Assembly (NCBI GenBank): GCA_018883125.1
Contig: VEQR01000022.1
Coordinates: 1 to 34,647, forward strand
Direction: 5' to 3'
Source: Candidatus Kapaibacterium sp.
GTDB lineage: Bacteria; Bacteroidota; Ignavibacteria; Kapaibacteriales; Kapaibacteriaceae
Length of the DNA stretch: 34,647 nucleotides
A program made the translations under genes and the position numbers. How positions within the stretch are numbered: the first letter of the stretch is position 1; every line of letters starts with the position of its first letter. The notes beneath the pieces are model-generated. The model was not told the DNA's origin. It saw only the letters and a list, made by a program, of their open reading frames with translations, and did no database searches. Below, piece after piece: positions 1-34,647 of this stretch.

Positions 1-392
1 ATGTGGACCGTCAGAGCATCGTGCACAATGCCGTGTACCTTTACTGGCTGGAAGCGGCCCGCATTGAGTACTTCCGTGATATCGGTGTGCCGATCGATCG
101 TGATTCGTTTGTGACCAAGCACCGCTTTGTGGTGCTCAAGACGTCGATCGAATACCATCAGGCGGCCCTGTTCGACGATCCCTATACGGTGTACACGCGC
201 ATTCCGTTCGTGAAGAATTCCTCCTTTGGATTCGAACATGTCATCCGTCACGAGAACGGCACCGTGCTTGCCGTTGCCAGCAGCGTTCTTGTGCACCTGA
301 ATCCTGCAACACAGCGTCCGGAGCGGATTCCCGATTCGTATCGGTCGCTCATCCGCGCCTTTGAGGGCGATGGAGTGGTGTTCGCTGCGTAA
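1..392 (+). CDS. Hotdog-fold acyl-CoA thioesterase (YbgC/4-hydroxybenzoyl-CoA type), 5'-truncated
   Basis: The reading frame is already open at base 3, and the first visible residues (VDRQSIVHNAVYLYWLEAAR) match the middle of the family's N-terminal active-site motif, D-x-x-G/I-V-x-N-x-x-Y-x-x-W-x-E. The true start and the first roughly 15-20 residues therefore lie upstream of the window; the GTG at base 3 is internal. The family hydrolyses acyl-CoA thioesters in the cytoplasm. The visible 129 residues cover the long hotdog helix (YLYWLEAARIEYFRDIG) and the following beta strands, ending at TAA 390-392. The Asp that usually acts in catalysis would be the D of VDRQ. The exact substrate cannot be told from sequence. 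The next gene starts 30 nt downstream on the same strand. Confidence 0.8.
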   Translation, partial: VDRQSIVHNAVYLYWLEAARIEYFRDIGVPIDRDSFVTKHRFVVLKTSIEYHQAALFDDPYTVYTRIPFVKNSSFGFEHVIRHENGTVLAVASSVLVHLNPATQRPERIPDSYRSLIRAFEGDGVVFAA

Positions 393-422
393 CGCCGGCC
401 CCCTGACAGAACAGCGATACCT

Positions 423-1952
423 ATGGCCAGTCCGGAACGCAGAGCCGCGCAGCTTGTGATGATCCGTGCCGATGCAGCGCACTGGTCAGATCCGTCATAC
501 CGACAGAACATCGAGCGCCTTCTCGACCGTGGAGTAGGGGGCGTGGGGGTGTTCCTTGGTGGACTCGATGAAACTGCGTCGATGATCGAGGATCTGCAGC
601 GTCGGGCAGGACGTCGGCTGATCATTGCTGCGGACTATGAGCACGGCCTACCGATGCGCCTCGACGGCGGCATTGCCTTTCCGCGCGCTATGGCGCTGGG
701 AAGGGGCTTACCATCGACAACCGAGCATGTTGCCTTGCTGATTGCCGAAGAAGCTCGTGCCATTGGCGTGCACTGGAACTGGGCTCCGGTTGCCGATATC
801 AATTCCAACCCCCGGAATCCGATCGTCAACACGCGCAGCTTCGGCGAAACCGCCGAGCTTGTTGCAGAGCATGCAGCCGCATACGTGCGCGGCACACAGT
901 CGCGTGACGTGCTTGCCTGCGTGAAGCACGTGCCGGGCCATGGCGACACGCATGTTGACTCTCATCGGGATCTACCAACTATCGACCTTGATCCGGCTAC
1001 TGCCAACGCCCGGGAGTTTGCCCCCTTCCGACACTGCATCAGTCAGGGGGTTCGCACGCTGATGATGGGGCATATCCGCGTGCCGTTTCTTGATGCCAAC
1101 AATCCGGCATCGCTGTCCGTGGCCGTTGTCACGGATTTGGTGCGCAAGCAATGGGGCTTTGAGGGACTCATCACCACCGACGCGCTGGATATGGGCGCTA
1201 TAACTTCGCGCTACACCAGTGCCCAGTCCGCCGTGATGGCCGTGCATGCCGGTGTGGATGTTGTGCTGATGCCAGAAAATCCGGACGAAGCGATCGATGC
1301 GCTGGCTGTGGCGATCGGCTCGGGTGAGATCTCGGATGAGCGATTGCGGGAGAGCGAGGCACGCTGGGATGCTGCCCGCGCCTTTGTCGGTGTGCGCACG
1401 ACAAGTGCGCCCAAGGAACGTCCGCGCCCTACGGAAACTATCGACCAGAATGCGCACGCCCTGGTTGCGTTGCGGGCAGCCGATGCAGCAATCCACGTTG
1501 TGGGCGATGCTTCGCTTCTGCCGATCACTGCTGCCAGACACATTGCGGCATTTGCCATCGTTGATGACCATTCGGTTGAATCGGCAACCACCTGGTTTAA
1601 CGCTATTGCTCAGGGGGCGGAGGTAAACGTCGACTTCGGATACGTTGATATGTCCATCACCGATGACGAATGTGCGTCGCTTGCCGACGGTATCACCGAT
1701 GCAGAGCTGGTGCTGTTCGGTGTGTTCGGCAAGGCCGTTGCGTATCGTGGAGAACTCGGTGATTCCCAACGCCTGCCGACCGTTCTCGAGTTGATCAGCC
1801 GTGCTAAGCCCAGCATTCTGGTTGCCTGCGGAAGTCCATACGGAGTTGATCCGGGCGTGGCCAGTGCCGTGGTGTACACCTATTCCGACACCTTGCCGTC
1901 GATCGCAGCCAGTGTGCTCCGTCTGATCGGCCGAGCGGTTCCCGAGAATTAG
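423..1952 (+). CDS. Glycoside hydrolase family 3 protein, NagZ-like beta-N-acetylhexosaminidase
   Basis: This 509-aa protein has the GH3 TIM barrel in its first roughly 320 residues. The motif KHVPGHGDTHVDSH near residues 167-181 is the NagZ-type loop that carries the His of the catalytic dyad. ITTDALDMGA near residues 250-259 carries the nucleophile, about Asp253. NagZ enzymes release GlcNAc from beta-linked muropeptides or chitobiose during wall recycling. The remaining roughly 180 residues form an extra C-terminal domain that short proteobacterial NagZ proteins lack but Bacteroidota homologues often have. I see no clear signal peptide from the ATG at 423, so a cytoplasmic location is likely unless the start is wrong. 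No strong Shine-Dalgarno is visible. The GH3 call is sound; the exact substrate is inferred from the motif. Confidence 0.87.
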   Translation: MASPERRAAQLVMIRADAAHWSDPSYRQNIERLLDRGVGGVGVFLGGLDETASMIEDLQRRAGRRLIIAADYEHGLPMRLDGGIAFPRAMALGRGLPSTTEHVALLIAEEARAIGVHWNWAPVADINSNPRNPIVNTRSFGETAELVAEHAAAYVRGTQSRDVLACVKHVPGHGDTHVDSHRDLPTIDLDPATANAREFAPFRHCISQGVRTLMMGHIRVPFLDANNPASLSVAVVTDLVRKQWGFEGLITTDALDMGAITSRYTSAQSAVMAVHAGVDVVLMPENPDEAIDALAVAIGSGEISDERLRESEARWDAARAFVGVRTTSAPKERPRPTETIDQNAHALVALRAADAAIHVVGDASLLPITAARHIAAFAIVDDHSVESATTWFNAIAQGAEVNVDFGYVDMSITDDECASLADGITDAELVLFGVFGKAVAYRGELGDSQRLPTVLELISRAKPSILVACGSPYGVDPGVASAVVYTYSDTLPSIAASVLRLIGRAVPEN

Positions 1953-1954
1953 TG

Positions 1955-1962
1955 TAGTTTTG
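1955..1962 (+). promoter_or_regulatory. Bacteroidota-type -7 promoter box (TAGTTTTG) upstream of rfbB
   Basis: TAGTTTTG matches the TAnnTTTG consensus exactly and begins 2 nt after the stop codon of the GH3 gene. Transcription would start near 1967-1970, giving rfbB a leader of about 100 nt. A weaker second candidate, GAATTTTG (2034-2041), lies closer to the gene. No convincing -33 box was seen. Confidence 0.5.
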
Positions 1963-1995
1963 ACGCAAATCGAATTCTGGCCAGCCAACAATGGC

Positions 1996-2024
1996 GTGAA
2001 AGCCCCATTGCAAGGGCATTTCAC
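1996..2024 (+). promoter_or_regulatory. Bulged hairpin in the rfbB leader
   Basis: GTGAAAGCCC (1996-2005) pairs with GGGC-A-TTTCAC (2014-2024), giving ten base pairs with a single bulged A and an 8-nt loop. It sits downstream of the TAGTTTTG box and 44 nt before the rfbB ATG. No clean T-run follows directly, although AATTTT occurs at 2035-2040. It could be a leader structure or a weak terminator for the upstream GH3 mRNA. Confidence 0.35.
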
Positions 2025-2068
2025 CGAGCTTTCGAATTTTGACCAACAACGGAGAAAATCAGTATTCC

Positions 2069-3085
2069 ATGCAAACACTTCTCGTAACGGGTGGTGCCGG
2101 CTTTATCGGCAGTAACCTTGTGCGCATGCTTGCTCAGCAAGGTCAGTACCGTGTGGTCATCCTGGATGCACTTACCTACGCCGGCAATCTTGAGAATCTC
2201 GAAGGAGTCATTACCGGCTCTGCGGTGAAGTTTGTTCACGGATCCATCACCGACGTTGAGTGCCTGGCGAATCTCTTCGCAACGGAGTCGGTCGATTCCG
2301 TCCTGCACCTGGCGGCCGAATCGCATGTGGATCGGTCGATTGCCTCGGCAGCCCCCTTCGTCGAAACAAACATCACCGGCACATTGCGTCTTCTCGAGGC
2401 AGCCCGTGCTGCCGGCGTGAAGCGGTTTGTTCATGTCTCAACGGACGAGGTCTATGGAACGCTCGGACCCGAGGACCCCGCGTTCACGGAGGACACGCCT
2501 CTGCAGCCCAACTCGCCGTATTCGGCGTCGAAGGCAGGAAGTGACATGCTGGTGCGGGCGTTTGTGCACACCCATGGCATGGATTGCGTGATAACGCGGT
2601 GCTCCAACAACTACGGTCCGTACCAGTTCCCCGAAAAGCTCATCCCGCTTATGACGCTCAATGCGTTGGAGGGCAAGCCCCTTCCCGTGTACGGCGATGG
2701 GAAGCAGGTGCGTGACTGGCTACACGTAGAAGATCACTGCCGCGGTATCATGTTGGCGCTTGAGCATGGCCGGGCCGGAGAGGTGTACAACTTTGGTGGC
2801 TACGGTGAACGATACAACATCGATATCGTGATGGCTATCCTTGAGCGAACCGGAGCAGACACGTCTCTTATCCGGTACGTCACCGATCGTCCGGGACATG
2901 ACCGGCGTTATGCCATCAATCCGCATAAGTCGTCATCCGAACTTGGCTGGCATCCTCTTCACTCCGTTGAGGAAGGGCTTGCGGCAACTATCGATTGGTA
3001 TCGCAGCAACTCAGCATGGTGCGAAAACGTGCGCTCCGGAGCGTACATGGAGTATTACGCAAAGCATTACGGCACTTCACTCTAA
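2069..3085 (+). CDS. rfbB: dTDP-glucose 4,6-dehydratase
   Basis: This 338-aa extended short-chain dehydrogenase converts dTDP-glucose to dTDP-4-keto-6-deoxyglucose, the precursor of rhamnose and other deoxysugars. The Rossmann motif TGGAGFIGSN is at the N-terminus, STDEVYG carries the family Thr/Asp/Glu active-site set, and YSASK supplies catalytic Tyr151 and Lys155. The length fits RmlB. The frame is open back to a TTG at 2039, but ATG 2069 places the Rossmann strand immediately after the start and is preceded by GGAG at 2051-2054. rmlA, rmlC and rmlD are absent from the window, so the 4-keto sugar may be shared with genes elsewhere or feed another deoxysugar. The next gene follows after 11 nt, which suggests an operon. 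Confidence 0.93.
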   Translation: MQTLLVTGGAGFIGSNLVRMLAQQGQYRVVILDALTYAGNLENLEGVITGSAVKFVHGSITDVECLANLFATESVDSVLHLAAESHVDRSIASAAPFVETNITGTLRLLEAARAAGVKRFVHVSTDEVYGTLGPEDPAFTEDTPLQPNSPYSASKAGSDMLVRAFVHTHGMDCVITRCSNNYGPYQFPEKLIPLMTLNALEGKPLPVYGDGKQVRDWLHVEDHCRGIMLALEHGRAGEVYNFGGYGERYNIDIVMAILERTGADTSLIRYVTDRPGHDRRYAINPHKSSSELGWHPLHSVEEGLAATIDWYRSNSAWCENVRSGAYMEYYAKHYGTSL

Positions 3086-3096
3086 AGAGGTAGGCA

Positions 3097-4470
3097 ATGG
3101 CCATTCGCCGCGTTGGACGTCCACGAACGACGGGCAGTCGTTCTGAACAGCAGTTGATGTCGAAGATTCTTGACGGTTCGGTGACGGTTGGCGTCGTTGG
3201 ACTTGGGTACGTTGGTCTGCCCCTTGCCTTGGAATTCGCCAAGTCGGGTGTGCGTACCATCGGGATCGACGTCAGCACCGAGAAGGTCAAGAGTCTATCG
3301 GCAGGGAAGAACTACATCCAGGACCTCAAGGACGACGAGATCCATCACGTTGTCAAAAAGCAAAAAACGCTTACGGCAACAACGGACTTCTCCGTGTGTG
3401 GAGACTGCGATGTGATCTACGTCTGCGTTCCGACGCCCTTCACGCCAAACAAGGACCCCGATATTTCGCACATCGTGCATGCTACGGAAGGTATTGCCAA
3501 GCACCTTCGCAAGGGGCAACTGGTGATCCTGAAGAGCACCACGTTTCCGGGTACAACGGAGAAATACGTCAAGCCGATTCTGGACAAAGCGGGCTTGGAA
3601 TGCGGAACAGAGTACTTCCTGGCATTTTCTCCGGAGCGTATCGATCCGGGCAACACCGTTTGGACAACCAAAAACACACCCGTTGTGGTAGGGGGCGTTA
3701 CATCGGCGTGTACGGATCTAGCGATCGCCATTAACCGTCACATCATTACCGACGTTGTACCCGTTAGTACGCCCGCAGTGGCTGAGATGGAGAAACTCCT
3801 CGAGAACATCTTCCGCAGCGTCAACATTGCTCTGGTGAACGAGCTTGCCCAGTTGTGTGATCGCATCGGGGTGAACATCTGGGAAGTAGTAGAGGCGGCA
3901 AAGACGAAGCCTTTTGGGTTCATGCCGTTCTTTCCCGGTCCGGGCATTGGAGGACACTGCATTCTGATTGACCCATACTATTTGTCATGGGCTGCACGGG
4001 AAGTGGACTTTGTCACGAACTTTATTACCCTTGCCGCAGAGGTCAACGAGTCGATGCCGTTCTATGTGCGCTCGATGATCGAGCGGGAGATCGCCCGGCA
4101 GCCGGTAACTCTCAAAAGCGCCAAGGTTCTGCTCCTCGGTATGGCCTTCAAGAAGGACGTTGACGATCTGCGCCACTCACCGGCGCTAAAAGTTGCTGAG
4201 TTGCTGCTTGAGGATGGAATCGAGAATATTTCCTTCTTCGATCCATACATCCCGAGTGTGCAGGTGCATGACCGTACGCTTACGTCGCGCAAGAACCTGA
4301 CGCCGGCATTCATCAAGAGGCATGACGTTGTGGTGATCACCACCGATCACTCATCGTTTGATGTTGACATGATCTGTCAGCACGCCAAGGTTGTTATCGA
4401 TACTCGCAACGCCACGAAGAATGTGCGTGGTCTGCGAAAGAACATCGTCTTGCTTGGAGCCGGTAAGTGA
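3097..4470 (+). CDS. UDP-N-acetylhexosamine 6-dehydrogenase (WbpA-type nucleotide sugar dehydrogenase)
   Basis: This 457-aa protein has the NAD-binding motif GVVGLGYVGLPLALEF, the WbpA-type signature FSPERIDPGN and the catalytic-Cys segment GPGIGGHC, with Cys288. The family performs a two-step NAD-dependent oxidation of the sugar C6 to a uronic acid. The pattern is closer to UDP-GlcNAc dehydrogenases (WbpA) than to UDP-Glc dehydrogenases. After the Cys, the usual C-I-P-I-D-P reads CILIDP, a Pro-to-Leu change. The adjacent 2-epimerase suggests a UDP-ManNAcA or GlcNAcA-derived product. ATG 3097 has an AGAGG Shine-Dalgarno at 3086-3090. The extra N-terminal roughly 20 residues (MAIRRVGRPR...) are basic and not conserved in the family, so an internal Met start is possible. 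Confidence 0.88.
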   Translation: MAIRRVGRPRTTGSRSEQQLMSKILDGSVTVGVVGLGYVGLPLALEFAKSGVRTIGIDVSTEKVKSLSAGKNYIQDLKDDEIHHVVKKQKTLTATTDFSVCGDCDVIYVCVPTPFTPNKDPDISHIVHATEGIAKHLRKGQLVILKSTTFPGTTEKYVKPILDKAGLECGTEYFLAFSPERIDPGNTVWTTKNTPVVVGGVTSACTDLAIAINRHIITDVVPVSTPAVAEMEKLLENIFRSVNIALVNELAQLCDRIGVNIWEVVEAAKTKPFGFMPFFPGPGIGGHCILIDPYYLSWAAREVDFVTNFITLAAEVNESMPFYVRSMIEREIARQPVTLKSAKVLLLGMAFKKDVDDLRHSPALKVAELLLEDGIENISFFDPYIPSVQVHDRTLTSRKNLTPAFIKRHDVVVITTDHSSFDVDMICQHAKVVIDTRNATKNVRGLRKNIVLLGAGK

Positions 4471-5561
4471 AGCGCATCATCAGTGTTGTCGGAGCGCGAC
4501 CCAACTTCATGAAAGTTGCGCCGATCCACCGTGCCTTTGCGTCTGCCCCGCAGCGCTGGGATCATCAAATCGTTCACACGGGGCAGCACTACGATGCGGC
4601 GATGTCGGATGCCTTCTTTCGGGATCTCGAAATGCCCCATCCCACCTTCTTTCTTGGGGTAGGCGGTGGCACACACACGGAACAGACCGCCAAGGTGATG
4701 CTTGGTTTTGAGAAGGTCTGCCAAGAGGTACAGCCAGACTACGTGATCGTTGTTGGCGATGTAAACAGCACGATCGCCAGCGCAATGGTCAGTGTGAAGT
4801 TGGGCATTCGAACGGCACACGTAGAGGCCGGTCTGCGTTCGTTCGATCGCACAATGCCGGAAGAGATCAACCGCCTTGCCACCGATGCGATCGTTGATGA
4901 TCTCTTTGTGACCGAGCAGAGCGGACTTGATCACCTGACGCGCGAGGGCGTGGACCCGTCGCGGGTGCACATGGTTGGCAATACGATGATCGACTCGCTG
5001 CACTTTGCTCGCAAGCGGGCTGAGCAGAGCGAAATCCACGAACGTATCGGGCTTCAGAAGGGCACGTATTGTTTGGTGACCATGCACCGACCAAGCAACG
5101 TTGATGATCCGGAGCAGCTCCGCGAGCTGATCGGCGTGGTGGGTGAGGTTGCCGTTTCCATGCCGGTAGTGTTTCCGGTTCATCCCCGTACGCGGAAGAA
5201 CATCGATGCCATGGGGCTTGCCATACCAACCGCGGTAACCTTGCTGGAGCCGGCCGGTTACATCGACTTTCTGGCCCTGATGACCCATGCCCGTATTGTA
5301 CTGACCGACTCCGGAGGCATCCAGGAAGAAACAACGGCGCTTGGAGTGCCCTGTATCACGGCGCGGACCTCCACCGAGCGTCCCATCACCGTAACGATGG
5401 GTACCAATGTCCTGGTCCACCCGTCACGGGCGGGAATTCTCGATGCAATGGGGCGATTTCTTGCCGGCGATCACCCCAAGGGCGCAGTTCCGCCCCTTTG
5501 GGATGGTCATGCAGCGGAGCGAATAGTTGCCTGCGTTGGCACGCTTCTTTCGGCCTTGTAG
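4467..5561 (+). CDS. wecB: Non-hydrolysing UDP-N-acetylglucosamine 2-epimerase
   Basis: This 364-aa GT-B-fold epimerase interconverts UDP-GlcNAc and UDP-ManNAc. Family motifs are present in order: GARPNFMKVAPI at the N-terminus, HTGQHYD, AHVEAGLRS followed by PEEINR, and DSGGIQEE near residue 282 with a following TERP. The length is typical. The start is a GTG at 4467 whose GTGA overlaps the stop of the dehydrogenase, implying translational coupling. Together the two enzymes can make UDP-ManNAc uronic acid. Alternatively this is a WbpI-like epimerase that acts on UDP-GlcNAc(3NAc)A; sequence motifs alone do not separate the two. Confidence 0.9.
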   Translation: MKRIISVVGARPNFMKVAPIHRAFASAPQRWDHQIVHTGQHYDAAMSDAFFRDLEMPHPTFFLGVGGGTHTEQTAKVMLGFEKVCQEVQPDYVIVVGDVNSTIASAMVSVKLGIRTAHVEAGLRSFDRTMPEEINRLATDAIVDDLFVTEQSGLDHLTREGVDPSRVHMVGNTMIDSLHFARKRAEQSEIHERIGLQKGTYCLVTMHRPSNVDDPEQLRELIGVVGEVAVSMPVVFPVHPRTRKNIDAMGLAIPTAVTLLEPAGYIDFLALMTHARIVLTDSGGIQEETTALGVPCITARTSTERPITVTMGTNVLVHPSRAGILDAMGRFLAGDHPKGAVPPLWDGHAAERIVACVGTLLSAL

Positions 5562-5574
5562 GCCACACTATTCG

Positions 5575-5582
5575 TAATTTTG
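5575..5582 (+). promoter_or_regulatory. Bacteroidota-type -7 promoter box (TAATTTTG)
   Basis: TAATTTTG is an exact TAnnTTTG match that begins 13 nt after the epimerase stop codon. The predicted start of transcription, near 5588-5590, lies downstream of the frame's upstream TTG codon (5580). This supports translation of the export gene from ATG 5622. It would let the export and assembly half of the cluster be expressed separately from the sugar-nucleotide half. Confidence 0.5.
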
Positions 5583-5621
5583 CCGCGTCCGCTTGGACTT
5601 CTCAACAATCCTTGGATCCGG

Positions 5622-7361
5622 ATGGCCTCACTTCGCCGCGTCCGCCTGCTTGTGCTGGCTGGACTTCTCTTCGGTTTGCTCACGAGCGCCGATGCACAGA
5701 CCTCGTCGAGTTCCCTTGATCTGAACGGGCTCTCGTCGTCTGGGCGCGCCTCTGCCATGCAGTCGGCCGTGCTGACGGCGGACCAGATTCCCACGGATGA
5801 TGTGGTTGATCCAACACAGTACCGGCTCGGACCGGGTGATGTGCTTGCGTATCAGACAACAGGACTTGATCTCACCGAGAAGCTTCTCGTTGTAACGCCC
5901 GAGAACATGGTGCTGGTAGAGCGCATGGGCTCGCTGTCCGTTGCCGACATGACGCTTGAGCAGTTCCGGACGAAACTGCAGGAACTTTTCCGCCAGCGGT
6001 CGGCAAACCTCGACGTGACCGTATCGCTTCGACGTCCACGCCTGATCTATGTTTCGCTCAGCGGATCAGTTGCCTATCCGGGCACCTATACTGTGCCGGC
6101 ATCGATGCGCGTGTCCACTTTTCTAAACGTGACGCGTCATCCGTGGACGCTTACGCGGGATGGATCATCGGCAGAGATCGCGCGAACGGCCGGAAGTGGC
6201 GGACTCGCTGCAAAGTCAAACGAAGTTGCCCGAATGGACGTGCAGGCCTATGGTCCGTATGCCAGCCGCAATATCATTGTCCGTCATCGCAAGGGTTCAT
6301 CTACGGCCGACCTGGCCCGTGCCCGCGCCGGCGATGCATCAAGCGATCCGCACCTGCGGGAAGGTGACGAGGTTATTGTTCCCATCGAGGATCCAACAAG
6401 CCCCCTTATCAGCATCAGTGGCGCCGTTGCTCAGTCCACGGCACTGGCCTACAAATCCGGTGATAAGCTCTCGGTGCTGCTGGCCAGCTGTGCCGGACTC
6501 ACGGCTGACGCTGACCCGTCGAAGATCGTGATCGTTCATCCCGATGCGTCCGCTCCACAAACGGTGTCACTTGACGCATCGATGTCCGTGCAAGGGGGAG
6601 ACGTTGCGCTAAAGCCCGGAAGCATGGTGATTGTTGAACGCAAGGGGCTTGCCGGCGAGCGCACGCAGCAGGGCGTGGTGCAGGTGTACGGTGAGGTCTC
6701 GCGTCCTGGTGCGGTGATCATCACGCCGGGGCAGACGCGACTTTCCGCGGTAATCGAGCAGTCGGGTGGCGTTACGCCACGCGCGGCTCTTGGACTCTCC
6801 TACGTTGTACGTCCCGAGAAACTTCTGCCGACGCTGGCGCAGATCCGCGATGAGGCAAACCGCTCCTTTCAGTATTCCGATCTGAAGCTCGAGGACACAA
6901 CGCGGTACAATTACGACCAGAAGTATAAGCTGCCGTATGTATCGTGCGACGTTGCTACGGCGCTGAAGAATCCAAACTCCTTCGATGACCCACCACTGAT
7001 GTCCGGTGATGTGGTTGTACTTGTGGCCAATCCCGAACGCGTATATGTCTATGGTCAGGTCAACCGTCCGGGATACGTCCCGTTCTCCCCGAACAAACGG
7101 ATGGAGTGGTACATCGAACGTGCCGGTGGGTACGCAACAGGATCCGAAGAGGACAGAGCTCGAATCATTCGTGGACGCTCCCGCGTGTGGGTGCAGAACA
7201 ACGATGGCGTGATTGTTGAGCCCGGCGATGAAGTCTATGTGCCGCGTCCGCCGGATGTGCCGATCGGTACCGAGATTCAAACGTTTTCGGTTATTGCCAG
7301 CATTGTCACCAGTTTGGCTGTGCTTGCGATCACCGTCATCAACGTGTTCTTCAACAAGTAA
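5622..7361 (+). CDS. Polysaccharide export protein with Poly_export and SLBB domains (Wza-like)
   Basis: This 579-aa protein begins with a signal peptide (basic MASLRRVR, hydrophobic LLVLAGLLFGLL, cleavage near SADAQ). It is followed by a Poly_export domain starting at YRLGPGDVLAYQTT. Four SLBB-like modules can be seen, each with a G-x-V-x-x-P/S-G-x-Y/V core: SGSVAYPGTYTVP, SGAVAQSTALAYK, YGEVSRPGAVIITPG and YGQVNRPGYVPFSP. A hydrophobic C-terminal segment (FSVIASIVTSLAVLAITVI) resembles the transmembrane helix by which Wza oligomers cross the outer membrane. Its likely role is the outer-membrane channel for the polymer. No lipobox Cys is seen at the cleavage site, unlike E. coli Wza. ATG 5622 is chosen over TTG 5580 because of the signal peptide and the promoter position. 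Confidence 0.87.
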   Translation: MASLRRVRLLVLAGLLFGLLTSADAQTSSSSLDLNGLSSSGRASAMQSAVLTADQIPTDDVVDPTQYRLGPGDVLAYQTTGLDLTEKLLVVTPENMVLVERMGSLSVADMTLEQFRTKLQELFRQRSANLDVTVSLRRPRLIYVSLSGSVAYPGTYTVPASMRVSTFLNVTRHPWTLTRDGSSAEIARTAGSGGLAAKSNEVARMDVQAYGPYASRNIIVRHRKGSSTADLARARAGDASSDPHLREGDEVIVPIEDPTSPLISISGAVAQSTALAYKSGDKLSVLLASCAGLTADADPSKIVIVHPDASAPQTVSLDASMSVQGGDVALKPGSMVIVERKGLAGERTQQGVVQVYGEVSRPGAVIITPGQTRLSAVIEQSGGVTPRAALGLSYVVRPEKLLPTLAQIRDEANRSFQYSDLKLEDTTRYNYDQKYKLPYVSCDVATALKNPNSFDDPPLMSGDVVVLVANPERVYVYGQVNRPGYVPFSPNKRMEWYIERAGGYATGSEEDRARIIRGRSRVWVQNNDGVIVEPGDEVYVPRPPDVPIGTEIQTFSVIASIVTSLAVLAITVINVFFNK

Positions 7362-7373
7362 GGGGCATCAACG

Positions 7374-8870
7374 GTGACGCCACAGGACGCCCCGTCCGGC
7401 TCGGTCTCCGCGCGCGTTATCTCTGCCAGCATCTGGGTGTTCGGCTCCCAGATCCTGTCTTTGGTCCTTGTGTTCGTTGCGCAGCGCCTTGTTCTCTCAT
7501 CGCTCGACCCCGAGAGCAACGGTACACTGTTTCTTGAGCGGCGACTAACGGAAGTGATCGTGGGTCTTTTGGCCGACTTCGGCATGAATGGCATCGTGGT
7601 CCGACGTGTTGCTCAAGAGCCCGCCCGCGCAGCCGAGATCCTCTCGTCGGCATTCTACGTGCGCCTTGGTCTGTGGTCCGTCTGCACGCTTGCCGTGGCC
7701 GTTGCCGGCTTGGCTAGTTCGCTGCACATGACCGATGTGATCCTTTGGTGCGTGTATATGCTCATCGCTTCGCGGGCAGCCCTACTGCGCTACACCCTGG
7801 AAACGCGTCTTCGGGCAGCGTCGGATTTCCGCCTGCCGTCGGTCCTCGCCGTTCTGGATGCCGCGATCTTTGCTGCCCTTATCAGCATGTGGCGCAGCGC
7901 TTTGACGCCAACTGTTGTGATTCAGGCCTTCGTGCTGAGCGCAATTCCGGGTTTCCTGATTCTGCTGTTCGTCGATAGGGGGCGCTCCACATCATGGTCA
8001 ACAGCATCGCGCGGTGAGATGACGTCGATCGTCCGCGAGGCGTTGCCCGTTGTTTCGGCAACTCTGCTGATTGCCGTACACGACAAGATCGATGCCTTCA
8101 TCGTTGAGTCATTTGCCGGGCGCGCGCACGTTGGTATTCTCGGTGCAGCATACACAACGCTTGGACCGCTCCTTGCCGTCATCCCAATGGCCGTGTCCTA
8201 TGCGGCTATGCCGGATGTTGCCCGACTCTTACCAACCGATGAGGCAAGGGGGCTGGACGTTGCCATGGGGGTGATGAAGCACCTGCTGGTGATCAGTCTG
8301 CTGGTGACATCTGTTGCGACGGTTGTAATGCCGTTGTTTGTGGATGTGGTGACAAAGGGACGCTACCTCGACTCGGTACATCAGTTTGTGTGGTTTGTCT
8401 GGTCAGCCCCTTTCGTGGCCATTCTCGTCTATGCACAGGAGCTCAGCGTTGCCGTCAAGCGTCAGGCAAACCTTGTCCGCATAGCTGTGGCACTTGTTCT
8501 GAGCACTGTTGGCTTCGGACTGCTTCTGATTCCAAGCATGCAATCACTTGGTGCCGTTATTGCCAAGATCATTACATCAGTTGCCGGAGCTGCGGTAAGT
8601 CTCTGGCTGCTTCATGCAACGCTTGGCAAGCGTATGTCTGTGACGCTTGTGCTTCGCCTAATGGTACTGGTCGGTCTATGCGCCGGTGTCTCTTTGTGGT
8701 TGATCGATGCTGATGGTGTTGCCGTTCTTTCAACCTTTCAGGGTATCGCTGGTCTTGTAGGTCGTATGGTACTTGCCGTACTTGCCGTGCTAACCTTTGC
8801 AGCACTCCTTGGCGTTCTAGGTCGCGACGATCTGCGTCGGCTTAGGCATGGACTTGTGGGAGCACGATGA
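7374..8870 (+). CDS. Polysaccharide flippase, Wzx/MATE-like
   Basis: This 498-aa protein is almost entirely hydrophobic, with about 12-14 predicted membrane helices. The N-terminal region (SASIWVFGSQILSLVLVFVAQRLV) resembles Wzx/oligosaccharide flippases, which move lipid-linked repeat units across the inner membrane. It starts at GTG 7374, 12 nt after the export gene. Its end overlaps the next gene by ATGA (8867-8870), so it sits inside the assembly operon. No short catalytic motif defines the family; the call rests on the hydropathy pattern, length and context. A Wzy-like polymerase is less likely because I see no large periplasmic loop. Confidence 0.78.
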   Translation: MTPQDAPSGSVSARVISASIWVFGSQILSLVLVFVAQRLVLSSLDPESNGTLFLERRLTEVIVGLLADFGMNGIVVRRVAQEPARAAEILSSAFYVRLGLWSVCTLAVAVAGLASSLHMTDVILWCVYMLIASRAALLRYTLETRLRAASDFRLPSVLAVLDAAIFAALISMWRSALTPTVVIQAFVLSAIPGFLILLFVDRGRSTSWSTASRGEMTSIVREALPVVSATLLIAVHDKIDAFIVESFAGRAHVGILGAAYTTLGPLLAVIPMAVSYAAMPDVARLLPTDEARGLDVAMGVMKHLLVISLLVTSVATVVMPLFVDVVTKGRYLDSVHQFVWFVWSAPFVAILVYAQELSVAVKRQANLVRIAVALVLSTVGFGLLLIPSMQSLGAVIAKIITSVAGAAVSLWLLHATLGKRMSVTLVLRLMVLVGLCAGVSLWLIDADGVAVLSTFQGIAGLVGRMVLAVLAVLTFAALLGVLGRDDLRRLRHGLVGAR

Positions 8871-10309
8871 CAATGACGCATGACGTGCAGTCCCATATCG
8901 CCCCTTCGAACGGCCGCATGCTCCATGTGCTGCTTCGTCCGCAGAATATGCAGATCGCGGCTGATCTGCTGGGTCTGACGCTGAGCTTCGCACTGTATCA
9001 AGTCGTCCGTACCTGGTCACTGGTTGACGTCCGGTCGTTCCCGATCCTCGATCACGTTCTTGTTGCCTTCATCTCGTGCCTGTTCTGGACGCTCGTGTTT
9101 TGGATGGGTGGGCTCTACCGGGATTTTTACATCCGCTCGCCCCTTGACGAGATCTCGGCGGTGTTTCGCCAGACATTTATTGGCTCGGCGATCATCTTTC
9201 TGGCGATCACCACCACGTCCAATCTCAGCGTTCGACCGGTCTTTGTTGTCTATTGGGCAGTGCTGTTCGGACTCATCACGATCGGACGTCTTGTTGCTCG
9301 CCAGGTGCAGGGTCGGCTGCGCGAAGCGCGGGTTATCCGCATACCAACACTCGTTGTTGGGACGCGTTCGCATGTTGAGGATCTTCTTGACGATCTGAAG
9401 AACGAGCCGGCATGGGGTTATGACGTTCTTGGTATCATTCTTCTCGACACCGACCGACCAGTGACGGTCATCGATTCCATTCCCGTTATTGGCGGTGAAG
9501 CCTCGTTGGCCGATGCTATCCAGGGTGGTAAGATCAGGGAGGTGCTGGTTTCCACCGATGGGGCGCATCACGACCGTCTGTTGAACATCTCTGCCGAGGC
9601 GGCTTATCGTGGCTGCATGATCAAGATCGTGCCGGATCTCTACGAGATCGTTTCGGGACAGGCCCGCACACACCAGATCTATGGTTCGCCCCTTATCGAC
9701 ATTAGTCCGCAGCTGATGCAGCCGTGGGAGGAGTTCGCCAAAAGAGCAACGGACATCATCGTCAGTGTATTGGGTCTCGGTATTGGCGCGCCGATCTGGC
9801 TTCTTGTTGGTATCGGCGTAAAACTCACGTCGCGCGGGCCCATGTTCTTTGTTCAGGACCGTGTGGGGCGCAATGGTCGGGTGTTCCGTATGGCAAAGTT
9901 CCGCTCCATGACGGTTGACGACAAGCGTGGTCCAACCTGGACCGACAAGAACGACCCGCGGGTGACGCCATTCGGCAAGTTCATCCGTAAGACGCACCTT
10001 GACGAGATCCCGCAACTCTGGAACGTGCTCAAGGGCGAGATGTCGCTCGTGGGACCACGTCCGGAGCAGCCGTTTTACGTTGAAAAGTTTACGGCCATGC
10101 TTCCGTATTATCGACGTCGCCACAAAGTACGTCCGGGGGTAACGGGCTGGTGGCAGGTGAAGGCCAAGTCGAACCCCGAATCACTCGAAGAAATTCAGCA
10201 GCGTTTGCGATACGACTTTTTTTACATCGAGAACATGTCGTTCAAGCTTGATCTGGAGATCATGGTGCGCACCGTGTTCGTGATGCTGAAAGGACACGGC
10301 AAGGCGTGA
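8867..10309 (+). CDS. Polyprenyl-phosphate sugar-1-phosphate transferase (WbaP/WcaJ family)
   Basis: This 480-aa protein has the full bitopic architecture: N-terminal membrane helices (residues about 28-140), a CoA/NAD-binding-like domain (about 160-235) and a C-terminal catalytic domain (about 292-480). The catalytic domain shows [28 protein letters not shown], the DE dyad Asp379-Glu380 in [22 protein letters not shown] and [10 protein letters not shown]. The family transfers a sugar-1-phosphate from UDP-sugar to undecaprenyl phosphate, which starts the repeat unit. It overlaps the flippase gene by ATGA and the next gene by GTGA. The donor sugar cannot be read from the motifs. It is the intact comparator for the degenerate copy at 11029-13008. 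Confidence 0.92.
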
Positions 10310-11025
10310 AGACCATAGTCTGCATACCGACATACAACGAAAGCGATAACATCATCCGCATGATCGACGCCCTGCATGGCGTTATCCCGGAGTCGCATAT
10401 CCTTGTTATCGACGATGGTTCCCCGGATGGCACGGCGCGTCTTGTGCGCGATCGAATGACCTCCGACGAGCGCATCCACATCATTGAGCGGGCCGGAAAG
10501 ATGGGGCTCGGCACTGCCTACTGTGCAGGGTTTGCCTACGCCCTTGAGCATGGGTTTGAGCTCATTATGGAAATGGATGCGGATTTCTCGCATGACCCCA
10601 AAGACACACGTCGACTCCTTGATGCGGTGGCAGACTGCGACCTTGTCATTGGCTCTCGGTACATCCAAGGCGTGAACGTGATCAATTGGCCAATGAGCCG
10701 ACTGCTATTGAGCTGGTTCGCCAATCTCTACACACGGATCATCACCGGCATGCCGATCGCCGATGCGACAGGGGGCTTTAAGTGCTTCCGTGCGAAGGTG
10801 CTTCGCGGGATCGATCTGACGAAGATCAGATCCAATGGATATGCCTTCCAGATCGAGATGAATTACAAGGCCTGGCGAGGTGGCGCGCGCATCAATGAGA
10901 TCCCTATCATCTTTACCGATCGCGTGAGCGGCGTGTCGAAGATGAGCAAGAACATTGTGTACGAAGCGGCATTCCTGGTATGGAAGCTCAAGCTCGGTAC
11001 GATCTTTTCCTTCGGGAAGCGCTAA
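10306..11025 (+). CDS. Polyprenol-phosphate mannosyltransferase-like GT2
   Basis: This 239-aa family 2 glycosyltransferase has the N-terminal VCIPTYNESDN motif, IDDGSPDGT, GLGTAYCAGF and the metal-binding DAD at residues 91-93 (MDADFSHDP). GSRYIQG, ATGGFKCFR and YAFQIEMNYKA are typical of bacterial DPM1-type enzymes. These transfer mannose or glucose from a nucleotide sugar to polyprenyl phosphate on the cytoplasmic face. There is no C-terminal membrane domain, so it is the short soluble or peripheral form. The start is GTG 10306, overlapping the previous stop as GTGA. The lipid-linked monosaccharide could feed polymer modification or glycosylation of exported proteins. Confidence 0.88.
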   Translation: MKTIVCIPTYNESDNIIRMIDALHGVIPESHILVIDDGSPDGTARLVRDRMTSDERIHIIERAGKMGLGTAYCAGFAYALEHGFELIMEMDADFSHDPKDTRRLLDAVADCDLVIGSRYIQGVNVINWPMSRLLLSWFANLYTRIITGMPIADATGGFKCFRAKVLRGIDLTKIRSNGYAFQIEMNYKAWRGGARINEIPIIFTDRVSGVSKMSKNIVYEAAFLVWKLKLGTIFSFGKR

Positions 11026-11028
11026 GAC

Positions 11029-13008
11029 ATGAGTGATGGGCTGACATCGAGCGCGAATGTGATCGACCTCAGCGTCATCATCGTCAATTACAACGTCAAG
11101 GACTACCTGCTGCAATGCCTGCGCTCGCTTGACGAGGCCTGCAAGCCCCTTGCCGCCGAGATCATTGTTGTTGACAACAACTCCTCCGATGGAAGCGTTA
11201 GCGACCTGCGAGGGGAGTTCCCGCATGTTCAATGGCATGCTCTGACGGAGAACATTGGATTTGGTAGGGCCAACAATGTTGGTCTCGAGGTAGCGCGTGG
11301 ACGATATGTTCTGTTTCTGAATCCTGATACGATCATCGGACCCGAGTCACTCTCGACGATGGTTCACTACCTCGATGCGAACCCACGTGTCGGCATGGCC
11401 GGCTGCAAGGTTCTCAATCCCGACGGATCATTTCAGGTGGCCTGTCGAAGGGGGCTTCCTACTCCGTGGGCATCGTTCTGCAAGCTCTTTGGACTGCAGG
11501 CAATGTTTCCCTCGGTGAAGCTGTTTTCGGGTTACAACCTGATGTATCGATCGATCGATGAGACGTATCCCGTGGATGCGCTTATCGGTGCCTTCATGAT
11601 GGGGCGCACGAATCTGATGCGAACGCTCGGCGGATTTGATCCGCAGTTCTTCATGTACGGAGAAGACATCGACCTCTGTTACCGCGTCAAGCAGGCAGGG
11701 TTCGACGTGCATTACGTGCACGAGACAAGCATCATTCATTACAAGGGCGAGAGCACCAAGCGTTCGTCTCTCAATGAGGTGCGGGTGTTCTACGAGGCCA
11801 TGGAAATCTTCGCCCGCAAGCACTTCGGTGGATCGCGCGTGTTCCTGGGATTTCTCCGACTTGGCATCAGCATGCGGTCTGTTCTTGCGCGCCTTGCACG
11901 GCGCCGCATAGAGCTTCTGACGTGGATCGTGGACATGCTCTGCGTGAACGGGGCTCTGCTGGTGGCTACGACGGTGCGCTTCGAGCGTCCGTTTGGTTTT
12001 CCCGACTATGCCTATCCCATCGTGCCGATCATGATCACGCTCATCAGCACGCTCTCGCTGGCAGCAGTGGGGGAATATGTCGAGTATCGTCCGACGATTC
12101 GTCGCAGTGCTGTGGGGCTGCTCGCAACGTTCTTTGTGCTCTCATCGCTGACGTATTTCTTCAAAGACTTCGGATTCAGTCGAGGTGTGCTGCTTATGAC
12201 CATGGGACTGAGTGGCGTTCTCTTTGCCATTACGCGCGCCGTAACCTCGTGGCTTGATGCCAAGGGGCGAAGGAGAACTCGTCGCATCATCCTCGTTGGC
12301 CTCAACGAGCACACTGCACGCCTTGCTGAGGCTCTGAGCAGTGCTGAGCGACGCCATGCGGATGTTGTGGGTGTGGTTGCTACGCAGCCGTTCAGTGATC
12401 GCACCTATGCGGGGTTGACGGTTCTTGGTGATACGTCCTACCTGGGACGCATTCTTGATGCCACGGGTGCGCATGAGGTGATCCTTACTGACAACACAAT
12501 TCCTCGTGACAGGGTGATGAACCTGATGATGGCATCATCATCCTACCGTGCCAGGTTCCACATTGCCCAGGACTACGACGATGTGGTCACCGCTCGCATC
12601 ATCAACGATGTTGCCGGGCTTGAGCCAACCGTTACGGTTGCGCCCCTTCTTCGATTCCGCAACCGTGTGGCCAAGCGTATGGCTGACTTTACCGTGGCAT
12701 TCGCGGTTTTGACGCTCACCATACCGGCTCTAATTTTGCCGGCGTTGCGCAGAAGGCTCCGGCCCTGGTGGGAGGTTCTGCGTGGACGAATGAGCATTGT
12801 TGGCCTGTGGCCGGATGGCACGCCACGGACAAGTGGTAAGCCGGGTCTGACCGGGCTTGTTCACATTTCTCGTCCCAGCGGGCTGTCGGCTTCGGCTGCG
12901 CAGCAGCTCAACGACTACTATGTTGACGCGTATTCCCTTGCGCTCGACGTAGAGATCATTTTGAAACATCTATTCCGGCGAAACCGTGCCAACGACAACC
13001 GCTCTTGA
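11029..13008 (+). CDS. GT2 rhamnosyltransferase-like domain fused to a degenerate polyprenyl-phosphate sugar transferase
   Basis: Residues 12-250 of this 659-aa protein form a GT2 domain ([46 protein letters not shown]) like O-antigen rhamnosyltransferases. Residues about 295-405 hold four membrane helices, and 418-490 a Rossmann-like segment ([11 protein letters not shown]). Residues 549-659 resemble the end of a WbaP-type transferase: [24 protein letters not shown] and [13 protein letters not shown]. About 60 residues are missing between KRMADF and [12 protein letters not shown] compared with the intact neighbour. These include the RVGRNG loop, the FRSM segment and the catalytic DE dyad. 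The C-terminal half is therefore probably a pseudoenzyme, perhaps a membrane anchor or partner. The gene follows its neighbour by 3 nt. Confidence 0.85.
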
Positions 13009-13939
13009 ATTTGAGAAGCCCATCTTCGAACTCGAAAAGAAGATCGAGGAAATGAAGGGGCTTACAGATACGCTGGATATTCAGCCGCAGATCGAGGAAC
13101 TCGAGCAGCAGGTGGAGCTGCTCCGTGGCGAGATCTACCGTAACCTTACGCGCTGGCAGCGTGTGCAGATCGCGCGTCACCCAGACCGTCCGTACACTCT
13201 TGATTACATCACGCACTGCTTCACGGACTTCGTCGAGCTCCACGGCGACCGCACGTTCCGGGATGACCCGGCCATCGTTGGTGGTCTGGCAACGTTTGCG
13301 GGACGCCATGTTGTGGTGATCGGTCATCAGAAGGGACGCGACACGAAGACAAACGTCCATCGAAATTTCGGCATGCCGAATCCCGAGGGATACCGCAAGG
13401 CTTACCGTCTTATGCAGATGGCCGAGAAGTTCTCGCTGCCGGTTGTCTGTTTCCTTGACACCCCCGGCGCTTACCCTGGTCTTGAGGCTGAAGAACGCGG
13501 ACAGGCCGAAGCCATTGCCAAGAACCTTTTGCTGATGTCGCAGCTGAAGACACCGATCGTCATCGTTGTCATCGGCGAGGGGGCCAGTGGTGGCGCTCTC
13601 GGAATCGGCATTGGCAACCGTGTACTTATGCTCGAAAACGCCTGGTACAGCGTGATTGCCCCCGAGTCATGCTCGTCGATCCTCTGGCGCAGCTGGGATT
13701 ACAAAGAGCAGGCGGCCGAGGCCCTGCGCCTTGGTGCTACGGATCTGATCAAGGTGGGCATTATCGACCGTATCGTATCCGAACCCGTTGGCGGTGCGCA
13801 CCGAGATCCCGAGACGATGTTCACGACCATGACCACGGTTCTTGCCGACGAGCTCAATCGCCTTTGTGCAACGGACACAGAGACGCTCGTACGAGAGCGT
13901 CGGGACAAGTTTTACGCCATGGGCGTGTGGACCGAGTAA
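12986..13939 (+). CDS. accA: Acetyl-CoA carboxylase carboxyltransferase subunit alpha
   Basis: This 317-aa subunit partners AccD to transfer the carboxyl group from biotin to acetyl-CoA, the first step of fatty acid synthesis. [16 protein letters not shown] at the N-terminus, [49 protein letters not shown] and [12 protein letters not shown] are all diagnostic. The start is GTG 12986, giving a 23-nt overlap with the end of the fusion glycosyltransferase. The conserved LEFEKP segment begins six residues later, so the start is probably right. accA is thus the last gene of the polysaccharide cluster and likely shares its transcript. accD is not in the window. Confidence 0.95.
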
Positions 13940-13952
13940 GCCTTCCGTCGAA

Positions 13953-15731
13953 CTACACAGCCTGCACACCAAACTGCAGCCGATGGAGCTTGGCGTAGAG
14001 TCCGTCAGCCTCAATGAGCTGCTGGTGGGTACCCTGCTCGGCAACCTCGCCGTGATGCAGAACGATGATCCGATCTGCCCGCTGAATTGTGGACAATCGG
14101 TGGGCGATGACGATTGAGGTGCGCCCCTTGAGCATCGTTGAAATAGACTGCTCAATGAGCTGTTCAGTTTCGGTGTCGATGCTCGATGTGGCCTCATCAA
14201 GGATGAGCAGGTCCGGATCGGTTGCCAGGGCACGGCAGAAGGAAATGAGTTGCTTTTGACCTACGCTGAGAACAGCGCCGCGTTCGCGGACGTTTGTGTC
14301 ATATCCGTGGGGAAGTCGGGAGATGAAGTCATGCGCCCCCAAGGATGCAGCAACGTCAACGACATGTTCATGGGTGATCTCCGGACGATTCAGCGTGATG
14401 TTCTCCTCCACCGAGCGCGAGAAGAGAAACACGTCCTGAAGCACCACGGCAATGCGACGCCGTAGCGACTCCTGCTCCACCTCCCGTATGCTGCGTCCGT
14501 CAATGAGAATCTCGCCCCCTTGAAACTCATAGAACCGGCAGAGGAGATTAATGATCGAGCTCTTTCCGGCTCCTGTTGCGCCAACGATGGCAACCGTCTC
14601 ACCCTTGCGGACGTCGAAGCTAACGTTGCGAAGAACAGGTGTTGTACCGTCGTACGAGAAACTCACATTGCGGAAGGATATCCCGCTGTGAAGCTTTTCA
14701 AGCGGCTTTGCATCGGCGTTATCATCAACAGTCAGCTTCGTATCGAGCAGGTTAAAGATGCGCTCCGAGGCCACCACGCTTGACTGAAGGGTGTTGTACT
14801 TCTCTGTGAGGTCACGCACCGGACGGAAGAACATTTCCGTGAACTGCGCAAAGGCGATCAGCATACCGATGGTCATTTCGCCCGAGCCGATATGTCCGGC
14901 AGCGTACCATACGATGATCGCAAGAGCTACTGCCGACAGCAATTCCACCACCGGAAAGAATGTGGCGTAGTACATGATGGATCTGTCTTGTAGCTCGCGA
15001 TGCTCGGCATTGATCTCGGCAAACTGACGCGTCATGCGGTCTTCCTGACGGAACAGTTGGATGACGCCCATGCCGGTGACGTATTCGTTCATGAATGAAT
15101 TCATCCGTGCCACCTGACGTCGGATGAGGTCATAGACTACGCGCACCTTCTTGCGGAAGATGAACGAGGCGATCAGGAGAAACGGCAGGATCACGATCGT
15201 CATCACCGTCAGCTTCGGCGAGGTATTCCACATGAACGTCATGATCCAGGCGATGACCATGATATCCGAGATCATCAGCACAACGCCCGACGAGAAGAGC
15301 TCATTGAGGACTTCGACGTCACTCGTTACCCGCGTGACAATTCGTCCCACCGGCGTGGTGTCGTAGAACCGCAGGGCCATTCGCTCGACGTGACGATACA
15401 GTGTATTGCGGATATCCAACAGCACGCGCTGTCCAACCCACGTCATCAGCAGTGACAGAGCGTATTGCGTAGCCCCCTGCAGGATGACCAGACCCACGAT
15501 GATGGCAATGAACACCATCAGCCCCGGCACGTCGCCTTTGACGATGTGCTCGTCAACAGCGATACGCGTCAGATACGGCCGTAGTGGCCCAAGGGCCGAG
15601 GAGGCGAGCGTGAGGATAACGGCACCGACGATATACAGTCGGTAAGGGGCGAGGAAGGCGATGAGTCGGCGCAGAAGCCGATAATCGACCTTGCGCTCAC
15701 CGGTTTCGGCTTCGTTCTTGGCGGCGGACAT
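13953..15731 (-). CDS. ABC exporter with fused permease and ATPase (MsbA/lipid A-exporter-like)
   Basis: This 592-aa half-transporter has six membrane helices in residues about 30-310 and a nucleotide-binding domain from about 350. Walker A is GATGAGKS (384-391), the signature is LSVGQ (488-492, with Val for the usual first Gly), Walker B is LLILDE (508-513) and the switch His is H544. Homodimers of this family export lipids, lipid A or peptides; substrate specificity cannot be inferred. The gene converges with accA with only 13 nt between the stop codons and no visible terminator. It diverges from the beta-CASP gene across a 31-bp spacer, and its ATG lies 4 nt downstream of a minus-strand TAnnTTTG box. 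Confidence 0.9.
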   Translation of the reverse strand: MSAAKNEAETGERKVDYRLLRRLIAFLAPYRLYIVGAVILTLASSALGPLRPYLTRIAVDEHIVKGDVPGLMVFIAIIVGLVILQGATQYALSLLMTWVGQRVLLDIRNTLYRHVERMALRFYDTTPVGRIVTRVTSDVEVLNELFSSGVVLMISDIMVIAWIMTFMWNTSPKLTVMTIVILPFLLIASFIFRKKVRVVYDLIRRQVARMNSFMNEYVTGMGVIQLFRQEDRMTRQFAEINAEHRELQDRSIMYYATFFPVVELLSAVALAIIVWYAAGHIGSGEMTIGMLIAFAQFTEMFFRPVRDLTEKYNTLQSSVVASERIFNLLDTKLTVDDNADAKPLEKLHSGISFRNVSFSYDGTTPVLRNVSFDVRKGETVAIVGATGAGKSSIINLLCRFYEFQGGEILIDGRSIREVEQESLRRRIAVVLQDVFLFSRSVEENITLNRPEITHEHVVDVAASLGAHDFISRLPHGYDTNVRERGAVLSVGQKQLISFCRALATDPDLLILDEATSSIDTETEQLIEQSISTMLKGRTSIVIAHRLSTIQRADRIIVLHHGEVAEQGTHQQLIEADGLYAKLHRLQFGVQAV

Positions 15732-15735
15732 GCCG

Positions 15736-15743
15736 CAAAGTTA
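15736..15743 (-). promoter_or_regulatory. -7 promoter box TAACTTTG, minus strand, 4 nt before the ABC exporter ATG
   Basis: Read on the minus strand this is TAACTTTG, an exact TAnnTTTG match, with CGGC between it and the ATG at 15731. Transcription would begin at or beside the A of the start codon, so the mRNA is probably leaderless. Confidence 0.55.
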
Positions 15744-15750
15744 CGCATCG

Positions 15751-15758
15751 TAGTTTTG
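15751..15758 (+). promoter_or_regulatory. -7 promoter box TAGTTTTG, plus strand, 4 nt before the beta-CASP ATG
   Basis: This exact TAnnTTTG match is followed by CACG and then ATG 15763. The 4-nt gap mirrors that of the divergent box at 15736-15743, and there is no room for a Shine-Dalgarno sequence. A leaderless transcript is the simplest reading. Confidence 0.55.
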
Positions 15759-15762
15759 CACG

Positions 15763-17172
15763 ATGATCACCATTACTCCGTATGGCGCTGCCGGGGAAGT
15801 CACCGGCTCGGCCTATCTCGTCGAAACCGGCTCGTCCACGATCCTCGTGGACTTCGGGATGTTCCAGGGCGATAAGGATGACGACGCTCGCAACGTTATA
15901 CCCGGGCGGATCCATCGCATGGACATCGATGCCGTTGTGCTCACACACGCTCATCTGGACCACTGCGGTCGATTGCCGCTGTTGGTGCGCGAGGGCTACC
16001 GAGGTCCGATCTTTACCACGCCGGCGGCGCGCGATCTGGCAGAGATCATCCTGCTTGATGCGGCGCACATTATGGAGTCGGACTTTGAACGCCGACGTCG
16101 GCGCTCCGAGCAGCGCGGACGCAAGCTCAATCGATACGACCAGCCGCTCTATGACACCGACGACGTAACGCAGACTCTGGATCTCATGGAAGAGACGGAG
16201 TACAACGCTCCAACGCGGGTGACCAAGGACTGCAGCGTCATCTTTCACGATGCGGGGCACATGCTGGGTTCAGCCACGGTTGAACTTCGCATTGAAGAGG
16301 ATAACGGCAACGAACGCATTGTTGTCTTTAGCGGCGACTTAGGGCCGCCGAACTTTCCGTACCTGCGCGACCCCGAGCCCCCTTCGAAGGCTGATGTGCT
16401 GGTACTTGAGTCGACTTACGGCGATCGTGATCATAAATCTCTTGACGACACTCTCGAAGAGTTTGAGCGGATCCTCATTGAGGCCGTCGATGCCAACGGC
16501 AAGGTCTTCATTCCGGCCTTCGCCATTGGCCGGGCGCAGCAGATGATGTTCCACCTTGCTGAGCTGATCCGCAAGCAGCGCATCCCGTCACTGCCGATCT
16601 TTCTCGACAGTCCCATGGCCATCAAGGCCGTGAATGTGTATCGCATGCACCGCGATCTGTTCGACGCCGAGAGCACCAAGCTTAGCGAGCATGGTCAGAT
16701 GGATCACGATTTGCGTTCGTTGGTGCTGTGCACAACGGCCCAAGAGTCAAAGCAGATCAACGAAGCAACGGGTCCATTCATCGTCATCGCCGGCTCGGGT
16801 ATGTGTACTGCCGGACGCATCATGCACCATCTGCGGAACAATCTCGAGGATCAGCGGTCGCACTTCATCATTGCGGGATATCAGGCACGGGGCTCCCTGG
16901 GCCGCCGCCTTGTGGACGGTGCGTCTGAGGTGATGATCCACGGTGAGCGCCGATTTGTGAAGGCCAAGATCCACACGCTCGGCGGCTTCAGCGCGCATGC
17001 CGGTCAGACGGACCTCGTTGGCTGGTATGCCAAAGTTGCCGCCAATGGCACGCCCCTTACCTTCCTGACGCATGGTGAACAGGAAGCCCGCACAGCGCTG
17101 AAGGACAAGCTCAGCGAACTCTACAATGTAAACGCCTACTTGCCGGCCTATTCCGAACACCTTGTACTCTAA
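15763..17172 (+). CDS. MBL-fold beta-CASP metallo-hydrolase (CPSF/Ysh1-like ribonuclease family)
   Basis: This 469-aa protein carries the metallo-beta-lactamase motif HAHLDH at residues 62-67, which binds two zinc ions. HDAGHMLGS, FSGDLG and LESTYGDR follow. The beta-CASP features are DSPMAIKA and SGMCTAGRI, and the C-terminal RMMBL-type segment is LGGFSAHAGQTDL. Bacterial members act as exo- or endonucleases on RNA, or are annotated only as MBL-fold hydrolases. It opens with the core strand (MITITPYGAAGEVTGS), which supports the ATG at 15763 and the lack of a leader. aspA starts within 12 nt of its stop, so the two are probably co-transcribed. Confidence 0.88.
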   Translation: MITITPYGAAGEVTGSAYLVETGSSTILVDFGMFQGDKDDDARNVIPGRIHRMDIDAVVLTHAHLDHCGRLPLLVREGYRGPIFTTPAARDLAEIILLDAAHIMESDFERRRRRSEQRGRKLNRYDQPLYDTDDVTQTLDLMEETEYNAPTRVTKDCSVIFHDAGHMLGSATVELRIEEDNGNERIVVFSGDLGPPNFPYLRDPEPPSKADVLVLESTYGDRDHKSLDDTLEEFERILIEAVDANGKVFIPAFAIGRAQQMMFHLAELIRKQRIPSLPIFLDSPMAIKAVNVYRMHRDLFDAESTKLSEHGQMDHDLRSLVLCTTAQESKQINEATGPFIVIAGSGMCTAGRIMHHLRNNLEDQRSHFIIAGYQARGSLGRRLVDGASEVMIHGERRFVKAKIHTLGGFSAHAGQTDLVGWYAKVAANGTPLTFLTHGEQEARTALKDKLSELYNVNAYLPAYSEHLVL

Positions 17173-17183
17173 GGATGACCTCA

Positions 17184-18578
17184 ATGCGGACCGAACACGA
17201 TTTTCTTGGTGAGCGCGAACTGGCCGACAACGCCTACTACGGTGTACAGACCCTGCGGGGGAGCGAGAACTTCCACATTACAGGAATTCCGATTTCGCAT
17301 GCCACATCGTTCATTGTGGCCTTTGCGCATGTGAAGAAGGCGGCTGCACTGGCCAATCGCGACCTCGGAGTCATTGAACCTAACGTTGCTGATGCCATTT
17401 GCGCTGCATGCGACCGCATTGCGGCTGGCGAGCTGCACGAGCAGTTTATCGTTGATGTTATCCAGGGCGGTGCCGGCACATCCACGAACATGAACGCCAA
17501 CGAGGTTATTGCCAACCTTGCGCTGGAGATCCTGGGTCACCCCAAGGGCACCTACGACATCGTCCACCCGAACAATCACGTGAACTGTTCACAGAGCACC
17601 AACGATGCCTATCCGACGGCATTTCGTCTGAGTCTCTACGTGGAGATCGGCAAGCTTATCGCCTCCCTTGGACTTCTGCGCGATTCCTTTGCGCGAAAGG
17701 GGCAGGAGTTTTCTGACATCATCAAAATGGGCCGCACACAACTGCAGGATGCCGTGCCCATGACGCTGGGTCAGGAGTTCGATTCCTTTGCCGTGAACAT
17801 CGGCGAAGACCTGCGCAGGCTCGAAGAGGCCCGAGCACTGGTGACCGAAGTGAATCTCGGCGCAACTGCCATCGGCACCAGCATCAATGCTCCTGAGGGC
17901 TATCCGCCCCTTGCCGTTAACTACCTTGCCGAGGTATCAGGCATTCCCGTTACCCTGTCTCAGAATCTCATCGAGGCAACGTGGGACAACGGCGCATATG
18001 TGCAGATGAGCGGCGTGCTGAAGCGTGTGGCTGTAAAGCTCTCTAAGATCTGCAACGACCTGCGCCTTCTGTCATCGGGTCCACGCTGCGGCTTCAACGA
18101 GATCAACCTCCCGCCTCTACAGCCGGGCTCGAGCATCATGCCCGGTAAGGTCAACCCGGTTATCCCGGAAGTGGTGAACCAGGTCTGCTTCCTCGTTATC
18201 GGCAACGACGTTACGGTAACCTTTGCCGCCGAGGCCGGACAGCTGCAACTGAACGTGATGGAGCCAGTCCTGGCGTATTGCCTTTTCCAGAGCATTGAAA
18301 CACTCGGACGTGCGTGCACAACCCTGCGCGAGCGCTGCATCGACGGTATCACTGCCAATGCTGAGCGTACGCGCTCGATGGTGCTGAACTCCGTTGGCAT
18401 CGTTACCGCGCTTAATCCTATCCTTGGTTACGAAGCCAGCGCTCAAATCGCAAAGGAAGCCTTCGAGACTGGTGGCTCGGTGATCGACATCGTCCGCGCC
18501 AAGGGGCTCCTGTCTGACGAAAAGATTGATGAGATCTTCAGCATTGAGAACCTCATGCACCCGAAATTTATTCGGTAG
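17184..18578 (+). CDS. aspA: Aspartate ammonia-lyase
   Basis: This is a roughly 464-aa member of the fumarase/aspartase superfamily, which deaminates aspartate to fumarate and ammonia. EHDFLGERELADNAYYGVQT at the N-terminus, GGAGTSTNMNANEV, QSTNDAYPTA and the signature GSSIMPGKVNPVIPE are all present. FLGE...YYGVQTLR and the PGKVNPVIPEVVNQV version of the signature point to aspartase rather than fumarase C. Two in-frame ATGs exist, at 17175 and 17184. AAGGA at 17171-17175 lies 8 nt before the second, so 17184 is preferred; it also removes only three residues. The gene is downstream of the beta-CASP gene and followed by a repeat-rich spacer. Confidence 0.92.
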   Translation: MRTEHDFLGERELADNAYYGVQTLRGSENFHITGIPISHATSFIVAFAHVKKAAALANRDLGVIEPNVADAICAACDRIAAGELHEQFIVDVIQGGAGTSTNMNANEVIANLALEILGHPKGTYDIVHPNNHVNCSQSTNDAYPTAFRLSLYVEIGKLIASLGLLRDSFARKGQEFSDIIKMGRTQLQDAVPMTLGQEFDSFAVNIGEDLRRLEEARALVTEVNLGATAIGTSINAPEGYPPLAVNYLAEVSGIPVTLSQNLIEATWDNGAYVQMSGVLKRVAVKLSKICNDLRLLSSGPRCGFNEINLPPLQPGSSIMPGKVNPVIPEVVNQVCFLVIGNDVTVTFAAEAGQLQLNVMEPVLAYCLFQSIETLGRACTTLRERCIDGITANAERTRSMVLNSVGIVTALNPILGYEASAQIAKEAFETGGSVIDIVRAKGLLSDEKIDEIFSIENLMHPKFIR

Positions 18579-18583
18579 GGTAG

Positions 18584-18604
18584 GGGCGAGACGCGGTCTC
18601 GCCC
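18584..18604 (+). repeat. Palindrome directly after aspA (9-bp stem, 3-nt loop)
   Basis: GGGCGAGAC (18584-18592) and GTCTCGCCC (18596-18604) form a perfect stem around GCG. It starts 6 nt after the aspA stop. There is no T-run, so it is not a standard intrinsic terminator, but it could block 3' exonucleases. Confidence 0.6.
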
Positions 18605-18634
18605 GCACATATCCCGCACATATCCCGCACATAT
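18602..18634 (+). repeat. Three perfect tandem copies of CCCGCACATAT
   Basis: The 11-bp unit occurs at 18602-18612, 18613-18623 and 18624-18634 with no spacer. The first copy shares its CCC with the right arm of the preceding palindrome. A slippage-prone microsatellite or the remains of a repeated palindromic element would fit. Confidence 0.85.
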
Positions 18635-18654
18635 CGGGGATGACGGCCACGCGT

Positions 18655-18674
18655 CCCACGGCTGAAGCCGTGGG
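18655..18674 (+). repeat. Palindrome CCCACGGC-TGAA-GCCGTGGG
   Basis: A perfect 8-bp stem with a TGAA loop. Palindromes of this look recur as interspersed repeats in many bacterial genomes (general knowledge); copy number here cannot be checked from one window. Confidence 0.65.
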
Positions 18675-18721
18675 CTGAGCTGCAGCATGGTGTGTTAGGC
18701 GTAGGGCGTAAATCCTCATTC

Positions 18722-18762
18722 GTCACTTGTCACTTGGATCCCCGCTTTCGCGGGGATGACGG
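18722..18762 (+). repeat. Tandem GTCACTT pair followed by ATCCCCGC-TTTC-GCGGGGAT palindrome and GACGG
   Basis: GTCACTT is repeated at 18722-18728 and 18729-18735. An 8-bp perfect stem follows at 18738-18757 with a TTTC loop. The 12-mer CGGGGATGACGG at 18751-18762 also occurs at 18635-18646, so the upstream copy looks like the right half of the same palindrome with its left arm lost or replaced by the 11-bp repeats. Confidence 0.65.
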
Positions 18763-18769
18763 TAATGCC

Positions 18770-18790
18770 CAGTAATTCAGTAATTCAGTA
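18770..18790 (+). repeat. 2.6 tandem copies of CAGTAATT spanning a stop codon
   Basis: Units lie at 18770-18777 and 18778-18785, with a partial CAGTA at 18786-18790. On the minus strand the array encodes the last residues (LNY) and the TGA of the alpha/beta hydrolase, so unit gain or loss could alter its C-terminus. Confidence 0.75.
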
Positions 18791-19742
18791 CCTCCCTCAC
18801 CGTTTCTTCCACCACGCGTGCAACGGCCTTTGATTCCGGTGCGTAGCCGATCTCGTGGGCATCGGCGTCGAGGGGGAGGAAGCGTTTGCGAGTTGAGGCG
18901 AGTTGGTCGTGCATCGTGCGAATGGCATCAACGCTGACGATGGAGTCCTGCGTGGCTTCATCGCGGTACCAGCACATGGTGAGCACGGGCTGCTTGATAG
19001 CCGCGAATGTTTCTTGCGTCATGGAGGTTTCGAGTAGTTCCTGCAGCTGAGAAATGCCTTCGATGCGGTACTTCATGTACCAGTACTTGGCGCGCTCGGG
19101 GTTCTGCATCTTGGTGGCGCGGTAGTCGCCCCCTACCACGAGGCGGGTGAGGGCCAGACCCCACGGGTTGTTGGCGAGGAAGCTCAGGGGGTGACGCAGG
19201 CGGATGTTGGGTGACCAGTTGACGACCGAGTGCACGTCGCTTGGGAAGCGGGAGGCAAGCAACAGGCCGAGCGTACACCCGGTGGAGGTGCCCACGATTA
19301 CCACCTTGCGTCCGAGTCGTTTGCCCACCGCAAGGGCCCGCACCGCGTCGGCATAGACCGAGTCGGGTGAATAGTCGATAAGGGGCTCTGCAGTATTCAG
19401 GCCATGACCATGAAGTCGGGCAAGGTAGAGGTTTGCGCCAGTGCGTCGGGCAACCTCTTCGATGGCAGGGGAGCCATCGTGCCATGTGCCGGAGAAGCCA
19501 TGTAGGTACACAATGGCGATATCGGTGATGGAGCGTGTTGTATCTGCCCAGATGATCCGCGCTTCAACGTCGGGCTTGAGCGGAAGCGATCTTTCGTGCT
19601 GATCGATCATGCGTTCGAGGTCGGCCGGCGCTTTTGGCAACGAAGGGAGTGCCGTGGAGTATGTCGGCCGGGAAGGACTTGGTCCTAGCAGGTAGGCTAC
19701 GACCAACACCAACGGTGCGGCCAGCAGGATGCGTGATTTCAT
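18777..19742 (-). CDS. Alpha/beta hydrolase, membrane-anchored or exported
   Basis: This 321-aa protein opens with a short basic segment and a hydrophobic stretch (ILLAAPLVLVVAYLLG), which is a signal anchor or signal peptide. The fold shows the oxyanion segment VYLHGFSGTW near residue 80, the nucleophile elbow GTSTG with Ser153, a likely acid at Asp261 or Asp266, and His296 in DADAHEIG. Substrate is unknown; the closest general class is the serine hydrolases of the lysophospholipase/carboxylesterase type. The start codon sits 4 nt downstream of a TAGTTTCG box. It is followed by the repeat patch and converges with aspA. Confidence 0.85.
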   Translation of the reverse strand: MKSRILLAAPLVLVVAYLLGPSPSRPTYSTALPSLPKAPADLERMIDQHERSLPLKPDVEARIIWADTTRSITDIAIVYLHGFSGTWHDGSPAIEEVARRTGANLYLARLHGHGLNTAEPLIDYSPDSVYADAVRALAVGKRLGRKVVIVGTSTGCTLGLLLASRFPSDVHSVVNWSPNIRLRHPLSFLANNPWGLALTRLVVGGDYRATKMQNPERAKYWYMKYRIEGISQLQELLETSMTQETFAAIKQPVLTMCWYRDEATQDSIVSVDAIRTMHDQLASTRKRFLPLDADAHEIGYAPESKAVARVVEETVREVLNY

Positions 19743-19746
19743 GCGC

Positions 19747-19754
19747 CGAAACTA
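19747..19754 (-). promoter_or_regulatory. -7-like box TAGTTTCG, minus strand, 4 nt before an ATG
   Basis: On the minus strand the order is TAGTTTCG-GCGC-ATG. It differs from TAnnTTTG only in C for the last T and keeps the same 4-nt gap as the two exact boxes near 15.75 kb. It lies in the 38-nt spacer after the TSUP gene, so the hydrolase may have its own leaderless transcript. Confidence 0.4.
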
Positions 19755-19780
19755 CGCAACACCTGTTCCATCGGACCGAA

Positions 19781-20755
19781 CTATTGACCTGCCTTTTGCG
19801 TCCGATCAAGCAGGCGCATGGCGAGCGAACCAATAACTACGACCACAGCACTCAACACGAGGTGCTCAAGCGTCGGCTTCAGAACCCAGAGCGCACCAAT
19901 AAGCTGTAGCACGATGATTGTCACCAGCAGATTGGCAATCGCCATGCGATTCCATTTCGAGATCACGAAGGCCCCAAGGGGCGCGAAAATCAATACCACC
20001 GGGGCAGCTGCCAGCCAGGCGTGATACACATTCTCGGACACATCGCGCACCACGAGCGCATGCAATGCAAAACCGCAGACGGTGAGGATGCTCATCAGGA
20101 CAACCGACGTTGGAGTTGCAACCTTTTCGTCGATACCATACCAAAGGGTAAGCACGCAGAATGTTACAAGATCTACCCCATTGCCAAAGATTGCCGTCAC
20201 CACACCACCAACCATTCCAGCGCCAAGGAGTGTCAAGATGTCATTGCGAGACAGCACATCGTCCAGTCCTGGTCTTACAATCCGTGCCTTGTTGCGATTG
20301 GCAAGAAACAGGCCTATTCCAAAGGCCATCCACAGAGAGACAAAGAAGAGCTTGGTCTGGATGGGTTCAAGGAACGGGACTACGAACCATGTCCCGAAGA
20401 GAAGTCCAGCAACACCCCCCAAGGCCGGCCACAAAACCGCACGTGTTTCGATTGGAATTCCCCGGCCGAGGATGAGCAGCGAGGCCGATACCATGCCGAT
20501 GCTCTGAATAGCAAAAGAGAATGAGCGGGCATCGATGGGGGCGATCTTGAGGATCAGTGTGAAGACTGGGAAGGCGATAGCCCCGCCCCCTTCAGCACTG
20601 GCACCTGCAATAAAGGATCCAAACACCATCGTCACTGCAGCAGGCCACCAAGCAAGGACTTTGTCAAGAATACCTGCAGATGTGATATAGGCAACGAAGC
20701 TCGAGACAACGCAAATGGCAAACGGGAGATAGTACCGAAGTGGACGCATGTTCAT
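19781..20755 (-). CDS. Sulfite exporter TauE/SafE (TSUP) family permease
   Basis: This 324-aa integral membrane protein has about eight to ten helices. GSFIAGASAEGGGAIAFPVF near the first helices and GAGMVGGVVTAIFGNGVD in the second half are the internally repeated glycine-rich segments of the TSUP family, which exports sulfite, sulfonates or related anions. The start MNMRPLRYYLP at 20755 is chosen over the upstream open frame (to 20839) because that extension is a polar, shadow-like sequence overlapping the upstream gene. Only 7 nt separate it from the coiled-coil gene, so it is the third gene of a tight minus-strand unit. The transported anion is not determinable here. Confidence 0.85.
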   Translation of the reverse strand: MNMRPLRYYLPFAICVVSSFVAYITSAGILDKVLAWWPAAVTMVFGSFIAGASAEGGGAIAFPVFTLILKIAPIDARSFSFAIQSIGMVSASLLILGRGIPIETRAVLWPALGGVAGLLFGTWFVVPFLEPIQTKLFFVSLWMAFGIGLFLANRNKARIVRPGLDDVLSRNDILTLLGAGMVGGVVTAIFGNGVDLVTFCVLTLWYGIDEKVATPTSVVLMSILTVCGFALHALVVRDVSENVYHAWLAAAPVVLIFAPLGAFVISKWNRMAIANLLVTIIVLQLIGALWVLKPTLEHLVLSAVVVVIGSLAMRLLDRTQKAGQ

Positions 20756-20762
20756 GATGTTC

Positions 20763-21053
20763 TCACTCGTTTCCGCTGAGCATTTTGAGGTAGGAGATGA
20801 TCGTGTTCTGGTTCTCGACGATTGTGTTCTGATTTCCAACGATTGTCTGCTGGTTGCCGATCACTTTCGTCATCGTCTCCACAAGCGTTGAGTGCGCTTC
20901 GGTCACAAAGCGCTGATTCTCCGACAGGATAGTCTGCGACTGAATCAGCTTCTGCTCATTAGTCGTTGCGGCCCGACGTGTTTCGGCGAGCGAATTCGTC
21001 ACCTCGGTGAGCATTGTGATGATGCGGGCAATGTCGGCTTCAATGGCGGCCAT
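20763..21053 (-). CDS. 96-residue continuous coiled-coil protein with Asn at core d positions
   Basis: No family is recognised with confidence. Residues 8-92 fit an unbroken heptad register with a = I8, L15, L22, A29, L36, L43, V50, L57, V64, I71, I78, I85, L92. The d positions are I11, V18, T25, N32, S39, N46, A53, T60, N67, N74, N81 and Y88. The last part is a visible 7-residue repeat (VGNQNTI-type) with three consecutive Asn d layers. No signal peptide or membrane helix is present. It overlaps the end of the HTH gene by 14 nt and ends 7 nt before the TSUP permease gene, which implies coupled translation. A role as an oligomeric scaffold or partner is inference only. Confidence 0.75.
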   Translation of the reverse strand: MAAIEADIARIITMLTEVTNSLAETRRAATTNEQKLIQSQTILSENQRFVTEAHSTLVETMTKVIGNQQTIVGNQNTIVENQNTIISYLKMLSGNE

Positions 21054-21543
21054 GGCGTAGTCGGATCTGTGAGCGGATACGGGAGATGTCAGCCCCCTTC
21101 AGGAGGTCTCGAAGTTCAAGATGCACAACCTTCGGCACAGGATGGGTTTCGGATTCAATGCGGCGCATCAGACGTCCGACATGTTGCAAAGAGAAGCGGG
21201 GCCCAAAGAGTCGCTCGATCATCTCGGCCAGCAGCTGACGTGTCCACACGTCGCTGTCGATGCGATGGTCCCTCGGAGAGCTGCTCATGAGCGCGCGCAG
21301 CATAAGCAGGTGTCGGTCTGTCAGTGATCTCGGTGCCCCAGTCTTTGGACGTGCCTGCAGACCTTCCGCCCCTTTCAGCTTTGCCGATTTTATCCACTGA
21401 CTCACGGCTGCTGCCGAAACATCCAGTGCCGCGGCGATATCAACAGACCGCCAACCGCTGTTGTGCAGTTCCCAGGCGCGCAGACGTCGGCGTTCGAGCA
21501 TCTGCGCCCTCACGGATCGAGGGAGGGGCGTGATGGTAGGCAT
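21040..21543 (-). CDS. IS630-type transposase N-terminal DNA-binding protein lacking the DDE domain
   Basis: From ATG 21543 this is a 167-aa protein. Residues about 15-60 form an IS630-like HTH (RRLRAWELHNSGWRSVDIAAALDVSAAAVSQWI). The winged-helix segment typical of IS630 transposases follows (RLFGPRFSLQHVGRLMRRI). The DDE catalytic domain that should come next is missing, replaced by about 35 residues of basic tail (RIRSQIRLRHGRH). It could be a domesticated regulator or a decayed element. Two points favour function: the frame is clean, and it is tightly coupled to two downstream genes. The frame is open back to 21783, but that part reads like shadow sequence. A 9-bp inverted repeat lies in the divergent region upstream. 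Confidence 0.75.
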   Translation of the reverse strand: MPTITPLPRSVRAQMLERRRLRAWELHNSGWRSVDIAAALDVSAAAVSQWIKSAKLKGAEGLQARPKTGAPRSLTDRHLLMLRALMSSSPRDHRIDSDVWTRQLLAEMIERLFGPRFSLQHVGRLMRRIESETHPVPKVVHLELRDLLKGADISRIRSQIRLRHGRH

Positions 21544-21666
21544 AGGGGAGTTGTCGGAAATTACCGCAGTCTGCGATGAATCCACGAATGATTGTTTGCA
21601 GGCGTTTGAGGATACACAATCCAATGAAAGGCGGGCTTGGTCGGATGCTATATTGCCGCGCCAAAA

Positions 21667-21691
21667 GAGATCTGGATTTGGGCCAGATCTC
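21667..21691. promoter_or_regulatory. Inverted repeat GAGATCTGG-N7-CCAGATCTC
   Basis: Two perfect 9-bp arms (21667-21675 and 21683-21691) flank ATTTGGG. The repeat lies between the HTH gene (start 21543, minus strand) and the plus-strand leader ORF and glycosyltransferase. It could be an operator for the HTH protein or a leader hairpin just before the Shine-Dalgarno at 21702. There is no T-run, so it is not a terminator. Confidence 0.55.
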
Positions 21692-21710
21692 CAATCAGAA
21701 TAGGAGTTCA

Positions 21711-21752
21711 ATGTCGAATACGTTACAACCACGTCATCACACGTCCGCATGA
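21711..21752 (+). CDS. Putative 13-residue leader ORF coupled to the glycosyltransferase
   Basis: ATG 21711 is preceded by AGGAG (21702-21706), the strongest Shine-Dalgarno-like sequence near this gene, although with only 4 nt of spacing. The frame reads MSNTLQPRHHTSA and ends at TGA 21750-21752, which overlaps the glycosyltransferase ATG 21749 as ATGA. Ribosomes ending the leader could re-initiate on the main gene, which has no good site of its own. A frameshifted N-terminal extension is the alternative, but the main protein already starts cleanly with a Rossmann-like strand. Confidence 0.4.
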   Translation: MSNTLQPRHHTSA

Positions 21753-22774
21753 CGCATCCGAAGGTTCTTCTGATAGGGGGCAATCGTGGTCGGTGGACGT
21801 GGCAGGATCGTCTTCACGACGCGCGATATGATAACGGCATCGAGGCGTGGGTGCATGCCACGCAGGGCACGCATGTTGATCATGCTTCGGTGACTCTTGA
21901 TGACGTCAATCGTGCCGATGTTGTGATCTGTAATACGAACGGTCTTTTTAAGCCAAAAGAGGCAATGCGATACATCCGTCTTGCTGAGCAGCGTCGCAGC
22001 GGGGTGCTTTGGGTATCTCTGCTCGAGGGCGACATGCGCGACTACATGCGTCCGCATGATCTTGTCCGGCGCGCCTTTGACGCCAGCGATCTGGTGAACT
22101 GCATAAACCGGCATGCAACCGATGCCATACAGGGTCTTACTACAACGCCGGTGCGATACATCGGCATTCCGTATCCGGTTGAGGGTGTTCGATCACAAGC
22201 AACACCCATAGCCGAGCGACTTTGCCGCGTCTATATCTGTGCATTTCTCATGAAGCGCTGGAATGATGCCATCGTGGCGCGGCAGCTTGGTATCCCCGTG
22301 GACGGTTATCATGTGCGCATGCACCGGCGACTTTCGGAGCTCCATCGGAACTGGAAACGATATGGCACCATATTCGACAAATCAGCACCGGCAACCATTG
22401 CGCGTTCGATGTATCGCGATATGGACCTAACGGCACGGCCTGAATCACGAATGGCCGAATACTATGCCGCCATGGGTAGGAATATGTTGTGGATCAACAT
22501 GGATGAGCGATACACGTGGGCTCGTTACGTGCTCGATGCTGCTGCTCTTGGTGTTCCGATCATTACCACGCAATCCACCGGTCATGGGGACGTACTTTTC
22601 CCCGATACCACCGTCGCAACTCCGTTCGACGTCGTTGATGCAGTTCGACGTTCGCGCCGGCTGCTCGACGATGTCGATCACTATTGTCACGTCTCGGCGC
22701 ACGCGCAGGAGCTCATCTGGCAGTATGATGCACCGAAAGTGGTCAGCGCTCTCTATGCCGAACTCGGGATCTAG
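21749..22774 (+). CDS. Putative GT-B-fold glycosyltransferase
   Basis: This 341-aa protein is not clearly assignable to a named family. The N-terminal KVLLIGGNRG segment looks like a Rossmann strand and loop. The C-terminal half has the GT-B nucleotide-sugar-binding pattern: YTWARYVLDAAALGVPIITT, followed by a conserved-looking short-chain segment and a helix ending in WQYDAPKVVSALY. The middle contains an unusual His/Arg-rich stretch (VDGYHVRMHRRLSELHRNW). No signal peptide or membrane segment is seen. It lies divergently from the HTH unit and converges with the propeller gene with 28 nt between the ends. Transfer of a sugar onto a cell-surface polymer is plausible but is inference. Confidence 0.6.
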   Translation: MTHPKVLLIGGNRGRWTWQDRLHDARYDNGIEAWVHATQGTHVDHASVTLDDVNRADVVICNTNGLFKPKEAMRYIRLAEQRRSGVLWVSLLEGDMRDYMRPHDLVRRAFDASDLVNCINRHATDAIQGLTTTPVRYIGIPYPVEGVRSQATPIAERLCRVYICAFLMKRWNDAIVARQLGIPVDGYHVRMHRRLSELHRNWKRYGTIFDKSAPATIARSMYRDMDLTARPESRMAEYYAAMGRNMLWINMDERYTWARYVLDAAALGVPIITTQSTGHGDVLFPDTTVATPFDVVDAVRRSRRLLDDVDHYCHVSAHAQELIWQYDAPKVVSALYAELGI

Positions 22775-22802
22775 TTCCTCTTCTTGCCGGATTTTAGCTC
22801 AT

Positions 22803-24443
22803 CTAGTCAAGATCCCGAATGTTGACGTAAAAGACATCTCCACGCACCCCTGCAAAGAATACGAGATCGTTGATCACCGTGATAGTCTGCACGATAGAAT
22901 TGTCTGCTACCGTGAAGATCTTCCAGGTCTTGCCCCCATCGGAGCTCGTGAAGATGCCGGGAAAACCTGTAGCATAGATCATAGTACCATTGACCTGAAC
23001 ATCAATGATGTGAGGGGCGCGAGGAAGGTTGCCCTCTGGTGCAAACTTGGTGTATGATCCTGTGGAGTCGCACACGAATGCCCCCTGGTTTGTCCGCACG
23101 ATCCACCCGTTGGGCGACTTATGCACGTCCTGTACCGTTTGCTCTGGTAGTTGACTGAATGCCCGTGACCAGGTATCCCCATTGTCAGGTGAGGACCAAG
23201 TGCCGTCGTTTGTGCAAATGAACACCGTGTTGCCATACGATCGTATCCGGTTAATGGCAGACTCTCCAAAGCGCACACTGAGTGTATCCCAATGCTTGCC
23301 GTCATCCTTGCTTCTGATCACAAGGCCGTGATACAAACCCACGATCACCGCACTATCTGAGACTCCTGTGACGTACTCTCCACTGTATGGCAGACTGGAA
23401 CTGAATCGCTCAACGTCAAGGCCACAGCGTTTCACATGAATCAATCCACGCAGCCGCGCGGTAATGATGTATCCTCCGCGATAGGCGTCGGCAGTTTGAA
23501 TCAACGCACCCGCAAGACCTTCGTGAATCGGATAGGCAACATGCCCACCATCAGGTAGCCACGCAACACCGTGATCGCGAAACCCCGCGTATAGGCCCTT
23601 TGTGCCAGAAACGATGCACTGTACCTCAACCGTTTCCGTGTTGCGGTCAATATTGACGTATTCCCAATAATTCCCGGTGAGAGGTCTGCGATGCAGGCCC
23701 CCTAGTCCAAGCATCACACCGGCATAGAGGTAGTTATTGTGAATCCGAAGCACCGCAATGTGCTCCTGATTCAAGTGGCCCATGCCAAGTTCGGAGATCG
23801 TATGGTCGGTGAGTCGTACAGCAAGAACCGGCAGGCGCGCGCGGCCAACATAGACGACACTGTCAGTTGCTGCCATGCACGTCACATCGCGAATAGCATT
23901 GCTTGTTATCGAGATGCGCAACCCGTTGTCCAATTGGACACTAAGCGTAGAGTCCCGAACTGAAAAGTGCGCATTGGTCGTGCTGTCGACCTTGTTGGGT
24001 GTTTGCGCCTCAAATGCTCCAACCCCGAACGTGTCTTGAAAGAGCCGATTGGTCTGGCCTGATTTGTAACGTTTTGACTGATTCCATGTTAATCCCACGT
24101 CGGTAGTCCTGTGCACGGCTCCATTCGACGTAAGCACGTAAACGGTGTCATCCACGGGCAACACGTCAACGACAGCCTTATGTGGCAATGGGGCTGTTAG
24201 TTCCTTCCAGTGACCACCGTTGTCGGCAGTTATCAGGATGTCGTCCACTGTAGTGAGCAACATCGAACTGTCACAACGGACGATTGCACGCAATCCAGTG
24301 AATAAACGCTCGCCATACCGATTCACTCGCAGTGCGTGTGTTGCTGTATTTTGCGCGGACATGCTGCCAAACAGGACAGTAACAGTTGCGAAAAGAACAA
24401 CTATCCGAGCAAGAGAGGCAGGTACCTTTTTGACTCTAAACAT
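22803..24443 (-). CDS. Exported BNR/YCF48-like beta-propeller protein
   Basis: This 546-aa protein starts with a signal peptide (MFRVKKVPASLAR, then IVVLFATVTVLFG, cleavage near SMSAQ). The body holds repeated Asp-box (BNR/sortilin) motifs of the S-x-D-x-G-x-x-W type: TADNGGHW, TTDVGLTW, SKDDGKHW, SPDNGDTW and SSDGGKTW. These make a propeller like those of photosystem assembly factor YCF48 and sialidases, without visible sialidase catalytic residues. The protein ends at INDLVFFAGVRGDVFYVNIRDLD without a T9SS sorting domain. ATG 24443 is chosen because it gives the signal peptide; upstream residues of the frame are polar. A periplasmic or surface location is likely. Its start overlaps that of the divergent gene. 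Confidence 0.8.
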   Translation of the reverse strand: MFRVKKVPASLARIVVLFATVTVLFGSMSAQNTATHALRVNRYGERLFTGLRAIVRCDSSMLLTTVDDILITADNGGHWKELTAPLPHKAVVDVLPVDDTVYVLTSNGAVHRTTDVGLTWNQSKRYKSGQTNRLFQDTFGVGAFEAQTPNKVDSTTNAHFSVRDSTLSVQLDNGLRISITSNAIRDVTCMAATDSVVYVGRARLPVLAVRLTDHTISELGMGHLNQEHIAVLRIHNNYLYAGVMLGLGGLHRRPLTGNYWEYVNIDRNTETVEVQCIVSGTKGLYAGFRDHGVAWLPDGGHVAYPIHEGLAGALIQTADAYRGGYIITARLRGLIHVKRCGLDVERFSSSLPYSGEYVTGVSDSAVIVGLYHGLVIRSKDDGKHWDTLSVRFGESAINRIRSYGNTVFICTNDGTWSSPDNGDTWSRAFSQLPEQTVQDVHKSPNGWIVRTNQGAFVCDSTGSYTKFAPEGNLPRAPHIIDVQVNGTMIYATGFPGIFTSSDGGKTWKIFTVADNSIVQTITVINDLVFFAGVRGDVFYVNIRDLD

Positions 24444-27400
24444 GAAGCAAATATCGTCATCTCGCCAAGTATTCGTTCTGTTTGCTGTTCTCATCGGGGC
24501 GTTCGTACCCCTGTTGTCTCAGCCAGCATCAAAGACCTACAAGATCACGCAAACGGGCAATGCCAGCCCGGGGTACTTCATGATCAGCCCGGCTAGGAGC
24601 GACACCCTCGGCGTGATCGACAACTACGGCCGTGCGGTGTTCCCGCTGAATGTGGGCATGCAGATCAATCTTTCATCCTACAAGAATCGCGAGCTATCCT
24701 ACTTCGGTGTGACGAATACCGGTGGCGTTTTGGGGTTTTCGTGTTTCGTGCGGATGAATCACCAACAACAGATCACAGACTCTATTTGTCCTGTGGGACC
24801 ATATCAGGCGGACTTTCATGAAGGTTTTGCCTCCTCAGACTCAACGTTCGTGATCCTTGGTGCATACAGGGTAAAGACAGACCTCTCGAAATATGTTGCG
24901 GGAGGCTTTCCGGATGCGGAGATCATCGGTGGCGTAATCCAGGAAATCACACGCTCTGGACGAGTGATCTTTGAATGGAAGTCCCTTGATCACATTCCCT
25001 ATCAGGATGCCACTGATGACATCGACTTCACGCAGCCCCTGGTTGATGTTCATCACATAAATGCCATAGTTCGTGATACCGATGGCGGATTAATTATCTC
25101 TATTCGCCATCTCGACGAAGTAATTAAGATCAACGGGCAAACCGGAAAGATCATCTGGCGGCTCGGTGGCTCGAAGTCGAAGAACAATCAGTTCCGATTT
25201 CTCAATGACACAGTGGCAGGATTCTTCGGATTTTCCCACCAACACTGTGTTTCGCGCACGCCCAGTGGAACACTATTGATGTTCGATAACGGCAACCTCA
25301 AGCCCGAACCGCAATCAAGTCGGGTGGTTGAATACGAGATAGACGAGAATGAGAAGACCGTCCGCAAGGTTTTTGAGTATCAACCAGAGCAGAAAGTGTT
25401 CGCCAGTACGATGGGTAGCGTATCTCGACTTCCCAACGGCAACTTCTTAGTGGGCTACGGTTCTGCACTTAATCTTTCGGGTGTTCCGAGCGACATCGCT
25501 GCCGAAGAGATCGACCGAGAGGGGAATGTGGTGGCAAGGGTTGACAATCTTCCGCTACCGCGCCTAAATGCATATCGAATTCGGAAGACCACGTACGGCA
25601 TGACGGGCCTTCAACGCACGATCAATGCTGTGGGAACTACGTCATTCTCGGAAATCGACAGCACAACGCTGATCACCGTGCAGACGGCCACAACTCGCAG
25701 ACCAGCGGTTGTGACAGTGGAGCGACACCACTATGCGCCACAGAATGTAACCTATACCTCTCCAATGACGCTCTATTACCCACCGGCACGATGGGGAATT
25801 CGCGTCGACGATTCGACAGCTCTGGCTGGCACCACCAGGCTGAAACTGAGCAAGGTGATGGAAGTTGAAGATCCGAAGTCAGTCGTCCTCCTCTACAGAC
25901 CTGTGGAAGGGTCGGGTCCATTCTCCACGGTTTCGGCTACATACTCAACTGCCGATTCGAGTTGGACGATCCCATTCATTAAGCAAGGTGAGTACGCTGT
26001 CGCATATACCAACAGGTTGCGTCCTGAGCTGCTGGCCCCCTTGAACAAAAGCATCGACGTTGATGAACGCCCAAAGTTCCGCTGGAACAGATTGCTGTTT
26101 GCCTCCTCGTACCAATTGCAGGTAGCCCGCGACAGTGCTTTTACGATCGGCGTTGAATCCTATACCGTCACCGACACCGTTTACACGCCGGAGGCACTGC
26201 GCAACAACACCGTCTTTTGGTGGCGTATGAGGAAGGTCAGCAGTCAGGGTACTGGACCGTGGTCTGCCCATTGGCGTTTCACCACTATCTTCAATCGCCC
26301 TCGGATTCTTGAGCCAACAGCAGACACGCAAGCTGTCTTCGTCAATGCTGAAAATACGTTCCGCTGGACGAGTGTCAAGGGGGCTAACAGCTACCGCGTC
26401 GTGGTATCGGATAGTGCATCGGGCAGGGTACTTGATTCCGTTTTCACTGATACGACATGTCGCCTTGTAGGATTGCTACCAACGGATGTGCGACTGTCCT
26501 GGAATGTCCGTGCGATCATTGATACTGTCACAGGACAGCCCTCGATGAATTGCAATCTTACAACAGCGCCTCAGAGACCAAGTTTGGTTATACCGGAGCC
26601 AAACGTGTTTCTGCCGAACACAACGAAGACGCTTGTAACGTGGGTGGCTGTTAACGGTGTTACGCGATACAGGCTAAACATCGTTACGTTGCCAGAGTCA
26701 GAACCGATAGTTGATACAGTGATCCAAGGGGTAACGTCCTTCATGGTCGAAGGTTTGGAGTCAGGATTCTACCGATGGAACTGTGTTTCTCTTGGCAAAT
26801 ATGGACCATCACTTCCGAGCGTTCGTGACTTTGCCATTGCAGAGCGATCTTCTCTCGCGAAGCCGACCATCTCAGGTTCGCTACAACGCAGTGGCATATC
26901 GGCAAGCAATCCCACGGAATGTGCATGGCTCAAGGTTCAGGGCGCCGCAACGTACCATGTCCAGGTTGCTGAGGACGTCGTGTTTGACAATCCGATCATC
27001 GACACGGTCATCGATCGCGAGTCGATAGGCCTTGTTTTTGGCAGGGCATCTTCGCTTTACGCGTGGCGAGTGCAGGCTCGGAACGGTTTTGATATCAGTC
27101 CATGGTCGGATACCGTTTACGCGTCCACCGTCATTGATAGTTCACGTTCTATCGTGCCCCTTTATCCCGTTCATGGCACAAATGCAGCGAAAGCAGATGA
27201 TGTGTTCCGCTTTCAAGGGAATGAGCGGTTTTACGGTTATCAAGTGGACGTTGCACGCGATCCTCGGTTTAACTCTATCGATTACAAGCTGTACTGCTTC
27301 ACCGATTCAGCAGCATACACCTTTCTTACTGAAGGCCAGCGATACTTTTGGAGGGTTTTGGGTACGACATTATCTGGCCAGACCTACCGTAGCCAGGTTT

Positions 27401-27678
27401 CCACAATGATCGTAAATACAGACCTAGATGTTGCTTCTGAAGAACCATCCGGTGCATCAATCTGGACAGAGCGCAGCGCAGATGAAGTGCTCATACGTAT
27501 GACTGGGCTAGGTTCTATCGAATCGGTGCGTGTGTACAATCTACTTGGCCAGTGTATCAGGTCGGAAGGTCCTTTCGACACCACGCCTGTGATACGTATA
27601 ACTTCACAAAACTCAGATCATTTGTACGTAATTGTAACAAATTCGGCCGGAAACGCTTATTATGTAGCTGTGAGGTAA
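24442..27678 (+). CDS. Exported arylsulfotransferase-fold protein with FN3-like repeats and T9SS-type tail
   Basis: This 1078-aa protein has a signal peptide (MKQISSSRQVFVLFAVLIG, ending near PLLSQPA). Residues about 30-400 match the Arylsulfotran_2 (ASST) propeller: SLDHIPYQDA, DVHHINAIVRDTDGG, KINGQTGKIIWRLGG, GFSHQHCVSRTPSG and LMFDNGN. Whether it transfers sulfate is unknown. From about residue 530 there are about five fibronectin III-like modules with P-x-F-x-W...Y-x-x-Q-V-A-x-D cores. The last roughly 75 residues (VRVYNLLGQCIRSEG ... YYVAVR) resemble a T9SS type A sorting domain, so outer-membrane export is expected. The frame extends 74 codons upstream, but that part is antisense to the propeller gene. 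Start codons of the two genes share CATG at 24441-24444. Confidence 0.82.
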   Translation: MKQISSSRQVFVLFAVLIGAFVPLLSQPASKTYKITQTGNASPGYFMISPARSDTLGVIDNYGRAVFPLNVGMQINLSSYKNRELSYFGVTNTGGVLGFSCFVRMNHQQQITDSICPVGPYQADFHEGFASSDSTFVILGAYRVKTDLSKYVAGGFPDAEIIGGVIQEITRSGRVIFEWKSLDHIPYQDATDDIDFTQPLVDVHHINAIVRDTDGGLIISIRHLDEVIKINGQTGKIIWRLGGSKSKNNQFRFLNDTVAGFFGFSHQHCVSRTPSGTLLMFDNGNLKPEPQSSRVVEYEIDENEKTVRKVFEYQPEQKVFASTMGSVSRLPNGNFLVGYGSALNLSGVPSDIAAEEIDREGNVVARVDNLPLPRLNAYRIRKTTYGMTGLQRTINAVGTTSFSEIDSTTLITVQTATTRRPAVVTVERHHYAPQNVTYTSPMTLYYPPARWGIRVDDSTALAGTTRLKLSKVMEVEDPKSVVLLYRPVEGSGPFSTVSATYSTADSSWTIPFIKQGEYAVAYTNRLRPELLAPLNKSIDVDERPKFRWNRLLFASSYQLQVARDSAFTIGVESYTVTDTVYTPEALRNNTVFWWRMRKVSSQGTGPWSAHWRFTTIFNRPRILEPTADTQAVFVNAENTFRWTSVKGANSYRVVVSDSASGRVLDSVFTDTTCRLVGLLPTDVRLSWNVRAIIDTVTGQPSMNCNLTTAPQRPSLVIPEPNVFLPNTTKTLVTWVAVNGVTRYRLNIVTLPESEPIVDTVIQGVTSFMVEGLESGFYRWNCVSLGKYGPSLPSVRDFAIAERSSLAKPTISGSLQRSGISASNPTECAWLKVQGAATYHVQVAEDVVFDNPIIDTVIDRESIGLVFGRASSLYAWRVQARNGFDISPWSDTVYASTVIDSSRSIVPLYPVHGTNAAKADDVFRFQGNERFYGYQVDVARDPRFNSIDYKLYCFTDSAAYTFLTEGQRYFWRVLGTTLSGQTYRSQVSTMIVNTDLDVASEEPSGASIWTERSADEVLIRMTGLGSIESVRVYNLLGQCIRSEGPFDTTPVIRITSQNSDHLYVIVTNSAGNAYYVAVR
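24448..24455 (-). promoter_or_regulatory. -7-like box GATATTTG, minus strand, 4 nt before the propeller ATG
   Basis: The minus-strand order is GATATTTG-CTTC-ATG. Only the first base departs from TAnnTTTG and the 4-nt gap matches the other leaderless candidates. The box lies inside codons 3-5 of the divergent ASST gene. Confidence 0.35.
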
Positions 27679-27742
27679 ACACCACTAGCCCTCAGAACAT
27701 CGAAAACCAATCATCTTCAACATCCATTGAGGGACCGTGCGT

Positions 27743-30418
27743 ATGAAATCCATTGATCAACGCATTTTAACGTTCACGAAGTTGGCCAGTACGTGCATAG
27801 CCATGCTCGTGGTGCTCGCATTCTCAAGCGTGCAATCATCGGCGCAGGGGTGCTCATACGCTTGGGGCAACATCTTTGTCACGAGTCCGGCAACGGGCAG
27901 CTCGTTTCAGACTACCCAGGTCATGACCATTCGTTGGTACGGAGATCGTTACACGATCGGTAATTACGGCGGAACCTATGCCATCCAGTATTCAACGAAT
28001 GCCGGAGTATCCTGGATTCAGATTGCCACGGGTATAAACGGATACACGTTGTCGTATAACTGGACCATTCCAGCTGGTGCCACACCATCTTCCTCGTGGC
28101 GTATTCGCGTGTATGAAAGCCCCGGCCCAAGCTTTGGCTGCGCATTCTCCAATCCTGGCTCAACGGGCAACTTCACTGTGATCAAAGCCTGCTTGCCGGC
28201 CGCCATTTCGCAGCAGCCACAGAGTCAGACCGTATGCACGGGTTCGTCCGTGTCATTTAGTGTCACTTCGGATATGGCCGCCGGGACATACGAGTGGTTC
28301 CGTGACACAGTGCTGGTTGCTACGTCGCGTTCCAACGTCTATACCATCAGCCCCGTTACTCTGGCATCTGCTGGTCCATACAGTGTGCGTCTGCGTGATG
28401 ACTGTAATCCCGTCACAGCAACCGTTTTGTCGAATGTTGCACGCCTAACGGTAAACGAGCCGCCGGCTATTACGACAAATCTGCCAGCTACGCGAACGGT
28501 GTGCGAAAGCGCCAATGATACCCTTCGAATTCGTGCAACAGGTGCTGGCCGACGATTCCAGTGGTTCAAGGATGGAGTTGCGATCGCCGGGGCAACGGAT
28601 TCAAACTATGTGCTCATCAATGCGGGAACTACTTCGGGGGGGGCATATACCTGTGTCGTCACTGGTACGTGCGCACCACCCGCAACGAGTGCACCATGCG
28701 CTCTGGTTGTTGCCCTGAAGCCACGTATCACTCAAGAACCCACCAACCTTGATGTTTGTCCTGGCTCAAATGGCAATACGCTGAGGGTGTCGGCTACGGG
28801 GCAGAACCTCGTGTATCAGTGGATCAAGGATGGCAAGCCAGTTGCGAATGGTTTCAACTCAACGCTCACCTTGGACAACTACGACTACTCCATGAATGGT
28901 CAGTACTACTGTCAGGTGTCGTCGAATATTCCGAACCCGAATAACTGCGTGATCTCCGTACAATCCCGTACCGTGCGTGTCTCAGGCTTCCGTCCGCCGA
29001 CGGTCAAGACACAGCCGCAAAAGTCTATTGACGCGTGTGTTGGAACGTCGACAAGCGCTACTGCGGAGTTTAACGGTACCGGTCTGAGTTTCGAGTGGTA
29101 CCAGGACGGAAAGCTACTACCGAACTCAAACACAAACGTACTTGCCCTGGCAAACATTACACCGGCTGCGGCAGGAAAGTACGTTGTTGTGGCTACGGGA
29201 ACATGCGGTCTTAAGACGGCATCTGATACTGTTACTGTAACGGTTCTCGATAAGCCTGCAGTAACAAAGCAGCCGCTTGATACAGTGTTGACCGTGGGTA
29301 ATCGTCTGGACCTTTCAATCGAGGCAAAGGACATTCGCACGGTTCAATGGTACAAGAATGATGTTGCCATCACGGGTGCAACAACCGCTACATTCTCGAA
29401 GGCTTCTGTTGTCAAGACGGATGCAGGATACTACTCAGCACGCGTGACAAATGCTTGCGGTGTTGTTATCTCGAAGAATGCGAAGGTCGAAGTCAACGAT
29501 CCCGTAATCCCGCGTCCGGCCATCGAACTCGGTCAGACATCGGTTGATTTTGGTGAGATTCCGGTTGGGTATGACAAGACGGTGTCATTGACGGGTCTGA
29601 TCAAGAACGTCGGCACGGCTCCACTCAACATCACTTCGCTCAAGGTTTCGCCAAGTGAGTTTTCGTTGAGCAATGCTCCGGCCACACCATTCGATGTTGC
29701 TCCCGGATCGGCACAGTCGATCACCGTCAAGGCAGCGCCAACTGTGAAGGGGCCTTTGTTCGGTACGATGACCATCTCCTCAAATTCTCCTCTAAAGCCA
29801 CAGGCAACCGTTTCGCTTTCAGCAGCGTACGTACTTCGTTATGATCACCCTGCCTCGCAAGACTTTGGTCTTCTCGAACTGGGTAAGTCGAACGAAAAGT
29901 GTGTGACGGTGACAAACACATCGAGTCAGGAAGTGACGATAGATCAGGCAACGGTCATCGGCCTTAATGCCGCTGAGTTCACGGTTACCACGACGATGCC
30001 TGTCAAGATCGCCACCGGTGCATCTGCGGAGATCTGCGTCAAGTTCGCCCCCGGCACAGCCGGCAAGAAGGCCGCCCAGCTTAGCCTTCGTTCATCCAAT
30101 GGTGGCAACGCAACCATCGACCTTACAGGCGCCGGTGAAGCTGTCGGCAACGTTGTTGATGCTGTCGAAGCTGGCGTATCGGTTTCGCCAAATCCAGTTC
30201 GCGACGAACTCAATATCCACTTTGGCAAGAGCATGCCACGAATGGACATTGACATCGTGAATTCGGCAGGCCGCACGGTTGCCAGCATCTCCAACGACGC
30301 TGTTGAGGCTGGCAGCATCGTTCGGTACAGCGGTACAACGCTTGCCAGCGGCTCGTACACGTTGTTCATTAAGTACGGCAATACCGTTACTACAGTTCCT
30401 GTGATCGTGGTACGGTAA
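27743..30418 (+). CDS. Large exported Ig-like/ASH-repeat protein with T9SS sorting domain
   Basis: This 891-aa protein starts at ATG 27743 (a GTG two codons earlier is less likely). The signal peptide has a hydrophobic core (STCIAMLVVLAFSSV) and cleavage near SSAQG. A first domain with TTQVMTIRWYG resembles Ser/Thr-rich GPI-anchored-type repeats. About four to five Ig-like modules follow (S/T-Q-Q-P... x-Y-x-W-F/Y-K/R-D... A-G-x-Y), each with a pair of Cys. Two 'choice-of-anchor D' (ASH-like) domains cover about residues 590-790 (VDFGEIPVGYDKTV, QDFGLLELGKSNEK). The tail VSVSPNPVRDELNIHFG to PVIVVR is a T9SS type A sorting domain. It is likely an outer-membrane surface or adhesion-type protein, though its function cannot be named. 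It is 64 nt downstream of the ASST gene, so may be co-transcribed. Confidence 0.87.
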   Translation: MKSIDQRILTFTKLASTCIAMLVVLAFSSVQSSAQGCSYAWGNIFVTSPATGSSFQTTQVMTIRWYGDRYTIGNYGGTYAIQYSTNAGVSWIQIATGINGYTLSYNWTIPAGATPSSSWRIRVYESPGPSFGCAFSNPGSTGNFTVIKACLPAAISQQPQSQTVCTGSSVSFSVTSDMAAGTYEWFRDTVLVATSRSNVYTISPVTLASAGPYSVRLRDDCNPVTATVLSNVARLTVNEPPAITTNLPATRTVCESANDTLRIRATGAGRRFQWFKDGVAIAGATDSNYVLINAGTTSGGAYTCVVTGTCAPPATSAPCALVVALKPRITQEPTNLDVCPGSNGNTLRVSATGQNLVYQWIKDGKPVANGFNSTLTLDNYDYSMNGQYYCQVSSNIPNPNNCVISVQSRTVRVSGFRPPTVKTQPQKSIDACVGTSTSATAEFNGTGLSFEWYQDGKLLPNSNTNVLALANITPAAAGKYVVVATGTCGLKTASDTVTVTVLDKPAVTKQPLDTVLTVGNRLDLSIEAKDIRTVQWYKNDVAITGATTATFSKASVVKTDAGYYSARVTNACGVVISKNAKVEVNDPVIPRPAIELGQTSVDFGEIPVGYDKTVSLTGLIKNVGTAPLNITSLKVSPSEFSLSNAPATPFDVAPGSAQSITVKAAPTVKGPLFGTMTISSNSPLKPQATVSLSAAYVLRYDHPASQDFGLLELGKSNEKCVTVTNTSSQEVTIDQATVIGLNAAEFTVTTTMPVKIATGASAEICVKFAPGTAGKKAAQLSLRSSNGGNATIDLTGAGEAVGNVVDAVEAGVSVSPNPVRDELNIHFGKSMPRMDIDIVNSAGRTVASISNDAVEAGSIVRYSGTTLASGSYTLFIKYGNTVTTVPVIVVR

Positions 30419-30451
30419 ATGACCGTACCTCGGTAACATAGATACTTCATC

Positions 30452-30484
30452 AAAAGCCCCACCTAGCAATAGGTGGGGCTTTTT
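30452..30484 (+). terminator. Strong intrinsic terminator with GCAA tetraloop
   Basis: AAAAGCCCCACCTA (30452-30465) pairs with TAGGTGGGGCTTTT (30470-30483) to give a perfect 14-bp stem. The loop is GCAA, a stabilising GNRA tetraloop, and the stem runs into five Ts (30480-30484). It ends the Ig/ASH gene unit 33 nt after its stop codon. Because the outer stem is A:T rich on both sides, it should also work on the minus strand. Confidence 0.92.
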
Positions 30485-30502
30485 ATTATCGGACGCAGAG
30501 AG

Positions 30503-32080
30503 ATGAATACCGAATTCATCGAACGTATGTTAAGAAATCGCGTACTATGGCTTCTGGTCATGGTCTCCTGGCCAGTGATCACATGCAGCGCCGGGGCCGA
30601 CGTCGGCATTGTCTGGCAACGCCTGTATGGTGGAACAGGCAGTGAAAAGGCCACGTCTGTATGTAACGGACGGAATGGTGTTCTGTACGCGGCCGGATGG
30701 ACCAATTCAACTGATGGCGATGTTCAGGGGGCTCGAAGCAGCTATGACCTGTGGGTTGCGAAGTTCAATGCAAATGGAGACGTCATCTGGAAGGTCACAC
30801 GTGGCGGTAGTGCCGATGACGGCGCCGAGGATGTCATTGAAACAGCCGATGGAGGCGTCCTGGTTGTCGGATCTACGAATTCAAGCGACGGAGATGTGGG
30901 GCCAACGCGAGGCAATGCAGACCTGTGGGTCATCAGACTTGATAGCAGCGGCAAAGTGCTCTGGCAGAAGACACTCGGCGGCAGTTCGAGCGAGTATGCC
31001 AAATCGGTTACGGAAACGTCAGACCATTCGATTGTGATCGTTGGTGTTACAGGATCATCAGATGGTGATGTGGATCTGAGTCTCGGTCAGTCAGATGCGT
31101 GGATTGTCAAGCTTGACTCGGTCGGGACCCTCCAGTGGCAGACCACCAGAGGGGGAGATTTAAATGACTTTGCTTATTCAGTTCTCGAAACTCGAGATGG
31201 ATCATACGTCGTGGCTGGCGAACTGGGAGCCCGGCAGCTTGGCTGGGTTCAGAGTGATGCGTGGATCCTCAAGTTCGGTCAAGATGGTCGGCTACTCTGG
31301 CAAAAGACCTTCGGCAGCTCGTCGCATGCCGACTGGCTTGAGTCAGTTGTTGAATCTGTTGACGGCGGGTTGATTGCCTGCGGACGAGTTCCACCGGCAA
31401 ATGAACCCGGTAGTGGTGCCGCCGTCATCAAACTCGATAGTGTCGGCAATGTGCAGTGGGTGTCGTTTATGGAGCGCACCAACTGCGCTGCTGCCTTGGA
31501 TGTAGCTTTATCTCCCAATGGAATGCTGCTTGTCTCCGGTCTGGCGATCAATCCCGTAAACAACATCACAAAGCGGGGGAATGAGGACATTGTATTGGTA
31601 TGCCTGGCTGAAGGTACCGGAAAGTACCTGTGGCAGAAGGTGATCGGTGGAACGGCTACCGATAACGGACTGGATGTGCAATGGACTGTTGATAGTGGAT
31701 TCGTCGTCGCCGGATACACGGCTTCATCCGACGGAGACGTCGTTGCAAGCAAAGGCAACGGTGACGCTTGGATCGTCAAGCTCCGCAACAATCCTACCGC
31801 AGGGCTCTTTGATGCGGCTCCTATTGCTCAACTACGCGCCTATCCCAACCCGGCATCTTCACGGTTAACAGTGGAGTTTCCTTGCGACTTTCCGTTCAAT
31901 GGTCCACTACAGGTTATGTCCGTTGATGCCCTCGGTCGTTTGAATGCTCTGGCGTGCGTGCCTGCCCCCTCTGTTCAGTCGCTTTTGGTTGATGTTTCAG
32001 AACTCGCTGCCGGATCGCATATACTTCATGTGAGCGATGGCACGCGCGCATTTCTTGTGCGTTGTGTGATCGTGAGGTAG
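30503..32080 (+). CDS. Exported repeat-propeller protein with T9SS sorting domain
   Basis: This 525-aa protein starts at ATG 30503 (AGAGAG just upstream) with a hydrophobic segment RVLWLLVMVSWPVI and a possible cleavage near TCSAGA. It contains about seven repeats of roughly 60 residues. They are built as W-Q-x-x-x-G-G-x-x-x-D-x-A...V-x-E-T-x-D-G-G-x-x-V-x-G-x-T-x-S-S-D-G-D-V...D-x-W-I-V-K-L-D. The SSDGDV or STDGDV block appears four times and may bind metal. The last roughly 80 residues, starting at LRAYPNPASSRLTVEF, are a clear T9SS type A sorting domain. Function beyond a secreted surface or adhesion role is unknown. It is separated from the Ig/ASH gene by the terminator, so needs its own promoter, which I did not find. 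Confidence 0.85.
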   Translation: MNTEFIERMLRNRVLWLLVMVSWPVITCSAGADVGIVWQRLYGGTGSEKATSVCNGRNGVLYAAGWTNSTDGDVQGARSSYDLWVAKFNANGDVIWKVTRGGSADDGAEDVIETADGGVLVVGSTNSSDGDVGPTRGNADLWVIRLDSSGKVLWQKTLGGSSSEYAKSVTETSDHSIVIVGVTGSSDGDVDLSLGQSDAWIVKLDSVGTLQWQTTRGGDLNDFAYSVLETRDGSYVVAGELGARQLGWVQSDAWILKFGQDGRLLWQKTFGSSSHADWLESVVESVDGGLIACGRVPPANEPGSGAAVIKLDSVGNVQWVSFMERTNCAAALDVALSPNGMLLVSGLAINPVNNITKRGNEDIVLVCLAEGTGKYLWQKVIGGTATDNGLDVQWTVDSGFVVAGYTASSDGDVVASKGNGDAWIVKLRNNPTAGLFDAAPIAQLRAYPNPASSRLTVEFPCDFPFNGPLQVMSVDALGRLNALACVPAPSVQSLLVDVSELAAGSHILHVSDGTRAFLVRCVIVR

Positions 32081-32194
32081 CACGGGCTGGGACCACTTTT
32101 GCAACGACATCGTTGAGGTTTGTCGTATGGTATGTCTAAACACATAGGCAGCGATCAAACATGGACATTGTGCGGTAGTGTCATGCATGCTGTG

Positions 32195-32202
32195 TATGTT
32201 CG
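32195..32202 (+). promoter_or_regulatory. -7-like box TATGTTCG upstream of the CHAP-like gene
   Basis: This is TAnnTTCG, the same variant as at 19747-19754. It would start transcription near 32208, leaving a leader of about 30 nt before ATG 32240. It is weaker than the exact boxes. Confidence 0.35.
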
Positions 32203-32239
32203 ATACCATCCTTTCCATCAATATGTTTAATGGTGTCCC

Positions 32240-32737
32240 ATGGCTAAGCTCCCTGAAGCTCTCGTTAACGCTGCTCTTCCCGAAGTGGGTGTGATGGAGG
32301 TAAACAGTTCGAACTGCGGTCCGCGTGTGGACGAATACAAGGCTGCAACACAACTCAATCCGAAGCTCGGCTGGCCCTGGTGCGCTGCCTTTGTCTGCTG
32401 GTGCGTCAAGCAGGCGATGGATGCCACGCAGACAAAGGAGACCAAGACGTTTAAGCGTCCACGCACGGCCGGGGCGTGGGACTTTGAGAACTGGTCTAAG
32501 GCGCAGGACGCGTCCACAAGTACCAAGAAGCCCCATCGCAACGACATCAAACCCGGCGATATCGTGGTGTTCACGTTCAGCCACATCGGAATCGCTTTGT
32601 CAGCGCCCGACAAGAACGGGAACGTCAAGACCATCGAAGGCAACACCGACGGAGCGGGCTCACGTGAAGGGGGCGCCGTGCTGAAGAAGACTCGCCACGT
32701 CGGAAAGATCCGCAGTCGGATACGGTTTACGGTATGA
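32240..32737 (+). CDS. CHAP-domain-like amidohydrolase/peptidase without signal peptide
   Basis: This 165-aa protein has the CHAP-like active-site pattern: Cys in GWPWCAAFVCWC and His in FSHIGIAL, followed by GNTDGAGSREGGAV. CHAP enzymes hydrolyse peptidoglycan peptides or amides. The protein begins MAKLPEALVNAAL and lacks a signal peptide or membrane helix, so another export route (phage-type, type VI or lysis) or a cytoplasmic role is needed. No phage genes or T6SS genes are seen nearby. The start is supported by a clean N-terminal helix and by the upstream box. Isolated CHAP-like genes of this size are common in Bacteroidota. Confidence 0.75.
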   Translation: MAKLPEALVNAALPEVGVMEVNSSNCGPRVDEYKAATQLNPKLGWPWCAAFVCWCVKQAMDATQTKETKTFKRPRTAGAWDFENWSKAQDASTSTKKPHRNDIKPGDIVVFTFSHIGIALSAPDKNGNVKTIEGNTDGAGSREGGAVLKKTRHVGKIRSRIRFTV

Positions 32738-32751
32738 TATGTTTCATGGGC

Positions 32752-32779
32752 ACGGTGCGTAGAGATTCATGCGCACCGT
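32752..32779 (+). other. Hairpin after the CHAP-like gene
   Basis: ACGGTGCG (32752-32759) pairs with CGCACCGT (32772-32779) around a 12-nt loop; two more pairs, one a G:U, can form inside. No T-run follows, so it is at best a weak terminator. Confidence 0.4.
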
Positions 32780-32830
32780 ACCAGTGTTCTTAACAAGCTG
32801 TGCTGCAAGAGTCCGCATTTCCGCGTTGCG

Positions 32831-32838
32831 TATATTCG
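32831..32838 (+). promoter_or_regulatory. -7-like box TATATTCG upstream of the FMN reductase
   Basis: TAnnTTCG variant 31 nt before ATG 32870. A five-codon mini-ORF (32859-32873, MAQS) overlaps the reductase ATG as ATGA within the predicted leader. Confidence 0.35.
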
Positions 32839-32869
32839 CGTGTTGCAACACACAAAGAATGGCCCAATC

Positions 32870-33421
32870 ATGACAATCCTCGGAATCTCCGGCTCTCTTC
32901 GCGAAGCCTCATTCAACACCGGCCTGCTGCGCACGGCGTCTGTAATCGCCCCCGAGGGGGTTGCAGTAACGATCGCTTCGATTCGTGATATCCCGCTCTA
33001 TGATGCAGAGATCGACGTTGACCCGCAGCCAGCGGCCGTTACAGCCCTGAAGCACCTGATTGCACGTGCCGATGGTGTACTCATCGCGACTCCGGAGTAC
33101 AACTACTCGTACTCAGGCGTCCTGAAGAACACGATCGACTGGATGACGCGGGGAACCACTCGCCCCTTCATCGACAAGCCGGTTGCCGTTGTCGGGGCAA
33201 GTCCGGGCAACTTCGGTGCGGTGCGCGCACAGACGGACCTGCGAAGGCTGATGTCATCGGTCAGCGGCATGGTGCTACCGCGTCCCGAATTACTCGTCAG
33301 CAACGTTAAAGCAAAGGTTAATGAGCATGGTATCATCACCGACGAGGCAACACTCACGGTGTATCGTACTCTTCTGAATAACTTTGCGGCATTCATCAAG
33401 CATGCGCACATGAAAGGTTGA
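32870..33421 (+). CDS. NAD(P)H-dependent FMN reductase/quinone reductase
   Basis: This 183-aa flavodoxin-like protein has GISGSLREASFNTGLLR for FMN phosphate binding at the N-terminus and PEYNYSYSGVLKNTIDW around residue 75, the hallmark of the NADPH-dependent FMN reductase family. GASPGNFGAVRAQTDLRRLM is the typical third segment. It transfers electrons from NAD(P)H to FMN, quinones or chromate-like acceptors in the cytoplasm. ATG 32870 is chosen because the upstream extension from 32840 reads like leader sequence. Directly downstream is a truncated pirin in another frame. Confidence 0.88.
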   Translation: MTILGISGSLREASFNTGLLRTASVIAPEGVAVTIASIRDIPLYDAEIDVDPQPAAVTALKHLIARADGVLIATPEYNYSYSGVLKNTIDWMTRGTTRPFIDKPVAVVGASPGNFGAVRAQTDLRRLMSSVSGMVLPRPELLVSNVKAKVNEHGIITDEATLTVYRTLLNNFAAFIKHAHMKG

Positions 33422-33879
33422 GAAGTGAAGTCCAGGTGATGTCAGCCGGGACAGGTATCACCCATTCCGAGTTCAACGGTTCCGGCGAAGACATGCTGAA
33501 GTTCCTGCAGATATGGATCATTCCCGAGCGCCTCGGAGCAGAGCCACGGTATGGTCAGGCAACGGTAGGCCCAATCGCCCCAAACACCATTCGCACTGTC
33601 GTCGGCCCCAAGGGCACCGGCACTCCGCTGTGGATCAATCAGCAAGCATGGCTCAGCATGGGGCATGCAACCTCGAAAGAAAAACTTATCTACAATCGAC
33701 GTCAGGACCGTAATGGTGTGTTCATCTTCGCGATCAACGGCTCCATTACGGTAGGGGGCAATGCAGAGTCGCACTACCTTGCCGAGCGCGACGGATTGGG
33801 CATTGTGGATACATCGCGTCTTGAGATCACGGCAGATGCCGATGCCACGTTCATTGTGATTGACGTGCCGGTGGGGTGA
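33418..33879 (+). pseudogene. N-terminally truncated pirin (YhaK-type) remnant
   Basis: The reading frame encodes the C-terminal half of a pirin: VQVMSAGTGITHSEFN, FLQIWIIPERLG, PRYGQA, WLSMG, SITVGG and an end FIVIDVPVG matching YhaK's LIDLPV. Full pirins have about 230-300 residues. Here about 90 N-terminal residues, with the first cupin's metal ligands, are missing, because the intact FMN reductase occupies that position and ends at 33421. This looks like a deletion that joined the two genes. Translation could start at ATG 33439 (MSAGTG), 17 nt after the reductase stop, giving a 146-residue second-cupin protein. I call it a broken gene; a functional mini-cupin cannot be excluded. Confidence 0.7.
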
Positions 33880-33914
33880 GGTTGTATTCGACTGCTCCAT
33901 GAGAAGGGAACAGC

Positions 33915-34289
33915 ATGACGCAAACCACAAACCCTATCGTGTACGTCGAGATACCTGTCTGCGACATCGACAGGGCGATGACGTTCTACGGTGCGGTCTT
34001 TGGATTTGAATTTGGTACGACGATCATTGATGGTAACGAGATGGCTCTGCTTCCGTTCAATGAGAAAAGAGCAGGCATCTCCGGTGATTTGGCAAAGGGC
34101 GAGATCAACAAACCAACGCATGACGGAGTTTTGGTCTACTTCGCGACGCACGACATCGCAGCAACACTGCACCGTGCAACAACGTGTGGAGGTAGGGTTC
34201 TCTATCCGGTCACTGACAATGGAATGGGGCTTGTGGCCGAATTCGAGGACACCGAAGGGAACAGAATTGCCCTGTATCAGCAGAAGTGA
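33915..34289 (+). CDS. VOC (glyoxalase/bleomycin-resistance) family protein
   Basis: This 124-aa protein matches the single-unit vicinal oxygen chelate fold: VYVEIPVCDIDRAMTFYGAV opens the first beta-alpha-beta-beta-beta module, and LVAEFEDTEGNRIALYQ closes the second. The glyoxalase-like metal positions would be Glu in VEIP and Glu in AEFED. ATG 33915 has the Shine-Dalgarno GAAGGGAA at 33903-33910, one of the best in the window. Reaction and substrate are unknown; small stand-alone VOC genes are often binding or resistance proteins. It converges with the gene at 34298 with 8 nt between. Confidence 0.85.
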   Translation: MTQTTNPIVYVEIPVCDIDRAMTFYGAVFGFEFGTTIIDGNEMALLPFNEKRAGISGDLAKGEINKPTHDGVLVYFATHDIAATLHRATTCGGRVLYPVTDNGMGLVAEFEDTEGNRIALYQQK

Positions 34290-34297
34290 AGCTTTGA

Positions 34298-34647
34298 TCA
34301 CACATTCTTTATCACGGTGATCGATCGGGAATATCCTTGCTGTGAAACCACAACGAGATACATACCGTTGGGAAGATCACTAAGATCGAGTAACTCTATA
34401 CCGTCTGCTCGGGGCTGTTCAACGTTCCGTGTGCACAGCATGGAGCCCTCAGCAGTAATGATGGTGATTGTGGCAGGTGCCACACCATTGAGTACCAACG
34501 AGATGGTGGAAAGCCCCGTTGTCGGGTTGGGGTAGACGTTGATCGTACTCTGTGGTGCATCTCCTGCCACGCTTGTGATACATGGTTGAGTTGGGTCGTT
34601 GATAAACAATGACGTGATGCGACGTTGTGGTCCGCCGGTAACGGATA
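34298..34647 (-). CDS. C-terminal fragment of a T9SS-exported protein, extends beyond the window
   Basis: The minus-strand frame is open to the window edge with no stop, so the gene begins outside; the TTG at 34609 is internal. The visible roughly 115 residues end in a T9SS type A sorting domain: INVYPNPTTGLSTISLVL, ITIITAEGSML, LDLSDLPNGMYLVVV and SRSITVIKNV. The upstream portion (RRITSLFINDPTQPC) is the end of the passenger part. The passenger's identity cannot be read here. Confidence 0.85.
   Translation of the reverse strand, partial: SVTGGPQRRITSLFINDPTQPCITSVAGDAPQSTINVYPNPTTGLSTISLVLNGVAPATITIITAEGSMLCTRNVEQPRADGIELLDLSDLPNGMYLVVVSQQGYSRSITVIKNV

Follow-up and report, generated by a model that had tools for sequence, protein, structure and literature searches.

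The window analysed here, a stretch of 34,647 nucleotides from Candidatus Kapaibacterium sp., carries on its minus strand a small gene encoding a coiled-coil protein, located between a gene encoding a helix-turn-helix (HTH) protein and a gene encoding an anion permease. The features of this locus are the following:

18777..19742, minus strand: alpha/beta hydrolase, after the permease gene; found again only in the closest relatives (L009, L010)
19781..20755, minus strand: TSUP/TauE-type anion permease, 324 aa (PF01925, E 5e-17)
20763..21053, minus strand: coiled-coil gene, 96 aa, ATG start; the C-terminal half consists of [IV][IV]xNQxx heptads
20796..20855, minus strand: coiled-coil residues 67-86, three successive NQ heptads (Asn d67, d74, d81), defined by alignment, heptad table and tandem repeat
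20910..20936, minus strand: coiled-coil residues 40-48 (QTILSENQR), second conserved block, defined by alignment
21040..21543, minus strand: HTH protein, 167 aa (Pfam HTH_32/29/33), corresponding to the N-terminal DNA-binding part of an IS630-type transposase

The product of 19781-20755 scores 62.8 bits against PF01925, well above the curated cutoff of 32.6, and 7 bp separate the coiled-coil stop codon from the start codon of the permease gene. Both the spacing and the Pfam match bear out the original prediction, which coupled the coiled-coil gene to a TSUP-type permease. No solved structural relative of this permease was found at E 0.01, and an inspection of six relatives by eye did not reveal sulfur-metabolism genes as a conserved neighbour of TSUP. 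The HTH gene, which that prediction had overlooked, lies upstream, and its frame overlaps the coiled-coil frame by 14 bp in the window and in near relatives. Compared with IS630-type transposases, the HTH protein matches the DNA-binding N-terminus only (positions 1-109 of the 299 of the NCBIfam model; 70.4 bits, below the cutoff of 100), and no catalytic domain follows the HTH region. Since it lacks this domain and has been vertically kept beside the coiled-coil and TSUP genes in 15 genomes, the HTH protein looks domesticated.

The alpha/beta hydrolase gene is absent beside the TSUP gene at three other loci (L117, L118 and L119); being kept in L009 and L010 only, it is probably not part of the module. 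Between an aspartase/fumarase-like gene and this hydrolase gene, positions 18602-18635 hold three perfect 11-bp tandem copies (CCCGCACATAT), and the ORF that spans them recurs nearly unchanged in L009 at 8404-8664. The window contains no RNA elements or tRNAs, and a promoter/terminator scan of it gave hits no more frequent than in shuffled sequence.

Heptad register, conservation and predicted fold

As originally predicted, residues 1-96 follow one unbroken register, with a positions at 8+7k and d positions at 4+7k. The a positions from 8 to 92 read I L L A L L V L V I I I L, hence they are aliphatic (I/L/V) at 12 of 13, with A29 as the sole exception. The d positions from 4 to 88 read I I V T N S N A T N N N Y and are followed by a terminal N95. 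Asn had been correctly placed at d32, d46, d67, d74 and d81, including three consecutive Asn layers at 67/74/81. The aliphatic periodicity was matched by none of 200,000 shuffled sequences, and the concentration of Asn at one heptad position has a p value of 0.0014 when any register is allowed in the shuffled sequences. The heptad tables of both families discussed below combine Ile/Val at a with Asn at d of the same heptad.

Alignment of the relatives from the window's family places the most conserved block at residues 67-86. In the C-terminal half, conservation at two further positions that had escaped notice, b (I/V) and e (Q), equals that of the core positions a and d; for instance, Gln occupies e in heptads 67, 74 and 81 of all 15 sequences of this family. 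Within the second block, L43, S44, E45, Q47 and R48 are invariant in 15 relatives and include surface (b, c, e, f) as well as core positions. The protein of one genome (G101) carries a heptad-sized insertion that keeps the register. Comparison with three close relatives gave dN/dS values of 0.05-0.13, with changes concentrated at third codon positions: the gene is under purifying selection at the protein level. Therefore, the period-21 tandem repeat of the DNA at 20799-20855, which coincides with the heptads, reflects the pattern of the protein and did not arise as a replication artefact.

No Pfam or NCBIfam model matches this coiled-coil family above cutoff. Genomes of both families usually carry one copy; since the other NQ-like matches in the window genome have stops or are weak, no second copy was accepted there. 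A phage or plasmid origin was rejected, as no match to the coiled coil was found in phages, plasmids or viral contigs, and the PHROGs matches were short and weak. A defence system was also rejected, PADLOC giving no match to the coiled coil and weak matches only to the HTH protein.

AlphaFold2, provided with 15 homologues, predicts for the monomer a single continuous helix covering residues 2-93 (mean pLDDT 95.4), and the monomer of a divergent relative from the second family is also predicted as a helix (residues 2-98, pLDDT 89). Together with the alignments, these models uphold the view of the product as a helical and conserved coiled-coil protein. Among solved structures, profile comparison ranks first the designed helical trimers made of IVENN repeats (6nx2, E 4.5e-5 and 5.7e-5), a likeness that is one of pattern and not of descent. 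As for oligomerisation, the sequence would be compatible with trimers, dimers, tetramers or larger bundles. The hydrophobic b positions and Gln at e, next to the a/d core, may form two adjacent seams, an arrangement that might accommodate a partner helix or favour a larger bundle. Neither a signal nor a membrane segment was seen in the 96 residues, and the protein is presumably cytoplasmic.

Distribution of the gene cassette in two Bacteroidota families

In the window's family (23 genomes), the HTH, coiled-coil and TSUP genes occur in an identical set of 15 genomes, where the three are always adjacent, and the other 8 genomes have none of them. In G101 (L017/L029), the coiled-coil gene keeps its place between the HTH and TSUP genes but has the reverse orientation. 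An aldehyde-dehydrogenase-like gene (PaaN-like by eye) is recurrent near the cassette in this family (L117:2146-3816, L118:4316-5989, L119:10001-11737, L155:6830-8599 and L157:8645-10324).

Other Bacteroidota families also contain relatives of the window TSUP; those of families f29, f30 and f40 have no NQ coiled coil nearby. By contrast with such loci (L066-L080), where TSUP relatives stand without a coiled coil of this kind, an NQ coiled coil adjoins TSUP at 27 of 30 loci in a further family (f43), 25 of them divergent, one co-directional and one convergent. Among 150 genomes of f43, both genes are present in 29, TSUP only in three, the coiled coil only in one and neither in 117, so that 29 of the 33 carriers have the two in common (Fisher p 2e-26, a statistic that ignores kinship, the genome counts within families being phylogenetically correlated and several genomes fragmented). 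The three TSUP-only cases are all divergent copies, with 42-54% identity to the query. Since these copies and those at L066-L080 lack the coiled coil, TSUP does not need it. Taking both families together, the two genes are co-directional in the window and at L081, divergent at 25 loci and in G101, and convergent at L084. The search for this gene pair in other genomes thus showed that the coiled coil accompanies one and the same clade of TSUP in two Bacteroidota families distant from each other, which removes the objection that it might never accompany TSUP permeases outside the window.

The typical order in f43 is an XRE regulator, an inverted coiled-coil gene and TSUP (L112, L114, L115, L116 and L153). 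The XRE-type protein is unrelated to the HTH protein of the window and has a C-terminal coiled-coil tail. Hence, the HTH, coiled coil, TSUP gene order recurs with a non-homologous HTH partner. Several f43 cassettes have a DUF3179 membrane protein adjoining the XRE regulator (for instance, L112:4549-5685). At L111 and L113, no HTH gene was seen adjoining the pair. In G489, the XRE gene with its coiled-coil tail overlaps TSUP directly (L154:6033-7473) and the NQ coiled coil is found on another contig (L159:3612-4046); the XRE gene of G490 is likewise coupled directly to TSUP. Two NQ coiled-coil genes adjoin genes other than TSUP (L151 and L160). These two loci and the separate contig of G489 count against the module proposed below. 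The gene at L160:5664-5960, in a genome without TSUP (G595), lies beside an ABC importer that looks like the NitT/TauT type. In the same genome, another NQ coiled coil (L161:5742-6050) is near a MetE-like gene, and the intervening TSUP seems to have been lost.

The heptads of the f43 proteins read [IV][IV]xNQxx, and the 25 aligned sequences all have Asn at each of seven successive d positions, encoded by AAT as well as by AAC. Because the profile match between the two coiled-coil families is repeat-biased, the main argument for their homology is synteny with TSUP genes that look orthologous. The coiled coil may also have been recruited convergently in the two families, which would be informative too.

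Furthermore, a gene encoding a PAP2/vanadium-haloperoxidase-like lipoprotein, whose nearest solved relative is a Zobellia enzyme (4cit), lies at most 10 kb from the coiled-coil-linked TSUP in 19 of the 29 f43 genomes, belonging to four genera (positions compared by hand). Since 127 of the 150 f43 genomes have a member of this enzyme family, only its proximity is informative. In four genomes of the window's family (G027, G308, G101 and G303), such a gene adjoins the HTH gene. Between the two families, the enzymes share 37-47% identity; in both, a homologous outer-membrane protein is encoded next to the cassette-linked lipoproteins. The window locus has no haloperoxidase-like gene, the best match in this genome being remote and on another contig. 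PAP2 enzymes can be phosphatases or haloperoxidases, and the sequences of these lipoproteins would fit either activity. The KxxxxxxRP, SGH and RxxxxxH motifs are intact in the lipoproteins encoded at L112:1370-2938, L116:11460-13004, L115:9945-11564, L117:3881-5431 and L119:8367-9890. In G575, 11 bp separate the end of the second NQ coiled-coil gene (L151:5310-5552) from a haloperoxidase-like gene (E 5e-42 against 4cit), which is followed by three AhpD-like genes and then by another haloperoxidase-like gene.

Possible roles of the coiled coil beside the exporter

The pairing of the coiled coil with the exporter is strongly supported, because the genes are adjacent at nearly all f43 loci, most carriers have both and the adjacency persists despite the flipping of the coiled-coil gene and the replacement of the HTH gene. 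The coiled-coil protein is probably a dedicated partner of the TSUP exporter. We propose that it is the middle component of a three-gene module made of a DNA-binding HTH protein, the coiled coil and a TSUP anion exporter. It would be a soluble cytoplasmic rod whose self-assembly relies on a core formed by the a (Ile/Val) and d (Asn) residues, with a second conserved seam formed by the b (Ile/Val) and e (Gln) residues. It would act in the service of the exporter, most likely adjusting either export itself or the way in which the exporter genes are regulated. The amide-rich core may be only marginally stable alone and, more speculatively, a ligand or partner may complete it, whether this is the anion being exported, the HTH protein or a cytoplasmic face of TSUP. 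If so, assembly would report the state of this ligand or partner; any choice of the partner that assembly would in turn control is speculative. We give a probability of about 0.5 to this reading, i.e. an accessory oligomer with conditional assembly that tunes anion export or exporter regulation. The explanations considered here overlap, and the confidences attached to them are not meant to sum to one.

The coiled coil might instead be a structural rod, in which Asn at d and Gln at e only fix the oligomer state, the register and the parallel orientation, and which tethers or clusters TSUP or the HTH protein with no role for an anion. Asn-at-d layers have been described as helping to define the trimeric state and the chain register (PMC5940361), and the resemblance to the designed IVENN trimers (6nx2) agrees with such a function. 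However, seven successive invariant Asn layers seem excessive for register specification; this point is not decisive, and we regard the rod as a tentative alternative.

A similar, rather low likelihood is given to a split regulator, in which the coiled coil would be the oligomerisation or sensor half of the DNA-binding HTH protein, the pair controlling the TSUP gene. The overlap of the HTH and coiled-coil frames points in this direction, as does the XRE replacement of f43, which carries its own C-terminal coiled coil and is coupled directly to TSUP in G489 and G490. However, a separate coiled-coil gene is kept even where the XRE protein has a coiled coil. Moreover, this gene is often on the strand opposite to TSUP, and it stands beside TSUP at two loci (L111 and L113) where no HTH gene was seen.

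A more doubtful explanation is an anion sensor: a parallel homotrimer that would bind the anion of the exporter, a halide or a monovalent ion like it, at its Asn d layers and would fold when this anion accumulates, thereby switching TSUP or its regulator. Trimers with [I/V]xxNxxx heptads bind Cl- and other halides at their Asn-at-d layers and, in engineered peptides, a single layer makes trimer stability chloride-dependent (PMC12933892). In addition, the permease belongs to an anion-export family and many relatives have haloperoxidase-like neighbours. However, each extra Asn layer destabilises the naked trimer, and two already blocked trimer formation of the engineered peptides in solution (PMC12933892). 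Therefore, the five to eight Asn layers found here are not simply readable as a stable anion-filled trimer. The parallel trimer is a candidate state only, a halide is likewise only a putative substrate of the window TSUP, and the window locus has no haloperoxidase neighbour. Furthermore, Gln is found at e in place of the Thr of the autotransporter motif. True anion sensing by the coiled coil thus appears unlikely. A specific form of it would be a metastable Asn-at-d stack acting as a cytoplasmic sensor of halide (or a similar anion) that folds around the anion of TSUP, within a module that in many genomes also comprises the haloperoxidase-like lipoprotein and the outer-membrane protein; this form is, if anything, more improbable still.

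Chance proximity or common descent of a hitch-hiking small ORF unlinked to TSUP would agree with the relatedness of most genomes within each family, whose counts are not independent, and is nevertheless very improbable given the low dN/dS, the all-or-none pattern and an adjacency that survives coiled-coil inversion and HTH replacement in two distant families. Least credible of all, a beta-roll of seven-residue repeats, evoked by the richness in I, V, T and N and by a weak Pfam match of residues 40-94 to the grass antifreeze beta roll (E 0.0012; 19.4 bits, below the curated cutoff of 30), is disposed of by the single helix that AlphaFold2 predicts in two families (pLDDT 95 and 89), the heptad periodicity also running into clearly helical flanks.

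Comparison with known coiled-coil and TSUP systems

N-at-d anion layers occur in trimeric autotransporter stalks (for example SadA), in retroviral and Ebola fusion proteins and in human L1ORF1p (Hartmann et al. 2009, cited in PMC4786415 and PMC5940361). Like these trimers, the coiled coil described here has Ile/Val at a, Asn at d and several such layers. Unlike them, it is a free-standing small bacterial protein without signal or anchor, its family has up to 7-8 successive Asn layers with Gln at e and Ile/Val at b, and its gene neighbourhood is tied to an anion permease; it is known here from its sequence and a monomer model. With 96 residues that are all helix, it has neither the exported stalk nor the C-terminal beta-barrel anchor of a trimeric autotransporter. 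The stalk motif of autotransporters has Thr at e after Asn at d (IxxNTxx), whereas the coiled coil has Gln at this position. Designed IVENN trimers (6nx2, 6o0i and 5j0h) also combine Ile at a, Val at b and Asn at d, with Asn-Asn at d/e versus Asn-Gln here and no evolutionary relation. They use buried amide networks for specificity.

The permease of the window is a clear member of TSUP/TauE-SafE (PF01925), a family associated with the transport of sulfite, sulfonate or other anions. To our knowledge, known TSUP systems have no coiled-coil partner, and the literature searches found none; the present pairing gives a functional context to a protein family that had no annotation. Whether Asn-at-d layers can sense anions becomes a question that is directly testable with a soluble protein of 96 residues. 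Anion-holding layers of buried Asn have been described in viral and adhesin stalks and in designed peptides, and the ion is there as a rule regarded as a structural element. The present proteins are free-standing, with as many as seven or eight invariant Asn layers in a row, and offer a natural case in which this core may be the functional part.
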